From NCBI RefSeq assembly GCF_022810765.1, contig NZ_CP094494.1, positions 62,001 through 126,000 on the forward strand: a DNA stretch of 64,000 nt, in the 5' to 3' direction. A program made the position numbers and the translations under genes. Of this stretch, positions 1 to 64,000 are shown in pieces; the first letter of the stretch is position 1, and each line of letters opens with the position of its first letter. The DNA is from Winogradskyella sp. MH6. Its GTDB lineage: Bacteria > Bacteroidota > Bacteroidia > Flavobacteriales > Flavobacteriaceae. Below the pieces are notes generated by a model that was given only the letters and a program-made list of their open reading frames with translations, made no database searches and was not told the DNA's origin.

Positions 1-440
1 TCTCCTTGTGCTACAGCATCAACAACATCTTGTCCTTCTACCACATTACCAAACACCGTATGCTTACCATCTAACCAAGGGGTTTCTACGTGAGTTATGA
101 AGAACTGGCTACCATTAGTACCAGGACCTGCATTTGCCATAGATAGTTTACCTGGCGCATCGTGTTTTAAATCTGGGTGAATTTCATCATCAAATTTATA
201 ACCTGGATTTCCTGTTCCTGTGCCAAGTGGACAACCTCCTTGAATCATAAAATCTGGAATTACCCTATGAAATTTTAAACCATCGTAGTAAGGTGTACCT
301 TGTGGCTTTGCTGAGTTTTCTAAGTTACCCTCTGCTAAGGCTACAAAGTTACCTACTGTACCAGGCGTTTTTTCGAATTCTAAATTGACTAAGATTTCAC
401 CTTTTGAGGTGTTGAATTTTGCGTATAATCCGTCTTGCAT
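1..440 (-). CDS. Peptidyl-prolyl cis-trans isomerase, cyclophilin type (3' end outside window)
   Basis: Cyclophilin, which speeds cis-trans isomerisation of X-Pro bonds. The reading frame begins at ATG 440 and runs off the left edge, so about 146 N-terminal residues are visible. Family landmarks are present: [13 protein letters not shown] with the catalytic Arg, [14 protein letters not shown], and the substrate-groove stretch [19 protein letters not shown]. The start [16 protein letters not shown] has no signal peptide, so the enzyme is probably cytoplasmic. A Bacteroidetes -7 box lies 24 nt upstream. Confidence 0.93.
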
Positions 441-463
441 TGTATTTTCTTTTGTTTAAGGCT

Positions 464-471
464 GCAAAGAT
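464..471 (-). promoter_or_regulatory. Bacteroidetes -7 promoter box for the cyclophilin gene
   Basis: Read on the minus strand the sequence is TATCTTTG, matching TAnnTTTG of the Bacteroidetes primary sigma factor. It ends 23 nt before the cyclophilin ATG. No clear TTTG -33 box stands 17-20 nt further upstream, so the call rests on the -7 box and its position. Confidence 0.5.
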
Positions 472-716
472 ACGAAGTAAAGTTGGAAGTTTGAAGCTTG
501 TTTGCGGAAGTGTTACCTCTTAAGAAACGTGTGTTTGAATGCTATATTTGTACTACTTCACCTTAATTATTACCACTATAAATATGATTTATATATGGTA
601 TAAAGTCGGCATATACTCGGTATACATGTTAATTTAGTTTGTATTTTATCTTGTTGGTGCCTTGACTTTGTCATGGAATTTCAGAAAATATAAAGATAGA
701 TTTATAAGACAGTTTT

Positions 717-770
717 GCTTCTCGATACAAATTTTTCTCATTTCAATCGAAAAATTCACTCGAAGTGACG
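717..770. repeat. Degenerate intergenic hairpin repeat
   Basis: The stretch can pair with itself: AATTTTTC at 730-737 with GAAAAATT at 749-756. It contains the words TTCTCGATAC and ACTCGAAGTGACG, which recall short dispersed repeats common between flavobacterial genes. A related fragment, TGTCACTTCGACTGCG, lies near 57824. Assignment to that class is from memory of such genomes. Confidence 0.35.
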
Positions 771-870
771 ATGGATTTTGTTTGCTTAGAGTTGAGCGGT
801 TGATCTTTGTTTTGCGAATTTAGATTTGGGAATTGCTATAATAAGTATAGTTTTGCCTAAATTTAAATTT

Positions 871-1296
871 ATGGGTTTTTCACTTTCTAAACTGTTTAAT
901 AAAACTGAAACTTCTGAGGATACTATTGATGCAATCATTGCTTCTGTTGAGCACGATGCTTATGGTGTATCGGATAGCAATGTGCTTTTTTCTGGTCTTA
1001 GTGAATTGGGTGGTTATTTATTTTTTCAGACTATAGTTGTTGGTTCATTAAAAGTGAAGTGTAAAAATGGTGCTCGATTGACTTTTAAAGGACAGGATTT
1101 TGAATTGACCTTGAACTCTGACTCGCTTGAGTTTGAATCTCACCATACTGAAGTAAAGGGACGTTTTGTGACTAATATTGATTTTCAGATTGAAGAAAAA
1201 GATGTTAAGTCTTTACAAAACGCTACTTTATCTGAGATTGTATTGAATGTGAAGAACAAGGAGTTGTTGTTTACAAAGTATAACTCTGAGAAGTAG
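871..1296 (+). CDS. Hypothetical protein, 141 residues
   Basis: Unrecognised protein starting MGFSLSKLFNKTETSED. The frame is open back to a TTG at 826, but the ATG at 871 gives a plausible cytoplasmic N-terminus and is preferred. No signal peptide or membrane segment beyond one short hydrophobic patch (about residues 45-62). The C-terminal half alternates charged and hydrophobic residues, suggesting beta structure. It stands alone, convergent with the VOC gene 21 bases downstream. Confidence 0.6.
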   Translation: MGFSLSKLFNKTETSEDTIDAIIASVEHDAYGVSDSNVLFSGLSELGGYLFFQTIVVGSLKVKCKNGARLTFKGQDFELTLNSDSLEFESHHTEVKGRFVTNIDFQIEEKDVKSLQNATLSEIVLNVKNKELLFTKYNSEK

Positions 1297-1317
1297 ATTT
1301 ATCTTCTTTAGTTTTTA

Positions 1318-1701
1318 TTAGAGATCGTTATTGACTTCAATCCAATAGCCATTGGGATCCTGGAAGTAGATTTGTTTTATTCCATCGGCTCTTATGTAGT
1401 CTTTGTTTGGTGTGTCTTTCCAATCGGAATACTCGATATTTAAGGTTTCTAAATGGTTTACAAATGCGTTGAAATCTGTTGTTGCTAATGCAAAATGCAC
1501 GGCTTTATTGGTCTTTATTTCTGCGTTGGGTCTTGGTATTAAATGCAGTTGGGTGCTCTGTGTGAGTTGAAGCCATCTGGTTTTAGAGTTTGACGCTGTG
1601 TTTTGTATCTCTTTTAATTGAAATACTTTTTGATAAAACGCTACGGATTGATTGACATCTTTCACTGAAAGTGCGATATGGTTAGAAGCGAATGTTTGCA
1701 T
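1318..1701 (-). CDS. VOC-family protein (glyoxalase/bleomycin-resistance fold)
   Basis: 127-residue single-unit vicinal-oxygen-chelate protein. The N-terminus SNHIALSVKDVNQSVAFYQ is the typical first beta-alpha unit, and YFQDPNGYWIEVNNDL at the end carries the usual metal-ligand Glu. VOC members include glyoxalases, dioxygenases and antibiotic-binding proteins; substrate cannot be assigned. It directly follows the DUF1428 gene on the same strand with no gap, so the two are probably co-transcribed. Confidence 0.88.
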   Translation of the reverse strand: MQTFASNHIALSVKDVNQSVAFYQKVFQLKEIQNTASNSKTRWLQLTQSTQLHLIPRPNAEIKTNKAVHFALATTDFNAFVNHLETLNIEYSDWKDTPNKDYIRADGIKQIYFQDPNGYWIEVNNDL

Positions 1702-2070
1702 CTAAACAAGGGATTTAAAACCTCCATATACCATTCTGCTGGCATCGAAAACTAATTTCTCTGGGTTGATTAAAGGTTCTACCAATGCTGCCATTCTGGG
1801 GTCTTGAGGTACTTTTTGGTTTGCCAGATCTCTTGCTTCTTTTGAAGGAAAGACTACCCAACCGAATACAATAGCTTCGTCTTCTTTGATATTGATGACG
1901 TCTGTAAAGGATTTAGTGCCTTCTAGGCGCATATCGTCGCCAACGAACTCCTGGTAGGCTAAGGCTCCGTGTTCTTTCCAGATTTCTGCGACTTGCTGTG
2001 CTACTTTTTGGTATTGGGCTATATGAATGTGTTGTATGGGAAATACAAAGCCGTCGATGTAGTTTTTCAT
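1702..2070 (-). CDS. DUF1428 family protein (YbaA-like)
   Basis: 122 residues with the family hallmarks YIDGFVFPI at the start, a central MRLEGTKSFTD, and VFGWVVFPSKEARD followed by DPRM. DUF1428 proteins are small alpha/beta proteins related to the dimeric alpha/beta-barrel group, with no established activity. The gene overlaps the upstream 60-residue gene by 4 bases and abuts the downstream VOC gene, giving a three-gene unit. Confidence 0.85.
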   Translation of the reverse strand: MKNYIDGFVFPIQHIHIAQYQKVAQQVAEIWKEHGALAYQEFVGDDMRLEGTKSFTDVINIKEDEAIVFGWVVFPSKEARDLANQKVPQDPRMAALVEPLINPEKLVFDASRMVYGGFKSLV

Positions 2071-2249
2071 TGGTTTTTAAAAATAGATTTAATGTCATTT
2101 ATAAATTTTAAAATAAAAAATTCATAAGATTCTTTCTCTTTTTCCAAATTACCAGAAAAATCGTGTTTTGGATTTGAAAGTTGTTTTAATCCAATAACTA
2201 ATGTTCCAACAAAAACAGCAATTATTAATAGTCCAAAAACTGTGTCCAT
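2067..2249 (-). CDS. Small single-pass membrane protein, 60 residues
   Basis: Starts MDTVFGLLIIAVFVGTLVIG, one clear membrane segment (residues 3-20), followed by a charged tail rich in Lys and Glu. Not recognised. Its end overlaps the DUF1428 ATG by 4 bases, which supports it being a translated gene in the same unit. The ATG at 2249 is the only good start. Confidence 0.5.
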   Translation of the reverse strand: MDTVFGLLIIAVFVGTLVIGLKQLSNPKHDFSGNLEKEKESYEFFILKFINDIKSIFKNQ

Positions 2250-2359
2250 TTTATGTTCTATATTTAAACTTGTAATTAGTTATTTTAATTTTTTATACAC
2301 TCAAACTGATATTCATTAATTAGGCTTATTGTGCACTTATTATATCCTTACTACTGTGT

Positions 2360-2391
2360 GCACCCGTTGCAAACGAGCGCTAGCGAGTGAT
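2360..2391. repeat. REP-like palindromic remnant
   Basis: GC-rich island in an AT-rich gap, containing the nested palindromes AGCGCT and CGCTAGCG within GCAAACGAGCGCTAGCGAGT. It resembles REP-type sequences that accompany single-strand (TnpA-REP/RAYT) transposases in Bacteroidetes. No transposase is nearby, so this would be an isolated remnant. Confidence 0.3.
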
Positions 2392-2443
2392 TAAAGATAC
2401 CATTTTTTGTTACAATACTGATGCTAGCAAGGGCTATGATTAC

Positions 2444-3247
2444 TTATTGATCAATTATCTTTTCTAATAGAATTTCGAGGTTATCTAGTTGCAATTTTAC
2501 GGCGGACAAATCATTTAATTTACCAGCCTCATTACCTATAAGATAACGTAGATCTTTTTTTAGGCTCTCGTCTTTACGTAGCTCTTCTACGACAGACTCA
2601 GCTATTTTAGAGTCAATATTAACAGTGCAATTACTAGGCAAGGTTAGTAAGTAACTATTTCTAGATTTTATATATATATCACCACATTTTGATCTTATTT
2701 CCGTTTGTATGTCGTCTGGCATTTTGCCTCTTAGATTCTCTCTATACTTGTTTTGAAATGTGAAGGTGCCTGTTTCGGCCCATTGGATATCATAATATCT
2801 AATTAAAGCTGTTTTTAAATTGTCATTTTGAATGAGATTAATTTGACCAGAAGCAATTAACTCCTTGTAAGTTGATGATGCAGAATACGAGTCTGCATAT
2901 TGACTGGCCTGATATAAGTCTACGATGTTTTCTACTGGGTTGGCACTAGCATTTGGGGTATTTTCTAAAACTGCTATAGCTTTTTTTGCATGTGCACTAA
3001 CTTGTTTGCTATAATTGATAATGGATTCGAGAGTTAGCTTTTCTTCTCTGACGTCATTTAAAAGCCGATTGCAGTAAATGGTTTCTAAATCCTTATTAAG
3101 GCGGTTTTGATTCCAATTGTTTATGCTTAATGCGATTAAAATTCCTATTACTACTAAAATTATTTCTCCAAAAGCGTATTTTAAATATTTTCGGGTTTTG
3201 CTTTCCGAGAGTAAGTCTTGTCTGATTTTACTAAAGAATTTTATCAT
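2444..3247 (-). CDS. DUF6090 family membrane-anchored protein
   Basis: 267 residues with the distinctive flavobacterial N-terminus: a basic stretch (KTRKYLKYAFGE), then a membrane segment IILVVIGILIALSINNWNQ (about residues 29-47) and a long charged periplasmic or cytoplasmic domain. This head matches the DUF6090 family, often present in many copies in Flavobacteriaceae. Function is unknown. Two cysteines in the latter half (KCGDIY, NCTVNI) could form a disulfide. It is a single-gene unit. Confidence 0.75.
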   Translation of the reverse strand: MIKFFSKIRQDLLSESKTRKYLKYAFGEIILVVIGILIALSINNWNQNRLNKDLETIYCNRLLNDVREEKLTLESIINYSKQVSAHAKKAIAVLENTPNASANPVENIVDLYQASQYADSYSASSTYKELIASGQINLIQNDNLKTALIRYYDIQWAETGTFTFQNKYRENLRGKMPDDIQTEIRSKCGDIYIKSRNSYLLTLPSNCTVNIDSKIAESVVEELRKDESLKKDLRYLIGNEAGKLNDLSAVKLQLDNLEILLEKIIDQ

Positions 3248-3439
3248 TTGGTTAACGGTTTGCCATGATACAACTAAAGGATTTTGGCTAAGGTTCTTTT
3301 TGGGGAAGTGTACTTTGATTTTTTCTCTGTTGATTAAAGATAGTGTTTTTCTGTTTATAACTGTGTAGTTATATAAATTGAAAATTAAAGACAGTAACCT
3401 CTAATTAGATTAATAACAGTATATTAGGACAACTATTTA

Positions 3440-4141
3440 ATGTATACTATGATAGGTGTTATTGTTGTTTTTGCTATCTCGTGGTTGCTTCTTTGGCTTA
3501 TTGAAAGGGAGCATATAACTGTTTTGGGTATACTACCTAACGGCAAACGCCTAAAAGCGTTTTTTGTTGGCATGGTTATAATGGCTGTGTTTTGCTTAAT
3601 TAATTTACTAGGACAGGCTTATTTTAAGGAATTTAACTACGTACGAAATGTAGACTACGGCTTTAAGGAAAGCCTCAATGGTATCTGGTGGACTTTTAAG
3701 GCTGCTTTTTTTGAAGAACTTATTTTTAGAGGTGCATTACTCTATCTACTCATTAAACGTTTAGGTATTAACTGGGCTTGTATTATTAGTGCTATTGCTT
3801 TTGGGATTTACCATTGGTTTAGTTACCAAATGTTTGGACGTGGTCTTGTACCTATGGCATACGTATTTATATTGACTGGTGCTTCTGGATGGATGTTTGC
3901 TTATGCCTTTGCAAAAACCAAGTCTATATTAGTGCCTTTAGGGTTGCATTTTGGATGGATTGTGATTAGCATTGTTGTTCTTTCTGCTGGTCCTTTAGGA
4001 GATTCATTATATGTTGCAGATGGTAAAGGTGTTGATTTGAGTGGCTGGGAACAGTTATTGTTTTTTCTGTTGCAGGCTTTAATAGTTCCTGGAGTTATTA
4101 CATGGTATATCTATAAGAATTATAAGAGAAGAGAGGTTTGA
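3440..4141 (+). CDS. CPBP family intramembrane metalloprotease (Abi/CAAX protease-like)
   Basis: 233 residues, by eye six to seven membrane segments. The active-site motifs are all present: FFEELIFRG with Glu92, Glu93 and Arg97, HWF with His125, and LGLHFGW with His170. These are the glutamates and histidines expected for the Rce1-like zinc or glutamate protease. Bacterial members process prenylated-like or regulatory peptides, or act in bacteriocin self-protection; the substrate here is unknown. Stands alone and convergent with the next gene. Confidence 0.88.
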   Translation: MYTMIGVIVVFAISWLLLWLIEREHITVLGILPNGKRLKAFFVGMVIMAVFCLINLLGQAYFKEFNYVRNVDYGFKESLNGIWWTFKAAFFEELIFRGALLYLLIKRLGINWACIISAIAFGIYHWFSYQMFGRGLVPMAYVFILTGASGWMFAYAFAKTKSILVPLGLHFGWIVISIVVLSAGPLGDSLYVADGKGVDLSGWEQLLFFLLQALIVPGVITWYIYKNYKRREV

Positions 4142-4163
4142 GTTAAAAAAACTTGGTTTTTGG

Positions 4164-4847
4164 CTAATGTGATTTATTTAACTCACCATTTTTGTTTTCA
4201 AATCGATAATCGATTTTCATGAAACTTATTTTTCCCTTTTCAAGCTTTGTTATCAGCTTTGGTGCCGATACAATTCCTTGAATTATTATAAAACCGTTAA
4301 AGTCTATTATTTTGTATTCGGATTCCCATTCTGAATTTCTTTCTAGAGGTTTTACTTTTACTAGTCCGTTTTTTTGATATGTAAACTGATATTCTTTAAT
4401 GTCTTCAACAGACTCTATTAATGGCTCTTCTTGCAGTGTGGATTTAAGCTTTTCTAGATCAATTTTATTGAATTGTAGGTCTAATTTGACGTATGGCAAT
4501 GTATAGCCATTAAATTGTATGGTTAAAGAATCTTTAGAATGTAACGTAAGAGTTTCTTTGTCGCTTAATTGATAGGTATTGTTGTTGGAAGCTTTTAGGT
4601 TTAAAGTATCTCTGTAAACAAAAACCTTGGTTTCTCCTGTTTCCATATTTAGTTTGTCTTGTGTTCTTAATCTGTAAAACTGGTTTGATTTTGAACTAAA
4701 GAGAAAGCTTTGAATTTTTGCTCGTTCTATAAAATTACCTAAAGAATCGTATACCCCTTTGGTTCTCCATAATTTTTCTTCTTCGATATTTTGTCCAAAG
4801 CTTAGAGTTGAAACCAATATGATTAGTATTGTAAGTGTGTTTTTCAT
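4164..4847 (-). CDS. Secreted hypothetical protein, 227 residues
   Basis: Signal peptide MKNTLTILIILVSTLSFGQ with likely cleavage after FGQ or just before. The mature part is rich in Thr, Lys and Leu with alternating polarity, suggesting a periplasmic beta-rich protein. I do not recognise a family. It lies 64 bases downstream of the DUF1801 gene on the same strand. Confidence 0.6.
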   Translation of the reverse strand: MKNTLTILIILVSTLSFGQNIEEEKLWRTKGVYDSLGNFIERAKIQSFLFSSKSNQFYRLRTQDKLNMETGETKVFVYRDTLNLKASNNNTYQLSDKETLTLHSKDSLTIQFNGYTLPYVKLDLQFNKIDLEKLKSTLQEEPLIESVEDIKEYQFTYQKNGLVKVKPLERNSEWESEYKIIDFNGFIIIQGIVSAPKLITKLEKGKISFMKIDYRFENKNGELNKSH

Positions 4848-4911
4848 GTGTTAGTTGATGGTTTGTGTATGACTAGTTGTTATTTGTAGTCGTGGTGGCT
4901 ATTCGTTTTCT

Positions 4912-5301
4912 TTATTTTGCTCTTAAAATCCACTCGTTTACAATTGATGATAAGTCTGCTTTTGCCTTCTCAATTTCGAATCTGTTTTTGAAGGTTATAA
5001 TTGCTCTGTCATTCTCTTTCCATAGTAAGAGTTTTGACTTTGATTGAATAATTCTGTCTTCTGGCTGTTCTTGTTTTTTTGCCCCTCTGTGAAAAATCAA
5101 TTGTATTTGCTTTGGTGGCTGAATTTTCATTGTTATTCGGTCATTATCATTGTAACAATAATTTGGTCCATTCCACTTTATATTTTCTGTTAAGCCATTT
5201 GTGGCATTTGTTATAATATGACGCAAATTCTCTATTTCATCTCGCAATGGATGATTTAATCCGTCAAGAAATTTAGAAACTTCCACATTTAATTTATTCA
5301 T
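4912..5301 (-). CDS. DUF1801 domain-containing protein
   Basis: 129 residues with the DUF1801 (YdhG-like) pattern: LRDEIENLRHIITNA, then ENIKWNGPNYCYNDND and PPKQIQLIFHRGA. The fold resembles the frataxin-like YdhG proteins; function is unknown. The start codon lies about 15 bases from the left arm of a long palindromic repeat (5302-5449), the spacing also seen at the cassette-like genes further right. Confidence 0.8.
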   Translation of the reverse strand: MNKLNVEVSKFLDGLNHPLRDEIENLRHIITNATNGLTENIKWNGPNYCYNDNDRITMKIQPPKQIQLIFHRGAKKQEQPEDRIIQSKSKLLLWKENDRAIITFKNRFEIEKAKADLSSIVNEWILRAK

Positions 5302-5449
5302 GTTTTATGTTTAAATAAGCGTTAACGGTTAGATCATAATTTGTTTGGAAAAAGGGTACAGTCATTATTCCTCTATGACCGAAAGATAACAAATTGCTGC
5401 TGAATTGCGACTTGAGATTCAGCAGCAATGCGTTATGCAATTATAGTGC
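5302..5449. repeat. Cassette-flanking palindromic repeat 1 (attC-like, diverged)
   Basis: Intergenic element between the DUF1801 start and the rsgA stop. It carries a perfect 13-bp stem, ATTGCTGCTGAAT (5393-5405) with ATTCAGCAGCAAT (5417-5429), and a smaller GTCAT/ATGAC pair. Outer arms GTTAACGGTTAGATCATAAT and GCGTTATGCAATTATAGTGC align loosely with the arms of the elements at 7220 and 7904. The stop of rsgA touches its right arm. It could also act as the rsgA transcription terminator, though no T-run follows. Confidence 0.45.
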
Positions 5450-6517
5450 TTAGTACCTATTTGACTTTTTTATATTTTTAAATTGCTTAACCATCTTTCC
5501 AAAGTTCTTGTCCTTTTGGCGTTTTTCTGCAACAGTAGATTCAAAATGTTCTTGTTCTCGTTTCATTTTTAGATAATTTTCATAGAACAATTTATCTATT
5601 TTCTTGCTTTCTACGGCAGCTACAACAGCACAACCCGTTTCTATGGTATGGGTGCAATCCTTGAATTTGCAGTTTTTAGATAGCTCAACTATTTTATCGA
5701 ATGTTTTTTCCAAACCTCCAACGGCATCTGCAATACCCACTTCTCTTATTCCTGGGTTGTCTATTATAATTCCACCATCTTCAAGAACTATTAATTCTCG
5801 GTGGCTTGTAATGTGCCGTCCTTTATTGGTACTTGTGCTAATGGTATTTGTTTTCATTAGTTGCCTTCCTAAAAGATTGTTTAGAAGGCTTGATTTTCCT
5901 ACTCCAGACGAGCCCAACAAACAGTAAGTTTTGCCCTTTACGATATGCTCTTTTAGTTTTTCAATCCCTTTTTTGGACTTATTGCTTATAGCAATTATTG
6001 GTACTTGCTTTACTCTTTCTTGAACTTGTGATATTAAATTGGTTAAAGCTTCATCATTTATTAAGTCAATTTTATTTAGGATGATTATCGTTTTTACATG
6101 AGATGCATTGCAAATTGTTAGATACCGTTCTACACGATTGATATTAAAATCTCTGTCGATTGCTTGTACTATAAACGCAAAGTCTATATTGGTTGCTATG
6201 ATTTGTTTTTCTCCGTGTTTTCCCACCGCTTGTCTTTTAATGATGGTTTTTCTGGGTAAAATAGAGTGTATGAGAACTTTATCATCTCCATATTCAGAAA
6301 TGGCAACCCAATCTCCTATGGCAGGAAAATCTTCGCGAGTATTTGCAGTATATCTTAAGTTTCCTGTGATTTCTGCATCAAATTCCCCTTTTTCAGTTTT
6401 AACTATATATCGTTCCTTATGCTCTGAAATAACTCTTCCGATTTCAAAGTTTAATAAATTATGTTGAATTCTTAGTATTTCTATGTTGTCGTTATATCCG
6501 AAATGTTCTAGTTTCAT
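5450..6517 (-). CDS. rsgA: Ribosome small subunit-dependent GTPase A
   Basis: Circularly permuted GTPase that checks late 30S maturation. Order in the 355 residues: N-terminal OB fold (about 20-110), NKID at 148-151 (G4), GSSGVGKSS at 202-210 (G1), the Thr-rich switch I around 224-236 with GRHIT, DNPG at 253-256 (G3), then the zinc knuckle Cys283, Cys288, His290, Cys296. All key residues are intact. It sits among small accessory genes with palindromic repeats on both sides and is longer than the core flavobacterial RsgA that I recall (about 315), so it may be an acquired second copy rather than the housekeeping one; that part is inference. Confidence 0.93.
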   Translation of the reverse strand: MKLEHFGYNDNIEILRIQHNLLNFEIGRVISEHKERYIVKTEKGEFDAEITGNLRYTANTREDFPAIGDWVAISEYGDDKVLIHSILPRKTIIKRQAVGKHGEKQIIATNIDFAFIVQAIDRDFNINRVERYLTICNASHVKTIIILNKIDLINDEALTNLISQVQERVKQVPIIAISNKSKKGIEKLKEHIVKGKTYCLLGSSGVGKSSLLNNLLGRQLMKTNTISTSTNKGRHITSHRELIVLEDGGIIIDNPGIREVGIADAVGGLEKTFDKIVELSKNCKFKDCTHTIETGCAVVAAVESKKIDKLFYENYLKMKREQEHFESTVAEKRQKDKNFGKMVKQFKNIKKSNRY

Positions 6518-6877
6518 ATTCTGTGTGTTTTAAAATATTGCAAACACTTGCGGTATTCATTACATGAATTTAAATATAATAGCGCTTACAATTGATGTGT
6601 TTTTTTGTAAAATGTAAATACGTAGGAAATGCTTCAGGGCATTACCTGAAGTAGCGAATGGTGATAGCCAAAGAAAATTGACTATCTATTTTACAATATC
6701 CGAATATGATATTACAGATGTAATAGACATAAAATGTAATTAGAGTACAAAATTAAGCATTTCTCTTGTAAGGTTAAAAATAAAGAGCGTGCTTTTGTAT
6801 TGAGTATGGTGGTTTGTCTATGGTTTGTTGCGTGAAAATCCGTAGTGATGAATTATACACGTTGTTAACAAACATTT
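6518..6877. repeat. Cassette-flanking repeat 2, arms of a longer palindromic element
   Basis: 360 bases without a gene. The right end, GATGAATTATACACGTTGTT (6848-6867), is almost the same as the right arm of the element at 7904, and it stops 10 bases from the stop codon of the next gene. The left end, GCAAACACTTGCGGTATTCA (about 6540-6560), is a loose reverse complement of it. The interior is not the 51-base core of the other elements but has its own small hairpin, CTTCAGG/CCTGAAG (6632-6651). No open frame of note. Confidence 0.4.
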
Positions 6878-7219
6878 TCAATTATTAAAATTTATGTCTA
6901 GTCTTGAATCCGATAGAATATAAGTCCAAATAGGTAAAAAAGTCAGAATAATAAGAACAACCGAAAGTATAATTCCAATTATTCCAATCCGATTTTTATT
7001 CCGCAACGATTTTATTCCGAGAATAATTCCGATTAATGCTATTCCGAGTGCTATTATTTTATTCAATTTTTTGGTCGTAAAAACTGCTGGATTTAATTCA
7101 GTTTGATTTTCCATTTTTAGAATTTCAGACTCGAATAATTCTACAATTTCGAGATTAAACCAAATGACAAATAAGATTCCAATTAATACTACAATTATTG
7201 AGATTATTCCTGTTTTCAT
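6878..7219 (-). CDS. Small membrane protein in cassette-like unit, 113 residues
   Basis: Three probable membrane segments: residues 4-21, 55-69 and 78-100, with a polar loop rich in Glu and Asn between the first two. Isoleucine is very frequent. No family recognised. Stop codon lies about 10 bases from repeat 2 and the ATG about 17 bases from the arm of repeat 3, a tight cassette arrangement shared with the next two genes. Confidence 0.6.
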   Translation of the reverse strand: MKTGIISIIVVLIGILFVIWFNLEIVELFESEILKMENQTELNPAVFTTKKLNKIIALGIALIGIILGIKSLRNKNRIGIIGIILSVVLIILTFLPIWTYILSDSRLDINFNN

Positions 7220-7372
7220 TTTTTGGTCAAATGCTTGCTAACGGTCTCGTATAACCGTCAGTTACGGGATTGAAGTTAATAATTTTCGGTTTAGCACTGA
7301 CGTTAGCAATTCCGAGTGGATTCGGACGTAGTCGAATCCGCCGTAATTGCGGTTATACATTGCTGTAGCACA
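7220..7372. repeat. Cassette-flanking palindromic repeat 3 (attC-like)
   Basis: About 150 bases. Outer arms GCTAACGGTCTCGTATAACCG (near 7237-7257, first bases only quoted in part) and CGGTTATACATTGCTGTAGC (7350-7369) are imperfect inverted repeats, with GTATAACCG pairing exactly with CGGTTATAC. The core 7297-7347 is identical over 51 bases to 7980-8030 in repeat 4 and has an inner stem GGATTCG/CGAATCC (7318-7324, 7333-7339). The stop of the next gene begins 2 bases after the right arm. The layout recalls integron attC sites, but the canonical R boxes are not exact. Confidence 0.6.
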
Positions 7373-7903
7373 TTATTTTTTATATTCTGTCCTTTCAACG
7401 AGTTGGTCATTTTTATATTTTTCAATTCTCAAAGTATCTCCTTTTTTATCTAAATAAATCCAAACAGAATCTTTCTTGAAATCATTTTCAGTAGTACTTG
7501 TCCAATTTTCAGTATCAATTTTCCAAAATTTTGTGACTGCTGTTTGTCCAGAGTTATAATTCCACGTTTCGGTTTTTATCGTAATTCCATTTCTCGGATT
7601 ATAACTAGTTCCTATTAATTGCATTTCAGGTCTTGTTAAAGCAGAAAATCCCCAAATTGATAAAGGTGTACATAAAATCAAAAAAGCGATAGTCGAAATT
7701 TTCATTTCTTTACTGAACCATTCTTTACGATTTTTAAATGCTAATATTCTAACAGTAATTAGAGTCGCAACCCAGAATAAAGGAAAAATAATTATGTAAA
7801 TCATTGCTCTTCCTGCGTTCAGAGTTTCAGAGTTTTTAAAAAAGAATAGATTGATTATTAAAAAAACAATTGCAATAATTAATAACGTTTTATTCAATTT
7901 CAT
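7373..7903 (-). CDS. Membrane-anchored hypothetical protein in cassette-like unit, 176 residues
   Basis: Start placed at ATG 7903 (MKLNKTLLIIAIVFLIIN); a TTG 12 bases upstream is possible. Three membrane segments (about 5-22, 32-52, 66-86) are followed by a soluble C-terminal domain. The end, WIYLDKKGDTLRIEKYKNDQ, resembles the short beta repeats of MORN/YwqK-like proteins, but too few copies are present to assign the family. Lies between repeats 3 and 4. Confidence 0.6.
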   Translation of the reverse strand: MKLNKTLLIIAIVFLIINLFFFKNSETLNAGRAMIYIIIFPLFWVATLITVRILAFKNRKEWFSKEMKISTIAFLILCTPLSIWGFSALTRPEMQLIGTSYNPRNGITIKTETWNYNSGQTAVTKFWKIDTENWTSTTENDFKKDSVWIYLDKKGDTLRIEKYKNDQLVERTEYKK

Positions 7904-8055
7904 ATGTGTTCTCAAATGTGCTACAACGGTTTGTATAACCGAAGTTACGGGTTAATATGCGTTAATTTTCGGTTTGGAACTGACGTTAGCAATTCCGAGT
8001 GGATTCGGACGTAGTCGAATCCGCCGTAATGAATTATACACGTTGTTGTGGCACG
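7904..8055. repeat. Cassette-flanking palindromic repeat 4 (attC-like)
   Basis: About 150 bases with arms GTGCTACAACGGTTTGTATA (7918-7937) and TATACACGTTGTTGTGGCAC (8035-8054), imperfect inverted repeats of each other. Its core 7980-8030 is identical to 7297-7347 in repeat 3; the inner stem GGATTCG/CGAATCC is at 8001-8007 and 8016-8022 with an 8-base loop. The flanking gene ends 1-2 bases beyond the right arm, and the other gene starts about 15 bases from the left arm. Confidence 0.6.
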
Positions 8056-8532
8056 TTATTTATATTCATATTTATTCCGCCAAATTTCTTCTCCTTTCAA
8101 AAAGTCGAGAAGAATTTCAGTCATTTGTTCAACTGTTTCTAATGGTTTAACTAGTAAAATATGGTCATCGTCTGTTACAAATCCAGACGCTAATCCATCA
8201 TCGCCTAAACTTCCGCTTACGTGCAATGCTTTGTATCCATTTCCATTTTCATCTTCCAGTTCCACAATGTGAAATTCATTCCAATTTGTTGATTCCATTG
8301 TGCTTTTTATTATTTCCGCAGTTGCTTTTTCAGATATAGTTTTTGTGATTTCTCCATAATCATAAGAGACAGTAAGTTTTAAATCTCGTTGTTTTTGTCG
8401 GATTTCACGATTCAGTAATTCAGACTTATTTTCTGCGATTTCGTGTGTGTTTGAATTCCGTTTTGAATTCCAACTAACCAAAGCGAATATTCCGATTAAT
8501 GCTAAAATTCCAAAGATTATGTAGGTATTCAT
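8056..8532 (-). CDS. Single-pass membrane-anchored hypothetical protein in cassette-like unit, 158 residues
   Basis: Start chosen at ATG 8532 (MNTYIIFGILALIGIFALVS); a GTG 9 bases upstream is also possible. One N-terminal membrane segment (about residues 2-21), a short charged helix, then an alpha/beta domain with an acidic loop (VELEDENGNGY) and a Gly/Asp-rich turn (GSLGDDGLASGFVTDDD). No family recognised. Stop codon practically touches repeat 4. Confidence 0.6.
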   Translation of the reverse strand: MNTYIIFGILALIGIFALVSWNSKRNSNTHEIAENKSELLNREIRQKQRDLKLTVSYDYGEITKTISEKATAEIIKSTMESTNWNEFHIVELEDENGNGYKALHVSGSLGDDGLASGFVTDDDHILLVKPLETVEQMTEILLDFLKGEEIWRNKYEYK

Positions 8533-8580
8533 TCTTTTCACGTTATTTTTTGGTTTAATGTGCTACTACTAGCTATATTA
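8533..8580. repeat. Partial cassette-flanking repeat (element edge)
   Basis: Contains CACGTTATTTTTTGGTTTAA (8539-8558) then TGTGCTACTACTAGC. CACGTTATTT also follows the right arm of repeat 4, and AATGTGCTAC also opens its left arm. Only the edge is present; the rest is missing or has diverged, and the recQ terminator follows. This probably marks the right boundary of the cassette-like run. Confidence 0.35.
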
Positions 8581-8587
8581 TTATAAA

Positions 8588-8632
8588 ATTCCCCTTATCA
8601 CAAATATTTTAAGGATAAGAGGAATTATATTC
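8588..8632 (-). terminator. Probable terminator downstream of recQ
   Basis: ATTCCCCTTATC (8588-8599) pairs with GATAAGAGGAAT (8614-8625), one G-T wobble, loop of 14 bases. Read on the minus strand it follows the recQ stop by about 26 bases and is followed by AATTTTATAATA, a modest T-rich tract. Confidence 0.6.
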
Positions 8633-8650
8633 TTTTACAAAATGATATGT

Positions 8651-10852
8651 TTAATTCGCTACTTCGCTAATAAACTTAATGCGGTAGAGACGTAACTCTT
8701 CATCGTCATAGTCGCCATCAAATTCTTCTATAGCATCAGAGATTTTATCGCTTTGAGAGTCCATAAAGTAGTCGTGGATTTCTTCTTGCTGGTCTTCATC
8801 TAAGATTTCATCGATCCAATAATCTATATTCAGCTTGGTACCAGAGTAGACTATAGATTCCATTTCGCCTATAAACTCTGGCATTTCCATACCTTTTGCA
8901 GAAGCGATATCATCTAATGGCAGTTTTCTATCTACATTTTGTATAATGTAGAGTTTGAGCGCAGAGTTAGAGCCTGTAGATTTTACGACCATATCGTCTG
9001 GTCTGGTAATATCGTTTTCTTCTACATAGTCTGCTATAAGGTTTACAAAATCTTTACCGTACTTTTTGGCTTTGCTTTCTCCTACTCCATGCACATTAGA
9101 CAACTCTTCTATATTTATTGGATATTTTAATGCCATATCCTCTAAAGAAGGGTCTTGGAAAATAACAAATGGTGGTACTCCTAACTTTTTGGCATTGCGC
9201 TTGCGCAAATCCTTGAGCATGGTCATTAGTTGCTCGTCTGCTACTGCTCCACCACCTTTAGCGTTTGTAACAATGTTGTCGCTAGACTCGTCGTCGTACA
9301 CATGGTCTTCTGCCATCATAAACGATTGCGGATTCTTTAAGAAGTCCTTACCTGTTTTGCTTAATCGCAGCACACCATAGGTCTCAATATCTTTCTTTAA
9401 AAGTCCTGCTACAATTACCTGACGTATTAGTGCCATCCAAAAACGGTCTTCCTTGCCTTTACCTATACCAAAAAATGGTTGGCTATCTGTTTTGTGAGAT
9501 GAGATTAAGGCATTAGATTTTCCTATAATAACCTGTACAAGGTCTTTTGCTTTGTACTTTTCGTTGGTTTTATCTACGGTATCTAAAAGTATCTTTACTT
9601 CGTCTTGAGCTTCTACCTGTTTTTTAGGATTACGAACGTTGTCGTCCATATCTCCACCTTCGCCAGTTTCATTGTCAAACTCTTCACCAAAATAATGAAG
9701 GATGAACTTTCGTCTAGACATGGATGTTTCTGCAAAGGCTACAACTTCTTGTAACAAGGCATGGCCAATTTCTTGTTCTGCCACAGGTTTGCCAGACATA
9801 AACTTCTCTAGTTTTTCTATGTCCTTGTAGGCATAGTAAGCTAAACAATGGCCTTCACCACCATCTCGACCTGCTCTACCTGTTTCTTGATAGTAGCTTT
9901 CTATGCTCTTTGGAATATCGTGATGAATTACAAAACGCACATCTGGTTTGTCTATACCCATACCAAAGGCAATGGTTGCTACAACCACATCGGTATCTTC
10001 CATTAAGAACATATCCTGGTGTTTTACTCTGGTTTTAGCATCTAATCCTGCATGGTATGGCACAGCTTTAATGCCGTTAACCTGAAGCACCTGTGCTAAC
10101 TCTTCTACACGCTTTCTACTTAAACAATAAACAATACCAGATTTACCTTCGTTTTGCTTAATGAAACGAATGATATCTGCATCTACATTCTTTGTTTTTG
10201 GGCGTACTTCGTAAAATAAGTTTGGTCTGTTAAACGATGCTTTAAAGGTTACAGCATCTGTCATACCCAAACTTTTAAGAATATCCTCTTGCACCTTTGG
10301 AGTTGCTGTTGCTGTAAGCCCAATGATAGGAATATCGTTTCCTATGCGCTTTATAATTTGTCTTAAGTTTCGGTATTCTGGTCTAAAATCGTGTCCCCAT
10401 TCACTAATACAATGCGCTTCGTCTACTGCCATGAATGAGATTTTCTGAGTCTTCAAAAAATCTACGTATTCTTCCTTAGTTAACGATTCTGGTGCTACGT
10501 ATAATAGCTTTGTAATGCCATTAATGATATCATCCTTTACACGCTTTACTTCGGTTTTGTTTAACGACGAATTTAAAACGTGTGCGACTCCTTCATTATC
10601 GGATACTGCGCGTATAGCATCCACCTGGTTTTTCATTAATGCAATAAGTGGAGAGACCACAATTGCTGTTCCGTCTTTTATTAAAGCTGGTAGTTGATAA
10701 CAGAGCGATTTTCCGCCACCTGTTGGCATAATAACAAAGGTGTTATTACCTTTTACTACATTTTTAATAACTTCTTCTTGTAGACCCTTAAACCCAGAAA
10801 AACCAAAGTATTTTTTTAGTGAGGAGTGTAAGTCAATTTCTGCAATACTCAT
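8651..10852 (-). CDS. recQ: ATP-dependent DNA helicase RecQ
   Basis: 3'-5' DNA helicase of recombination and replication-fork repair, 733 residues. Walker A MPTGGGKSLCYQLP (about 42-55), DEAH box with VDEAHCISEWGHDFRPEY (about 142-159), helicase motif VI QETGRAGRDG (about 322-331), a winged-helix/RQC part (about 400-510) and an HRDC domain around 535-605. The usual Cys cluster of the RecQ zinc site is absent: after MSRRKFILHYFGEEF comes a Gly/Asp-rich stretch with no cysteine, as if the zinc knuckle was lost. The C-terminus adds about 90 acidic residues. Confidence 0.95.
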   Translation of the reverse strand: MSIAEIDLHSSLKKYFGFSGFKGLQEEVIKNVVKGNNTFVIMPTGGGKSLCYQLPALIKDGTAIVVSPLIALMKNQVDAIRAVSDNEGVAHVLNSSLNKTEVKRVKDDIINGITKLLYVAPESLTKEEYVDFLKTQKISFMAVDEAHCISEWGHDFRPEYRNLRQIIKRIGNDIPIIGLTATATPKVQEDILKSLGMTDAVTFKASFNRPNLFYEVRPKTKNVDADIIRFIKQNEGKSGIVYCLSRKRVEELAQVLQVNGIKAVPYHAGLDAKTRVKHQDMFLMEDTDVVVATIAFGMGIDKPDVRFVIHHDIPKSIESYYQETGRAGRDGGEGHCLAYYAYKDIEKLEKFMSGKPVAEQEIGHALLQEVVAFAETSMSRRKFILHYFGEEFDNETGEGGDMDDNVRNPKKQVEAQDEVKILLDTVDKTNEKYKAKDLVQVIIGKSNALISSHKTDSQPFFGIGKGKEDRFWMALIRQVIVAGLLKKDIETYGVLRLSKTGKDFLKNPQSFMMAEDHVYDDESSDNIVTNAKGGGAVADEQLMTMLKDLRKRNAKKLGVPPFVIFQDPSLEDMALKYPINIEELSNVHGVGESKAKKYGKDFVNLIADYVEENDITRPDDMVVKSTGSNSALKLYIIQNVDRKLPLDDIASAKGMEMPEFIGEMESIVYSGTKLNIDYWIDEILDEDQQEEIHDYFMDSQSDKISDAIEEFDGDYDDEELRLYRIKFISEVAN

Positions 10853-10901
10853 TAATCCCTTTTCGTATTTATTTCTTCTATAATAAAACTAAACTCTATT
10901 A

Positions 10902-10909
10902 CAAATATA
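10902..10909 (-). promoter_or_regulatory. Possible -7 promoter box for recQ
   Basis: On the minus strand the bases read TATATTTG, an exact TAnnTTTG, about 50 bases upstream of the recQ ATG at 10852. No convincing -33 TTTG at the expected distance. Confidence 0.4.
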
Positions 10910-10984
10910 ACATGTAGAACTTAGCTTTGTATCTATAATTACTTTGTTTAGTACCTGTAATTTTTTCTAAGCGATTTGGGAATA

Positions 10985-11012
10985 TTTGAATGAAAAAATT
11001 CACGTACTTTTG
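10985..11012 (+). promoter_or_regulatory. Bacteroidetes-type promoter of the kdsD-tatC-lptB region
   Basis: TTTG at 10985-10988 and TACTTTTG at 11005-11012, a match to TTTG...TAnnTTTG, though the 16-base spacer is shorter than the usual 17-20. Transcription would begin near 11016-11020. This excludes the upstream in-frame TTG at 10986 as the kdsD start. Confidence 0.55.
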
Positions 11013-11069
11013 CATAACCTTAAAGATAGTAAAATCTTTATATCTAAAAAACACATTAAAAAATTAGTT

Positions 11070-12035
11070 TTGAACACTGTGTCGTCCATTTTAAATACTG
11101 CTAAAAGCACCATAGCGTTAGAAAGTAAAGCTATTGGAAATTTGTCGGAATTACTTACAGATGATTTCGCTAATGCTGTAGAGCTGATTTATAATTCTAA
11201 AGGAAGAGTTATTATTACAGGCATTGGCAAAAGTGCCATTATTGCCAACAAGATTGTTGCTACTTTAAATTCTACAGGTACTCCTGCGGTTTTTATGCAT
11301 GCTGCAGATGCCATACATGGTGATTTAGGGCTAATTCTAAAAGACGATGTGGTGATTTGTATTTCTAAGAGTGGTAATACTCCAGAAATTAAAGTGTTGG
11401 TACCTCTTATAAAAAATGCAAAAAATAAAATGATTGCTATAACTGGCAATGCCGATTCGTTTTTAGGACAACAATCTGATTATGTTTTGAACGCTTACGT
11501 TGAGCAAGAAGCTTGCCCTAATAACTTAGCGCCAACAACAAGTACTACAGCTCAGCTTGTATTGGGAGACGCTCTAGCCGTTTGTTTATTGGAATTGCGA
11601 GGCTTTTCTAGCAAGGATTTTGCAAAATATCATCCTGGTGGAGCATTAGGTAAACGTCTATATTTAAGAGTGAATGATTTATCATCTCAAAACCAAAAAC
11701 CAGAAGTACGTTTAGATGCCAGCTTAAAAGAGGTCATTGTTGAAATTACTGAAAAGATGCTTGGAGTAACTGCGGTTATTGAAGATGGTAAAATTGTTGG
11801 TATCATCACAGATGGAGATTTGCGTCGTATGCTTAGTAAAAGTGATGATATTACTTGTCTTACCGCTAAAGATATTATGAGTACCAACCCAAGACGCATT
11901 AATGAGGATGCCATGGCTGTAGATGCTAAGGAACTTATGGAAGAATTTGGTATTTCTCAATTATTGGTTGAGCATGATGGTAAGTATGCTGGTGTTGTTC
12001 ACTTACACGATTTAATAAAAGAAGGCATTATATAA
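11070..12035 (+). CDS. kdsD: Arabinose-5-phosphate isomerase (KpsF/GutQ/KdsD family)
   Basis: Converts ribulose-5-phosphate to arabinose-5-phosphate, first step to Kdo for LPS. SIS domain with GIGKSAIIANKIVATLNSTG and the active-site stretch MHAADAIHGDLG, then two CBS domains in the C-terminal third. The frame is open to TTG 10986, but a promoter lies inside that part; TTG 11070 (reading LNTVSSILNTAKSTIALESK) gives 321 residues and the usual family start. No ATG is available. The stop overlaps the tatC ATG (TAATG). Confidence 0.9.
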   Translation: MNTVSSILNTAKSTIALESKAIGNLSELLTDDFANAVELIYNSKGRVIITGIGKSAIIANKIVATLNSTGTPAVFMHAADAIHGDLGLILKDDVVICISKSGNTPEIKVLVPLIKNAKNKMIAITGNADSFLGQQSDYVLNAYVEQEACPNNLAPTTSTTAQLVLGDALAVCLLELRGFSSKDFAKYHPGGALGKRLYLRVNDLSSQNQKPEVRLDASLKEVIVEITEKMLGVTAVIEDGKIVGIITDGDLRRMLSKSDDITCLTAKDIMSTNPRRINEDAMAVDAKELMEEFGISQLLVEHDGKYAGVVHLHDLIKEGII

Positions 12036-12859
12036 TGGCGAAGAAGAGTGTAGACGAGATGTCTTTTCTAGACCATCTTGAAGATTTAAGATGGCACTTA
12101 ATAAGAGCAACTTTAGGAATTGTTATTGCCGCAACGCTTGCTTTTATCTTTAAAAAATTCATTTTTGATGTTATCATCTTTGGGCCAACACATATGAGTT
12201 TCCCAACATATGAAGGTTTATGCAAGATGTCTCAATTTTTAGGTATAGAAGACACGACGTTTTGTGCTGATAAATTTCCGTTTATTATTCAAAACAGAAC
12301 TGTTGCTGGACAGTTTTCAGCACATATCTGGACATCGATTTATGCTGGTTTTATAGTTGCCTTTCCTTATGTTTTATACCAATTGTGGAGCTTTATTAGT
12401 CCTGGTTTAAAATCTAACGAACGTAAAAACTCTAGAGGGTTTATTATTATTGCTTCATTTTTATTTTTCCTTGGTGTACTGTTCGGTTATTATATTATAA
12501 CACCATTATCTATCAACTTTTTAGCAAACTATCAGATTAGTGAGCAGATTTCTAATGAGTTTGATATTAGCTCAGTGATTGCTATTGTTAGGTCCTCTTC
12601 ACTAGCATCTGGCTTTGTGTTTGAGTTGCCAATCATCATTTACTTTTTAACTAAAGTAGGTTTGGTAACACCTCAATTTTTAAGAACATACAGAAAGTAT
12701 GCTTTAGTACTTGTATTGATATTATCTGCCATAATTACACCACCAGATATTGCAAGTCAGGTTATTGTGGCAATTCCTATTTTACTGTTATATCAAGCAA
12801 GTATTTATATTTCTGCTATTGTAGTTAGAAACCAAAAAAGAAAAAGAAAACATGTCTGA
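12035..12859 (+). CDS. tatC: Sec-independent protein translocase TatC
   Basis: Core receptor of the twin-arginine pathway, 274 residues with six membrane segments by eye. Family landmarks: MSFLDHLEDLRWHLIRA at the N-terminus, VAFPYVLYQLWSFISPGL in the middle and the conserved FELPIIIYFLTKVGLV. It is translationally coupled to kdsD (one-base overlap) and overlaps the following gene by 8 bases. No TatA gene is visible in the window. Confidence 0.95.
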   Translation: MAKKSVDEMSFLDHLEDLRWHLIRATLGIVIAATLAFIFKKFIFDVIIFGPTHMSFPTYEGLCKMSQFLGIEDTTFCADKFPFIIQNRTVAGQFSAHIWTSIYAGFIVAFPYVLYQLWSFISPGLKSNERKNSRGFIIIASFLFFLGVLFGYYIITPLSINFLANYQISEQISNEFDISSVIAIVRSSSLASGFVFELPIIIYFLTKVGLVTPQFLRTYRKYALVLVLILSAIITPPDIASQVIVAIPILLLYQASIYISAIVVRNQKRKRKHV

Positions 12860-13199
12860 TATTGTAAAAGAATTTAATGATTATCGTTCTAAGATGAACG
12901 ATAAAATCCTTTCGGATAACAATAAAATCGTAAAGCGTATTTTTAATTTAGATACTAATGCTTTTGCTGAAGGTGTGCTGGATAAAAAAACAAAAGAATT
13001 GCTTGGGCTTGTAGCTTCTACAGTATTGCGTTGTGATGATTGTGTGAAGTATCATTTAGAATCTTCTTATAATGAAGGCTTAACAAAAGCCGAAGTTAGC
13101 GAAGCCCTTGGTATTGCTACTCTAATTGGTGGTACTATTGTAATTCCGCATTTAAGAAGAGCCCATGAGTATTGGGAAGCTCTAGAAAACCAAGGTTAA
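12852..13199 (+). CDS. Carboxymuconolactone decarboxylase/AhpD-like protein
   Basis: 115 residues, helical. The AhpD-type redox motif is present: RCDDCVKYHLESS, a CxxC followed by the conserved His three residues later. Such proteins are small thiol peroxidase-like reductases or lactone decarboxylases. It overlaps tatC by 8 bases and precedes lptB by 73 bases, so it is part of this envelope-gene unit; the actual substrate is unknown. Confidence 0.88.
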   Translation: MSDIVKEFNDYRSKMNDKILSDNNKIVKRIFNLDTNAFAEGVLDKKTKELLGLVASTVLRCDDCVKYHLESSYNEGLTKAEVSEALGIATLIGGTIVIPHLRRAHEYWEALENQG

Positions 13200-13272
13200 A
13201 CTTTTTATAAATATAGGCTTAAGATAATCGGTTCTATATGAATTTATTATTTTTAGCGTTCTTAGAAAGTAT

Positions 13273-14013
13273 ATGAAACTACGTGCAGAAAATTTAATGA
13301 AGTCCTACAGCGGACGAAAAGTTGTAAAAGACGTTTCTCTTGAAGTCAACCAAGGTGAGATTGTAGGTTTACTTGGGCCTAATGGTGCTGGTAAAACGAC
13401 TTCATTTTATATGATTGTTGGCATTATTAAGCCCAATGGAGGAAATATCTACCTAGACAATACCAACATTACTAAATACCCAATGTACAAGCGTGCACAA
13501 AATGGTATTGGTTACCTTGCACAAGAAGCTTCAGTGTTTAGAAAGTTGAGTATTGAAGACAATATTTTGAGCGTGTTACAACTTACCAAATTGAGTAAAA
13601 AGGAACAGCACGATAAAATGGAATCTTTGATAGAAGAGTTTGGTCTTGGCCATATTAGAACCAACCGTGGTGATTTACTTTCGGGTGGAGAGCGTCGTAG
13701 AACTGAAATTGCACGCGCCCTAGCAACTGACCCAAACTTTATATTGTTAGATGAACCCTTTGCTGGTGTAGATCCTGTTGCTGTAGAAGATATTCAACGT
13801 ATTGTTGCTAAACTTACCAAAAAGAATATTGGTATCCTTATTACAGACCATAACGTACAAGAAACACTCGCTATTACAGATAGAACGTACTTAATGTTTG
13901 AAGGAGGCATTCTTAAAGCAGGTAAACCCGAAGAACTTGCTAGTGACGAAATGGTACGCAAAGTTTATCTCGGACAAAACTTTGAGCTACGTAAAAAGAA
14001 GTTAGAATTTTAA
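13273..14013 (+). CDS. lptB: LPS export ABC transporter ATP-binding protein
   Basis: ATPase that drives LPS from the inner membrane through LptFG. 246 residues: Walker [12 protein letters not shown] (about 36-46), Q-loop [14 protein letters not shown], which is the typical LptB variant, signature [16 protein letters not shown] (about 136-151), Walker [13 protein letters not shown] and the H-loop TDHNVQETL. Located after kdsD and tatC, consistent with an envelope-biogenesis cluster. LptF/G are not in the window. Confidence 0.95.
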
Positions 14014-14014
14014 T

Positions 14015-14326
14015 TCACTTCAATTTCTTAAGTTTTCTTCTAACTCTTTGCAAGCCTAAGATTACTAAATACACTACTGCAGATTGTATAAATAAATTCA
14101 CAACCCAATACACTGCTCTAATGTACAGACTTTCGTGAACGTAAAATGGCAAACTTCTGTGAATACCACTTATAGGCAAACTGAAAATTGCGATGATTGG
14201 GTTAGTAATAGAGGTTAAATCACTTTTACTTTTTGTGAACTGAACGTCTATAAAGACAATTACAAATTGAATCACCATTAGTGCAAAAAAAACGATGAGA
14301 AACGGTCTAAGTTTTAGTTTTTTCAT
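14015..14326 (-). CDS. Hypothetical membrane protein, 103 residues
   Basis: Two to three membrane segments (about 8-26, 40-52 weak, 70-93) and a basic C-terminus (RVRRKLKKLK) likely cytoplasmic. Not recognised. Its start overlaps the TerC stop by 4 bases, so the two are coupled; a helper role for TerC is possible but unsupported. Convergent with lptB, one base apart. Confidence 0.6.
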   Translation of the reverse strand: MKKLKLRPFLIVFFALMVIQFVIVFIDVQFTKSKSDLTSITNPIIAIFSLPISGIHRSLPFYVHESLYIRAVYWVVNLFIQSAVVYLVILGLQRVRRKLKKLK

Positions 14327-15126
14327 TTTTTTGTGATTTCTTGTTTTACTAATTTTTTCTGATAGCGTCCTTGTACAACATCTACTATTACCAGTACAGC
14401 AATTACAAAATAGAATGTTGTTTTACTCATTGGTACAATCTCGTTTCCAAAAATTTTAAGATGTGCTAAATGACCACCTTCGGTAACCAGCATGATACCA
14501 ACAATAAATAAAATAAATAATCCCAATACCTCATACATCCTATTCTTTGATAAAAATGTAGAGATCTTATCAGCAAGCAACAACATCAAAAGTCCACTTA
14601 TTACAATAGCTACAGCCATTACTATAAAAGCTGTTGTTGAGTTTTCTATATCACTGGTTAAACCAATAGCTGCCAATATAGAATCGAAAGAAAACACTAA
14701 ATTCATTATTACAATACTCACCACAACAGCATTAGCCGATTTAGTACCCTTATCTACTGCCATTTGGTCTACAGTAAGGTCTTGAGTGGAAATCATGTGC
14801 CAAATCTCTTTAATGGCTGTGTATATGATAAAACCACCTCCTGCTAATACTATTAAGCTATGACCATTAAAGGCAAAATCTATAACATCTTTAACACTCC
14901 CTGTTAAAAATGAAAACGGTTCTTGAAAATACTCTATAACCGAAATCAAAACAAAGAGCAAAACAATTCTCAATACAATGGCTATTAATATACCAACCTT
15001 TCGCACTCGTTTTTGTTCGCTAACAGGTGCTTTTTTTGATTCTAAAGAGATATACAATAGGTTATCGAATCCTAGTACCGCCTGAAGCATTACTAGCATT
15101 AAAAGGGTAAAAATAACTTCTGCCAT
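14323..15126 (-). CDS. TerC family integral membrane protein
   Basis: 267 residues, seven to eight membrane segments. TerC hallmarks: an acidic motif within the first membrane helix, QAVLGFDNLLYIS (residues 15-27), and a second, NLVFSFDSILAAIGL, near residue 145. Family members are thought to move metal ions such as manganese or to help membrane protein metallation; tellurite resistance is the historical name. Followed by a coupled small membrane protein. Confidence 0.88.
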   Translation of the reverse strand: MAEVIFTLLMLVMLQAVLGFDNLLYISLESKKAPVSEQKRVRKVGILIAIVLRIVLLFVLISVIEYFQEPFSFLTGSVKDVIDFAFNGHSLIVLAGGGFIIYTAIKEIWHMISTQDLTVDQMAVDKGTKSANAVVVSIVIMNLVFSFDSILAAIGLTSDIENSTTAFIVMAVAIVISGLLMLLLADKISTFLSKNRMYEVLGLFILFIVGIMLVTEGGHLAHLKIFGNEIVPMSKTTFYFVIAVLVIVDVVQGRYQKKLVKQEITKK

Positions 15127-15145
15127 TTTTTAGTTTGTTGGTTTG

Positions 15146-15904
15146 TTAGTTTATATTCTTTCTATCGATTAAAGATAAAATAATATAGAGAATGATGATC
15201 ATTGGTATTGCGGCAAAGTGTAATACTACCAACATCACCAAACTTATAATTAAAAAGATATATCGAACTGCGTTATTCTTAAAACTCCAATCTTTAAACT
15301 TTAACGCAAACAATTTTATTTTGGAATTTAGGAGATAGCAACTTGCGAGTGTCAGTACAATTAAAAACCATTTATTGATAATGATGGTATTCATTATATC
15401 ATTATTCTGATATTCTAAAATGAGTGGTAATGATAAAATAAGTAAGGTGTTTGCAGGTACAGGTAAGCCTTTAAAATAGGTTTGTTGGTCTCCATCTAAA
15501 TTAAACTTGGCTAATCTGTATGCTGAAGCCAAAGGGATAAACAAACCAATTAAAGGCAATACAGACATTTTAAAACCTTGCCAATGAAACACAGAATTCC
15601 AACTATCAGAATATGAAGCATAATCTGGACTATTGATAGTTAGAGATATTAGCTTAAACATTATAACACCAGGCACTACACCACTCGTTACCAAATCGGC
15701 TAAAGAATCTAACTGAATTCCTAAAGGGCTTTGCACATTAAGTTTTCTTGCTAAAAGCCCATCAAAAAAGTCGAAAAAGATGCCTAAAAACACAAAAAAA
15801 GCAGCAACAATAAAATTACCGTGTACTGCAAATATTAGAGCGATACAACCAGAAAACAAATTGAGTAGTGTAACTATATTAGGAATGTGTCGCTTAAAAC
15901 TCAT
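15146..15904 (-). CDS. pssA: CDP-diacylglycerol-serine O-phosphatidyltransferase
   Basis: Makes phosphatidylserine, precursor of phosphatidylethanolamine. 252 residues with the CDP-alcohol phosphotransferase signature DG..AR........G...D...D, visible as FDGLLARKL followed by SPLGIQLDSLAD (about residues 47-70), and six to eight membrane helices. The length and N-terminus (RHIPNIVTLLNLFSGC) fit the gram-positive/Bacteroidetes type II PssA. Confidence 0.9.
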   Translation of the reverse strand: MSFKRHIPNIVTLLNLFSGCIALIFAVHGNFIVAAFFVFLGIFFDFFDGLLARKLNVQSPLGIQLDSLADLVTSGVVPGVIMFKLISLTINSPDYASYSDSWNSVFHWQGFKMSVLPLIGLFIPLASAYRLAKFNLDGDQQTYFKGLPVPANTLLILSLPLILEYQNNDIMNTIIINKWFLIVLTLASCYLLNSKIKLFALKFKDWSFKNNAVRYIFLIISLVMLVVLHFAAIPMIIILYIILSLIDRKNIN

Positions 15905-16047
15905 GAATATAATTTTTGTAAAAATATAAAAGTATTTGAGCTTAGCTTATTATTTTTTTCAAATTGTGGTTCTCACAAAACAATAAGAAGGTCTTTTTAA
16001 AGTTAAATACATAGAAAAATTGTGCATCTTTGTAAAAAATTTTGCTG

Positions 16048-17118
16048 TTGAAAAATTACATCGTAATTCTCTTAACACTTATAACCGCTATAGTTTCGGC
16101 ACAATCTACCAGAAAGTATTCTAACGAATTTATGAATATTGGTGTAGATGCTGCTGGCCTTGGCATGAGTAATGCTGTAGTATCGCAAACAGCCGACGTT
16201 AACTCTGGATATTGGAATCCTGCAGGTTTAGTAAATCTTGAAGACAACCAACTCGCTTTAATGCATTCTAGCTATTTTGCCAATATTGCCAACTACAACT
16301 ACATTGGTTATGGTATGCCTTTAGATGATCGCAGTGCTGTAGGTGTTTCGCTTATAAGGTTTGGTGTAGACGATATTTTAGACACCACACAGTTAATTGA
16401 TGATGAAGGCAATATTAACTACGATAGAATTAGTACCTTTTCTACTGCTGACTATGGCTTAACCTTTTCATATGCACGAAAATTACCCTTAGATGGATTA
16501 AACTTTGGGGTTAATGCAAAAGTTATAAGACGTATTATTGGTGACTTTGCCTCGTCTTGGGGATTTGGTTTAGATGCTGGTATTCAGTTTGAAAATGATT
16601 CTGGTTGGAAATTCGGAGTTATGGCAAGAGATATTACAACGACCTATAACACTTGGTCTATTGACGAAGAAAAGTTTGAACAAATTAGTGGAGCCGTTGA
16701 AGGGCAAAACCAAGAACTGCCTGAAACTACCGAAATTACTATACCTAAGTTAGAAATTGGTATGTCTAAAAAGTGGATTTTCAACTACGATTATTCCTTA
16801 TTAGCAGCAGCAAATCTTAATGTACGATTTGAAGAAAACAATGATATCTTTTCTACGTCGTTTGCAAGTATCAATCCTGCACTAGGATTTGAATTTGGCT
16901 ATACAGATTTGGTTTTTTTAAGAGGTGGTGTTGGTAATTTTCAGAATGAAAGACAGATTGACAACTCTGAGAATTTAACGTTTCAACCGAATTTTGGAGT
17001 TGGTTTTAAATACAAAGGCATTCAGATTGATTATGCTTTTACAGATATTGGAGACCAAAGTGCTGCACTATATTCTAACGTATTCTCTTTAAAAATAGAT
17101 TTTAGTATTTTTAGATAG
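16048..17118 (+). CDS. PorV/PorQ family outer-membrane beta-barrel protein
   Basis: Signal peptide LKNYIVILLTLITAIVSAQS, then MNIGVDAAGLGMSNAVVSQT and a WNPAGL motif typical of the FadL-like PorV/PorQ (UPF0164) group. These include PorV, the shuttle of the type IX secretion system, and paralogues of unknown role; this one is most likely a paralogue. Two TTG codons compete as start (16042 and 16048); 16048 gives the common MKNY-like head. A CATCTTTG box at 16025-16032 would make a very short leader. Followed 13 bases later by the Lnb-like gene. Confidence 0.8.
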   Translation: MKNYIVILLTLITAIVSAQSTRKYSNEFMNIGVDAAGLGMSNAVVSQTADVNSGYWNPAGLVNLEDNQLALMHSSYFANIANYNYIGYGMPLDDRSAVGVSLIRFGVDDILDTTQLIDDEGNINYDRISTFSTADYGLTFSYARKLPLDGLNFGVNAKVIRRIIGDFASSWGFGLDAGIQFENDSGWKFGVMARDITTTYNTWSIDEEKFEQISGAVEGQNQELPETTEITIPKLEIGMSKKWIFNYDYSLLAAANLNVRFEENNDIFSTSFASINPALGFEFGYTDLVFLRGGVGNFQNERQIDNSENLTFQPNFGVGFKYKGIQIDYAFTDIGDQSAALYSNVFSLKIDFSIFR

Positions 17119-17131
17119 TTAACCCAACACA

Positions 17132-18295
17132 ATGAAAATAAAACTATCGCTTTTAGCTTTCTTATTTGTTACTGTTTCGTTTGCTTTTCAATTTCAGCTA
17201 TCTGATGATGCTGAAGCATCCGTTTTAACTTTCGGACCAGGCACATCTCTTAATGATTCTTTTGGGCACAATGCCTTTAGAATAAAAGATGAGACCAGAG
17301 GCATAGATATAGTTTATGGTTACGGTCAGTATGATTTTGATGCACCCAACTTTTACTTAAAATTTGCTAGAGGAAAACTTAACTATCTTATAAGCAGACA
17401 TTTTTTTTCTGATATTTTCAATTATTATTCCAGAGAGAACAGAACGATTAAAGAACAGGTTTTAAATCTTTCTATTGAGCAAAAACAGAAGCTTTTCAGT
17501 TATTTAGAAAATAATTATAAGCCTGAAAACAGAAAATATCTTTACGATTTTTTCTATGATAATTGCGCTACAAAAATTAGAGATGTACTTTCTACAGTTA
17601 CAAACAACTCTATAAGTTTTGAAAAACCGGATAATTTTGAACAAAAGACGTTTAGAGCGCTTATCTATGAACACGTTGACAAAAATTCTTGGGGAAGTTT
17701 AGGTATTGACATCGCTCTTGGCTCTGTTGTAGATAGAGAAGCTTCTGCTATCGAGTATATGTTTTTACCAAAATATATTCATTCCTTTTTTGAAGTTTCT
17801 AAAATTAATGGAAACGACAATTTAGTTAAGTCTTCAACCATACTTTACACAAAGAAAGATAATAATTCGTCATCTAACTTTCTTTTAAGTCCACTGATGA
17901 TTTTTGGATTACTTTCTATTGTTATTCTATTTATTACTTATAAAGATTATAAAAACAGTAAGCGTTCAAAATGGTTAGACATTACGCTCTTTTCTTTAAC
18001 CGGAGTAATAGGTATTCTTTTATTATTCTTATGGTTTGGTACAGATCATACAGCGACTTGGCAGAATTATAATTTACTGTGGGCTTGTCCTCTCAATATT
18101 TTAGTAATAGGCCAGTTACTAAAAAGTAAAGTTAAAAATTGGGTTAAAAGTTACCTTAAGTTTTTAATTATAATGCTCTGCCTTATGACTTTGCACTGGA
18201 TTATTGGTGTGCAAGTTTTTGCAATTGCTTTAATTCCTCTTCTTATCGCATTAGCAATAAGATATGTTTATTTGGTAAAATATTTCAACAGCTAG
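17132..18295 (+). CDS. DUF4105 / Lnb-type protein (putative lipoprotein N-acyltransferase)
   Basis: 387 residues. Signal peptide (1-18), a periplasmic DUF4105 domain with FGHNAFR (His46) and FYDNCATKIR (Cys145), the His and Cys expected for the Lnb catalytic pair, then four to five membrane helices in the C-terminal half. Lnb in Bacteroides adds the third acyl chain to lipoproteins where Lnt is absent. Function here is inferred from the domain and residues. It shares a unit with the PorV-like gene upstream. Confidence 0.82.
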   Translation: MKIKLSLLAFLFVTVSFAFQFQLSDDAEASVLTFGPGTSLNDSFGHNAFRIKDETRGIDIVYGYGQYDFDAPNFYLKFARGKLNYLISRHFFSDIFNYYSRENRTIKEQVLNLSIEQKQKLFSYLENNYKPENRKYLYDFFYDNCATKIRDVLSTVTNNSISFEKPDNFEQKTFRALIYEHVDKNSWGSLGIDIALGSVVDREASAIEYMFLPKYIHSFFEVSKINGNDNLVKSSTILYTKKDNNSSSNFLLSPLMIFGLLSIVILFITYKDYKNSKRSKWLDITLFSLTGVIGILLLFLWFGTDHTATWQNYNLLWACPLNILVIGQLLKSKVKNWVKSYLKFLIIMLCLMTLHWIIGVQVFAIALIPLLIALAIRYVYLVKYFNS

Positions 18296-18302
18296 AAGCA
18301 AG

Positions 18303-19697
18303 TTACTGGCCTCTGTAATATAAAATTGTACTGAGAGTCTTTATAGTGATATTAAAATCTAAGAACACGCTCCTGTGTTTTATGTAGTACAAATCGTATT
18401 GTAATTTGGTAAGACTATCATCAACAGAAGAACCATACCTGGTTTTAACCTGAGCCCAACCCGTAAGTCCAGGTTTAATGATATGACGTGTTTCATAAAA
18501 GGGAATTATTCGCGATAATTCGTTAACAAAAAATGGTCGTTCTGGTCTTGGTCCTATAACACTCATATCCCCTTTTAAAACATTAAAAAACTGAGGAATT
18601 TCATCTAAACGAGATCTTCGCAAAAACTTACCAAACTTGGTAATTCGCTTATCATCCTTCTTTGCCCACTTAACACCATCTTCTTCGGCATTAACAATCA
18701 TAGTTCTCAGTTTTATAATCTTAAATGGCTTTCCATTTCTTCCTATACGTTCTTGGGTATATAATAATGGGCCTTTGTTTCCTAACATATTTCCTATTAA
18801 AATAAACGGTAAAATTAAAACACCTGCTGTTAAGCCAATAATAGCTAAAAGAATATCGAACGTTCTTTGAAAAAATATATAAAGCTTATTCTCATTACTT
18901 CTACTAAAAGGGAAATATTTATAGAAATCTTTACCAACGAATTGTATTGGTACTTTATGTAATAACTCTTCATAAACCTGTGTATACTCCCTAATCTTAA
19001 AGCCTCGTTCTAGCAACATCATAAGATCGTGATAAACTTCAGCTATAATGGCCTCAGAATTGAAACTAGCTACTAAAACTTCTGATATTCTTTCCTTTTC
19101 AATGACACTCAAGAAATCTTTAGGTTGAAACTCTTTTAAACCTTTGAATTTTACCGAGTCTGGTGTAGAAGTTTCACTATTTATAAAACCAACAATTTTA
19201 TAGTTAGGGTCTGATGTATTAAGTGCTTTTACCAAACCATCAATATTAGATATTTCGGCCACTAAAAGTACACGTTTGTAAAACCTTGGAGATTCTATAA
19301 GATTAATATAAAATAACCTCCATAGTAAAATAGATATAATTATCGCCAAATAAAAATAAACAATCTGAATACGTTCCTCTGGCAAATAAGGAGATAATAC
19401 TGGCGTTAAAAGGTAGAACAGTACAACTGTAGATGTTGTTATTACAATATTTCTGAAAGTAGAATCAAACTTACTGGCTTTCTGCAAATCATAGAGTTCA
19501 AAAATAGTTCCGAAAATTATAATATAAACAGCTAATAAGGCAAGAGCTACGTAGTTTGATTCATTAAATTGAATATACTCAAACTTTGGATAAAGATTTA
19601 AAAAATAAATAGCCAAAAACACCATGATTATATCCATGATTCTTAAAAGAATCTTTCGTTCTGAGACTTCGAAATGGATACCTTTTTTATGTGTCAT
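18303..19697 (-). CDS. Polyprenyl glycosylphosphotransferase (WcaJ/WbaP-like initiating enzyme)
   Basis: Transfers a sugar phosphate to undecaprenyl phosphate, first step of polysaccharide assembly. 464 residues: N-terminal membrane helices (about 15-110), a Rossmann-like CoA-binding-type middle part (about 135-240), one re-entrant helix near 280-300 and the C-terminal bacterial sugar transferase domain with YTQERIGRNGKPFKIIKLRT, the catalytic pair RLDEIPQF and GDMSVIGPRPER. Last gene of the long locus; a second, short initiating enzyme lies near its other end. Confidence 0.9.
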   Translation of the reverse strand: MTHKKGIHFEVSERKILLRIMDIIMVFLAIYFLNLYPKFEYIQFNESNYVALALLAVYIIIFGTIFELYDLQKASKFDSTFRNIVITTSTVVLFYLLTPVLSPYLPEERIQIVYFYLAIIISILLWRLFYINLIESPRFYKRVLLVAEISNIDGLVKALNTSDPNYKIVGFINSETSTPDSVKFKGLKEFQPKDFLSVIEKERISEVLVASFNSEAIIAEVYHDLMMLLERGFKIREYTQVYEELLHKVPIQFVGKDFYKYFPFSRSNENKLYIFFQRTFDILLAIIGLTAGVLILPFILIGNMLGNKGPLLYTQERIGRNGKPFKIIKLRTMIVNAEEDGVKWAKKDDKRITKFGKFLRRSRLDEIPQFFNVLKGDMSVIGPRPERPFFVNELSRIIPFYETRHIIKPGLTGWAQVKTRYGSSVDDSLTKLQYDLYYIKHRSVFLDFNITIKTLSTILYYRGQ

Positions 19698-19750
19698 GGT
19701 TAGTTTAGCTACTGTAAATATAATAACATCAATTAATTTTCATCTTCTTA

Positions 19751-20758
19751 TTAAGATAAAAGCTTTTCCCATTTTAATCTTACTTCTTTCCAATCGAATT
19801 TTTCTACTTTTTTACGGGCCTTTTTGATAGTCTTTAATCTAAAATCATTATTGTTTTTAAATTTTAGGATTGCATGAACCATTTCTTCAATACTATCTGG
19901 AGAAACTAAAAGACCATCTTCTCCATTGCTAATTAAAAAAGGGATTCCTCCTACATTTGTTGATACAATAGGTAATCCTAAAGCCATAGCTTCTATAACA
20001 CTAACAGGTGTATTATCAAAGTTAGTAGTATTTATGAAAATATTAGATTTTTGAGATAATTTAATCCACCCATGCTTTGACAATTTTCCTGTAAAATTTA
20101 CAGCTAGCTTTTTGTTTGCTGCTATTTTTTTTGTTTCACTTAATACACCATCAACCTCAGGACCTATCATTGTTAGTTTAGCATCATAGCCTTTTTTCAA
20201 CAACTCTTCCAAAACTAAAACCGCCAATTGAGGGTTATAGATTTTAGAAAATGATCTTACCCAAAGTAAATTTATACTTTCAATACTTCTTTCTTTAAAA
20301 TCATAATCTTCAATTTCAATAGTATTAGGGATATACTCAATGTTTTTATATCCATAATTTTCAAATACAGATTTTAAAAAATTTGATGGTGCTGTAAGTT
20401 TATATGCATTTTTAAAAATCAAAGCACTAAGTTTTGGATTGTTTTTTAACCTTGCTTCTAAATTACCTCCATGAAGTATGTTTATATATTTAATTTTAAA
20501 AACTCTACACAATTGGCTTACTATAAAAGCATAATAAAAATTAATCGTACTATAGGTGTCAATAAGTACGACATCTGTTTTGGTTGAATTAGTAATTACC
20601 AACCAAATCATGTCTAAAATGCGCAGTATTTTATTAGATTTATCCGAAGCCATTTTTACTGAATAGTTTGCACCCAGATGCGCTCCTAAAGTATCTATGG
20701 TAGATGTTGTCTTACCCTTTTTGGATAAAGCGTTTCCTATGTATAGGACGTTTTTCAT
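19751..20758 (-). CDS. Glycosyltransferase, GT4 family
   Basis: 335 residues, GT-B fold. Donor-site block VIEAMALGLPIVSTNVGG (about 255-272) with the E-x7-E type glutamates and GEDGLLVSPDSIEEM following. The N-terminus has the acceptor-domain start MKNVLYIGNALSKKGK. Start overlaps the polymerase gene upstream by 47 bases, an unusually long overlap that still gives a complete N-terminal domain. Confidence 0.88.
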   Translation of the reverse strand: MKNVLYIGNALSKKGKTTSTIDTLGAHLGANYSVKMASDKSNKILRILDMIWLVITNSTKTDVVLIDTYSTINFYYAFIVSQLCRVFKIKYINILHGGNLEARLKNNPKLSALIFKNAYKLTAPSNFLKSVFENYGYKNIEYIPNTIEIEDYDFKERSIESINLLWVRSFSKIYNPQLAVLVLEELLKKGYDAKLTMIGPEVDGVLSETKKIAANKKLAVNFTGKLSKHGWIKLSQKSNIFINTTNFDNTPVSVIEAMALGLPIVSTNVGGIPFLISNGEDGLLVSPDSIEEMVHAILKFKNNNDFRLKTIKKARKKVEKFDWKEVRLKWEKLLS

Positions 20759-22067
20759 TCTTTAAATTTAAAAGTGCTAAACCATAGACAAAACCCGGTG
20801 CCGCAATTCTCATAGCAGAATGGTTAATTGTAGCAAACCAAAACACTAAAAAGGCATAGAAAAAATAATTCCCTTTGTTAGCAACCCTCATATCTAAAGG
20901 CTTAAAAATCAATATAACAATTATTATTATTCCCAATATACCATGCTCTGACAAAAGCCTACTAAGCTCGTTGTGTGTAGCAACTACTTTTCCTAGTGTT
21001 TCTAGTCTTTCCTCTTTCATTCCACTAGCCCCAACCCCAAGAAAAGGATTATTTATAAAACCACTTAATTCTCCCATAAACAAATCTACTCTACCCGCTG
21101 ACACATCATCTTTTTCTCTTCCTGACTTATCTTGGTTAGAGTAACGTTTATCAATTAATCCTTCTGTTTGATTGGAACTAACAACCCAAATAACTGAAGA
21201 TGCTATAATCAATAAAACAAGTGAACCTATAATTATTCCTTTCTGTCTTTTGCCAGACCTATAATACACAAATAATAAGAACGCAAAAATCATTAAAATA
21301 GCTGTTAATACACCTCCTCTACTAAATGTTACTATTCCTCTAAAAGATATCAATCCAAATACTACTATGTTAACTATCTTTATAAATAATGACCTTGATT
21401 TTAGAAAAAAATTCACACAGAAAACAAACATACCCAAACCTAGAGTAGAAGAAACCTGATTAGGCCCAAAACCTCCAGAAGCAGCAAAATTTGATTGGGT
21501 ACCACTCAATACATCCTTAATACTAGGAGTATATAAAAATAAATATGTAGTTAAAGTTACTACAGGCAAAGCCAAATAAAGTAAAACTTCTAATATTTGC
21601 TCTTTGGTTATTTTTTTATCATAACAATAAAGGGCACTAATTCCAAGACAGACAGGACCACTTAAAACAAAAGCAACATTTGTTCTTAGGTTAGAATCAA
21701 ATCCAATATTAGCTGAAGCTACAATGATTGAAGGAATTAATAATATTAAGAAAATAAAATATGGATAAGCTTTACTTGAGATACCATTGTAAAAAACACC
21801 AAAAAGAATAAATAGAATGACAAAATATTTTGAGGATTCATAAAACACTCCTCCTCCTGTCATTCTAAAAATAACCTCTGAGCCGACAAAATAAGCACAT
21901 GCCTTAAGGACAGTCAAAAACTTTTTACTCTTTGTTGAAAAAGTAATTTGTACTAAAAAATATAAAATAACTGAAAAAAAGAATATGCGTGGAAAAGGAC
22001 CACCAAAATAAAGTACTATCCCAATACCTATGTGTAATAAAATTTTTAATAGATATCTCGTATCCAC
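20712..22067 (-). CDS. O-antigen polymerase/ligase family protein (Wzy/WaaL-like)
   Basis: 451 residues with 11-13 membrane segments and one large periplasmic loop (about 290-360). The loop contains GRVDLFMGELSGFINNPFLG and further on THNELSRLLSEHGILG, the typical Wzy_C/O-antigen ligase pattern with the conserved His-Asn. It either polymerises repeat units or ligates a finished chain to lipid A core. Starts with GTG. Only polymerase/ligase candidate in the locus. Confidence 0.85.
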   Translation of the reverse strand: MDTRYLLKILLHIGIGIVLYFGGPFPRIFFFSVILYFLVQITFSTKSKKFLTVLKACAYFVGSEVIFRMTGGGVFYESSKYFVILFILFGVFYNGISSKAYPYFIFLILLIPSIIVASANIGFDSNLRTNVAFVLSGPVCLGISALYCYDKKITKEQILEVLLYLALPVVTLTTYLFLYTPSIKDVLSGTQSNFAASGGFGPNQVSSTLGLGMFVFCVNFFLKSRSLFIKIVNIVVFGLISFRGIVTFSRGGVLTAILMIFAFLLFVYYRSGKRQKGIIIGSLVLLIIASSVIWVVSSNQTEGLIDKRYSNQDKSGREKDDVSAGRVDLFMGELSGFINNPFLGVGASGMKEERLETLGKVVATHNELSRLLSEHGILGIIIIVILIFKPLDMRVANKGNYFFYAFLVFWFATINHSAMRIAAPGFVYGLALLNLKNEKRPIHRKRFIQKG

Positions 22068-22084
22068 TTATAAAAACAAATTAA

Positions 22085-23170
22085 TTATGATTTTAATATT
22101 AAATTATATTTATTTAAAATATCGACCAGTATTTTTTCTTCAGAATACTCTTCAATAATTTTTTTATTAAAAGCTATTGAGATTTTTTGCCTAAAATCTT
22201 TGTTTTCTATAAGCCCAATTATTTCCTTAGCAATTAATGTTGCATTATCATCATCCAGTAATACACCATAGGTTATATCTGGTATCAATTTCCCACAATC
22301 ACCAACATTTGTGCATATAACAGGCAAATTACTTAGACCATACTCTAGTAGTGCCAAAGGTAAGCCTTCTGATTTGGAAACTAAAACAGCTATATCCATT
22401 TGGTTTAAAATATTCAAAATATCCTTCTTACTATCATAAAAAAACACATTGTTTTTTAATTCTAAAGCATCAATTCTATTAAAGAAAATTTTAGAATAAT
22501 CATCTCCAAAATTCTTTCCAACGCAATGTAAAGTCCAGTCTGGGTAATGCTCAACTACAATTTTAAAAGCATTTAGAAGTTGTAAATGATTCTTTTGTTC
22601 TCTTAAATTTGCCAAGCAAACAATCCTCTTACCTTCATTTCCGTATATTTTTGTTGTATCAGAGTTTGAGTTTTTAAGAACCGGAAAATTCTTGATATAG
22701 TCCACTTTGTTACAAAAGAGATTATCTATTGACCACTGTTTTAATTTTTGATTGACACTGAAAATTTGATCAAAAAATATAGATGCTATCTTTAATGAAA
22801 ACTTGGGTCTGCTAGATAAAAATTCGCTCTTGCCATAGTGATCATGCCAAACAATTTTTATTCTAGGTAAAGTTAATTTTATTAGAAAAGCAATAAAAAA
22901 AGATGATGAATGTGCATGAATCAAATTGATTTTTTTTGATGTGATATATTTTCTTAATTTTAAGATTGCACTAATATCTAATCTAGATTTTTTATTTAAG
23001 AAAACATATCCAACCTGCTTTTCAATACTTGGTTTAAGAGGCCCTTCTTTACGAGTTACACAAATGTGCGAACTATTAACAAAACCTAGTAATCCATTAG
23101 CGTAATTAACAGCCACTCTTTCTGCGCCACCAACATCTAGCGAGTCTATTATTTGTATTGAATTAATCAT
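22085..23170 (-). CDS. Glycosyltransferase, GT4 family
   Basis: 361 residues, GT-B fold. Starts with the classic acceptor-side motif DSLDVGGAERVAVNYA and has EGLPLALLEYGLSNLPVI (about 280-297) as donor-binding block. The middle contains IHAHSSSFFIAF, the usual 'HAH' of this family. Overlaps the preceding GT4 gene by 4 bases. Sugar specificity cannot be read from sequence. Confidence 0.9.
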   Translation of the reverse strand: MINSIQIIDSLDVGGAERVAVNYANGLLGFVNSSHICVTRKEGPLKPSIEKQVGYVFLNKKSRLDISAILKLRKYITSKKINLIHAHSSSFFIAFLIKLTLPRIKIVWHDHYGKSEFLSSRPKFSLKIASIFFDQIFSVNQKLKQWSIDNLFCNKVDYIKNFPVLKNSNSDTTKIYGNEGKRIVCLANLREQKNHLQLLNAFKIVVEHYPDWTLHCVGKNFGDDYSKIFFNRIDALELKNNVFFYDSKKDILNILNQMDIAVLVSKSEGLPLALLEYGLSNLPVICTNVGDCGKLIPDITYGVLLDDDNATLIAKEIIGLIENKDFRQKISIAFNKKIIEEYSEEKILVDILNKYNLILKS

Positions 23171-24306
23171 TGACTTACAGCAATGGTCTCTATTTCTTTA
23201 CTTAGTCTTTCTAAGGTATATTCTTGAGCCCAAATTAAAGCGTTGTTAGCCATATCATTGAGATATTCGTCACCCTTATCCAATTCATTTAATATTAGGC
23301 TAACTGCTTCGTCAAGCTCTTCTGAAATTAATATACCTCGGTTTCCGTAGCCTAAAATCCAGGGTAAGCAAGAAATTTTGGTTGAAATAGGTATTGCACC
23401 AAAAAACATACCTTCAGCAATGGCTTTTGGCCACCCTTCACTTTTGGAAGGCAAAATAGTAAAATGAGCGTCTTTTAAACAAGATTTAACTTCACTTTTG
23501 TCTCTATTACCGTATATAATTACATCCTTTTCTAAATGATGATTATTAACATAAGACTTTATGTCATCAATTAAGTCACCGTCACCAAACATGTGCAATT
23601 CTACCTCACAGCCTTTATGCTTTAAAGCTTCTATAATTTTCACGGTAAGTTTCGGTCTTTTACCTACAACCATAGCACCAATAAAAACAAATTTTAGCTT
23701 GACTGAAAAATCACGCTTTACAAATGGAATTTTCTCATCATCTCTGTATGTTGCCGACATAAATGGAACCACTGACTTGGATTGATCTGGGTAGTCACCA
23801 TATACCAAAACCTTCATGTTTTTTGTTAAAAATCTATTTGCCAATAACCATTTCTGAAATCGATAACCTATGGGTTGATTATCTTTTGGATTCCAATTAC
23901 CTGCATATTTTGTACTCTTCGGCTTATTTGGAAAAAAAACCTGAACTAGAGCAGCTACAGCAGAAACATTACTTGGACATCTAAAATGCAGATGATCTGC
24001 CCTATTCATCGTTTTAAACATTTTTACAAACATGAAGGGCAACTGAGTTAATAATTTTAAAGAAGCATAAATAGATTTTATATTAAAAGATGGAACTTTA
24101 ATAAGTTTAAGATTTTGATGACTATAACTTAATTCCATATCATCTATAGATTTACTATCAGTATATGGTCCAACCACTATAACATTATCAAAATGACTCG
24201 ACCACATATTCATTTCGCTTATATAAGGTGCGTAACCATAATACTGACCATTTAATTCCTTATGCTCTACAAGAGTGAATATAGCAAGCGTTTTATTTCT
24301 TTTCAA
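23167..24306 (-). CDS. Glycosyltransferase, GT4 family
   Basis: 379 residues. Donor-site block EGWPKAIAEGMFFGAIP (about 294-310) and a preceding VELHMFGDGDLIDDI nucleotide-binding loop. The N-terminal domain contains DHLHFRCPSNVSAVA. Adjacent and coupled (4-base overlap) to another GT4, suggesting two successive sugar additions. Substrates unknown. Confidence 0.88.
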   Translation of the reverse strand: MKRNKTLAIFTLVEHKELNGQYYGYAPYISEMNMWSSHFDNVIVVGPYTDSKSIDDMELSYSHQNLKLIKVPSFNIKSIYASLKLLTQLPFMFVKMFKTMNRADHLHFRCPSNVSAVAALVQVFFPNKPKSTKYAGNWNPKDNQPIGYRFQKWLLANRFLTKNMKVLVYGDYPDQSKSVVPFMSATYRDDEKIPFVKRDFSVKLKFVFIGAMVVGKRPKLTVKIIEALKHKGCEVELHMFGDGDLIDDIKSYVNNHHLEKDVIIYGNRDKSEVKSCLKDAHFTILPSKSEGWPKAIAEGMFFGAIPISTKISCLPWILGYGNRGILISEELDEAVSLILNELDKGDEYLNDMANNALIWAQEYTLERLSKEIETIAVSQ

Positions 24307-24308
24307 TT

Positions 24309-25106
24309 CTAATCTCTATTATAATTATATTCTGTTAATGGCTCTTCAAGCATAGCGTTCAATAAACTTATCTCCTCCTCATTATATCTGCTTTTATAAA
24401 ATGACCAATTTACTTTGTTTATTTTTACATTACTTATCTTTTCTTTATGCCATTTTGTAAACTCAAGTCCTAAATAGTTCAATAAATCCTCAAAAAAAAT
24501 TACTGGATCTTGGCACATATCCTCATAAAAAACCACTTTAACATTAGCGTCTTTAGATCCTCTGTAGTTTTTAAGATAGTAATTAGAATAAAACTTAATT
24601 TTTTCGTTCATCGTTAAATTATCATATGCTTCGGGATCGTTTTTGTAAAACCAACGTTGTTTAATGTAAGAACTTACTACAACTCTAGGGTCTCTTTCTA
24701 TCCAAATAATAGTATAATCATCAAATAAATCATTAAATATATTTGTCCTTAAATCACCAGTGATTTTTGTAATAAAATGTTGCTTACCTTGTAATGCTAC
24801 TATTTTTTTAATAGCGTTTTTGGTATTTATTATTTCGGTTTCTGATAGGCGATATGATTCATCAAATCTTTTTATATAATGATTCCAAAACCCATAAGCT
24901 TCAGATGGCTTTGGCATCTTACTAGTTTTAGAAAAATCAATATTTATTAATTCTTTTCTGTATAGGTCATTAAAACATGATAGTTTCAAAATATGAGGAT
25001 ATCGATTTACCCAACCAGAAATCCATGCTAAATCCTTATGATAACATATTAATTTACTCAACAATGTTGTTCCGGATCTCCCAGGTCCATTAAGGATTAT
25101 ATTCAT
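24309..25106 (-). CDS. Carbohydrate sulfotransferase (PAPS-dependent), first of three in the locus
   Basis: 265 residues. The 5'-phosphosulfate loop NGPGRSGTTLLSK is at 6-18 and the 3'-phosphate site IWIERDPRVVVSSY at 134-147. Both define PAPS-dependent sulfotransferases. In a polysaccharide locus it most likely sulfates a sugar hydroxyl or amine in the cytoplasm before export. Flanked by GT4 genes 2 bases downstream and directly upstream. Confidence 0.88.
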   Translation of the reverse strand: MNIILNGPGRSGTTLLSKLICYHKDLAWISGWVNRYPHILKLSCFNDLYRKELINIDFSKTSKMPKPSEAYGFWNHYIKRFDESYRLSETEIINTKNAIKKIVALQGKQHFITKITGDLRTNIFNDLFDDYTIIWIERDPRVVVSSYIKQRWFYKNDPEAYDNLTMNEKIKFYSNYYLKNYRGSKDANVKVVFYEDMCQDPVIFFEDLLNYLGLEFTKWHKEKISNVKINKVNWSFYKSRYNEEEISLLNAMLEEPLTEYNYNRD

Positions 25107-26258
25107 CTAATTTTTAATTTTATAATAAAAATTAATATTTGTATTAGTTATTGTATCAATATTAAATATTTCTTCAACAAACTTTCTTCCTTCTTTAGCT
25201 ATTTCTTTTGTTTCTTTTTTGTGTTTCAAGGCCCAAATGATTTTTTCTGCTATATCATTCGGGTTATAAGGATCACACAAAAGACCTGTTTTTTTATGCT
25301 CTATTGTCTCTGGTCCAGGACCACAGTTTGAAAAAACCACCAATTTTTCCATTGCCATTGCTTCTGGCGCAACCAATCCTTGAGTCTCCATTAAAGATGG
25401 AAACACACAAATTTCTGAAGCCGCATAGTTTTTTGCCAAAACATCTAAAGGGACAGCTCCCTTAAAATGAATATTGTTAACAGCATTTCCTATTTCTGGA
25501 AAAATAGATTCTTTTATATATTCTATATAGGATTTTCCATTTGGAAAAAACCAATCTCTTCCATAAATATTAAGCTGAATATCTTTATTAGATTCTATGA
25601 CTTTTGGAATTGCTCTTATTAGTTGATCTATACCTTTTTTGGCACAAATAGTTCCAGCAAATAAAACCGTACTCTTTTTTATTTGAATTTCTGGTCGTGG
25701 TATGAAAAGGTTAAGATTAATAGGATATCTAATTACTTCCAATGGTTTGTTATTATAACTTAAAAACTTTTCCGTGTGCGTTTTAACATATTTAGAAACA
25801 GCTATAAACCCATCTGCTCTTTTAAATGATCTTTTCTCTTGAAAACTTTTCCACCAAGATACTTTTCTGTTCTCAGATTCAGCAAAAAAATGGTGCCCAC
25901 CATGTAATCTAATAACATACTTTACCGTTGGAATTTTTTTTATAAATGCCATTCCCAATTCTGCAGTTTCTATAATATCTATAGGTCTGAGAGCATTTAC
26001 TTGCGACAATTTTGAGTTAATCGATTTATTATTAAACAACCAGGTCAACCCTTTAATTTTTTTGGGCTTAAGTCGATAAATCTCTATATCATTTTCATTT
26101 TCATACTCATTTTTCTTTGTATAAACATTTATTCCTATGATAGACACTTGATGTCCATACTCTATTAGCTTATGACTAATTGTATGAACAAAAGTTCCCA
26201 CACCACCGTGTGGGAAACCCTCTTTTGGGTACTCATTTGTAATGAAGCATATATGCAT
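25107..26258 (-). CDS. Glycosyltransferase, GT4 family
   Basis: 383 residues. Starts MHICFITNEYPKEGFPHGGV, the standard GT4 glycine-rich acceptor loop, and has TQGLVAPEAMAMEKLVV (about 290-306) as donor block, followed by GPGPETIEHKKTGLL. Start touches the stop of the preceding GT-B-like gene (one-base overlap). Confidence 0.9.
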   Translation of the reverse strand: MHICFITNEYPKEGFPHGGVGTFVHTISHKLIEYGHQVSIIGINVYTKKNEYENENDIEIYRLKPKKIKGLTWLFNNKSINSKLSQVNALRPIDIIETAELGMAFIKKIPTVKYVIRLHGGHHFFAESENRKVSWWKSFQEKRSFKRADGFIAVSKYVKTHTEKFLSYNNKPLEVIRYPINLNLFIPRPEIQIKKSTVLFAGTICAKKGIDQLIRAIPKVIESNKDIQLNIYGRDWFFPNGKSYIEYIKESIFPEIGNAVNNIHFKGAVPLDVLAKNYAASEICVFPSLMETQGLVAPEAMAMEKLVVFSNCGPGPETIEHKKTGLLCDPYNPNDIAEKIIWALKHKKETKEIAKEGRKFVEEIFNIDTITNTNINFYYKIKN

Positions 26259-27655
26259 TATAATAAGGCTTTAGCTATATGTTTTGAACTTTCGTCTAAC
26301 GGATGCAATACTAATTTCTCTTTCCATTTTTGGATATCTGGAGCTATATTTACTGGTGAATCTAAGGTATTTAAAACCTGTTGTCTAATTTCACTCTTAC
26401 TTTTTATCCAACCTACAGCATTTAATCCTTGCATACTTCTAAAATGTTGAAAATTATAAATTATTTCTGTACTCCAAGACATATCATTAGAAGGGTTGTA
26501 ATTAAGATACAAACACGGTTTATTAAATGTTGCAAAGTCTAAAGCCATAGTAGAACCTAAATTCACTACCAATTCACAGTGGTATGCTAAATTAATTTGC
26601 ATATTTACATCCTCATACTTAGGAAAGTACCCTACCCATCCAGTTTCTGACTGAATATTCCATAATGGGTCTATAGCTACAATTAAATCTTTATACTTTT
26701 TTAAAACTTCATCATACCTATCTGAAAAATCTACTGGACATCTTCTAAAAATAATTTGAAGTGTGTCTTTTTCTGCATTTAAAGTTTCTGCTACATCTCT
26801 TAGAAAATGTTGATCGTATGGAGATGTAATAATATCATCACCACTAAAACAAATCCACTGCCTTTTGGGATCTAAATTATATTTTTTTGCAAAGTCCTCC
26901 CGAGATAAAATCCTTTCATTATCTAGATAAAATTCAAATTGTGGAGTTCCCAACCTTAGTACCTTGTCTGTAGGTATTTCTGGGTAATAATCTTTCATCT
27001 CATCTTTCATCCAATGCGACCATACCACGTAATTATCTGTTTTAACGGCTAATCTTGCTTTTGGCAAATTGTCCCATGAGAAAATTGCTGTTGTAGTTTC
27101 AATGCCTAATTTGTGTGCTGCAATACAAATTGGCATTACACCAGGCACACGCTGATGAGTAATGAAGATAGAAGTTGGTTTTAACTCTTCTAAATCCTTT
27201 TTATATTTCTTGATAATATCAGCAGAAATATGCTTTTGAGATTTAGCCTCATACATCAAAATCTTAGAATAATCATCACCAATAAAATTACCCAATAATT
27301 CTGCAAACTTATAAAGTAATTTAGCCTTTATACTATAACCTGGTTTTCTCCAATTAGTTAAAATTGTGGGATTTGTCTTTAATTTTGTATTTCTTTTTAA
27401 TCGTGCATACGTGGTTGCTTCTCTGTAAAGTCTTGTTAAACTGCTTTCTGGTTTAAATGTAATCTGTCTGTATCCAAACTCTATTTGATGTATTTTCTTT
27501 ACATCTTCAAAAGCTTCGATAGGTAAAGGTGACCATATTGTTATTTTCGCCTTGCTTCTAAGATACTTTATAATACCTGAATATAGATAGTTTTTTATTC
27601 CAACTCCGTCTGGAACTAAAAAAAGGATATGCTTATTCTGAAAATTATCAGTCAC
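26258..27655 (-). CDS. Putative GT-B-fold glycosyltransferase, family not assigned
   Basis: 465 residues without signal peptide. The N-terminus KHILFLVPDGVGIKNYLYSG and the central FSWDNLPKARLAVKTDNYVV look like the linker-side of GT-B or CDP-glycerol phosphotransferase-type enzymes, and the block VNLGSTMALDFATFNKPCLY (about 370-390) resembles the donor end of such enzymes ('S-T-x-x-D'). I cannot name a family. Position among glycosyltransferases supports a sugar-transfer role. Confidence 0.55.
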   Translation of the reverse strand: MTDNFQNKHILFLVPDGVGIKNYLYSGIIKYLRSKAKITIWSPLPIEAFEDVKKIHQIEFGYRQITFKPESSLTRLYREATTYARLKRNTKLKTNPTILTNWRKPGYSIKAKLLYKFAELLGNFIGDDYSKILMYEAKSQKHISADIIKKYKKDLEELKPTSIFITHQRVPGVMPICIAAHKLGIETTTAIFSWDNLPKARLAVKTDNYVVWSHWMKDEMKDYYPEIPTDKVLRLGTPQFEFYLDNERILSREDFAKKYNLDPKRQWICFSGDDIITSPYDQHFLRDVAETLNAEKDTLQIIFRRCPVDFSDRYDEVLKKYKDLIVAIDPLWNIQSETGWVGYFPKYEDVNMQINLAYHCELVVNLGSTMALDFATFNKPCLYLNYNPSNDMSWSTEIIYNFQHFRSMQGLNAVGWIKSKSEIRQQVLNTLDSPVNIAPDIQKWKEKLVLHPLDESSKHIAKALL

Positions 27656-28622
27656 TTTTTTTTACTTTTTTAAAGTATTTATTGATACTATCTGATACCA
27701 TATTAGAAAATTTTGTTGCACCTATTTTATTTAAATGGTAAGAATTATAAAAGTAATATGTATCATAACAAATAGAATCTTTTGTAAAGTCTATAAACTC
27801 TACACCATCATATTTATTAGCTACATTTTTAACATCTCTTATCGTTTTATCTAAAATATCACTTTCTAGGTATTGTCTACCCACATATTCTGGCGCCCAA
27901 ACTAATAGCAAAGGTATTTTTGATTGGTTAATATCCAAAACTTCTGTCTCAAAAAAACTCAACCTTTCCTTATAATTAAATTTTGAATAATCAAACTTTT
28001 TACCATTTAGTTCTTTTAGCCTATTTTCAAAGGAATTATTCCATTTTTGATTACTCCCACTAAAACCTTTTATAGTATTAAGATTTTTTTCTTCAATACC
28101 TATTAAACTTTTTAACGAAAGACTTATTAAATCAAAATTCTCTCTATACTTTGACATTGGGAACAGGTACTCATAAAAAACACTCGCATCTATATTGCTC
28201 ATATCTTTATAATTTTTAAGAGAGTAATATGGTAAAAATTGCTTTTTATTATATATCTCTGAGCTTTTACTTAGAGAACCTATATCTACATTTAGTACAA
28301 TTAATTCTGGTTTTGAATTATTTCTTAAATAAGCATTCCTTTTTATTTTTTGGATATCAAAAGCAGAACCATTAGACCCTAAATTGTATGAATACACATT
28401 CAACTTTTCATCAAAAATTTGAGGGTCATAATGCTTTAATGTACGAGATGACCCCAAGAATAGTATATCGGCATTAATTTCTCCATTATATAGCTTATTC
28501 CAATTATAATATGTATCGTCTTCACTTTGTCTAAGACCTATATCTATGACTATCTGAATCAACCATAAAAGAAGATAAAACAGAAAACCAACTTTGCAAC
28601 ATTTAACTATAAACTGCTTCAT
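27648..28622 (-). CDS. SGNH-hydrolase-like membrane protein, partner of the MBOAT acyltransferase
   Basis: 324 residues: N-terminal membrane anchor (about 11-29), then a periplasmic domain with ILFLGSSRTLKHYDP (residues 53-67), a likely SGNH block I Ser, and near the C-terminus YNSYHLNKIGATKFS, which fits the SGNH block V His. The arrangement with an MBOAT gene 2 bases away is that of AlgI/AlgJ or DltB/DltD pairs, where the SGNH protein moves acetyl onto the polymer. The catalytic Asp before the His is not obvious. Confidence 0.65.
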   Translation of the reverse strand: MKQFIVKCCKVGFLFYLLLWLIQIVIDIGLRQSEDDTYYNWNKLYNGEINADILFLGSSRTLKHYDPQIFDEKLNVYSYNLGSNGSAFDIQKIKRNAYLRNNSKPELIVLNVDIGSLSKSSEIYNKKQFLPYYSLKNYKDMSNIDASVFYEYLFPMSKYRENFDLISLSLKSLIGIEEKNLNTIKGFSGSNQKWNNSFENRLKELNGKKFDYSKFNYKERLSFFETEVLDINQSKIPLLLVWAPEYVGRQYLESDILDKTIRDVKNVANKYDGVEFIDFTKDSICYDTYYFYNSYHLNKIGATKFSNMVSDSINKYFKKVKKSD

Positions 28623-28624
28623 TT

Positions 28625-30079
28625 TTAAAATTGAAAATATATGAAACCGTTGGCCTCGTTTTTAATGCTTAAAATTATAGTAAGAAGAATAAAAAAATAC
28701 ATACAATACCTTAAGTACTTTTTAGATTGTAAAACACCACCTATTATTGATTCTCTATTCCTATTATACCACTCTACTAGAAAGAAAAAAGCAATACAAA
28801 ATATTAGAGGTTTAACATCAACATTCACGGTACGGTCCGAAGATAATGTTAAATAATCTTCATTTACGATTATTCTCCTAAGATAACCAAAAGCATGATT
28901 AAGGTTTTGAGCTCTAAAAAAAATCCAAGCTAAGGTTGTTAAAAAAAAAGTTGATAGTATTTGAAAGAGCGTTTTTAATGAGGGAAAAAACTGGTCTGGC
29001 GATAGTTCACCTACAAACTTTTTATTTTTATCTCTTAACATTATAGGTATAAAAAATAACGCATTAAGTACTCCCCATACAATAAAAGTCCAGTTGGCTC
29101 CATGCCAAAATCCGCTTACAGTAAATATTATTATTACATTTCTAATTTTAGACCAACTACTTCCCCTACTACCGCCTAGAGGGATATATAGATAATCTCT
29201 AAACCAAGTTGAAAGTGAAATATGCCATCGTCTCCAAAACTCAGCTATATTTCTAGAAAAATAAGGATAGTTAAAGTTCTTCATTAAATCAAATCCAAAA
29301 AGACGACTCACTCCAATGGCTATATTAGAATATCCTGCAAAATCACCATAAATTTGTAAAGCAAACATAATAGAACCAAAAACCAAGGTTAAACTAGAGT
29401 AATCTTTATAGTTACTAAATATATCATTAACATACAAAGCACATCCATCTGCAATAACGATTTTTTGAAAAAAACCCCAAAGAATTAATCGCATTCCCGA
29501 AACAGCTTTATTATATTCAAAAACTCTTTCTTTATAAAACTGAGGTAATAGATTAGTGGCTCTTTCTATTGGCCCTGCTACCAATTGCGGAAAAAAGCTT
29601 ACAAAAGCAAAAAAAGAAATAATATCCTTTGAGGGCTCCATTTTGTTCCTATAAATATCTATTGTATAGCTTAAAGTCTGAAACGTATAAAAGCTTATAC
29701 CAACTGGAAGAATGATGTTTAAAGTTATGGAGTTTAAATGAATACCTATGAGATTTAAACTGGCTGTAAGATTTTCAATAAAAAAATTGTAATATTTAAA
29801 AAAACCTAGAATACCTAGATTTATAAAAATACTCAAGTATAGATAGGTCTTCCTTTTTTTTTGGTTACTAGAACGAGAAAGCTTTCTGCCTATGTAAAAA
29901 TCTACCAGCGAGCTTAATACAATAAGACCTAGAAACCTCCAATCCCACCAGCCATAAAAAATATAACTTATAATGACTAAAAAAAAGTTCTGTAGTCTTA
30001 CATTTCTATTAAACACGAACCAATACAGAAAAAAAACAACAGGAATAAAAAATAGAAAATCTAAAGAATTAAAGAGCAT
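28625..30079 (-). CDS. MBOAT family O-acyltransferase (AlgI-like)
   Basis: 484 residues, about 11 membrane helices. The N-terminus FNSLDFLFFIPVVFFLYW, the motif FWRRWHISLSTWFRDYLYIP and the catalytic-His motif GFWHGANWTFIVWG are those of the AlgI branch, which passes acyl groups across the membrane for polysaccharide O-acetylation. Coupled to the SGNH-like gene downstream; its start overlaps neuC by 11 bases. Confidence 0.92.
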   Translation of the reverse strand: MLFNSLDFLFFIPVVFFLYWFVFNRNVRLQNFFLVIISYIFYGWWDWRFLGLIVLSSLVDFYIGRKLSRSSNQKKRKTYLYLSIFINLGILGFFKYYNFFIENLTASLNLIGIHLNSITLNIILPVGISFYTFQTLSYTIDIYRNKMEPSKDIISFFAFVSFFPQLVAGPIERATNLLPQFYKERVFEYNKAVSGMRLILWGFFQKIVIADGCALYVNDIFSNYKDYSSLTLVFGSIMFALQIYGDFAGYSNIAIGVSRLFGFDLMKNFNYPYFSRNIAEFWRRWHISLSTWFRDYLYIPLGGSRGSSWSKIRNVIIIFTVSGFWHGANWTFIVWGVLNALFFIPIMLRDKNKKFVGELSPDQFFPSLKTLFQILSTFFLTTLAWIFFRAQNLNHAFGYLRRIIVNEDYLTLSSDRTVNVDVKPLIFCIAFFFLVEWYNRNRESIIGGVLQSKKYLRYCMYFFILLTIILSIKNEANGFIYFQF

Positions 30080-31190
30080 CTTTAAATTGTTTTTGATGAT
30101 TTATTGTCCAAAAACCATCAGATTCTAAACTCTTTAAAAACAAAGTAGAACTATTACCTTGACCGAAACTATTAGTAAATTCTTTTGTTTTAATCGGCAA
30201 TTCTGCTAAAGCTTCTAATATGTCTCTTTTATGACATGAAACATTAATAATTTTTGAGGATGATGCTCTATTTAACTGTCTATTGCCTATATTAATTGTA
30301 GGAATACCATAATATGGTGCTTCTCTTACACCTGCGCTGCTGTTTCCGATTATAAATTCTGAATTTTTAAGAAGAGTTAAAAAGTACTCAAAACGAATTG
30401 ATGGAAAAATTTTAAATTTTCTATTACCAATCAATCGTTCATAAGCTTTTAAAATTAACTTACTACCTAAATCATTATTTGGGTAAATAACCACATAGTT
30501 TTTATCGCTTTCAATTAGTGCATCGACTAATTGATTGGTCTCTTCTTCTGTTTTTTCAACTTCTGTGGTTACAGGATGATGCATAACTACTGAGAAGTTT
30601 TCAAAATCGATTTCGTAATAACACTTTACTTCTTCTATATTAGGTAAGTTATTAGAAAACATAATATCTACATCTGGAGAACCAATTGTAAAAATAGATT
30701 CCTCCAGCTCTCCCATTTGTATTAAACGCTGTTTTGCCTCATCATTAGAGGTATAGTGAATATGGCTTAATTTAGATACAGAATGTCTAATCAACTCATC
30801 AATAGTTCCCGATAGCTCCCCTCCTTCTATGTGAGCTACCAAAATGTTATTAAGACTCCCTACAATAGCACCTGCTAAAGCCTCAACTCTGTCACCATGT
30901 ACAACGATTAAATCTGGATTTACCTCTTTAATATAGGCTGAAAAACCATTTATTGTTTTTGCTAATGTCAAATCCATCGTAGCTTCATCTGTATGATTAT
31001 GAAAAGTTGATATATTTTCAAATCCACATCGCTCCACCTCTATGAGTGTATAACCGTATTCCTTTAGCAAATGCATACCAGTTACAAATATGAACGGCTC
31101 AAACCCAGAGTGATGCTCTACACTCTGAATTAATGATTTTATTTTACCAAAATCCGCTCTTGTACCAGTAAGAAATACAATTTTTCGCAT
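30069..31190 (-). CDS. neuC: UDP-N-acetylglucosamine 2-epimerase, hydrolysing
   Basis: 373 residues. Makes ManNAc (or the analogous free HexNAc) from UDP-GlcNAc, first step of sialic-acid-type sugars. Motifs: FLTGTRADFGKIKSLIQS at the N-terminus, VHGDRVEALAGA, HIEGGELSGTIDE and GNSSAGVREAPYYG near residues 283-296. In the same operon as neuB and neuA. Whether the final sugar is Neu5Ac, legionaminate or another nonulosonate cannot be settled; the presence of a NeuC-type enzyme and absence of an aminotransferase/dehydratase pair favour Neu5Ac-like. Confidence 0.92.
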   Translation of the reverse strand: MRKIVFLTGTRADFGKIKSLIQSVEHHSGFEPFIFVTGMHLLKEYGYTLIEVERCGFENISTFHNHTDEATMDLTLAKTINGFSAYIKEVNPDLIVVHGDRVEALAGAIVGSLNNILVAHIEGGELSGTIDELIRHSVSKLSHIHYTSNDEAKQRLIQMGELEESIFTIGSPDVDIMFSNNLPNIEEVKCYYEIDFENFSVVMHHPVTTEVEKTEEETNQLVDALIESDKNYVVIYPNNDLGSKLILKAYERLIGNRKFKIFPSIRFEYFLTLLKNSEFIIGNSSAGVREAPYYGIPTINIGNRQLNRASSSKIINVSCHKRDILEALAELPIKTKEFTNSFGQGNSSTLFLKSLESDGFWTINHQKQFKDAL

Positions 31191-31994
31191 TTATAACTTA
31201 TAACCCAAAACAGTTAAACTTTTGCTCATTATACCATTCAGTTTTAATTTAATATCAGGATTTAAATTATTTACTTTGTGGTTTGTGCTAACAATTTTAG
31301 ACAAATCAAAAGTACACTGTTGATTTACATTGACAAATTGAAGTATTTTACTCAACTCTCCTTTTGGATTCTCACAAAAATCTTCATAGCTTATTGAATG
31401 TTGTCTGTCTTTTCCAATTTTGGTTAAGAAATTAGAAATTTCAATAATAGAATCGTTATAATATTCTGCACATTTAAAAAGAAAATCTTCTTCAGAAAAT
31501 GCATCTTGATAAGCTTTTACTCTAGGATATTCTTTTGTACACCAAGATTTAGAAACTGAGAATCCATTTCTATATAAATGGATGTATTTTGCATCTGGAA
31601 ACATCTTATCAATTTCATCTAACAAAAAAGTGATTGCAGGACTTTTTAAAATAAAAACCTTATTGTTCGCATTGATCTTATTTTCGATAATCAATTTTAG
31701 CTTGAAACGATAATAAGCCGTCCATTGTTTTAAAGACTCCTTAGCTGTAAGTCTATAATTAATTAAGTCACTTAGCATAGGACTTCTTTCCTTACCACCA
31801 AATAGAGCTGGAAGAAACCAATCATACTGCTCGTTTTTATCTATTTGAATTCCTGGATTTGTCTCCAAGACATCAACCATTAAATCACTTCCGCATCGAC
31901 CAGTACCTATAATGAATATTGGAGCTTCTATTTTATTTGTAGCTCTTGCTTTAAGCGTCTTTACTATAATTTTTATTTTTTCTAAAACAGTCAT
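31191..31994 (-). CDS. Carbohydrate sulfotransferase, second of three in the locus
   Basis: 267 residues. 5'-phosphosulfate loop APIFIIGTGRCGSDLMVDVL (24-43, with RCGS in place of the commoner RSGT) and 3'-phosphate site YIHLYRNGFSVSKSW (137-151). It sits between neuC and neuB, directly abutting both, which makes sulfation of a nonulosonate residue or its neighbour an attractive but unproven idea. Confidence 0.82.
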   Translation of the reverse strand: MTVLEKIKIIVKTLKARATNKIEAPIFIIGTGRCGSDLMVDVLETNPGIQIDKNEQYDWFLPALFGGKERSPMLSDLINYRLTAKESLKQWTAYYRFKLKLIIENKINANNKVFILKSPAITFLLDEIDKMFPDAKYIHLYRNGFSVSKSWCTKEYPRVKAYQDAFSEEDFLFKCAEYYNDSIIEISNFLTKIGKDRQHSISYEDFCENPKGELSKILQFVNVNQQCTFDLSKIVSTNHKVNNLNPDIKLKLNGIMSKSLTVLGYKL

Positions 31995-33035
31995 TTAATT
32001 AAAATCCTTGTAATCTATATGTTCCCCTTCTTCAATATTTCTAACTGCCCTTTTGCCTAGGACATCATTAAATTTTTCTGCTAAAATTTTTCCTGTCCCA
32101 GGTCGTTTTACCCAAATGTTTTCTTCTGAGAGTATTTCTCCTTTTTTTATATTTCTTATAGTACAAACTGTTGCGAAGGCAAAGTCTATTGTTACTTTTT
32201 CTTCTTTAGCAGGTGCTTTTGTTCCACCACGCATAGACCAAATTTCTTCACTTCCTTTAATTAGGTTGACACATTCCTGCTCATCCATACTACAAACAAT
32301 ATCAGGCCCTGTTCTTTGCATGTAATCTGTGAAATGACGTTCTAAAATTGAAGCTCCTAATGCCACTGCTCCAAGGCATGCATTATTATTCAGAGTATGA
32401 TCGCTTAAACCAAACACAAGTTCTGGAAAAGCCTCATGCAACTCTAACATAGCACCATAACGTACCAAATGAAAAGGTGTTGGATACAAATTAGTTGTAT
32501 GTAAAATTGCTACAGGTGTATTATACTTTTTAAATACCTTAATTGCTTTTGTAACACTTTCTATGGTATTCATCCCAGTGCTTAAAATAACAGGTTTTCC
32601 GAACTTAGCTATATGCTCTAATAGTGGATAATTATTGCATTCACCAGAACCTATTTTGAAAGCTGGCACATCAAACTTGTTTAAACGTTCTGCTGCAGCT
32701 CTAGAAAAAGGTGTAGACAGAAAGATCATGCCTTTAGATTCAACATAATTCTTAAGTTCCAATTCATCTTGTTCATTTAGAGCACAACGCTCCATAATTT
32801 CATATATTGAAACATCTGCATTTCCTGGAATGACAGACTTGGCTGCTTTACTCATTTCATCTTCTACTACATGTGTTTGATGCTTTACCATTTCCACTCC
32901 TGCTCTATGTGCGGCATCTACCATTTCCTTTGCGACTTTAAGGGAGCCTTCATGATTGATACCTATCTCAGCTATAACCAGTGGTGGGTAATCTCTCCCT
33001 ATTTTTCTACCTGATATTTCTATAAATGGGTGCAT
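31995..33035 (-). CDS. neuB: N-acetylneuraminate (nonulosonate) synthase
   Basis: Condenses the HexNAc with phosphoenolpyruvate. 346 residues: TIM barrel with [47 protein letters not shown] and [11 protein letters not shown], then a C-terminal SAF domain (about 285-346, [13 protein letters not shown]). All landmarks of NeuB. One base separates it from the sulfotransferase; its start overlaps the preceding methyltransferase-like gene by 1 base. Confidence 0.94.
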
Positions 33036-33685
33036 TACTTTTTTAATTTTCTGCCTACTTTATAAATAAACGACGTTCTTATTTTATTTTTTATCCAAAA
33101 CACATACTGTCTTACTGTAGGATTTATAAAAATTAATTGACCACCACCAGACCATTTGCTTGGAGAAGAGACTCCATAGCTTGGTGATTTATAATTACTT
33201 ATAATCTCAACATGTTTTGAATTAGGAAAAAGCTTTTTTAATGCTTTTACTTGTTGAGTTCTAAGACCTTCTATATATATTATGCTATTTTGTTTAACAT
33301 TATACTTTAATTTTTCTAAACTATTATCTGAACCGTCTACAATTATTAAATCAAATTTAGTTTCTTTATCAATCTGAGAAACATTGTTTAATAGCTTAAT
33401 CTTACCATAATTATCTTTTAAATTTAAAGGCAATTGATTTAAACAAAATTCATTGGCTTCTGTTCCTGTATAATTAATATTTTTATTTGTTTCCCTAGCA
33501 TAATTAAGCACTGTGTCAGAAATACTTCCTATGCCCAAACCTATTTCTAAAATTTGATTAATTTTAAAAGTATCTATTATACGTAAAATAGTAATTAAGG
33601 CAAATTCACTTGCTATATAATCTGCGCCTAATGCCTTAGAAAACTTTTTATACGTGTCTTTTGCTATCTGATTAGTAATTATCAT
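33035..33685 (-). CDS. Class I SAM-dependent methyltransferase-like protein
   Basis: 216 residues from ATG 33685 ([17 protein letters not shown]); an ATG 39 bases upstream would overlap neuA by 53 bases and is disfavoured. Motif [17 protein letters not shown] and motif II-like YTGTEANEF are visible, then [14 protein letters not shown]. Could methylate the glycan or a precursor, but several Rossmann proteins with this pattern are not methyltransferases. Flanked by neuB and neuA. Confidence 0.65.
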
Positions 33686-34349
33686 TTTTATTATATTTTT
33701 TGAATAAATATTGAGCGTAATCAAAATCCTCTTCAGTATCTATATCAACATTGGCGAATCTATGATTTACAATATAAGGGTAGGATTGTTCATTAAAAAT
33801 TACATTATTTCTTATTAATGAAGCTTTTGTAATATAAAGTAAACCATTTTCATAATACAAAGGCTCTAAATCTTGACTCCTCTGTCCTATTTTATAATTA
33901 AAAGGCTCAAATTTTTCTTCATTTATTTTACCCAGCTTTTTATGATCTCTACTCACGGTAAATAAACTTTCAGCATTACTTTTTTTATACTTATGAAATG
34001 CTTCGCTTAAAAGTTTTTTAGGTCTAAATGGGTTAGTGGGTTGTAACAGTATAACAGTATCTACATCTTTCAATTGCTGTAATGCGTGTATCAATACGGA
34101 AACAGTTGGTTCATGGTCTCCACTAATTTCTTCTGGTCTATCAATAACCTTGGCTTTAAATTTTAATGCTATTTTTTTTATTTCTTCATTGTTAGTGGAT
34201 ACATAAATATCGTCAATGATATGAGCGTTATTTTTAGCATAGTTTATAGAATGCGCTAATAGTGGTAAATTACCAAGAACTTTTACATTCTTATTTGGTA
34301 GTCTTTTAGATCCACCTCTTGCTGGGATTATTGCAATTGTCTTTTCCAA
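33672..34349 (-). CDS. neuA: Acylneuraminate cytidylyltransferase
   Basis: Activates the nonulosonate as CMP-sugar. 225 residues, starting with the signature IAIIPARGGSKRLPNKNVK and continuing with YVSTNNEEIKKIA, LLQPTNPFRPKKL and a metal-binding VDIDTEEDFDYA end. The length is typical for a NeuA without a fused hydrolase. With neuB and neuC it gives a complete minimal pathway except for any phosphatase, not needed by the NeuC route. Confidence 0.93.
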   Translation of the reverse strand: MEKTIAIIPARGGSKRLPNKNVKVLGNLPLLAHSINYAKNNAHIIDDIYVSTNNEEIKKIALKFKAKVIDRPEEISGDHEPTVSVLIHALQQLKDVDTVILLQPTNPFRPKKLLSEAFHKYKKSNAESLFTVSRDHKKLGKINEEKFEPFNYKIGQRSQDLEPLYYENGLLYITKASLIRNNVIFNEQSYPYIVNHRFANVDIDTEEDFDYAQYLFKKYNKNDNY

Positions 34350-34363
34350 AGGATATCTTTTTA

Positions 34364-35458
34364 TTATTCTAGCAATAGCTTTTCCATATTACTCAACCAA
34401 GACTTTAAACTATACTTTGATATCGGGATTTTGAATCTGTGACCATTGTTTATATAATCCTGATATGTTTTTTCTAAATGATTAATCCAAGAAATGGAAC
34501 TTTGAGGATTATCAACTAACACCCCATAATTACCATAATCCAAGATTTCTGGAAGTGGCTCTATATTTGATGACAAGCAATAACAACCTGAAATCAGCGC
34601 CTCTGTAAGCGCCAATGGATGACCTTCATTACATAGTGTCGAAAATAAAAAAAATGAAGCAATCTGATAGTATTTTGGAAGCTCATTATTTGGAATTTTC
34701 CCTAAAAAAGACACCTGACTTTCTTGGTACTTGTCTTTATCGGTACCTATAACCAATAATCTAATATTAGGTTTATCTTTAGAAAAATCTCGCCATGCGT
34801 TTATAATTACATGCAGACCCTTTTTTTCTCTGTCTTGTGAGAGCCATAAATAATAGATACTGTTTTCATCCAAATTTAACCGCTTTTTTATTTCTTTTTG
34901 AACAGAAGGTGGTACTGGTTTAAACTTTTCTGAATCTATACCATTATATATCTGGTTTATCTGGCAGAAATTAAAATCACTTAATCTTTCTTTATGAATT
35001 ATAGCGCTTGTATTTGTTAGTACTAATAAGCTATCTACAGCATTATAGAAATCCACCTTATTATTAATATCAATATCAAAACCGTGCAAATGATAAATAA
35101 TCCTCACCTTATCTCTATTCTTATCCTTTATCAATAATTGGTGAATTGTAAAAAGCATATTTATATTATCAACAATATTGATTGTAATTTCACTTTCTCT
35201 ACTAAGGATTTTTTTTAGTTGTTTATAATAATTTCTATATCTGTAATGCTTGAAAATTTTTTGGAACTTATACGAATTTATTTTTGGTGGTTTGACATAA
35301 TAATACTTTTCATCATCTTCATAATTACTCGATTTAGGGCAAATAATATGAGTAAAAAGATTTGGTTTAGCTACTAGTAACCTGGTAAACATAAGGTTCC
35401 AACTACCAATCTTATCACTTGGCAAACCAATATATGATATTAATACGTTTACTTTCAT
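34364..35458 (-). CDS. Glycosyltransferase, GT4 family
   Basis: 364 residues. Donor-site block EGHPLALTEALISGCY (about 289-304) and IYYLWLSQDREKKGLHVIIN (about 202-221), a variant of the 'vGRl..KG' region. First part holds IIYHLHGFDIDIN. Located between neuA and a GT2 gene with a 4-base overlap. A sialyltransferase-type role is not indicated by any motif. Confidence 0.88.
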   Translation of the reverse strand: MKVNVLISYIGLPSDKIGSWNLMFTRLLVAKPNLFTHIICPKSSNYEDDEKYYYVKPPKINSYKFQKIFKHYRYRNYYKQLKKILSRESEITINIVDNINMLFTIHQLLIKDKNRDKVRIIYHLHGFDIDINNKVDFYNAVDSLLVLTNTSAIIHKERLSDFNFCQINQIYNGIDSEKFKPVPPSVQKEIKKRLNLDENSIYYLWLSQDREKKGLHVIINAWRDFSKDKPNIRLLVIGTDKDKYQESQVSFLGKIPNNELPKYYQIASFFLFSTLCNEGHPLALTEALISGCYCLSSNIEPLPEILDYGNYGVLVDNPQSSISWINHLEKTYQDYINNGHRFKIPISKYSLKSWLSNMEKLLLE

Positions 35459-36426
35459 TTATTAAGTAATGAGAAACCTTTTTTTATGGTGACACTGAGA
35501 ATTAAAAATAAATTTATTTTGACAAAATCCGAAAATCCATTTTTCATTTCTGATGTTACTTTTTTAATTTCTGACTTATATTTTTTGAATATTTTATATC
35601 TATTTCTTATTGATTTCTGATAAACCATTATTTCATAAAACGCTTTTAGAGTATTTAAAGCCGTTATTTTTTTGTATTTCTCCAAATACTCTGTATTTAC
35701 TATATCACTACTAGCATAAGTAAAATAATTATATGTAAATACATCTTCTATTTTTTTAGTTGACAAAGTCTTTTTAGAAGAAATTCGATCAAAGCCTCTT
35801 CTTATGAGGAATAGATAATCCTGCTCATAAGAATCAAATCTGAATTGATGCAAAAACATTCTAAAATGAAACTCCACATCTTGAATCTTTTGTCTCTCTT
35901 CATCAAATAAGGTTTTATTACTCAAAAAATTTCGATGCCATAATGGCCCTGGAGTTGATAAGTGAAATTGATTAGACACATAATCAAAAATATCACTATA
36001 TTTTTTTTTAGGTTTAGAACTATCTATAATGTTATTGTTAGCATTAAAATATGCTCCATAAGAAAACACTGCATCAATCTCTTTCCTCTTTCTAAACAAC
36101 TCTACTTTTTTTTCTAAAAAATCAGATTTAAGAATATCATCACAATCAAACCAATTAATGTATTCTCCCTTAGATTTTTCGAAACCATAATTCCTACATG
36201 CATTTGCTCCTTTTGGTCTGCACACAGGTCTTAAATACAACTTAAATCTTTCATCCTTAGCAACATATGTTCTAACAACTTCGACAGTATTATCTGTACT
36301 GCCATCATCTACAATAATGCATTCCCAATTACTATAAGTTTGTTTTAAAACACTATCTAAGGTCTCACCTATTAATGAGGCCCTATTATAAGCTGGAATT
36401 ATTATTGAGACTAAATGTTTTTCCAC
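35455..36426 (-). CDS. Glycosyltransferase, GT2 family
   Basis: 323 residues. GT-A fold: VSIIIPAYNRASLIGETLDS at 6-25, VDDGSTDNTVEVV (39-51) and a DCDD metal site (about 95). The C-terminal third is variable with several aromatic residues. Overlaps the downstream GT4 gene by 4 bases. Confidence 0.92.
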   Translation of the reverse strand: MEKHLVSIIIPAYNRASLIGETLDSVLKQTYSNWECIIVDDGSTDNTVEVVRTYVAKDERFKLYLRPVCRPKGANACRNYGFEKSKGEYINWFDCDDILKSDFLEKKVELFRKRKEIDAVFSYGAYFNANNNIIDSSKPKKKYSDIFDYVSNQFHLSTPGPLWHRNFLSNKTLFDEERQKIQDVEFHFRMFLHQFRFDSYEQDYLFLIRRGFDRISSKKTLSTKKIEDVFTYNYFTYASSDIVNTEYLEKYKKITALNTLKAFYEIMVYQKSIRNRYKIFKKYKSEIKKVTSEMKNGFSDFVKINLFLILSVTIKKGFSLLNK

Positions 36427-37656
36427 TTATTTATATAACCTTAAAATATTCTGACTTTGGATTTTGTTATTGAAATTTTCTTCTACAAAACACCTTGCGT
36501 CTTTCCCCATTGATACTATTAAATCTGGAGTTAAAATAAATTTCTCGACAGCATTAGCCATTTCATTAATATTACCTTCTTCGATAACAAAACCAGTTTT
36601 GTTTTTTAAAACTGTTTCTGGCACACCTCCAGAATTAAAACATACGATAGGGATTCCCGTAGACTGTGCCTCAGCAACAACCAGTCCTTGTCCCTCTTCT
36701 CTTCCTAAATCGTCTTTTATTGAAGTCATTAAAAAAAGATGATTTTTATATAACTCTTCTAGTACCTTTTCTTGAGATCCACCTTTAAGAATTGTTATTT
36801 CTTCTTTTAGTTCTAGCTTTTCTATTTTATCAATTAATGCATGGTACTCATCTCCATCTCCCATAATTGTATATTGAACATTATAGCCTCTGTCCTTTAA
36901 AATTTTAATAACATCAATACCTAAATGTTGTCCTTTAAGTCTAATAAGCCTCCCAATGGTTATAATATGTAACCTATTACTGTACACCCTGTTTCTATAC
37001 CTAAATAAATCTATATTAACACCAACCGGATTGATTAAAACTTTGTGCTCGGGAACACCCAAACAGATAAGGTTATTAAACAAATACCTCGAACTTGTTA
37101 CTATATTATTGGATGTTACAAATGTTGACTTATAATAATTTTTAAAATAAGTTCTATCATTATCTGTTGAAAATGTATCGTAGCCATAAAAACTAGTGAT
37201 TATATCCCCTTTTATCGCCCCAATATCTTTCATCTCAGATAATAATTTTCCATTTTTACCGAAATGAGCATGAAAAATGTCTGCTTCTCTATATTTTAGA
37301 AATATTGAAGCTTGAAACCACATTTTTAAAGTCTTTGCCTTCAGTCCATAACGTTTTGTGTTTAGGGTCTTAAAAAAAACTGGCATGTATCTTATATTAT
37401 ATAATAACACTTTAATGGCCAAAAGGATTCTTTTTAATTTATTCTGCGGAATATTTGGATTGAATGTTTCTGCGTTTTTATACAATCCACTTTCCAATAG
37501 CAAACTTTCTTGAGAAGAATCTTTAGAATTTAAAATTCTATTAGCTAAAATCTGTGCAGAATAGCCTTTCTCTATGGACTCTAATATAAGGTTGATAACA
37601 AAAGTCTCAGATTTTGAAGGAAAAATATCAAGTATATGTATAACTTTAAGCTTCAA
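36427..37656 (-). CDS. Glycosyltransferase, GT4 family
   Basis: 409 residues. MKLKVIHILDIFPSKSETFV is the usual start of the 'colanic acid' type of GT4 enzymes. ITIGRLIRLKGQHLGIDVI (about 231-249), and donor block EGQGLVVAEAQSTGIPIV (about 322-339). Immediately followed by the GT2 gene. Confidence 0.92.
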   Translation of the reverse strand: MKLKVIHILDIFPSKSETFVINLILESIEKGYSAQILANRILNSKDSSQESLLLESGLYKNAETFNPNIPQNKLKRILLAIKVLLYNIRYMPVFFKTLNTKRYGLKAKTLKMWFQASIFLKYREADIFHAHFGKNGKLLSEMKDIGAIKGDIITSFYGYDTFSTDNDRTYFKNYYKSTFVTSNNIVTSSRYLFNNLICLGVPEHKVLINPVGVNIDLFRYRNRVYSNRLHIITIGRLIRLKGQHLGIDVIKILKDRGYNVQYTIMGDGDEYHALIDKIEKLELKEEITILKGGSQEKVLEELYKNHLFLMTSIKDDLGREEGQGLVVAEAQSTGIPIVCFNSGGVPETVLKNKTGFVIEEGNINEMANAVEKFILTPDLIVSMGKDARCFVEENFNNKIQSQNILRLYK

Positions 37657-37664
37657 TTAAATCA

Positions 37665-38609
37665 TTAGTTTAGATAGTGAGAACCTATAGTCTTATTTAA
37701 AACCCTACTTTTAGAGCATTCAATCTCTAAATTTTTATAAAAACGATATTCTTTAGCAGCTCCAAAGAATTTTTTCAACTTTAACTGCATTAATAAGAAT
37801 AAAGCGTCTTTAAAAACCTGGCTTTTTTTATGCTTTAATTTACGTTTCCAATTTTTAAAATTAATATCGGCAAAAAGAATTTTTTCTCGATAGTTTAATC
37901 TATAAAAATATGCATCTGAAAACCTTTCAATATGCTCATAAACTCTATCCTTAGTATCATGAGAAACAAACAAATCTGCAGAGACACCAATTTTTAGCCC
38001 ATGAAAAATTACCCTTTGCGCAAAGTTTACATCTTCTCCAAGATGAAAAAAAATAGGATCAAAACCACCAACTTTTTTAAATGTTGACATTGGCAAAAAC
38101 CAACATGCTGCTGCTATAAAAGGGACTTGATAAAGGCTTTGCTTAGGCTTTTGTAAAACAAAATCAGAATAAAAATCTTTATTAAATTTATAATTGACAT
38201 ACTTTGAAAAAGAACTCTCCAAAAATTTACCAGACCAATCACAATGAATTGGACTTATAACACCAAAATCTGGATTTTGTTCTGACAGTTTTTTTAATTT
38301 TTCTAACGAATTTTCTTTGAGCTTTGCATCTTGATTAATCAACAATATATAATCTGCATTGTTATCAAGAGCATATTTAATACCTATATTATTTCCTTTT
38401 CCAAAACCTTGATTTACACTTTGCTCAATTACAATCACATCTTTGTAATACTCTTTTATAAAAGAAACCGTAGCATCTGTAGAAAGATTGTCTACGACAA
38501 CAACTTTACTTTGCTCTACAACAGAATCTAAACATTCCTTTATCCATTTAATACCATTGTATGTTACAATAACAGTATAAATATTAAAAGGTTTCATTAA
38601 ATGCTCCAT
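37665..38609 (-). CDS. Glycosyltransferase, GT2 family (rhamnosyltransferase-like)
   Basis: 314 residues. IYTVIVTYNGIKWIKECLDS with VVDNLSTDATVSF, then YILLINQDAKLKENSLEKL (metal site N-Q-D) and a later FFHLGEDVNFAQRV (GED acceptor-side motif). Typical of the WbbL/rhamnosyltransferase branch of GT2. An internal ATG at 38597 is an equally good start. Eight bases upstream of the GT4 gene. Confidence 0.9.
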   Translation of the reverse strand: MEHLMKPFNIYTVIVTYNGIKWIKECLDSVVEQSKVVVVDNLSTDATVSFIKEYYKDVIVIEQSVNQGFGKGNNIGIKYALDNNADYILLINQDAKLKENSLEKLKKLSEQNPDFGVISPIHCDWSGKFLESSFSKYVNYKFNKDFYSDFVLQKPKQSLYQVPFIAAACWFLPMSTFKKVGGFDPIFFHLGEDVNFAQRVIFHGLKIGVSADLFVSHDTKDRVYEHIERFSDAYFYRLNYREKILFADINFKNWKRKLKHKKSQVFKDALFLLMQLKLKKFFGAAKEYRFYKNLEIECSKSRVLNKTIGSHYLN

Positions 38610-38633
38610 CTCGTTCAGGATCTCTATGAAATA

Positions 38634-39323
38634 TTAACTCAAGGAATTAAAAATCTTATCTAGAAGATTTCTTTTATCTAAATAACTATAACCTAACAAA
38701 TCAATGTCTTTTTTATAAGTCTTATCTACCATTAGTCTACTCTTTTTATCATAAAACTTTGAATAATGTTTAGAATTTCGTTTTGCTGAAACATTCTCAA
38801 AAGAATTGAATTTTTTATTTATTCCTATCTCAGATAGGAGCTCATTCATTTCAACATTAAGGGATTCAAATCTTAATATTTTGTCTAACTTCAGACTTCC
38901 TTGTAAGTCAAAAAAATCAATTTGGCTTAATAAATGGTCACCTCTATATTCAGGTACTTCAGAATTATTGAAAACCTCTATAAAGTCACCCGTTCTATTC
39001 ATATAATTTTCAAAAGAATCGCTTATTTTTCTTTCTTTACATATCCACAAATAATCGGAATAAGACCTGTCCCAAGGATTCCTAACAACAGTAAACTTAT
39101 AGTATTCTTCCCATTGTTCTTCTGTTATCAAATTTGTCTCTAATAATTGCTTTGATGTAGCATGTTGAAGATGAATTTTTCTGTCGGGACACCATCCATA
39201 TAGTATATCATAATTTGGTATCTTCCAATTGATCTTGGCTTCTGGATGAAAAAACTTGAATATACTTGTACCTGCACATTTCGGTATATGTATAAATATA
39301 CATTTATGTTTATGCGATATCAT
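38634..39323 (-). CDS. Carbohydrate sulfotransferase of the Sulfotransfer_2 type, third in the locus
   Basis: 229 residues. KCIFIHIPKCAGTSIFKFF (7-25) is the PAPS 5'-phosphosulfate loop in the form used by uronyl/HNK-1/chondroitin-type (Sulfotransfer_2) enzymes, and FTVVRNPWDRSYSDYLW (77-93) is the 3'-phosphate site. HLQHATSKQLL at 51-61 has the conserved His. Different in type from the other two sulfotransferases, so it probably acts on another position or sugar. Overlaps the Wzt gene by 14 bases. Confidence 0.9.
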   Translation of the reverse strand: MISHKHKCIFIHIPKCAGTSIFKFFHPEAKINWKIPNYDILYGWCPDRKIHLQHATSKQLLETNLITEEQWEEYYKFTVVRNPWDRSYSDYLWICKERKISDSFENYMNRTGDFIEVFNNSEVPEYRGDHLLSQIDFFDLQGSLKLDKILRFESLNVEMNELLSEIGINKKFNSFENVSAKRNSKHYSKFYDKKSRLMVDKTYKKDIDLLGYSYLDKRNLLDKIFNSLS

Positions 39324-40608
39324 TAATCTTATTCTCCCATTTAAAATTACTCAAAAACTTACCTAGATTCTTCTTATTAGGTAATTTACCACTACCAAAG
39401 TAATCACCATTTACAACAGATATATTTAATATTTTATCGTTATGATATATTTCATTTCTAGAATTCAAATCAATAATCTGTATACCTACAAAATACTGTC
39501 CTTCGGTAAGTTGTAGTCTATCTATTATACAATTAAACTCTGCGACTTCATCTTCACCTACTCTCAATGTACTATTAGTGTGAAATGTATTTAATGTTGA
39601 TAATAAGCCTTCATTTTCATCAAAAATTTGAATTCTTATATTTAAATGCATTTCAAAATCATTTCTATTAGTAACACTAAGCATAAATCTATAGTGATTA
39701 CCTGAGATTAGGTTTTCAGTCTCGAAATTATTTTCATTTAGTAAAGTAAATTTTTCAATCTTAATATCGTTTAATACTATTGGATAATCACCCTTTTTTA
39801 ATTTATCCTCAGAAAAAAGGTTTAGATACATATAAACGGCCTGATCTACATTACCTACAAATGATATATTTCCATCTTTTAATACAATACATCTGGTACA
39901 TAATTTTTGTACTGCTTCCATATTATGGCTCACAAAAAGCACTGTCCTACCATCACTATTAGAGATATCCTGCATTTTCCCTATGGCTTTTTTTTGGAAT
40001 TCTGCATCACCTACAGCCAAAACCTCATCTACCACCAAAATATCTGGTTCCAAAAAAGCTGCTACAGCAAAGGCTAAACGTACTTTCATACCACTACTGT
40101 AACGTTTTACAGGAGTGTCTATGTATCTTAAACAACCCGAAAACTCAATAATTTCTTCAATCTTAGAATTTATTTCTTTTTTGGTCATCCCTAAAATAGC
40201 ACCATTAAGGTAAACATTTTCTCTACCTGTCATTTCTGGGTGAAACCCTGTACCCACCTCTAATAACGAAGCTATTCTTCCTTTGGTTTTAATTTCTCCA
40301 GTACTAGGTGAAGTTACTCTCGAAAGTATTTTTAGCAATGTGGATTTTCCTGCTCCATTTTTTCCTATTATGCCTAATACTTCACCTCGTTTGACTTCAA
40401 AATTTATGTCTTTTATTGCCCAAACATAATCCGTTTCTCCTTTTTCAGATCTTTTATTGGTTTCACCTATTTTCAAATAAGGATCTTCCTTTCCTCTTAT
40501 TTTACTCCACCATCTATTAAGATCATGACTTAAAGTACCAGTACCAACCAACCCTAATCGGTATTGCTTGCCAACGTTTTCTACTCTTAAAATAATCTCT
40601 GAACTCAT
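39310..40608 (-). CDS. wzt: Polysaccharide ABC exporter, ATP-binding protein with carbohydrate-binding tail
   Basis: 432 residues. ATPase part: GIIGKNGAGKSTLLKIL (Walker A, about 82-98), YSSGMKVRLAFAVAAFLEPD (signature), ILVVDEVLAVGDAEF (Walker B). From about residue 280 to 432 follows a beta-rich Wzt C-terminal domain (NLISGNHYRFMLSVTNRNDF), which in O-antigen systems binds the chain end. It pairs with the permease gene 1 base upstream. Confidence 0.93.
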   Translation of the reverse strand: MSSEIILRVENVGKQYRLGLVGTGTLSHDLNRWWSKIRGKEDPYLKIGETNKRSEKGETDYVWAIKDINFEVKRGEVLGIIGKNGAGKSTLLKILSRVTSPSTGEIKTKGRIASLLEVGTGFHPEMTGRENVYLNGAILGMTKKEINSKIEEIIEFSGCLRYIDTPVKRYSSGMKVRLAFAVAAFLEPDILVVDEVLAVGDAEFQKKAIGKMQDISNSDGRTVLFVSHNMEAVQKLCTRCIVLKDGNISFVGNVDQAVYMYLNLFSEDKLKKGDYPIVLNDIKIEKFTLLNENNFETENLISGNHYRFMLSVTNRNDFEMHLNIRIQIFDENEGLLSTLNTFHTNSTLRVGEDEVAEFNCIIDRLQLTEGQYFVGIQIIDLNSRNEIYHNDKILNISVVNGDYFGSGKLPNKKNLGKFLSNFKWENKINDIA

Positions 40609-40609
40609 C

Positions 40610-41494
40610 CTAGATAGTATCTATAAAACTTTTTTCTGTTTTATTAAAAATAATCAATCCAACCAAAAAGGTAACAATGCTTATTATAGCAGCATAAATC
40701 AATTTATTATAATCCAAATCACCAAGTCCCAAAACTATTGTCCTAAAAGCTTCAACTAAAACAGCAATTGGGTTCCATTCTATCAACCAATAATAGTCTG
40801 GTAGTTTTATTTTGAAATATGACATAGGATACATTACAGCTGAGCCATACATTAACAACTGCACACCAAATTGAACCAAAAAAGACAAGTCTCTGTATTT
40901 TGTTGTCATAGAAGATATTATCATTCCGAAACCAAGTCCTAACAAAGCCATAAAAATTACTAATACCGGAAACATAAGTATGTTTGGCTGTAATGTGAGT
41001 GAGTAATCTTTATGTGAAAACCACATATAATATATATAGAAGGCTATAAATATTAACAGTTGAATACCAAACTTTAGTAAGTTAGAAAACACCACAGACA
41101 TAGGCATAATTACACGCGGAAAATAAACCTTACCAAATATGTTTTCATTTTTTTTAAAAGTATCACTGGTACCTACCAAACATTCCTTAAAATAGTTCCA
41201 TAGTGTTACACCTGCTAAGTTGAACAAAAAATTTGGCACTCCATTTCCTGTAGGAATATTAGCAAGATTATTGAATATTAAAGTAAAAATTAATGAAGTA
41301 AATAATGGCTGGATAAGATACCAAAGAGGCCCTAAAACTGTTTGCTTGTAGACTGTTATAATATCTCTTTTTACAAACAAAACCAATAAGTCTCTATATC
41401 TCCATATCTCCTTGAAATTAAAATCAATTAACTTCTTCTTAGATGAAATTGTGTAAAGCCAGCTTTCTTCGGCAGTTTTCAAAATTTTCTTCAA
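40610..41494 (-). CDS. wzm: Polysaccharide ABC exporter, permease
   Basis: 294 residues with six membrane helices and a charged cytoplasmic N-terminus. ABC2-type features: KRDIITVYKQTVLGPLWYLI (about 57-76) and NPIAVLVEAFRTIVLG near the end. With the Wzt gene it forms the exporter that flips a lipid-linked polysaccharide. No KpsC/KpsS genes are present, so this is the O-antigen type rather than group 2 capsule. Confidence 0.93.
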   Translation of the reverse strand: MKKILKTAEESWLYTISSKKKLIDFNFKEIWRYRDLLVLFVKRDIITVYKQTVLGPLWYLIQPLFTSLIFTLIFNNLANIPTGNGVPNFLFNLAGVTLWNYFKECLVGTSDTFKKNENIFGKVYFPRVIMPMSVVFSNLLKFGIQLLIFIAFYIYYMWFSHKDYSLTLQPNILMFPVLVIFMALLGLGFGMIISSMTTKYRDLSFLVQFGVQLLMYGSAVMYPMSYFKIKLPDYYWLIEWNPIAVLVEAFRTIVLGLGDLDYNKLIYAAIISIVTFLVGLIIFNKTEKSFIDTI

Positions 41495-41546
41495 GTATTA
41501 TTTCACGCTAATATAAGAAATGAAATACAGGTAATTGGTTATAATA

Positions 41547-42488
41547 TCATGCTTTTTCTATTGTATAGGTATTATAAAAGTATTTCAATTTTTCTATACC
41601 TTCGTCTAATGATATTAAATCTCGACCCAGAAGCTTTTTCATCTTAGATATATCTGGGCATCTCCTGTTCATATCTCCTTCTTTAAGTGCAGGAAGAAAA
41701 ATAATTTCTGATGAAGAATTTGTAATCTTAATAACTTTTTGAGCCAATTCTAAAACACTAATTTCCTTTTCGTTACCAACATTTAGCACATCGTTAACAT
41801 ACACATCATTATACAATGCATTAATACAGGTATCTACATTATCATCTATGTAACAAAACGATCGTGTTTGACTGCCGTCTCCATAAATAGGAATTGGTTG
41901 ATTGTTCAAAGCTAAACGCACAAATCTCGGAATTACAAAATCATTGCTTTGCATAGGTCCATAAGTATTAAAAAAACGGAAAATTGTGTAATCCAAATCG
42001 TACTCCTTTTTGTAGGCTTTAAAAAAAGCTTCTCCAACATTTTTAACAATAGCGTAAGGTAATCTTGAATTTAAGGGTGTAGTTTTTTCGTTTTGAGGAA
42101 TTTCAAAAGGCTCTCCATAAACCTCAGAAGAACTTGAATAAAAGACGCGTTTTACACCTGAGTTTTTTGATAAAGAAAGTATGTTTTTTATGCCTTCAAT
42201 ATCGTTTAGAACATTAATTGGTTTTTTTAAAGTACGCTCTACACCTACCACTGCCGCATAATGAAAAACATATTCAAATTTATATGTTGCAAAGATTGAA
42301 ATGATATCATTGTAGTCATTTACGTCTGCTCTAATGAACTTTATGTTGTCATTTTGCAAAACTTTTGACCTCTTTCCTGTAGATAAATTGTCTATTATAA
42401 CAACCGTTACGTCATTTCTTAAAGCCAATTTAGCTGCTAGAGAACTTCCTAATTGCCCAGCTCCTCCCGTTATTAAAATATTTGTCAT
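41547..42488 (-). CDS. NAD-dependent epimerase/dehydratase (extended SDR)
   Basis: 313 residues. NAD-binding GGAGQLGSSLAAKL (8-21), active-site YSSSSEVYGEPFEIPQNE, and PYAIVKNVGE, where Tyr and Lys form the YxxxK pair. Fits UDP-sugar 4-epimerases or UDP-xylose synthase-like enzymes acting on nucleotide sugars; the exact substrate is not clear. Followed by a 52-base gap before wzm. Confidence 0.85.
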   Translation of the reverse strand: MTNILITGGAGQLGSSLAAKLALRNDVTVVIIDNLSTGKRSKVLQNDNIKFIRADVNDYNDIISIFATYKFEYVFHYAAVVGVERTLKKPINVLNDIEGIKNILSLSKNSGVKRVFYSSSSEVYGEPFEIPQNEKTTPLNSRLPYAIVKNVGEAFFKAYKKEYDLDYTIFRFFNTYGPMQSNDFVIPRFVRLALNNQPIPIYGDGSQTRSFCYIDDNVDTCINALYNDVYVNDVLNVGNEKEISVLELAQKVIKITNSSSEIIFLPALKEGDMNRRCPDISKMKKLLGRDLISLDEGIEKLKYFYNTYTIEKA

Positions 42489-42593
42489 TAACTAAATAAT
42501 TAAAGACCATATACTTAGGGAATATAAAAGTCAATTGAATATTGACCAAAATATAAATTTTTAGCTAAAAAAAAAGATTTTGAAGGTTATTTC

Positions 42594-43571
42594 TTAATTA
42601 AAATAATCCCAAGTAATTTTTAAACCTTCCCTAACCGTATATTGAGGTTTGTAGCCTAATAGCTTTTCTGCTTTAGAAATATCTGCCAAAGAATCTCTTA
42701 CATCTCCTTGCCTTGGTGGGCCATAGACAGCATCTAACTCAGAACCTGCCGCAACTTTAAGTGAGTCCCAAAGGTAATTTACTGTAATACGTTCTCCACA
42801 CGCAACATTAAATACTTCATTTGCAGCTTCTTTTGGTGCAAAGAATCCTCTAATATTAGCCTGTACAGCATTATCCACAAATGTAAAATCTCTGGTTTGC
42901 TCACCATCACCATTTATTTTAGATGGCTTATTGTCTTTCAAAGCTTGCATAAATAGTGGAATTACCGCAGCATAAGCGCCATTTGGGCTCTGCTTTGGTC
43001 CAAACACATTAAAATAGCGTAATCCTATAACATCTGTACCATAAGTTTTTCCAAAAACATCTGCATACAATTCGTTTACATACTTTGTTACCGCATAAGG
43101 AGATAATGGCTTTCCGATAGTATCTTCAACTTTTGGCAAGGATTTACTATCGCCATACGTCGAACTTGATGCAGCATACATCATACGCTTTACGGTCTTA
43201 CTTTCTTTTAAAGCTATGAGCATATTTAAAAATCCTGAAACATTTACCTCATTTGAAGTTGCAGGATCATTAATAGAACGAGGCACAGAACCCAAAGCTG
43301 CCTGATGCGTCACATAATCTATACTTTCCATTGCTTCTTTGCAAGTTTCCAAATCTCTAATATCTCCTTCTAATAATTCAAAAGAAGGATTATCCATAAA
43401 CTCAGTTAAATTTTCGCGATAACCGTTAGAAAAATCATCTAGTACTCTAACTTTTTTAGCACCATACTTTAACAAATACTCTACAATATTGGAGCCTATA
43501 AAGCCTGCTCCACCTGTAACTAAAAAACTTAATTGTGATAAATCTTGGTTATGATATTGATTTGAGTACAT
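42594..43571 (-). CDS. UDP-N-acetylglucosamine 4-epimerase-like SDR (WbpP/TviC type)
   Basis: 325 residues. FLVTGGAGFIGSNIVEYLL (16-34), YAASSSTYGDSKSLPKVEDT and SPYAVTKYVNELYADVF with the YxxxK pair. The pattern ALGSVPRSINDPATSNEVNV is characteristic of WbpP/TviC/Gne enzymes, which interconvert UDP-GlcNAc/GalNAc or the uronic acids. Pairs with the adjacent WbpA-like dehydrogenase: together they would give UDP-GalNAcA. Confidence 0.88.
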   Translation of the reverse strand: MYSNQYHNQDLSQLSFLVTGGAGFIGSNIVEYLLKYGAKKVRVLDDFSNGYRENLTEFMDNPSFELLEGDIRDLETCKEAMESIDYVTHQAALGSVPRSINDPATSNEVNVSGFLNMLIALKESKTVKRMMYAASSSTYGDSKSLPKVEDTIGKPLSPYAVTKYVNELYADVFGKTYGTDVIGLRYFNVFGPKQSPNGAYAAVIPLFMQALKDNKPSKINGDGEQTRDFTFVDNAVQANIRGFFAPKEAANEVFNVACGERITVNYLWDSLKVAAGSELDAVYGPPRQGDVRDSLADISKAEKLLGYKPQYTVREGLKITWDYFN

Positions 43572-43592
43572 GATAAGGTTGGTGTTTAAGAT

Positions 43593-44888
43593 TTATAGAC
43601 GAGCATCTACTGAATTGATTGGCAATAACGATTTAACATCAAATACTACACTGTTATCAGATTTAAGATTATCAATAGATAATTCTAAAAATTCATTATG
43701 AGACACTGCCAAAATAATAGCATCATAATTAGATTGTAAATCATCCATAGAGGATTTTAAATCTAGATTGTATTCGTGCTTTACTTCTTCTGTTGAAGCC
43801 CAAGGATCATAAACATCTACATTAACATGATAGGATTGCAATTCTTCAATAATATCAATAACTCTAGAGTTTCTAATATCTGGACAATTTTCTTTAAAAG
43901 TAATACCTAAGACCAATGCGTTAGAGCCTTTAATAGTTGCTCCTTTATTAATCATCATCTTAACAGTTTCGGTGGCAACATAGCTTCCCATACTGTCGTT
44001 CATCTTACGACCTGCAAGAATAATTTCTGGATTATAACCAGATTCTATAGCTTTTTGCGCTAAATAATAAGGATCTACACCAATACAGTGACCACCTACT
44101 AAACCAGGTGAAAACTTCAAGAAATTCCATTTTGTACCAGCAGCCTCTAAAACCGCTTTGGTATCTATATCTAAAAGTCTGAAGATTTTTGATAGTTCAT
44201 TAACAAAAGCAATATTAATATCACGTTGAGAATTTTCAATTACTTTGGCAGCCTCAGCCACTTTTATTGAAGGAGCTAAATGCGTTCCTGCTGTAATAAC
44301 TTTTTTATAAAGTTGATCTACTTTTTCAGCAATCTCAGGGGTTGAACCAGAGGTTACTTTTAATATCTTAGTTACCGTATGCTTTTTGTCTCCGGGATTA
44401 ATACGTTCCGGAGAATATCCTGCATAAAAATCCTTATTAAACTTAAGACCTGATACTTTTTCTAAAACAGGAATACAAACATCTTCTGTTGCACCAGGAT
44501 ATACCGTAGATTCATAAACAACAATATCATCATTCTTTAACACCTTACCTACAGTTTCACTTGCTTTTATAAGTGGTGTAAATACCGGACGCTTTAACTC
44601 ATCTGTTGGTGTCGGCACTGTAACAATATAGTAATTAGCTACCGCTAAGGCTTCTAAATTATCTGTTATATACAAGCCTTTATCAGCACTTAGATCTGAA
44701 GTTAAAACAGATTTAAGGTTATCATTATCAACTTCTAATGTTTTGTCTACACCAGAATTTAACTCATTGATTCTTTGCTTATTGATATCAAAACCAACAA
44801 CAAAAAATTGTTTTGCAAATTCTACAGCTAATGGTAAACCAACATAACCTAATCCTATGATTGCAATTTTATCTTCAGAATGTGTCAT
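43593..44888 (-). CDS. Nucleotide sugar dehydrogenase (WbpA/TviB/WecC type)
   Basis: 431 residues, three-domain UDP-sugar dehydrogenase. NAD motif IGLGYVGLPLAVEFA, YESTVYPGATEDVC, the catalytic Cys in VGGHCIGVDPYYLA (about 264-277) and NSRVIDIIEELQSYHV (C-terminal). Oxidises UDP-HexNAc to UDP-HexNAcA; the order WbpA-WbpP suggests UDP-GalNAcA. Overlaps the sugar transferase gene by 4 bases. Confidence 0.92.
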   Translation of the reverse strand: MTHSEDKIAIIGLGYVGLPLAVEFAKQFFVVGFDINKQRINELNSGVDKTLEVDNDNLKSVLTSDLSADKGLYITDNLEALAVANYYIVTVPTPTDELKRPVFTPLIKASETVGKVLKNDDIVVYESTVYPGATEDVCIPVLEKVSGLKFNKDFYAGYSPERINPGDKKHTVTKILKVTSGSTPEIAEKVDQLYKKVITAGTHLAPSIKVAEAAKVIENSQRDINIAFVNELSKIFRLLDIDTKAVLEAAGTKWNFLKFSPGLVGGHCIGVDPYYLAQKAIESGYNPEIILAGRKMNDSMGSYVATETVKMMINKGATIKGSNALVLGITFKENCPDIRNSRVIDIIEELQSYHVNVDVYDPWASTEEVKHEYNLDLKSSMDDLQSNYDAIILAVSHNEFLELSIDNLKSDNSVVFDVKSLLPINSVDARL

Positions 44889-45475
44889 CTGTTAAAAATA
44901 GATTTTAAAATGAGTTTCAAATCTAAATAAAAACTATAATTCATTACGTAGTTTTTGTTGATTTTCACTTTATCTACCCAAATAATCGTTCTATTGTAGT
45001 GATCTGGATCTTTTTGTCGTTCTAACACCTTTTCTTCATCCTTGTATTTTAATGTAGCTTCACCTGTAACACCCGGTTTAACCAATAACACTATTCTGTC
45101 ATCCCCTTCTAATTTATCTGCAAAACCCTGAACATCTGGTCTAGGTCCAACAAAACTCATATCTCCTTTAATAACATTAAATAATTGAGGTAGTTCATCT
45201 AATTTAGTTCGTCTTAAAACTTTACCAAATGATGTGGCGCTTTTATCTAAATGACCTAGTTGATGCACACCCTCTTTGAGAGTTCTAATCTTGTAAATAT
45301 TAAACAACTTACCGTATTGACCTACTCTTTTTTGTGTAAAGACACCATACTTTCTAGTATCTAAAGAAGCTATGAATACTAGGACAATAATTGGAATAAT
45401 TAAAAAAGGTAACAACAACAAAACTAAGAGAACATCAAATATTCGTTTTGTTCTGAGTTGTTTTTTTGTAATCAA
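44885..45475 (-). CDS. Bacterial sugar transferase (short PglC-type initiating enzyme)
   Basis: 196 residues: a single membrane helix (about 14-34), then the monotopic phosphoglycosyltransferase domain with TQKRVGQYGKLFNIYKIRT, the DE catalytic pair in RRTKLDELPQLFNVIKGD and FVGPRPDV. It probably places the first sugar phosphate on undecaprenyl phosphate. A longer WcaJ-type enzyme at 18303 ends the same locus. 21 bases downstream of wzc. Confidence 0.92.
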   Translation of the reverse strand: MITKKQLRTKRIFDVLLVLLLLPFLIIPIIVLVFIASLDTRKYGVFTQKRVGQYGKLFNIYKIRTLKEGVHQLGHLDKSATSFGKVLRRTKLDELPQLFNVIKGDMSFVGPRPDVQGFADKLEGDDRIVLLVKPGVTGEATLKYKDEEKVLERQKDPDHYNRTIIWVDKVKINKNYVMNYSFYLDLKLILKSIFNR

Positions 45476-45496
45476 AATCTAAGAAATATAAAGGAG

Positions 45497-47980
45497 TTAT
45501 AATCGTCTTAAGAAGTTTTTAGCCTTCTTGAAAAAAGATTGATTATCCTTTTCATGATAAGCATTGCCATAAGCACCATAACCGTAGCCGTAACCATAGC
45601 CATAACCATAGCCATAACCGTAATTATGATTACTCTTATGTTTATAGAAATTGAGAACAAAACTTATATTTTTTAATTCCCCTGTTCTATATTTAGAATT
45701 AACTAATTGAAGCATACCTTTTTTGGTATAGTCTAGCCTTACCATAAAAATAGTAGCGTCTGCATATTGTGTTAGTTCCAAAGCATCAGTCACCAAACCA
45801 AGAGGAGGGGTATCTAAAATAATTATGTCATAATCATCTTTTAAATCACTAATCATCTTTTTTAGTCTATCTCCCATTAACAATTCTGAAGGGTTTGGAG
45901 GAATTGGACCTGAGGTAATTAAATCTAAATTTTCAATATGTGTATTGGTTACAATTTCATTTAAATCACTATCCTCTATTAAATAATTAACAATCCCTTT
46001 TTCATTTGTAATATTAAAATCATCAAAGATTTTGGGTTTACGTAAGTCTAACCCAAGTAAAATAGTTTTTTTACCAGATAGCGCATAAACTGTAGCTATG
46101 TTTATAGATGTAAATGTTTTACCCTCACCACTTACGGAAGAGGTAATCATTAATGTATTTGCTCTGGTATTTGAGGGATTATTCTTAAATATAAATTGCA
46201 GACTAGATCTTATAGCCCTAAAAGATTCAGCTACCGCAGATTTCGGCTTTTCATAAGCAATTAAATTGTTTTTATAACGGTATTTTCCAACAAGCCCGAG
46301 AATTGGAATCTTAGACATCTTTTCTATTTCATCAGATCCATGAACTGTACTATCTAAAAGATAAATGACAAATATCATAAACATAGGCGCAAAGAAACCT
46401 ATCATTAATGCTAGCATATAGTTAAGAGATTTCTTTGGCCCTATCGGTGGATTCCCTATATCTTTAGCCTCATCTATCACCGTTATATCAGATACATTTG
46501 CTGCCTTAACAATTGCAGCCTCACTTCTTTTTGCTTGATAAACATCATAAGCCTCTCTGCTTATGTCAAGACTTCTCTGAATCTTTAAATATTCTTGTTG
46601 ATTTTCAGGAAGATCAATAAGTTTTCCTTCTAAACCTGCAATCTTTCTAGATAATGTATTAAGCTGAACACTTATGGTATTCCTTGTAGAGTTTATGGCC
46701 TCTAATAATACATTCTTTTCAGTATCTATTTTTCGATCTAAATCGTCGAATAAAATTGAACCTTCTTTAGTGCTATACTCTAAGTTGCGTCTTTCCACAG
46801 ACAACCCTATAATACGACTAGCGCTGGATAAAATATTTGATTCTGTTATACCTACAGTTGATGGGGCGGCTATTTGGGTGTAGTCAGTTCTTGTTCTTAG
46901 ATAGTTTTCTAGTGTATTCAAATAATTGAGCTTAGACTGTTCTTGTAATTGTTCTTGCTCGTATGTTCTAAGTTGATCTGAGACTTGGAGTATTTCTTCT
47001 TCAACATCAAAAACTTTATTTTTCTTACGAAAATCATTCATTTCGTCAGTTACAATCTTTAATTTTGCATCAACATTTCCTAAACTACTATCAATAAATT
47101 TAATTGTATTTGTTGCATAAAGATTCTTACGCTCCAATTCAGTTTTACTTAAAATAGCTGTTGTTGCATTCAAAAAATCTACAATTTTTGATTTATTCTT
47201 TCCTACCAATGATAGTCTTAGAACAGATGATGCTTCTTTAGAAGATGGTTCTATGTTAATTGTACTCCTGTAAATATTTACAACGCTGTCAAAATTTAAG
47301 TATCTTACATAATAATTTATCTCTGGATTTAAAGCTGAATCGTCCTTTAAATATATAACCCCATTAAAGAAAGGTAATTGAACTGGCTTACCAAATTGAA
47401 ATACCTCTTTAAACAAACCAGGCTCTATGTCTATGGACTTTTTCTCTTTAGTATTGTATATCTGCACTTCACTACTCTCCTTTTCAAACTCATAAGACAA
47501 TTCAAAATTCTCTTTATCAAGAATTTTTATCTTTAAAGCTTTATTTATTACTTGTGGAGCTGATTTACTTGTAACGACCTCAAAAGGGCATTCTTTGTAA
47601 ATATCTATTAAATGGTATTTACCTTGCCTTAAATACTCTTTATAAAACTCTAAAGAGTCAATCACTAATTCATTGTGTGTCCTGGTTTTTATAGCCGTGA
47701 TAATACTTCCCACTTTACCTGATACACCTCCCCAATTAAATGATATACTAGTATTGGCTGTAAAAAAAGGGTTTTGATCATTCTCTACAGTGATTAAGGA
47801 ATCTAATCTGTAGATGTTTTGCTTTCTAACATTGATGAAGTAAGCAACAATCAAAGCCACACCAATACAGAGCAAAACTAATTTCCATAGATTTAATGCT
47901 TTAAATAAAAACCCTTTAAAATCAAACCCTGCTCTCTGAGATTCTAATGATTCAATATCCTCAAAATCCTTATAATCCAT
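45497..47980 (-). CDS. wzc: Tyrosine autokinase/chain-length regulator Wzc
   Basis: 827 residues. Wzz domain with membrane helices near 32-50 and 510-535, a long coiled-coil periplasmic part (about 280-480), and the cytoplasmic BY-kinase: Walker A SSVSGEGKTFTSINIA (about 610-625), Walker A' LLGLDLRKP, Walker B IIILDTPPLG. The C-terminus has eight Tyr alternating with Gly (about 796-815), the phosphorylation tail, encoded by a hexanucleotide-like repeat at 45567-45623. It controls polymer length and export with Wza. Confidence 0.94.
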   Translation of the reverse strand: MDYKDFEDIESLESQRAGFDFKGFLFKALNLWKLVLLCIGVALIVAYFINVRKQNIYRLDSLITVENDQNPFFTANTSISFNWGGVSGKVGSIITAIKTRTHNELVIDSLEFYKEYLRQGKYHLIDIYKECPFEVVTSKSAPQVINKALKIKILDKENFELSYEFEKESSEVQIYNTKEKKSIDIEPGLFKEVFQFGKPVQLPFFNGVIYLKDDSALNPEINYYVRYLNFDSVVNIYRSTINIEPSSKEASSVLRLSLVGKNKSKIVDFLNATTAILSKTELERKNLYATNTIKFIDSSLGNVDAKLKIVTDEMNDFRKKNKVFDVEEEILQVSDQLRTYEQEQLQEQSKLNYLNTLENYLRTRTDYTQIAAPSTVGITESNILSSASRIIGLSVERRNLEYSTKEGSILFDDLDRKIDTEKNVLLEAINSTRNTISVQLNTLSRKIAGLEGKLIDLPENQQEYLKIQRSLDISREAYDVYQAKRSEAAIVKAANVSDITVIDEAKDIGNPPIGPKKSLNYMLALMIGFFAPMFMIFVIYLLDSTVHGSDEIEKMSKIPILGLVGKYRYKNNLIAYEKPKSAVAESFRAIRSSLQFIFKNNPSNTRANTLMITSSVSGEGKTFTSINIATVYALSGKKTILLGLDLRKPKIFDDFNITNEKGIVNYLIEDSDLNEIVTNTHIENLDLITSGPIPPNPSELLMGDRLKKMISDLKDDYDIIILDTPPLGLVTDALELTQYADATIFMVRLDYTKKGMLQLVNSKYRTGELKNISFVLNFYKHKSNHNYGYGYGYGYGYGYGYGAYGNAYHEKDNQSFFKKAKNFLRRL
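45567..45623. repeat. Hexanucleotide microsatellite encoding the Tyr-Gly tail of Wzc
   Basis: Tandem variants of CCATAA, CCATAG, CCGTAA and CCGTAG, nine or so units. Read on the minus strand they code Tyr-Gly dipeptides. Each unit is in frame, so length changes would add or remove kinase phosphorylation sites without a frameshift. Confidence 0.85.
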
Positions 47981-47983
47981 ATA

Positions 47984-48784
47984 TTATAGTCTAGTAAAAA
48001 TTAAAACCGTAGTTGCTGCCAACGATACAATTGTTGCTATTGTAGAAATACTAGAAACAGCTGTTTCTCCTGTACCTATTGACTTTTGTTTTAATGGTTT
48101 AACATAAATCATATCATTAGGCTGAATATAATAATATGGAGATTTCATAACATTAACATCTGTTAAATCTAAACTATGAATCTTTTGCCCTTGCGGATAT
48201 TGCCTTATAATCATCACCTCTTTTCTATTACCTGTTAATGGTATTTCTCCAGCATTAGCTATTGCTTCAAATATGTTAACTCGTTCTTTAAAAAGTGTTA
48301 TAGTGCCTGGATTACCTATTTCACCTGTGGCGGTATATCGTAATCCAGCTAATTTAACCGTAACAAAAATATTAGCAGTTTCTTTAAACTGTTCATCGAG
48401 CAATTTTTGCTCTATCATTTTTTCAATCTCTTCTGCAGTGTAACCTAAAACATTTAAAATACCAAGATTAGGAATCCTAATATTACCATGAATATCTACA
48501 GTAAAACCATCAAAATAGGCACGCTCAGCACTATCTGCATTTAAATTAGCCTCACCAATTGGGTTAAAAATCTGGGTATTGTTTTGATCCAAAACTTTAA
48601 TTCTAATATTCAGAATATCATCAATTTGAATACGGTATGGCTTCTGAACTTCAGACAAATTATAAGGTATTGTGTCATTTACTGCATTCCCTTTATTCTG
48701 AAGATAAATTGTGTCTTTATGTGGAATACACGACGAGATAAAAATGCAACTAAGAGCAATAATCAAAAGCTTGATGCTTCTCAT
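47984..48784 (-). CDS. wza: Polysaccharide export outer-membrane lipoprotein Wza
   Basis: 266 residues. Lipobox FISSC at about residue 19, then a poly-export (PES) domain with YRIQIDDILNIRI (about 50-62) and SLBB-type beta repeats (VNIFEAIANAGEIPLTG, about 165-181). The C-terminus has one membrane helix (IATIVSLAATTVLIFTRL), unlike the amphipathic helix of E. coli Wza. First gene of the locus; three bases upstream of wzc. Confidence 0.93.
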   Translation of the reverse strand: MRSIKLLIIALSCIFISSCIPHKDTIYLQNKGNAVNDTIPYNLSEVQKPYRIQIDDILNIRIKVLDQNNTQIFNPIGEANLNADSAERAYFDGFTVDIHGNIRIPNLGILNVLGYTAEEIEKMIEQKLLDEQFKETANIFVTVKLAGLRYTATGEIGNPGTITLFKERVNIFEAIANAGEIPLTGNRKEVMIIRQYPQGQKIHSLDLTDVNVMKSPYYYIQPNDMIYVKPLKQKSIGTGETAVSSISTIATIVSLAATTVLIFTRL

Positions 48785-48807
48785 AGATATTATATGATGT
48801 TTACTGA

Positions 48808-48837
48808 CAAATATAATGTATCACCACCAATAACAAA
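48808..48837 (-). promoter_or_regulatory. Promoter of the polysaccharide locus
   Basis: On the minus strand TTTG (from 48837 down to 48834), an 18-base spacer, then TATATTTG (48815 down to 48808). This is an almost perfect Bacteroidetes promoter. The transcript should start about 48801, 17 bases before the wza ATG at 48784. Only this strong promoter was seen for the whole 30 kb; gaps at 41495-41546 and 42489-42593 could hold weaker internal ones. Confidence 0.7.
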
Positions 48838-48892
48838 ACTATTAGGTTTCTTTTTGGTTTATTTACGTTCTTTGCATAAAATTTTATAAAGT

Positions 48893-50755
48893 TTGAATTA
48901 CCTCAACGTAGAAAATATTTCAAAGTCTTATGGAGAACTCGTGCTCTTTCAAGATTTATCATTCAGTATCCACAAAGACCAAAAGATAGCTTTTGTTGCT
49001 AAAAATGGAAGCGGAAAAACGTCCATTCTCAATATCTTATCTGGAAAAGATACACCAGATGAAGGACAGGTTGTCGTTAGAAAAGGACTTCGTCTCGCTT
49101 TTTTAGATCAGGAACCTGATTTAGACAATAAACTTACAATTGAAGAAACCATCTTTGCTTCAGATATACCTATTTTAAAAGTTATTGAAGCTTACGAAAA
49201 AGCGCTTAAAAATCCCGAAGACACCGAAGCTTATCAATTGGCTTTTGAGGCTATGGACAGAAACAATGCTTGGGAATTTGAAACCCAATACCAGCAAATC
49301 TTGTCTCAGTTAAAGCTAGATGATTTGAGTCTCAAAGTGAGCATTCTTTCTGGTGGCCAACGTAAACGTCTTGCACTGGCACAAGCTTTATTGAGCAAAC
49401 CAGATATCTTAATTTTAGATGAGCCTACCAACCATCTCGATTTAGAAATGATAGAATGGTTAGAAGATTACTTTGCAAAAACCCAGCAAACCCTTTTTAT
49501 GGTTACTCACGATCGTTACTTTTTAGAGCGTGTTTGTAACGAGATTATAGAATTAGACCAAGGGCAATTATACACTTACAAAGGCAACTATTCCTATTAC
49601 TTAGAAAAGAAAGAAGCTCGTATAGAAAGTGAAGCTACAGAAGTTGGCAAGGCCAAACAACTATACAAGAAAGAACTCGACTGGATGCGTCGACAACCAA
49701 AAGCGCGCACCACAAAATCTAAAAGCAGAATTGACGACTTTTTTGAAATAAAAAAGAAAGCCCACCAACGTAGAAAAGACCATCAAGTTCAGCTTGAAAT
49801 TAATATGGAACGCCTTGGTAGTAAAATCATTGAGTTTCATAATGTATCCAAGGCTTTTAAAGACAAGAAAATTTTAGATGGTTTTGATTATACCTTTAAA
49901 AAAGGCGAACGTATTGGTATCATTGGAAAGAACGGAACCGGAAAGTCGACCTTTTTAAATCTATTAACAGGTAGTCTAAATGCTGATGGTGGTAAAATCG
50001 TTATTGGAGAAACCGTAAAAATCGGTTACTACACCCAAGGAGGCATCACAGTAAAACCAGAACAAAAAGTTATTGATGTTATCCGTCAATATGGTGATTA
50101 TATTCCATTGGCAAAAGGCAGACAAATAAGTGCTCAACAGCTTTTAGAACGCTTTCTTTTTGACCGTAAAAAACAATATGATTTTGTTGAAAAATTAAGC
50201 GGTGGTGAACAAAAGCGATTGTATTTGTGTACAGTTTTAATTCAGAATCCTAATGTTTTAATTCTCGATGAGCCAACCAATGATTTAGATATAGTAACAC
50301 TCAACGTACTTGAAGATTTCTTGATGGATTTTCCTGGTGTGCTTTTAGTGGTGTCTCACGACCGTTACTTTATGGATAAAATTGTAGACCATCTTTTTGT
50401 TTTTAGAGGCGAAGGCGTTATTGAAGATTTCCCAGGAAATTATTCAGATTTTAGGGCTTACGACAGTAGCCAATCAAAGCAAGTGGAAAACACAGAGAAG
50501 GTAGACAATGCTGAAGCTGTTAAACAAAACGAAGCCACTAAACTATCCTATAACGAACAGAAAGAATACAAGAATTTAGAATCTAAAATTCGTTCGTTGG
50601 AATTAGACAAAAAGGCCATGGAAGCTAAGTTTAACAATCCAGATTTATCTCAAGATGACATCAATAAACTTTCAGCAAAATTGCAAGTTATTATAGATAC
50701 TATTGAAGAAAAAGAATTGCGTTGGTTTGAATTGGCCGAAAAATTAGAAAATTAA
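48893..50755 (+). CDS. ABC-F family ATPase (Uup-like)
   Basis: 620 residues, two ABC domains in one chain and no membrane part. Walker A sites VAKNGSGKTSILNIL (about 34-48) and IGKNGTGKSTFLNLL (about 346-360); signatures LSGGQRKRLALAQAL and LSGGEQKRLYLC; linker with basic stretch RRQPKARTTKSKSRI; C-terminal coiled coil (about 550-620), as in Uup. These proteins act on translating ribosomes. The start is a TTG; the head NYLNVENISKSYGE fits the family, and no ATG is nearby. Confidence 0.9.
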   Translation: MNYLNVENISKSYGELVLFQDLSFSIHKDQKIAFVAKNGSGKTSILNILSGKDTPDEGQVVVRKGLRLAFLDQEPDLDNKLTIEETIFASDIPILKVIEAYEKALKNPEDTEAYQLAFEAMDRNNAWEFETQYQQILSQLKLDDLSLKVSILSGGQRKRLALAQALLSKPDILILDEPTNHLDLEMIEWLEDYFAKTQQTLFMVTHDRYFLERVCNEIIELDQGQLYTYKGNYSYYLEKKEARIESEATEVGKAKQLYKKELDWMRRQPKARTTKSKSRIDDFFEIKKKAHQRRKDHQVQLEINMERLGSKIIEFHNVSKAFKDKKILDGFDYTFKKGERIGIIGKNGTGKSTFLNLLTGSLNADGGKIVIGETVKIGYYTQGGITVKPEQKVIDVIRQYGDYIPLAKGRQISAQQLLERFLFDRKKQYDFVEKLSGGEQKRLYLCTVLIQNPNVLILDEPTNDLDIVTLNVLEDFLMDFPGVLLVVSHDRYFMDKIVDHLFVFRGEGVIEDFPGNYSDFRAYDSSQSKQVENTEKVDNAEAVKQNEATKLSYNEQKEYKNLESKIRSLELDKKAMEAKFNNPDLSQDDINKLSAKLQVIIDTIEEKELRWFELAEKLEN

Positions 50756-50799
50756 TGTCATTGCGAAGAAGACACTTTTTGTCTACCATAGCAATCTCT
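50756..50799. repeat. Dispersed intergenic repeat, TGTCATTGCGA type
   Basis: TGTCATTGCGAAGAAGACAC followed by a small hairpin (AGACA/TGTCT) and AGCAATCTC. Resembles a common dispersed repeat in bacteria of this and other phyla (TGTCATTGCGAG...GCAATCTC). A second degenerate copy is at 53001-53028. It starts right after the ABC-F stop codon. Confidence 0.5.
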
Positions 50800-50803
50800 T
50801 AAT

Positions 50804-51574
50804 ATGTATCAAATAAAACAATACATAAAATTCCTTTTCAAAGCCACCAATCAACACGGTGTACACTCTCCATTTGTATATAATTTTGTAACTAAATGTT
50901 TATATGATAAGAAGAAGTACAACGCTTACAAAGACCTTCAGAATTATAGAAAATTACTCCAAGCTTCAAAAGTAACTCTACAAATAACCGACTTAGGCGA
51001 AGGCTCAAAAACTTTAGGTAATGAAGAAAGAAAAGTGAGTCAAATGGTCTCAACGTCTAGTAGTACAAAAAAAGAAGCCAGACTATTATATCGAGTTGCT
51101 AAATATTTTAAATTAAGTTCTGTATTAGAACTAGGCACTTCTCTCGGAATGGGAACTTATGCTTATGCTTTAGCTAATCCAACTTCAAAAATCACAACTA
51201 TTGAAGGCTGTAAAAACACTTCAAACTTTACAAAATCCCAGTTTGAAAATTTAAACGTCAACAACACCAACTTTAACATTGGTGCATTTGCTTCAAAAAT
51301 TAAAAAATTAGACCAAACGCATTTTGACTGCGTCTACTTTGATGGTCACCACAATAAGGAAGCAACAATTCAATATTTTGAAGCACTTTTATCTAAAGCA
51401 CATAACGACTCCATTTTCATTTTTGACGATATCTATTGGTCCAAAGAAATGACCGAAGCTTGGGAATATATTAAGTCTCATAATACTGTTACTGTTACTG
51501 TAGATTGTTTTCATTTGGGCTTTGTATTCTTCAGAAAAGAACAAGCCAAAGAACATTTTAAAATTAGATTGTAA
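50804..51574 (+). CDS. Class I SAM-dependent methyltransferase (O-methyltransferase-like)
   Basis: 256 residues. Motif I SVLELGTSLGMGTYAYALA (about 105-123), TTIEGCKNTSNF (motif II, Glu for ribose hydroxyls), HFDCVYFDGHHNKEATIQYF (metal-dependent O-methyltransferase-type Asp) and FIFDDIYWSKEM. Substrate unknown. N-terminus FLFKATNQHGVHSPFVYNFV is a distinct Bacteroidetes head. Confidence 0.85.
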   Translation: MYQIKQYIKFLFKATNQHGVHSPFVYNFVTKCLYDKKKYNAYKDLQNYRKLLQASKVTLQITDLGEGSKTLGNEERKVSQMVSTSSSTKKEARLLYRVAKYFKLSSVLELGTSLGMGTYAYALANPTSKITTIEGCKNTSNFTKSQFENLNVNNTNFNIGAFASKIKKLDQTHFDCVYFDGHHNKEATIQYFEALLSKAHNDSIFIFDDIYWSKEMTEAWEYIKSHNTVTVTVDCFHLGFVFFRKEQAKEHFKIRL

Positions 51575-51661
51575 CAAGCCCACAACTTTAACGTCTTATT
51601 GGCAAACAGATTTTTAAATTCTTTATCTTGCAAAGGATTTAAGGAACCAACAGCTATTTTT

Positions 51662-52348
51662 ATGAGCGACAACGTCATTGAGATTAGAGGTATTATAAGA
51701 GATTTTAAATTAGGACAAGAAACCGTTCACGTTCTAAAAGGCATTGATTTAGATATTAAACGTGGCGAATATGTCGCCATTATGGGACCTTCGGGTTCTG
51801 GTAAATCTACGCTTATGAATCTTTTAGGATGCTTAGATACACCAACAGCCGGCTCTTACAACCTTAATGGTAAAGACGTGAGCCAAATGACAGATGATGA
51901 GTTGGCAGACATTAGAAATACCGAAATTGGTTTCGTTTTTCAAACCTTTAATCTATTACCAAGAACCACAGCTTTAGATAATGTTGCATTACCAATGGTC
52001 TATGCAGGTGCTACCAAAAAAGAACGAATTGATAGAGCTTCTGAAGTCTTAACCGATGTTGGTCTGGCTGACCGCATGGATCACAAACCTAATCAGCTAT
52101 CTGGTGGACAAAGACAACGTGTTGCTGTTGGTAGAGCTTTGGTAAACAAACCTTCCATTATTTTGGCTGATGAGCCTACAGGTAATTTAGATTCCAAAAC
52201 TTCTTTGGAGATCATGGAATTGTTTGATCAAATCCATGCTTCTGGCAACACGGTAATTATGGTAACGCACGAGGAAGATATTGCCGCACATGCCAAACGC
52301 GTTATCCGTTTACGTGATGGTATGATTGAGAGCGATACTTATAATTAA
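51662..52348 (+). CDS. ABC transporter ATP-binding protein, LolD/MacB type
   Basis: 228 residues from ATG 51662 ([18 protein letters not shown]). An in-frame TTG at 51599 is probably a promoter element instead. Walker [19 protein letters not shown] (about 44-61), Q-loop [17 protein letters not shown], signature [15 protein letters not shown], Walker [13 protein letters not shown]. No permease gene lies next to it, unusual for this family; its partner must be elsewhere. Confidence 0.92.
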
Positions 52349-52402
52349 AACTCATTAATATACTATTCTCAAATCAACTTTCTAGTTGTAATTTTTAACT
52401 CG

Positions 52403-52410
52403 TAACTTTG
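52403..52410 (+). promoter_or_regulatory. -7 box for the cobalamin adenosyltransferase gene
   Basis: TAACTTTG, exact TAnnTTTG, ending 5 bases before the ATG at 52416. If the usual distance applies, transcription starts at or next to the ATG, so the message would be nearly leaderless. A TTG stands at 52386-52388, spacer 14, shorter than usual. Confidence 0.45.
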
Positions 52411-52415
52411 TTTTT

Positions 52416-52991
52416 ATGAAAGTATACACAAAAACAGGAGATAAAGGCACTACTGCACTATTTGGTGGCACACGTGTTCCTAAACATCATATTCGCATAG
52501 AAAGTTACGGTACTATTGACGAACTTAACTCGCATATAGGTCTCATCAGAGATCAAGACATTGACCAACTATATAAAAATACCCTAATGCATATTCAGGA
52601 TCGTTTATTCACTGTTGGTGCAATTTTAGCAACCGATCCCGAAAAAGCCACCCTAAAAAATGGTGAGCAACGCTTAAAAATTCCAAAAATATCAAACGAG
52701 GATATAGAACGTTTGGAAAAAGAAATGGACGCCATGGAAGCAAGTTTACCACCAATGACACATTTTGTGCTACCTGGTGGCCACCAAACCGTGTCATTCT
52801 GTCACATAGCACGTACAGTGTGCCGCAGAGCTGAGCGAATAGCCTCTCACCTTAATGATTTAGAGCCTTTTCAACCAGAAACGCTCATGTACATTAACCG
52901 CCTTTCTGACTACCTTTTTGTGTTGGCACGGAAGTTGTCTCATGACTTACACGCTGAAGAAATAAAATGGATTCCTCAAAAAGAATCGTAG
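52416..52991 (+). CDS. Cob(I)yrinic acid a,c-diamide adenosyltransferase (PduO type)
   Basis: 191 residues. N-terminal VYTKTGDKGTTALFGGTRVPK (first 20 residues or so) with ATP-binding loop, IESYGTIDELNSHIG, VLPGG and the conserved RTVCRRAERIA near 140. This enzyme makes adenosylcobalamin from corrinoid; family shows all residues. Stands alone. Confidence 0.92.
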   Translation: MKVYTKTGDKGTTALFGGTRVPKHHIRIESYGTIDELNSHIGLIRDQDIDQLYKNTLMHIQDRLFTVGAILATDPEKATLKNGEQRLKIPKISNEDIERLEKEMDAMEASLPPMTHFVLPGGHQTVSFCHIARTVCRRAERIASHLNDLEPFQPETLMYINRLSDYLFVLARKLSHDLHAEEIKWIPQKES

Positions 52992-53000
52992 AAATTTTAT

Positions 53001-53028
53001 GTCATTGTGAGCAAAGCGTGGCAATCTA
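53001..53028. repeat. Dispersed intergenic repeat, TGTCATTGCGA type, second copy
   Basis: TGTCATTGTGAGCAAAGCGT followed by GGCAATCT. Same class as 50756-50799, with a shorter interior. Located just after the adenosyltransferase stop. Confidence 0.5.
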
Positions 53029-53120
53029 TTCAGAATAGGATTATAACAGCAAATTAATAGTCTGAAATAGTTAAAAACAACACGTTCTTTTTAATAATGA
53101 ATAATTAATTTACTTTTTTC

Positions 53121-53150
53121 TTGAATAATTCAGCTAAAAAATTATTTTTG
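53121..53150 (+). promoter_or_regulatory. Promoter for the DUF2795 gene
   Basis: TTG at 53121-53123, spacer of exactly 19 bases, TATTTTTG at 53143-53150: a textbook Bacteroidetes sigma-ABfr-type promoter. Transcription is expected near 53156, 20 bases before the ATG at 53176. Confidence 0.75.
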
Positions 53151-53175
53151 CAAAAAATTAAAACCCACAACGCAA

Positions 53176-53397
53176 ATGTATTGGACATTAGAATTAGCAT
53201 CGTATTTAAGTGATGCACCTTGGCCAGCAACAAAAGATGAGCTTATAGACTACGCGATTAGAACAGGAGCACCTCTAGAAGTTGTAGAAAATTTACAAGC
53301 AATAGAAGACGAAGGAGATTCTTACGATTCTATCGAAGAAATTTGGCCAGACTATCCAACAGATGAAGATTACCTCTGGAACGAGGATGAATATTAA
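53176..53397 (+). CDS. DUF2795 family small acidic protein
   Basis: 73 residues. PWPATKDELIDYAIRTGAPL (15-34) and VVENLQAIEDEGDSYDSIEE match the DUF2795 helix bundle. Very acidic C-terminus (DEDYLWNEDEY). Function unknown. It has its own promoter and a strong terminator before secA, so it is expressed independently and probably at a high level. Confidence 0.85.
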   Translation: MYWTLELASYLSDAPWPATKDELIDYAIRTGAPLEVVENLQAIEDEGDSYDSIEEIWPDYPTDEDYLWNEDEY

Positions 53398-53413
53398 CAT
53401 ATAATAAAATCTC

Positions 53414-53460
53414 AAAAAAAGTCTCTTGCGTTATCTTAACTGAGAGACTTTTTTTATTTT
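53414..53460 (+). terminator. Rho-independent terminator after the DUF2795 gene
   Basis: AAAAAAAGTCTCT (53414-53426) pairs perfectly with AGAGACTTTTTTT (53443-53455); 13-bp stem, 16-base loop, T-run included in and beyond the right arm. Ends 105 bases before the secA ATG. Works in both directions in principle. Confidence 0.85.
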
Positions 53461-53526
53461 CGGATTCTCTTAAACGAGAAGACCGTAGTGGCTGTTTAGC
53501 CATTAAATTTTACTGAAATTAATACA

Positions 53527-53549
53527 CAGATTGAGTATCAATCAATCTG
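53527..53549. other. Inverted repeat in the secA leader
   Basis: CAGATTGA (53527-53534) with TCAATCTG (53542-53549), 7-base loop, ending 16 bases before the secA ATG. It overlaps the region where ribosomes bind; a regulatory role is possible but not demonstrated. No secM-like open frame is found in the leader. Confidence 0.3.
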
Positions 53550-53565
53550 AAGCAAAACATTCAAA

Positions 53566-56500
53566 ATGGGCATATTAGATAAAGTACTAAAGGTATTTGT
53601 AGGAGACAAATCTAAACAAGACGTTAGTGCCATTAAACCAATCGTAGACAAAATAAAAACATTTGAACAAGCACTTGAAGCCTTATCTCATGACGAGTTA
53701 AGGGCAAAAACAGCTGAGTTCAAAGAAAAAATAGCTGAAGCACGTAAACCACTTCTAGAAAGACAAAACGAACTTTTAGCTAAAGCTGAACAAACAGAAG
53801 ACATAGACGAGCGCGAAGACATCTACCAAGAGGCAGATAAAATAGAAGACGATATCTACGAAGTTACCGAAGATGTTCTTAACGACATTTTACCTGAAGC
53901 CTTTGCCGTAGTTAAGGAAACTGCTAAGCGTTTTGTTCACAATACTGAAATTCCGGTAACTGCAAATGCTTTTGACAGAGAAGTTTCTGGTGACAAAGAT
54001 TACGTTACTTTAGATGGTGACCAAGCTATTTGGGCAAACTCTTGGGATGCGGCTGGTAAGCCTATCACTTGGGATATGATTCACTATGATGTGCAGTTAA
54101 TTGGTGGTATTGCAATGCATCAAGGAAAAATTGCAGAGATGCAAACTGGTGAAGGCAAAACCTTAGTAGCTACACTTCCTGTATACTTAAATGCCTTAGC
54201 TGGTAAAGGTGTTCACCTTGTTACAGTTAACGATTACCTAGCAAAACGTGATAGCGCTTGGATGGCTCCAATTTTTGAGTTCCATGGCTTAAGTGTAGAT
54301 TGTATAGATTACCACACACCAAACTCAGATGCACGTCGCAAAGCGTATAATGCAGATATCACTTATGGTACTAATAACGAATTTGGTTTCGATTACTTAC
54401 GTGATAACATGGCACATTCGCCAGAAGATTTAGTACAACGTCCACATCACTACGCTATTGTCGATGAGGTCGATTCCGTATTAATTGATGATGCTCGTAC
54501 ACCGTTGATTATTTCTGGTCCTATCCCAAAAGGAGAAGAACATGAGTTTGATGTACTTAAACCAAAAGTGCAACAAATTGAAGAAGTACAACGCAAATAC
54601 TTAGTAGGAGTCTTAGCAGAAGCTAAAAAACTAATTGCGTCTGGAGACACTAAAGAAGGTGGTTTCCAACTATTACGCGTGTATAGAGGTATTCCAAAAA
54701 ATAAAGCCTTAATTAAGTTTTTGAGTGAAGAAGGTGTAAAACAATTACTTCAAAAAACTGAAAACTTCTACATGCAAGATAACAATAGAGAAATGCACAA
54801 AATTGATGCAGAACTTTATTATGTTATCGACGAGAAGAACAATCAAGTTGAATTAACAGATAAAGGTGTTGAATACCTTTCTGGCAAGGACGATCCTAAT
54901 TTCTTCGTGATGCCAGAAATGGGAACCGAAATCGCAAAGATTGAAAACAAAGGGCTTTCATCTGAAGAAGAGGCGGTTCTTAAAGAAGAATTATTCAGAG
55001 ACTTCGGTATTAAATCTGAACGTATTCACACCCTTAACCAATTACTAAAAGCGTATGCGCTTTTTGAAAAAGACGTACAGTACGTAGTAATGGACAACAA
55101 GGTAATGATCGTAGATGAGCAGACTGGTCGTATTATGGATGGTCGTCGTTATTCTGACGGATTACACCAAGCGATTGAAGCTAAGGAAAATGTAAAGATT
55201 GAAGCTGCTACACAAACGTTTGCAACGGTTACGCTTCAAAATTACTTTAGAATGTACCGTAAACTATCTGGTATGACAGGTACTGCGGTTACTGAAGCTG
55301 GCGAGTTCTGGGAAATCTACAAATTAGATGTGGTTGAAATACCAACTAACAGACCAATTGCCAGAGACGACAGAGAAGATTTAGTTTACAAGACAAAACG
55401 CGAAAAATACAATGCTGTAATCGATGAAGTTGTAGAATTATCTAACGCAGGAAGACCTGTGCTAATTGGTACAACCAACGTAGAAATTTCTGAGCTTTTA
55501 GGTAAAATGTTGAGCATTCGTAAGATTCCACATAACGTACTTAACGCGAAGCAGCACAAACGTGAAGCAGAGATTGTTGCCGAAGCTGGTAATGCTGGTC
55601 AGGTAACAATTGCTACTAACATGGCTGGTCGTGGTACAGATATTAAGTTGAGTAATGATGTTAAAGAAGCTGGTGGTTTAGCCATTGTTGGTACAGAGCG
55701 TCACGATTCACGTCGTGTAGACCGACAGTTACGTGGTAGAGCTGGTCGTCAGGGAGATCCAGGAAGTTCGCAATTCTATGTGTCTCTAGAAGATAACTTA
55801 ATGCGTCTATTTGGTTCTGAGCGTATCGCTAAAATGATGGATAGAATGGGACTTAAGGAAGGTGAAGTGATTCAGCATTCTATGATTTCTAAGTCTATTG
55901 AGCGCGCTCAGAAAAAAGTTGAAGAAAACAACTTTGGTGTTCGTAAGCGTTTGTTAGAGTATGATGATGTTATGAACGCTCAGCGTGAAGTGGTTTACAA
56001 ACGTCGTCGTCATGCTTTACATGGTGAGCGTCTTCGTGTAGATTTAGCGAACATGATTTTTGATACGTCGGAAGGTATTGCAATAAGCAACAAAGCTGCT
56101 AACGACTTCAAAAACTTTGAGTTTGAGTTAATCCGTTATTTCTCAATGGCATCTCCAATTACTGAAGCAGAATTTGCTAAAATGGGTGAGCAAGAAATAG
56201 CTGGTGTTATCTACAAAGAAGCCTTTAAGCACTATCGCGAAAAAATGCAACGTGCGGCTGACTTAGCCTATCCTGTAATTGAAAATGTGTACAACACGCA
56301 ACGCGACAGATTTAAGCGTATCGTTGTGCCATTTACAGATGGTGTTAAGAATTTACAGGTTGTAACAGACTTAGAAAAAGCTTACGAAACAAAAGGTAAG
56401 CAGTTAATTAATGATTTTGAAAAGAACATTACACTTGCCATTGTAGATGACGCTTGGAAAACACATTTACGTAAAATGGATGAGCTAAAGCAGTCTGTAC

Positions 56501-56925
56501 AGTTAGCAGTACACGAGCAAAAAGATCCGTTATTGATTTATAAGTTTGAAGCTTTTGAGCTATTTAAAACTATGATAGATCAGGTGAATAAAGATGTTAT
56601 TTCATTCTTATTTAAAGGTGAAATTCCTCAGGAAACTGCCAACACCATTCAAGAAGCAAAACAACGTAAGCAAGAGAAGCTCGAAACTCAGAAAGAAGAA
56701 ATTCCAAACATGGATGAGCGTGCAGCGCAAAGCAGAGCTGCAGGACAAGGAGCGTCTCGCCAACAGCAACAAGTGGTAGAAACTATTGTTAGAGAGCAAC
56801 CAAAAATTGGCCGTAACGACAAAGTAACCATTAAACATGTGATGAGTGGTGAAAGCAAAGAAGTAAAATACAAACAAGCCATTCCTTTAATTGATAAGGG
56901 AGAATGGGTTTTGGTTAATGATTAA
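53566..56925 (+). CDS. secA: Preprotein translocase ATPase SecA
   Basis: Drives proteins through SecYEG. 1119 residues, longer than the 901 of E. coli. MQTGEGKTLVATLP (Walker A, about 194-207), VDEVDSVLIDDARTPLIISG (Walker B region, about 300-320), GMTGTA and TNMAGRGTDIKL, QLRGRAGRQGDPGSS. An insertion of more than 100 residues after about 330 (IPKGEEHEF...), typical for Bacteroidetes. The C-terminus KQAIPLIDKGEWVLVND lacks the CxCx8CH zinc motif that binds SecB elsewhere. Preceded by an 8-bp inverted repeat at 53527-53549. Confidence 0.96.
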   Translation: MGILDKVLKVFVGDKSKQDVSAIKPIVDKIKTFEQALEALSHDELRAKTAEFKEKIAEARKPLLERQNELLAKAEQTEDIDEREDIYQEADKIEDDIYEVTEDVLNDILPEAFAVVKETAKRFVHNTEIPVTANAFDREVSGDKDYVTLDGDQAIWANSWDAAGKPITWDMIHYDVQLIGGIAMHQGKIAEMQTGEGKTLVATLPVYLNALAGKGVHLVTVNDYLAKRDSAWMAPIFEFHGLSVDCIDYHTPNSDARRKAYNADITYGTNNEFGFDYLRDNMAHSPEDLVQRPHHYAIVDEVDSVLIDDARTPLIISGPIPKGEEHEFDVLKPKVQQIEEVQRKYLVGVLAEAKKLIASGDTKEGGFQLLRVYRGIPKNKALIKFLSEEGVKQLLQKTENFYMQDNNREMHKIDAELYYVIDEKNNQVELTDKGVEYLSGKDDPNFFVMPEMGTEIAKIENKGLSSEEEAVLKEELFRDFGIKSERIHTLNQLLKAYALFEKDVQYVVMDNKVMIVDEQTGRIMDGRRYSDGLHQAIEAKENVKIEAATQTFATVTLQNYFRMYRKLSGMTGTAVTEAGEFWEIYKLDVVEIPTNRPIARDDREDLVYKTKREKYNAVIDEVVELSNAGRPVLIGTTNVEISELLGKMLSIRKIPHNVLNAKQHKREAEIVAEAGNAGQVTIATNMAGRGTDIKLSNDVKEAGGLAIVGTERHDSRRVDRQLRGRAGRQGDPGSSQFYVSLEDNLMRLFGSERIAKMMDRMGLKEGEVIQHSMISKSIERAQKKVEENNFGVRKRLLEYDDVMNAQREVVYKRRRHALHGERLRVDLANMIFDTSEGIAISNKAANDFKNFEFELIRYFSMASPITEAEFAKMGEQEIAGVIYKEAFKHYREKMQRAADLAYPVIENVYNTQRDRFKRIVVPFTDGVKNLQVVTDLEKAYETKGKQLINDFEKNITLAIVDDAWKTHLRKMDELKQSVQLAVHEQKDPLLIYKFEAFELFKTMIDQVNKDVISFLFKGEIPQETANTIQEAKQRKQEKLETQKEEIPNMDERAAQSRAAGQGASRQQQQVVETIVREQPKIGRNDKVTIKHVMSGESKEVKYKQAIPLIDKGEWVLVND

Positions 56926-56992
56926 AAAATAAATATTACCTGAGGTAAAATTTCATTATATTGAAATTTGCACCAAAAAATCTTAATAATAT

Positions 56993-57715
56993 ATGATTTA
57001 TAAACACCTTAGTAGAGTAATCTTTATTTCTATACTAACTCTAACAATTCTTAATAGTTGTAATTCAAGTGATAATAATGATGATTCCGGCGAAGTAAGT
57101 CAACAACCTATTGAACAATATTATATCAAAGGTCTGTTAGATGGGGAAGAATTATTATTAGAAAAAAACATATACGAGTCACCTGAGCTCAACAACCCTT
57201 ATGAGCATAGTATTGACTATGGTGGTAGTCAAATTTATTATGAAGAAAACCCTGATACTCCAGAGACAGGTACTTGTCAAACTAGATTTGCTTGTGGTTT
57301 TGCATTTTATGATTTTCAAGAAAATCCTGAGCAACTAGATGAAGCAAAAATGTATTTTTCTAAAATTCCATTATCGCTATGTAATTCAGAAAACGAGACT
57401 ATTTCTATGGAAAATTTTTTCAATCTTGACACATACACTTATGCTCGTTTTCCTGAAAACATTGTTTTAAATAATGTAGCTCTTGATTTTTTTCCCGTAG
57501 AATTTGATAGTAATGAAAATTATTATTCATCACGCTTTGGTGATAATAATAATGCTTCTTTTGATATAATATCTGCGACAGAAATTGAAGATGGCATATA
57601 TTCTGTTGAAGGGACCTTTAATTGTAAATTATATGGTTTTAATGATCCAACCGAATTTAAGGAACTTATTAATGGTGAGTTTAAGATTAAGATTAGAAAA
57701 AACATTAATGAATAG
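56993..57715 (+). CDS. Lipoprotein, probably surface-exposed, 240 residues
   Basis: Signal sequence with lipobox ILNSC (Cys23), followed by NSSDNNDDSG: acidic residues right after the Cys fit the lipoprotein export signal of Bacteroidetes surface lipoproteins. The mature domain is beta-rich and acidic, with a Cys-containing loop (GTCQTRFACGFAFYDF) and an end EFKIKIRKNINE. No family recognised. Followed by a terminator. Confidence 0.7.
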   Translation: MIYKHLSRVIFISILTLTILNSCNSSDNNDDSGEVSQQPIEQYYIKGLLDGEELLLEKNIYESPELNNPYEHSIDYGGSQIYYEENPDTPETGTCQTRFACGFAFYDFQENPEQLDEAKMYFSKIPLSLCNSENETISMENFFNLDTYTYARFPENIVLNNVALDFFPVEFDSNENYYSSRFGDNNNASFDIISATEIEDGIYSVEGTFNCKLYGFNDPTEFKELINGEFKIKIRKNINE

Positions 57716-57774
57716 ACGAATCTATTTAATTTAAAAGAAACTTTTTCAAACCTTTATTCAAAAATTAAATCTAT

Positions 57775-57806
57775 AATCCTGATGTTAAACCATCAGGATT
57801 TTTGTT
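57775..57806 (+). terminator. Rho-independent terminator
   Basis: AATCCTGATG (57775-57784) pairs with CATCAGGATT (57791-57800), loop TTAAAC, followed by TTTGTTTTC. Located 60 bases after the stop of the lipoprotein gene. Confidence 0.75.
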
Positions 57807-57939
57807 TTCATAGTAAAGCAAGTTGTCACTTCGACTGCGTTAATTGGAACTATCAGGAAGTCATTAAATAGAACTTCCAGGATATCATTAATTTTTTTAT
57901 TCTATATTTACATTACAACCTACTTATAATTAATTTATT

Positions 57940-58479
57940 ATGAACCCAAATCTATTTCGCATACTAGCGTTTGTGCTAAGTATAGCATTTGTATCGTGTT
58001 CTTCGGACGATACGAGCTCAATTCCTGATGAAACCAATAACGAGTTTACTTTTAATGGAAACACTTATGATTTAATGTCGGTAATCATTGTTGATGAAAA
58101 TACTGCTAATAATGACCCAAGTGACATCAGTATTAGTCTTTTTAACAAAACCAGTTCTGAAATTACAAGCAACAACGATTTGAGCGATGTTAACTATGTT
58201 AACTTTAAAATTGTTGATGCCACCATTCAGAACACCACTTATAATGAGATTGACAGCTATGATGTTTCCATAAACAGCAGTATTACAAATAGTGAGTTTA
58301 CAGCTGGCACTGTTTTACTTTCTGATGATGATTCGCAATCAGATGTGTATGCACAGTCTGGTACAGTAACCGTAACTAACTTTACTGAATTTAATATCGT
58401 CTTTACGTTTACATTTACCAGAAACGATGGAAAGGTTATTTCTGGTAGCTACGATGGTAATTACTATATGCCTAATTAA
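57940..58479 (+). CDS. Lipoprotein, probably surface-exposed, 179 residues
   Basis: Lipobox FVSCSSDD (Cys20) with acidic residues directly after the Cys, as expected for surface export. Then a short domain rich in Thr, Ser, Asn and Asp with alternating hydrophobics (FTFNGNTYDLMSVIIVDE), a beta-sandwich-like composition. Ends SGSYDGNYYMPN. Not recognised at family level; similar to small flavobacterial lipoproteins of unknown role. Confidence 0.7.
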   Translation: MNPNLFRILAFVLSIAFVSCSSDDTSSIPDETNNEFTFNGNTYDLMSVIIVDENTANNDPSDISISLFNKTSSEITSNNDLSDVNYVNFKIVDATIQNTTYNEIDSYDVSINSSITNSEFTAGTVLLSDDDSQSDVYAQSGTVTVTNFTEFNIVFTFTFTRNDGKVISGSYDGNYYMPN

Positions 58480-58553
58480 TAAAATACGCAGAAATACGTA
58501 TTTTAAAATAGAAACAGTGTCTGTAGTTTTACTTTTCAACTTACAAAAGAGAC

Positions 58554-59189
58554 ATGTCTATACTAGCCAGCATTGTAGCACAACCCAAAAAGCATCTCAG
58601 AGAATGGGATTTTTTAATTTTTACATTACTAACTGCTTTATCTATTGGTTATGGACAAACAACAGTATTTTATGTCATTTACTTTTTTTGGTGGAATGAG
58701 TTTATTAGAATAGTTGTTAGAAGTCTTTTTTACAGACACAATAAAAGTAATAGCGACAACCAATTAGGCTCTAAATTTATGTTTGGCTCTTTGTTTATTA
58801 TGTTCATTTATTTGGTATTTATCATAGTATTCTTCGGAATGATAGCCAACTGGGACAACTCTGATATTACACTAACCAACATGGAAATTCTATTTTTTAA
58901 GAATTGGTTTTTCAATATTAATTTACTGTTTGTGCTATTTGAACATGTCTACATTAATCTCAACGAAGACAAAACAATAGCTAGTTTTGGACAATTTACA
59001 TCTAACATGCTGGTGTTGCACATTTCGATAATACTGGGAGGTATCATTATGTTTTTTATTGTAAAACCCTTTCCTGAGACCTTTTCTCCTGATAATTTAT
59101 GGACTTCGGTATTAATAATTCTACCTTTTTTATTGCTTAAAATAGGTATGCAGTTTATGCTTTCGCCAAAGAAAATGAAAGCCAGATAA
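58554..59189 (+). CDS. Integral membrane protein of unknown function, 211 residues
   Basis: Five to six membrane helices: about 20-42, 45-58, 79-99, 116-132, 146-166, 180-200. Aromatic-rich (VIYFFWWNEFIRIVVRSLFY). Basic C-terminus (SPKKMKAR). The topology and FWWNEF stretch recall DUF6498-type proteins, but the match is not firm. Transcribed alone. Confidence 0.6.
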   Translation: MSILASIVAQPKKHLREWDFLIFTLLTALSIGYGQTTVFYVIYFFWWNEFIRIVVRSLFYRHNKSNSDNQLGSKFMFGSLFIMFIYLVFIIVFFGMIANWDNSDITLTNMEILFFKNWFFNINLLFVLFEHVYINLNEDKTIASFGQFTSNMLVLHISIILGGIIMFFIVKPFPETFSPDNLWTSVLIILPFLLLKIGMQFMLSPKKMKAR

Positions 59190-59325
59190 ACGATTTGTTC
59201 TTAGCTTTAATAAAAAAGCACTGCTATTTAGATCATCTTAAATCCACAAAAAACTTAATAAATTTTATTGTTACACTTTTCTTTTGCAGTTCTAAATTAT
59301 TTGGTTTTTCTCTAACCAAAACAAC

Positions 59326-59406
59326 ATGGAAGACATTGATGCCACATTAGAAAAGTTCTACAAAGTTTTTGCTATTTATGATTTCGATGAATTTATAAAA
59401 GATTAA
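59326..59406 (+). CDS. Possible 26-residue small open frame or gene remnant
   Basis: ATG at 59326 opens MEDIDATLEKFYKVFAIYDF plus six more residues, ending in TAA at 59404-59406. Compositionally it is a normal acidic helix, but nothing else supports translation. It may be a fragment of an older gene in the 297-base gap between the membrane protein and the sulfotransferase gene. Confidence 0.2.
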   Translation: MEDIDATLEKFYKVFAIYDFDEFIKD

Positions 59407-59486
59407 ATATTAATCTTATTTTACACCAAAATAACAGGTATCGAAATAATACGATTTATAATCTAAGAATTTTAAAAGTCATAACA

Positions 59487-60458
59487 ATGAAACCATTGAC
59501 AGAGCACTGGAGAGTAAAAAAGTTAAAAAACAATATTGCTAAATCAGTAATCAACAACAAAAACTACTCTCCCTTAAATAACCATTATTTATTTGCCGAT
59601 CCCAGAGGAGGCAGTACTTGGTTAACAGAAATGGTGCAAAAAATAACTAATGAGCCTATTATTTGGGAACCTTTACATTTAAATCGTAAATCTAGTCCTT
59701 TTAAAGCTTTAAATTTTGATTGGCGACAATATATACCTGAGGATGAAACTTGGGAAAGTGCAAAAAATAGTTTTAATCTTCTTTTTAAAGGTAAGGTTCT
59801 TAATGATGGTGTTTTATATCATTCAACTTTTAAACAATGCCTAACATCAAGTAGCTTATTATTCAAGATATGTAGAGGTAGCGGATTGATTCCTTGGTTA
59901 ACCAAAAATCATGACTTTAATTATAAACCTATACATTTAATAAGACATCCTTTTGCTGTCGTCTCTTCTCAATTAAGACATGGAGGATGGAGTCAACATA
60001 AATTTACGCAATTCAACATCCCTGAAACACCTTACAACCAATACTATATAGAACATTCTGAGTTTCTAAAATCTCTAAAATCTATTGAGCAAGTTATGGT
60101 TGCTATGTGGTGTATTTCTAATTTAAGAACTTTAAATAATAAACGTAATAATTGCGACTGGATTACTATAAATTATGAAGATTTAATTTTAAATCCTTAT
60201 GAAATAATGAACATCATTCTAGATCAATGGCATAATGATTATGATATATCTCAACTAGATTTTTTTAAAAACAGTAAGACTACAAAAGATGATAGTCCTA
60301 AGTCTAAAGAAAAAAGAATAACTCATTGGGAAAAGAATTTATCTGAAATACAAAAAAAAGATATGGGAACGGTTTTAGATTACTTTAATGTTACGCATTA
60401 CGCCAAGGACAATCCCTACCCTATCAAACCTTTTATTACTAAAATATCTGACAAATAA
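59487..60458 (+). CDS. Sulfotransferase family protein, outside the polysaccharide locus
   Basis: 323 residues. 5'-phosphosulfate loop LFADPRGGSTWLTEMVQ (35-51; RGGST instead of RSGT) and 3'-phosphate site HLIRHPFAVVSSQLRHG (150-166). Also INYEDLILNPYEIMN (about 230-244), the common YEDL stretch near the end of such enzymes. A fourth PAPS-dependent enzyme, 10 kb from the locus; it may act on the same glycan, a lipid, or another substrate. Confidence 0.8.
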   Translation: MKPLTEHWRVKKLKNNIAKSVINNKNYSPLNNHYLFADPRGGSTWLTEMVQKITNEPIIWEPLHLNRKSSPFKALNFDWRQYIPEDETWESAKNSFNLLFKGKVLNDGVLYHSTFKQCLTSSSLLFKICRGSGLIPWLTKNHDFNYKPIHLIRHPFAVVSSQLRHGGWSQHKFTQFNIPETPYNQYYIEHSEFLKSLKSIEQVMVAMWCISNLRTLNNKRNNCDWITINYEDLILNPYEIMNIILDQWHNDYDISQLDFFKNSKTTKDDSPKSKEKRITHWEKNLSEIQKKDMGTVLDYFNVTHYAKDNPYPIKPFITKISDK

Positions 60459-60655
60459 AATTTAAAAAAAGCCTTGGGTATTAGAGATATGGATTGAGTC
60501 GGTATTTTTGCCGTTCTTGGTTTGAAGGTATTTATTAACTATAATGGTAATCCATATTCATCAGCATTACAAATCTGATCTTATTGGGTTTTAATATCTA
60601 GTGAAAAAATATACTTTGCTTTGTTGTTAAATAGATTTTAAAATGACAGAAAAAG

Positions 60656-61339
60656 CTAAATCGTTAAAAGCAAGTTAGGGTCTGGGCAATTGGTTTTATA
60701 AAAGCCTAAATCGAGTTGATTGCTCACACCTGGATAATCGCCTTTGTAATTCTGAATATCCTTTATAATCTGAAAATGCAAATGTGGTGCATAATCTCCA
60801 TTTACGTCAGCAGTACCTAGAGTTGCTATTTGTTGCCCTTGCTTTACATCTATTCCAATCTCTAAATTATTGATAGATTCTAAGCTTAAATGACCATATA
60901 AAGTGAAAAATGTTTTATTTTCTATACTATGCTCTAAAATTATGGTTGGCCCATAATCACCATAATTAATGTTATTCTTAAAACTGTGAACTTTACCATC
61001 TAAAGGTGCATAGACAGCTGTACCAGCTTCTACCCAAAGATCTAATCCCAAATGAATATTGCGTTCTTCTTCTGGTTTGGCAGTATTAAAATAATCACTT
61101 CTATTATAAATACCTCGATGCTCTAAATAACCTCCAAAAGCCACTTTAGCGTTATTGGTTTTTAAATGATTCCAAATGTAAATTTCTAAGGCTTTAGACG
61201 ATGATACATCAACATTATCTAATTCTTTATTATGAATAGATAAATCCAGTGGTATATAAGTATTCCTAGAAACCTCAGTATGAATTAAAGGGTGTGCTTG
61301 AAGCGATTTTAGAAATTCTTCAAAAGAAGATAGGTCCAT
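60656..61339 (-). CDS. M23 family metallopeptidase
   Basis: Start taken at ATG 61339; a GTG 18 bases upstream would only add a short hydrophobic stub. 227 residues: helical N-terminal 70 residues, then a peptidase M23 (LytM) domain with IHLGLDLWVEAGTAVYAPLDG (His and Asp zinc ligands) and YAPHLHFQII (HxH). All four ligands are visible. Lacks a signal peptide, which is odd for a cell-wall hydrolase. Confidence 0.85.
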   Translation of the reverse strand: MDLSSFEEFLKSLQAHPLIHTEVSRNTYIPLDLSIHNKELDNVDVSSSKALEIYIWNHLKTNNAKVAFGGYLEHRGIYNRSDYFNTAKPEEERNIHLGLDLWVEAGTAVYAPLDGKVHSFKNNINYGDYGPTIILEHSIENKTFFTLYGHLSLESINNLEIGIDVKQGQQIATLGTADVNGDYAPHLHFQIIKDIQNYKGDYPGVSNQLDLGFYKTNCPDPNLLLTI

Positions 61340-61434
61340 AAAAAACAAAATTTCCACAAAAATAAGAATCTATTTTAATGGAAAACAGGAAGAAAAATTG
61401 AATATACCCTTTAGAAAATGTTTTAACTAAAGGG

Positions 61435-63030
61435 CTAATTCATAATAACATTGCTGAACTTAGCATTGACAACAATGCTTCTGTCAGAGCTTTGACCTTC
61501 TGGATAATTTCTGATGGTCTTTTGCGATGTTGCTTTATTATTGAATTTAGAACGATTACCTTTAAAATACATGCTATAATCCACATTTTGAGGTAAGTTG
61601 ACAAAAGCATCACTATTCTCTAAGACTAAATTAAGGTTCTTAAACGTCTCAGCAAGATTAGAAATCGTAAGGTCACCAAAGCTTCCGTCTATAATACCTG
61701 TTTCCGTTAAGGTTTCAATATTAATGTTTGAAGACTTAGCATTCAGCACCAAATTATTTACATTTTTAATCTGTGCTTTATCCACGTAATTCAAATTCAA
61801 AGTACCTAAATTCCATGAATTTATTACTACTGGCGAGTAAGATACATTGATGGAGGTCTCCCCTCCATCAATGTTATCTGCTACCAAAAAGGCGTGAGAG
61901 ATATCTCCTTGTAGATTATAAATAACCGAAGAGATTTTTAACTCACCATGTCGTATATTGGTTTTTAATTTTGCTTTTTTAGGGATTTTTATTTTAATCA
62001 CCTTGCGTACGTTGCTATTATTACCAAACTCTACGCGTCTCACAAACTCGGCTTCTCTTTTGTTTCGCATTTCATTTCTGCGCTCAGCTAGTTCAGCTCT
62101 ACGCGCTTCCTGCTCTTCAGAACGTTTTGCATGGCGCTCTTTTAATCGTTCTGTACGCTCTACTTGTCTTTCCATCAACTCGGCTTGTCTTTCCATCTGA
62201 CGCTCTAAGCGCTCTCCCCAAACTTCCATTTTCTCGGCCCATTCCTTTCCAAATTTTTCACCAAACTCTTCTCCCCATTTCTCCATTTCTACAGCATACT
62301 TCTCACCAAATTGCTCTCCCCATTTTTCCATTTCTTTGGCCCATTTTCCGTCAAAACGCTTACCATATTCCTCGCCCCATTTAGCCATTTTTTCTTGGTA
62401 ACCAGATTCTGCAAATTTCTTTGCCCATTCTTCCATACGCTTTTGAAGTTCTTCACCACCTTCTTTTTCGTAGCGTTTACTCCATTCACTTAGATACTTC
62501 TCCCCTTCTTTTTGGTATTTATCATAATCAAACTTAATTGTTTTTATACCTTCTGGCAATTCAGGAAGCTCTGGAAACTCAGGCATTTTTGGTAGTTTTG
62601 GCATCTTAGGTAAGGTTGCCATTTCAGGCATTTTTGGCAATACTATAACTTCAGGAATTTCTGGTAAATCTGCTAACTCAAATTCTAAGTCTTTTAATAT
62701 ATCAGAGTAGTCTCCATCTCCATATAAACCTAATGCACGTCCGCCATGCGAAGAGATCATTACTTTATTATTAGAGCCGTCTACTTTTAAGTTCCATGCT
62801 TCTAAAGCTTTCTCTAATTCTTCTTGAGAGAGTTTATCACTTTCTAAATAGGCTTCAATCTCTACGATATCTCTATTCCAAGTATCGATTTCAATTTCTG
62901 CATAGCTTGTATTTAAGTCTACCACCACATCTTTATCTACCTTAATAGACTGCGATATTTTGCTCAACTTTTTTTGTGCGTAACCAAACGTGGTTAACAA
63001 GCACAACACTAAAATTCTAATTGTGTTCAT
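61435..63030 (-). CDS. Secreted repeat protein with DUF4097-like C-terminus, sigma-factor associated
   Basis: 531 residues. Signal peptide MNTIRILVLCLLTTFGYAQ; a domain with DLNTSYAEIEIDTWNRDIVE (about 38-57); a Pro/Leu/Met/Glu stretch about residues 130-160 made of LPKMPE-type repeats; then about 100 residues of 8-13-residue repeats of the type W-G/A-E/K-E...F-G-E-K (180-275), an Arg/Glu-rich coiled coil (275-330), and a beta-helix-like end (340-531) as in DUF4097 adhesin proteins. It is the last gene of the sigma/anti-sigma unit, typical for flavobacteria. Confidence 0.7.
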   Translation of the reverse strand: MNTIRILVLCLLTTFGYAQKKLSKISQSIKVDKDVVVDLNTSYAEIEIDTWNRDIVEIEAYLESDKLSQEELEKALEAWNLKVDGSNNKVMISSHGGRALGLYGDGDYSDILKDLEFELADLPEIPEVIVLPKMPEMATLPKMPKLPKMPEFPELPELPEGIKTIKFDYDKYQKEGEKYLSEWSKRYEKEGGEELQKRMEEWAKKFAESGYQEKMAKWGEEYGKRFDGKWAKEMEKWGEQFGEKYAVEMEKWGEEFGEKFGKEWAEKMEVWGERLERQMERQAELMERQVERTERLKERHAKRSEEQEARRAELAERRNEMRNKREAEFVRRVEFGNNSNVRKVIKIKIPKKAKLKTNIRHGELKISSVIYNLQGDISHAFLVADNIDGGETSINVSYSPVVINSWNLGTLNLNYVDKAQIKNVNNLVLNAKSSNINIETLTETGIIDGSFGDLTISNLAETFKNLNLVLENSDAFVNLPQNVDYSMYFKGNRSKFNNKATSQKTIRNYPEGQSSDRSIVVNAKFSNVIMN

Positions 63031-63076
63031 GATTTTTTTTGATTTAACTGTTCGTTTTTTGATTTATGAAATTTGA

Positions 63077-63637
63077 TTATGTTATTTCTTGTTCAAAAGC
63101 ATCGTCATTAAACTCTTCCAACTTGTCCTTAAGACGCATTACAAGATTTAATCTCAACTTTAAGTTTTCTATAAGTGCATCTAGAGTTACTGAGTTTGGT
63201 CCGCTTTCATTAAGTTCTTCCAATAGTTTATCGTATTCTTTATTTAACTCTTGAAGTCTGAGCACGTAACCATCAAACAATTCTTTGTTTTGTGGTGTTA
63301 ACTCTACTTTAGACAATTCTAAATTGATGCTTGCCAAATAATAATCCTCTACCTTTTTTAAGTCTGGTGATACATCTCCCAAGGTTTTTAAGTCTGTATC
63401 TACAACTTTAACAGGCTCTACAAATGGAGTATTAAAATACGTGTAAGCTCCATAACTCAACCCTAATAACACGACCACACTTGCTGCGATGTTTAAGAAA
63501 CTAAATCCACTAGATTTCTTCTCAACTGGCAGTTCCTTATTCAACTTCTCTAAAAAGCGTGCTTCATGATCTTGAGACATTTTTGCGCGCTGTGCCAACT
63601 TATCTTCTTCAAATAAATTTCTAAGATCTTGTGCCAT
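63077..63637 (-). CDS. Membrane-anchored putative anti-sigma factor
   Basis: 186 residues: cytoplasmic N-terminus (about 43, LRNLFEEDKLAQRAKMSQDH, charged), one membrane helix (FSFLNIAASVVVLLGLSYGA, about 44-63), then a periplasmic domain rich in Leu/Glu that looks helical (66-186). Overlaps the sigma gene by 17 bases. Inferred as its regulator from position and topology; no zinc-type anti-sigma motif is present. Confidence 0.65.
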   Translation of the reverse strand: MAQDLRNLFEEDKLAQRAKMSQDHEARFLEKLNKELPVEKKSSGFSFLNIAASVVVLLGLSYGAYTYFNTPFVEPVKVVDTDLKTLGDVSPDLKKVEDYYLASINLELSKVELTPQNKELFDGYVLRLQELNKEYDKLLEELNESGPNSVTLDALIENLKLRLNLVMRLKDKLEEFNDDAFEQEIT

Positions 63638-64000
63638 TTTTTTCTCTTTTTAAAACGGTTTGTAACTTTTGTTTTCCTCTAGATAATTGTGTTCTAGATG
63701 CCACTTCAGAGATATTTAGTATTTCTGAGATTTCGCTGTGGTCGTAACCTTCAATTAAATAGAGCATGACGACATACCTGTATTTTTCGGGCAATTCTTC
63801 AATTGCTGTTTTTACATCTTCAATGGTTATGTCATCATCAACCAACCACTCATTTTCATCTTTAGCATCAATCACATTAAGATGATGCTCTTCCAATTCA
63901 ATCAATCGTTGTTTTTTCGATTTTAAAACATCAATACATCTATTCACCACAATACGTTTTAACCACGCGCCAAAACTTACTTCGGCTCTGTACTGATCTA
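63621..64000 (-). CDS. RNA polymerase sigma-70 factor, ECF type (5' end outside window)
   Basis: Reading frame open to the window edge; about 126 residues visible. Sigma region 2 end (FGAWLKRIVVNRCIDVLKSK, where WL.RI..N...D is the classic 2.4 end), then region 4 with ELPEKYRYVVMLYLIEGYDH and the helix-turn-helix SEISEILNISEVASRTQLSR. Coupled by overlap to the anti-sigma-like gene, so it probably controls its own operon. Confidence 0.93.
   Translation of the reverse strand, partial: DQYRAEVSFGAWLKRIVVNRCIDVLKSKKQRLIELEEHHLNVIDAKDENEWLVDDDITIEDVKTAIEELPEKYRYVVMLYLIEGYDHSEISEILNISEVASRTQLSRGKQKLQTVLKREKNGTRS

Follow-up and report, generated by a model that had tools for sequence, protein, structure and literature searches.

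Integrons are a bacterial means of collecting and shuffling ready-made genes, and the question raised by this locus is whether a row of small genes next to recQ, with palindromic elements between them, belongs to such a system. The locus lies in a stretch of 64,000 nucleotides from Winogradskyella sp. MH6, here called the window. The first-pass annotation took the same-strand genes at 4912, 5450, 6878, 7373 and 8056 for cassettes of the integron type whose attC class is divergent, or for another mobile-cassette system. All five are open and lie on the minus strand, and the proposal is supported, the system being larger than first seen. It is likely, with a probability of about 0.88, that the elements are attC-type sites of an integron-like system and that the cluster in the window is a small outlying one, at a secondary site past recQ. 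A tyrosine recombinase that is not IntI, an attI-like site and an array would then make up the platform, 366 kb away. The features are as follows (bit scores and E values from covariance model R1).

4912..5301, minus strand: DUF1801 gene (Pfam PF08818); start junction CCGTTAACGC present
5323..5442, minus strand: attC-like remnant, degenerate and doubtful, preceding the DUF1801 gene (18.0 bits, E 0.047)
5450..6517, minus strand: RsgA-type GTPase gene (Pfam PF03193, E 2.4e-49)
6810..6866, minus strand: internally deleted attC-like element of 57 nt in the 360-base gap (25.8 bits, E 0.0007)
6878..7219, minus strand: 113-aa cassette gene, no Pfam match
7239..7364, minus strand: attC-like element 1, ending the cassette with the 180-aa gene (75 bits, E 2.3e-15)
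7242..7926, minus strand: predicted cassette of the 180-aa gene, opening with TTGTAGCACATTT.. and closing at element 1
7373..7915, minus strand: 180-aa cassette gene, no Pfam match
7924..8047, minus strand: attC-like element 2, ending the cassette with the 161-aa gene (71.5 bits, E 1.5e-14)
7927..8568, minus strand: predicted cassette with the 161-aa gene, adjoining recQ; start/arm complementarity 11/14
8056..8541, minus strand: 161-aa cassette gene, adjoining recQ, no Pfam match
8569..8580, minus strand: putative secondary landing site directly past recQ, ATATAGCTA, then cassette start
C1:436129-437271: platform tyrosine recombinase, adjoining the full array

The covariance model was trained on 45 elements from outside the window, and it finds two intact sites within it. 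Of the four intergenic repeats described earlier only these two are intact: the copy in the 360-base gap is internally deleted, and 5323-5442 holds a remnant that is doubtful. Elements 1 and 2 are 87% identical across 99 nt, besides an exact shared block; this block had been noted as a core of 51 bases and is in fact 52 bases long (7296-7347 and 7979-8030). The R'' box of element 1 ends in AGC, not AAC. Folded as single strands, both elements are more stable than their dinucleotide shuffles (z -2.39 and -2.84), in line with the folding test that had been proposed. The boundaries of the cassette 7242..7926 were placed by analogy with integrons, which cut between G and TT (G/TT), and its start is complementary to its terminal arm at 12 of 14 positions. 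The same figure, 12 of 14, was obtained for the arm of the deleted element at 6810..6866, which ends the cassette of the 113-aa gene, against the start of that cassette. The cassette of the 161-aa gene starts with GTA, the other cassettes with GTT. No terminal element was recognised for the DUF1801 gene.

The earlier description of the locus as one with no integrase holds for the window only: all six PF00589 matches of the genome lie outside it, and one of them, a tyrosine recombinase of 380 aa, stands beside the main array. It is followed by an attI-like inverted repeat and then by an array of 16 kb, whose cassettes lie mostly on the same strand and carry the same kind of elements. To see where first cassettes begin, 96 loci were surveyed, and the start could be located in 43 of them (one locus counted twice) and not in 53, many because of a contig end. 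In 41 of the 43 located cases an attI-like inverted repeat followed by GTT was found 33-107 bp past the integrase stop, which points to a putative attI site beside the integrase as the starting point of the first cassette.

The elements also recur in arrays in other Flavobacteriaceae. The loci of 80 relatives had 149 elements downstream on the integrase strand, none on the opposite strand and three in 710 kb upstream; where at least 1500 bp of downstream sequence was present, 44 of 50 loci had at least one element and six had none that fitted the pattern. In a second set of 32 loci, three of them shared with the first set, 28 had elements, all on the integrase strand. Since the pattern used to find elements comes from the MH6 array, all these counts favour look-alikes. 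Relatives of the integrase (E up to 1e-60) are present in 88 of 149 genomes of the family, and among 26 searched genomes four have more than 100 sites each. Two of the 26 (G023 and G035) have no element, and solely Xer-type matches at E up to 1e-25. An intact integrase of the MH6 type is absent from G054, with 15 elements, and from G046, with two, and G043 has two elements together with a truncated integrase of this type. Beyond the family, 5 of 15 long loci contained elements of the MH6 type.

The intact elements are about 125 nt long. Their L-stem has 13 consensus pairs, with compensatory changes in 10 of the 13, and they form hairpins with paired R and L boxes in which the bottom strand is favoured. 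In the R box GTTR is mostly kept and the following bases are variable, with 124 distinct 6-mers after GTT and an A at +11 in 99% of 284 cases; the sites lack the canonical core GTTRRRY / RYYYAAC. The opening arm shows an exact complementarity of 7 nt to the start of its own cassette in 154 of 284 cases, whereas the adjacent 3' end gives such a match in 2 of 284 (identical units removed; with duplicates kept, 156 and 2 of 289). Per position, from +4 to +9, the arm pairs with its own cassette start in 87-90% and with the adjacent 3' end in 27-63%. In the first arm test 12 of 196 pairs fell below the control and 13 tied. As read from the sequences, this complementarity is the mark of circular cassettes that would be cut near G/TT. 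Since the elements directly follow stop codons and fold, they could also be read as terminators of transcription or as hairpins in operon mRNA. We consider this explanation extremely improbable, since it is with the beginning of the upstream gene that the outer arms pair, and not with their neighbouring arm. Moreover, the non-coding bottom strand is the one that folds better in 202 of 204 sites (it is the less stable one in a single site), and the elements have no Rfam match.

Of the 36 elements in the MH6 genome, 20 are outside the main array, which is in part the dispersal that had been named as a result that would speak against cassettes. Together with the high identity of the copies, it could suggest MITE- or REP-like repeats of the ordinary mobile kind, which a transposase has spread, with the intervening genes being incidental. 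Such an origin is very unlikely in view of the strict orientation (149 against 0) and of arms whose complement lies at the far end of the interval, not in the adjacent arm. Furthermore, among 281 distinct intervals the longest ORF was on the integrase strand in 244 and on the opposite strand in 15, while 22 had no ORF of 60 aa, and whole gene-plus-element units are repeated. A cassette of 849 bp occurs twice in one array, 100% identical, one copy directly after the integrase; several other repeats likewise end at junctions, and some long ones end away from them (e.g. L053, L068, L075). The cassettes form arrays of one orientation, each cassette being ended by a site.

The dispersed elements at recQ, the one outlying place in the genome that was studied in detail, come with cassette genes and a common insertion point. 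In the comparison of orthologous loci, the differences between species at recQ consist of gene-plus-element units, and sister species have other cassettes at the identical point. In G600 and G643 the same point reads ATATAACCA or ATATAACTA, then GTT, and different cassettes are found there. Among the relatives that were searched, none showed a DNA match to the RsgA-type GTPase gene at recQ. Insertion at attG (Loot et al. 2024, as cited in PMC12901181) is a known case of chromosomal cassettes off the platform. The cassettes of MH6 resemble what the accessible part of that source describes in lying in the chromosome away from the platform, and differ from it in that the attI-like point after recQ has been used in at least three species.

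The attC-type reading implies the following course of events. The bottom strand of the site of a cassette would fold into a hairpin, the integrase would cut the R' box between G and TT, and the cassette would leave as a circle and enter again, in most cases at attI and occasionally at chromosomal sites that resemble attI. At the level of sequence this is supported by the array, the strand bias, the circular-junction signature, the folding bias, the end-matched duplicate cassettes and the species-specific cassettes at one insertion point. We infer that the integrase of the MH6 type is the agent of recombination, that the cut lies exactly where placed above and that single strands are exchanged; the last because cassettes differ in the six bases that follow GTT, which leaves no homologous overlap. 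Double-strand recombination usually needs such an overlap.

Could the system be an ordinary integron, with an IntI that is merely divergent and nothing new in kind? The geometry, the bottom-strand bias and the G/TT junction are integron-like, the integrase exceeds the cut-off of NCBIfam NF040815 ('site-specific tyrosine recombinase/integron integrase'), and Foldseek places IntI4 (PDB 2a3v) among its best matches. It also shares with IntI the tyrosine recombinase core, the SAM-like core-binding domain and the R-K-H-R-H-Y residues. This explanation is nevertheless unlikely. The score against the IntI model TIGR02249 is 202 bits, below the cut-off of 265, which is passed by 57 of 198 genomes of the phylum and by none of the Flavobacteriaceae. 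The IntI-specific I2 insert is absent: 58-59 residues separate the boxes (13 of 15 core proteins measured), about 42 fewer than the 100 in IntI (22 of 30 measured), and IntI4 aligns in two pieces only, with 25 against 68 residues between them. In the tree 30 IntI form one clade (100/100) and the 15 core integrases another (100/100), and in the R box the bases after GTTR vary, which does not fit GTTRRRY. The integrase is thus outside IntI, with its insert absent, its score below the IntI cut-off and a clade of its own; it also has an extra N-terminal domain, its N-terminus being about 80 residues longer than that of IntI. The closest PDB sequences are Xer and XerA (5hxy, 4a8e), with the box spacing unbroken in the alignment. 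The Xer proteins of the family branch apart from the integrase and occur in genomes without sites.

Seen as a whole, the attC-type system resembles the sedentary chromosomal integrons of the V. cholerae type in its integrase, putative attI and long array of mostly single-gene, same-strand cassettes, in hairpin sites with two paired boxes, a G/TT junction and a favoured bottom strand, and in clusters away from the integrase. The window, with two intact sites and no integrase, may correspond to CALIN, the name for two or more attC sites that have no integrase near them. The system differs from the sedentary integrons in the non-IntI integrase without the IntI insert, in the variable R box and in a putative attI located 3' of the integrase gene, with the array in the same direction. 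Tentatively, at slightly less than even odds, it may be a second, independently built class of integron, in which a Xer-like recombinase gained single-strand cassette recombination without I2 and an N-terminal domain of the XPB-DRD/HARP type reads the folded DNA instead. This class would have more than 100 sites in single Flavobacteriaceae genomes, reach other Bacteroidia families and maybe be the source of tet(X) mobilisation.

No published description of the system was found in the openly accessible literature, subscription papers and preprints aside, and it appears to be a large, overlooked gene-capture system with an unusual integrase in many flavobacteria. In the accessible part of the IntegronFinder 2.0 paper one complete integron is given for Bacteroidetes proper (Salinibacter ruber), besides Chlorobi and Ignavibacteriae (PMC9024848). 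Systems of this form would probably escape surveys that rely on IntI and canonical attC. An integrase without the I2 domain makes it testable what a tyrosine recombinase requires for acting on folded single strands, a long-standing question, and the system makes a large pool of genes, together with a new attI/attC pair, available to research.

Three copies of an IS110-type element were also observed, at the identical spot in three elements, the spacer between the L' and R' boxes. According to the accessible part of PMC11187229, IS1111 insertion sequences target attC, ISKpn4 and ISPst6 being examples. The copies observed here are similar to those described there in occupying one fixed spot of a recombination site, and different in that the site family is another one and the insertions are in the spacer.

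The first-pass annotation took the five genes at 4912, 5450, 6878, 7373 and 8056 to be a same-strand, integron-like run, and the run holds, all five being on the minus strand. It is bordered by the genes below, where recQ and CPBP are presumptive names given from the sequences.

8651-10852, recQ, one border of the run
4164, secreted-protein gene, other border, together with the CPBP-type gene
3440, CPBP-type gene, other border, together with the secreted-protein gene

The palindromic elements proposed between the genes stood in part: two are intact (7239-7364 and 7924-8047) and have an exact 52-base block in common, while 6810-6866 is without its middle and 5323-5442 is doubtful. As single strands, both intact elements fold better than their shuffles. 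Searching the genome with the core sequence gave 11 matches; seven lie inside the window, and C1:438-450 kb (contig coordinates) has one cluster. The tyrosine recombinase that was to be looked for elsewhere in the genome, 380 aa long, lies directly ahead of this cluster, at C1:436129-437271. Downstream of this integrase, on the same strand, there are mostly small genes with elements after them, to about C1:453.7 kb. With an E limit of 0.05, a covariance model built from 45 elements gave 36 matches in the genome: 16 in the main array, 3 in the window and 17 elsewhere. Small outlying groups were seen at C1:181, 752, 1195, 2002-2006, 2346, 2399, 2650, 3134, 3211, 3244 and 3429-3436 kb. Ten cassette proteins of the array were compared with Pfam at E up to 0.01; seven had a match, including Mrr-type nuclease, DinB_2, a kinase-like AAA domain, SUKH and T2SSG, and three had none. 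The end of the array (L010 3724-8760, a fetched locus) is adjoined by genes for an S24/LexA-like repressor, a DinB/UmuC-like protein and a DnaE-like polymerase, named by eye, which we take to be an SOS-type mutagenesis group.

The site of an integron cassette is complete only in the circular form, so its opening arm has to agree with the first bases of the cassette it belongs to and not with the other end of the site. This was examined in neighbouring elements at most 2500 nt apart, using bases absent from the search pattern. In a first set of 196 pairs from 33 arrays the arm matched the cassette start at a mean of 7.62 of 10 bases, as compared to 3.78 with its own 3' end and 3.86 with a random other start; it did better than the control in 171 pairs, worse in 12 and equally well in 13. 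When named loci were added and identical units removed, seven bases were exact in 154/284 pairs against 2/284 for the adjacent 3' end. The three cassettes of the window match at 11, 12 and 12 of 14 positions, and the chance of at least 11 is 0.003 for random 14-mers started with GTT. Judged from its sequences, the system works like an integron.

RNAalifold predicted 13 pairs over 45 sites, ten of them with compensatory changes; one L-box pair is CG in 16 sites, GC in 15 and AU in 14. Circularised sites were kept if the first seven arm bases had at most one mismatch to the cassette start. The bottom strand was the stabler in 202 of 204 distinct sites and the less stable in one (mean -29.4 against -24.9 kcal/mol), and in 206 of 208 with duplicates kept. 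The main strand features are two near-fixed A.C mismatches of the top strand, which become G.T pairs when the bottom strand folds, at +11 in the R stem (181/208) and at columns 13/118 in the L stem (38/45). This bias agrees with the bottom-strand preference of known integrons, as given in a passage of PMC4792948.

The first cassette start was located from its arm in 43 of 96 loci (one counted twice), the other 53 being missed in many cases through contig ends, and in 41 of the 43 its distance from the integrase stop is 33-107 bp. The attI-like site there usually consists of an inverted repeat, for example GGATATAGTTAATAACTATATCCAATT, and then GTT.

Near-identical units with ends at junctions occur at two or more places: an 849-bp unit in L065, 100% identical and with one copy directly after the integrase, a unit of about 575 bp at several places in L070 and also in L057, the second platform of the same genome, a 475-bp unit in L052, and more in L056, L058 and L073. 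Some of the repeats listed have non-junction ends instead, for instance in L053, L068 and L075. The recQ locus was searched with the covariance model in 13 relatives of the genus, and five were compared in detail with our sequence. As the cassette idea would have it, gene and element content varies: in G600 the stretch from recQ to the shared flank contains two elements and three genes different from ours, G643 likewise has different genes, with one element, G635 has an element in degenerate form, G640 has three genes but no element, and G626 has none. The cassette starts past recQ fall at one point in three genomes:

G600: ATATAACCA then GTTGTGTGTAAT
G643: ATATAACTA then GTTGTAGCACATT
Window: ATATAGCTA then GTAGTAGCACATT

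Elements accompany integrase relatives at 57-73% identity in 17 of 20 loci, the other three contigs ending within 0.3 kb past the integrase, and relatives at 35-49% in 11 of 12, the twelfth being cut by a contig end; every element is on the integrase strand. Downstream of the integrase in 80 named loci, three of which also belong to the former set, 149 elements are on its strand and none opposite, and upstream there are 3 in 710 kb; 20 of these contigs stop within 400 bp downstream and one upstream. Sites were found in 24 of 26 whole genomes, at least 133 in one (scoring was limited to 135 candidates per genome, so that high counts may be too low), and G040 has a long run at its C1:3130-3198 kb. 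The two genomes without sites gave Xer-type matches only. The integrase is weak, absent or truncated in G054 (15 sites), G046 (2) and G043 (2), which argues against a strict coupling of site and integrase. Three single-contig genomes, G040, G056 and G100, each have two integrases with arrays, and near-identical cassettes are common to both arrays of G100. Outside Flavobacteriaceae, five of the 15 long loci that adjoin an integrase relative had elements of our type. Chained links following the circular rule were seen near integrase relatives in L135, L148 and L154, likewise from outside the family, with few in the latter two; L135 and L154 had no elements of our type there, and the links are possibly other site families.

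By membership tests the system is not an IntI integron. The integrase has its nearest named relatives in Winogradskyella (92% and 82% identity), which marks the genome as Winogradskyella-like. It exceeds the NF040815 cut-off and reaches 202 bits with TIGR02249, the integron integrase model, against a cut-off of 265. IntI4 from the PDB aligns to it in two pieces, with 25 residues between them against 68, whereas XerA aligns unbroken. Box spacing is 58-59 residues in its close relatives, the core integrases (13/15 measured), 57-61 in distant relatives (21/23), 65-66 in Xer (5/6) and 100 in IntI (22/30). In a tree of 75 proteins IntI, core integrases and Xer form one group each with full or near full support; the program gave a long-branch warning, and the deep branching order is uncertain. 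An alignment of 30 sequences shows no change at R240, K265, H329, R332, H355 and Y364. AlphaFold2 gave a mean pLDDT of 82.1, and 85.6 for a 107-residue N-terminal piece, whose closest matches among solved structures, both weak, are the XPB damage-recognition domain and, lower, SMARCAL1 HARP.

The phylum does have true IntI, with 57 genomes out of 198 passing the cut-off, none of them from Flavobacteriaceae, and the IntegronFinder 2.0 work (extract of PMC9024848) reports one complete integron for Bacteroidetes proper. According to a recombinase survey from 2021 (portion of PMC8138268), the insertion is "not fully conserved" among its integron-like group, yet essential for integron function. If our integrase is independent of IntI and has no need of a part like I2, the IntI-specific insert, the integron would have been invented a second time. 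Such arrays in flavobacteria were not found described in the literature searched; subscription journals and preprints were outside its scope, so an earlier one may exist.

A short recombinase gene ahead of tet(X3) is named xerD in a section of PMC8635130. In p80-1-2-tetX3 (NZ_CP041297.1; L377 4052-6110) it is 53.8% identical to integrase residues 148-379. Sixty plasmid records match, 48 from Acinetobacter, and the best 15 of the 60 were inspected. In one record an attI-like inverted repeat between xerD and tet(X3) is followed by GTTATGTGCCATTT, fitting the cassette-start consensus, and tet(X3) starts 18 nt past it. The arm following tet(X3) matches at 10/14 only and the element model found no convincing site, so the sequence suggests at most that tet(X3) may be a first cassette.

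IS110-type insertion sequences with a 330-aa transposase were also seen in the main array (L009 10644, L009 12508 and L010 605). The three copies interrupt three elements at the identical spot, with the L' box on one side and the R' box on the other; this resembles the attC-targeting IS1111 members in the part of PMC11187229 concerned with them.
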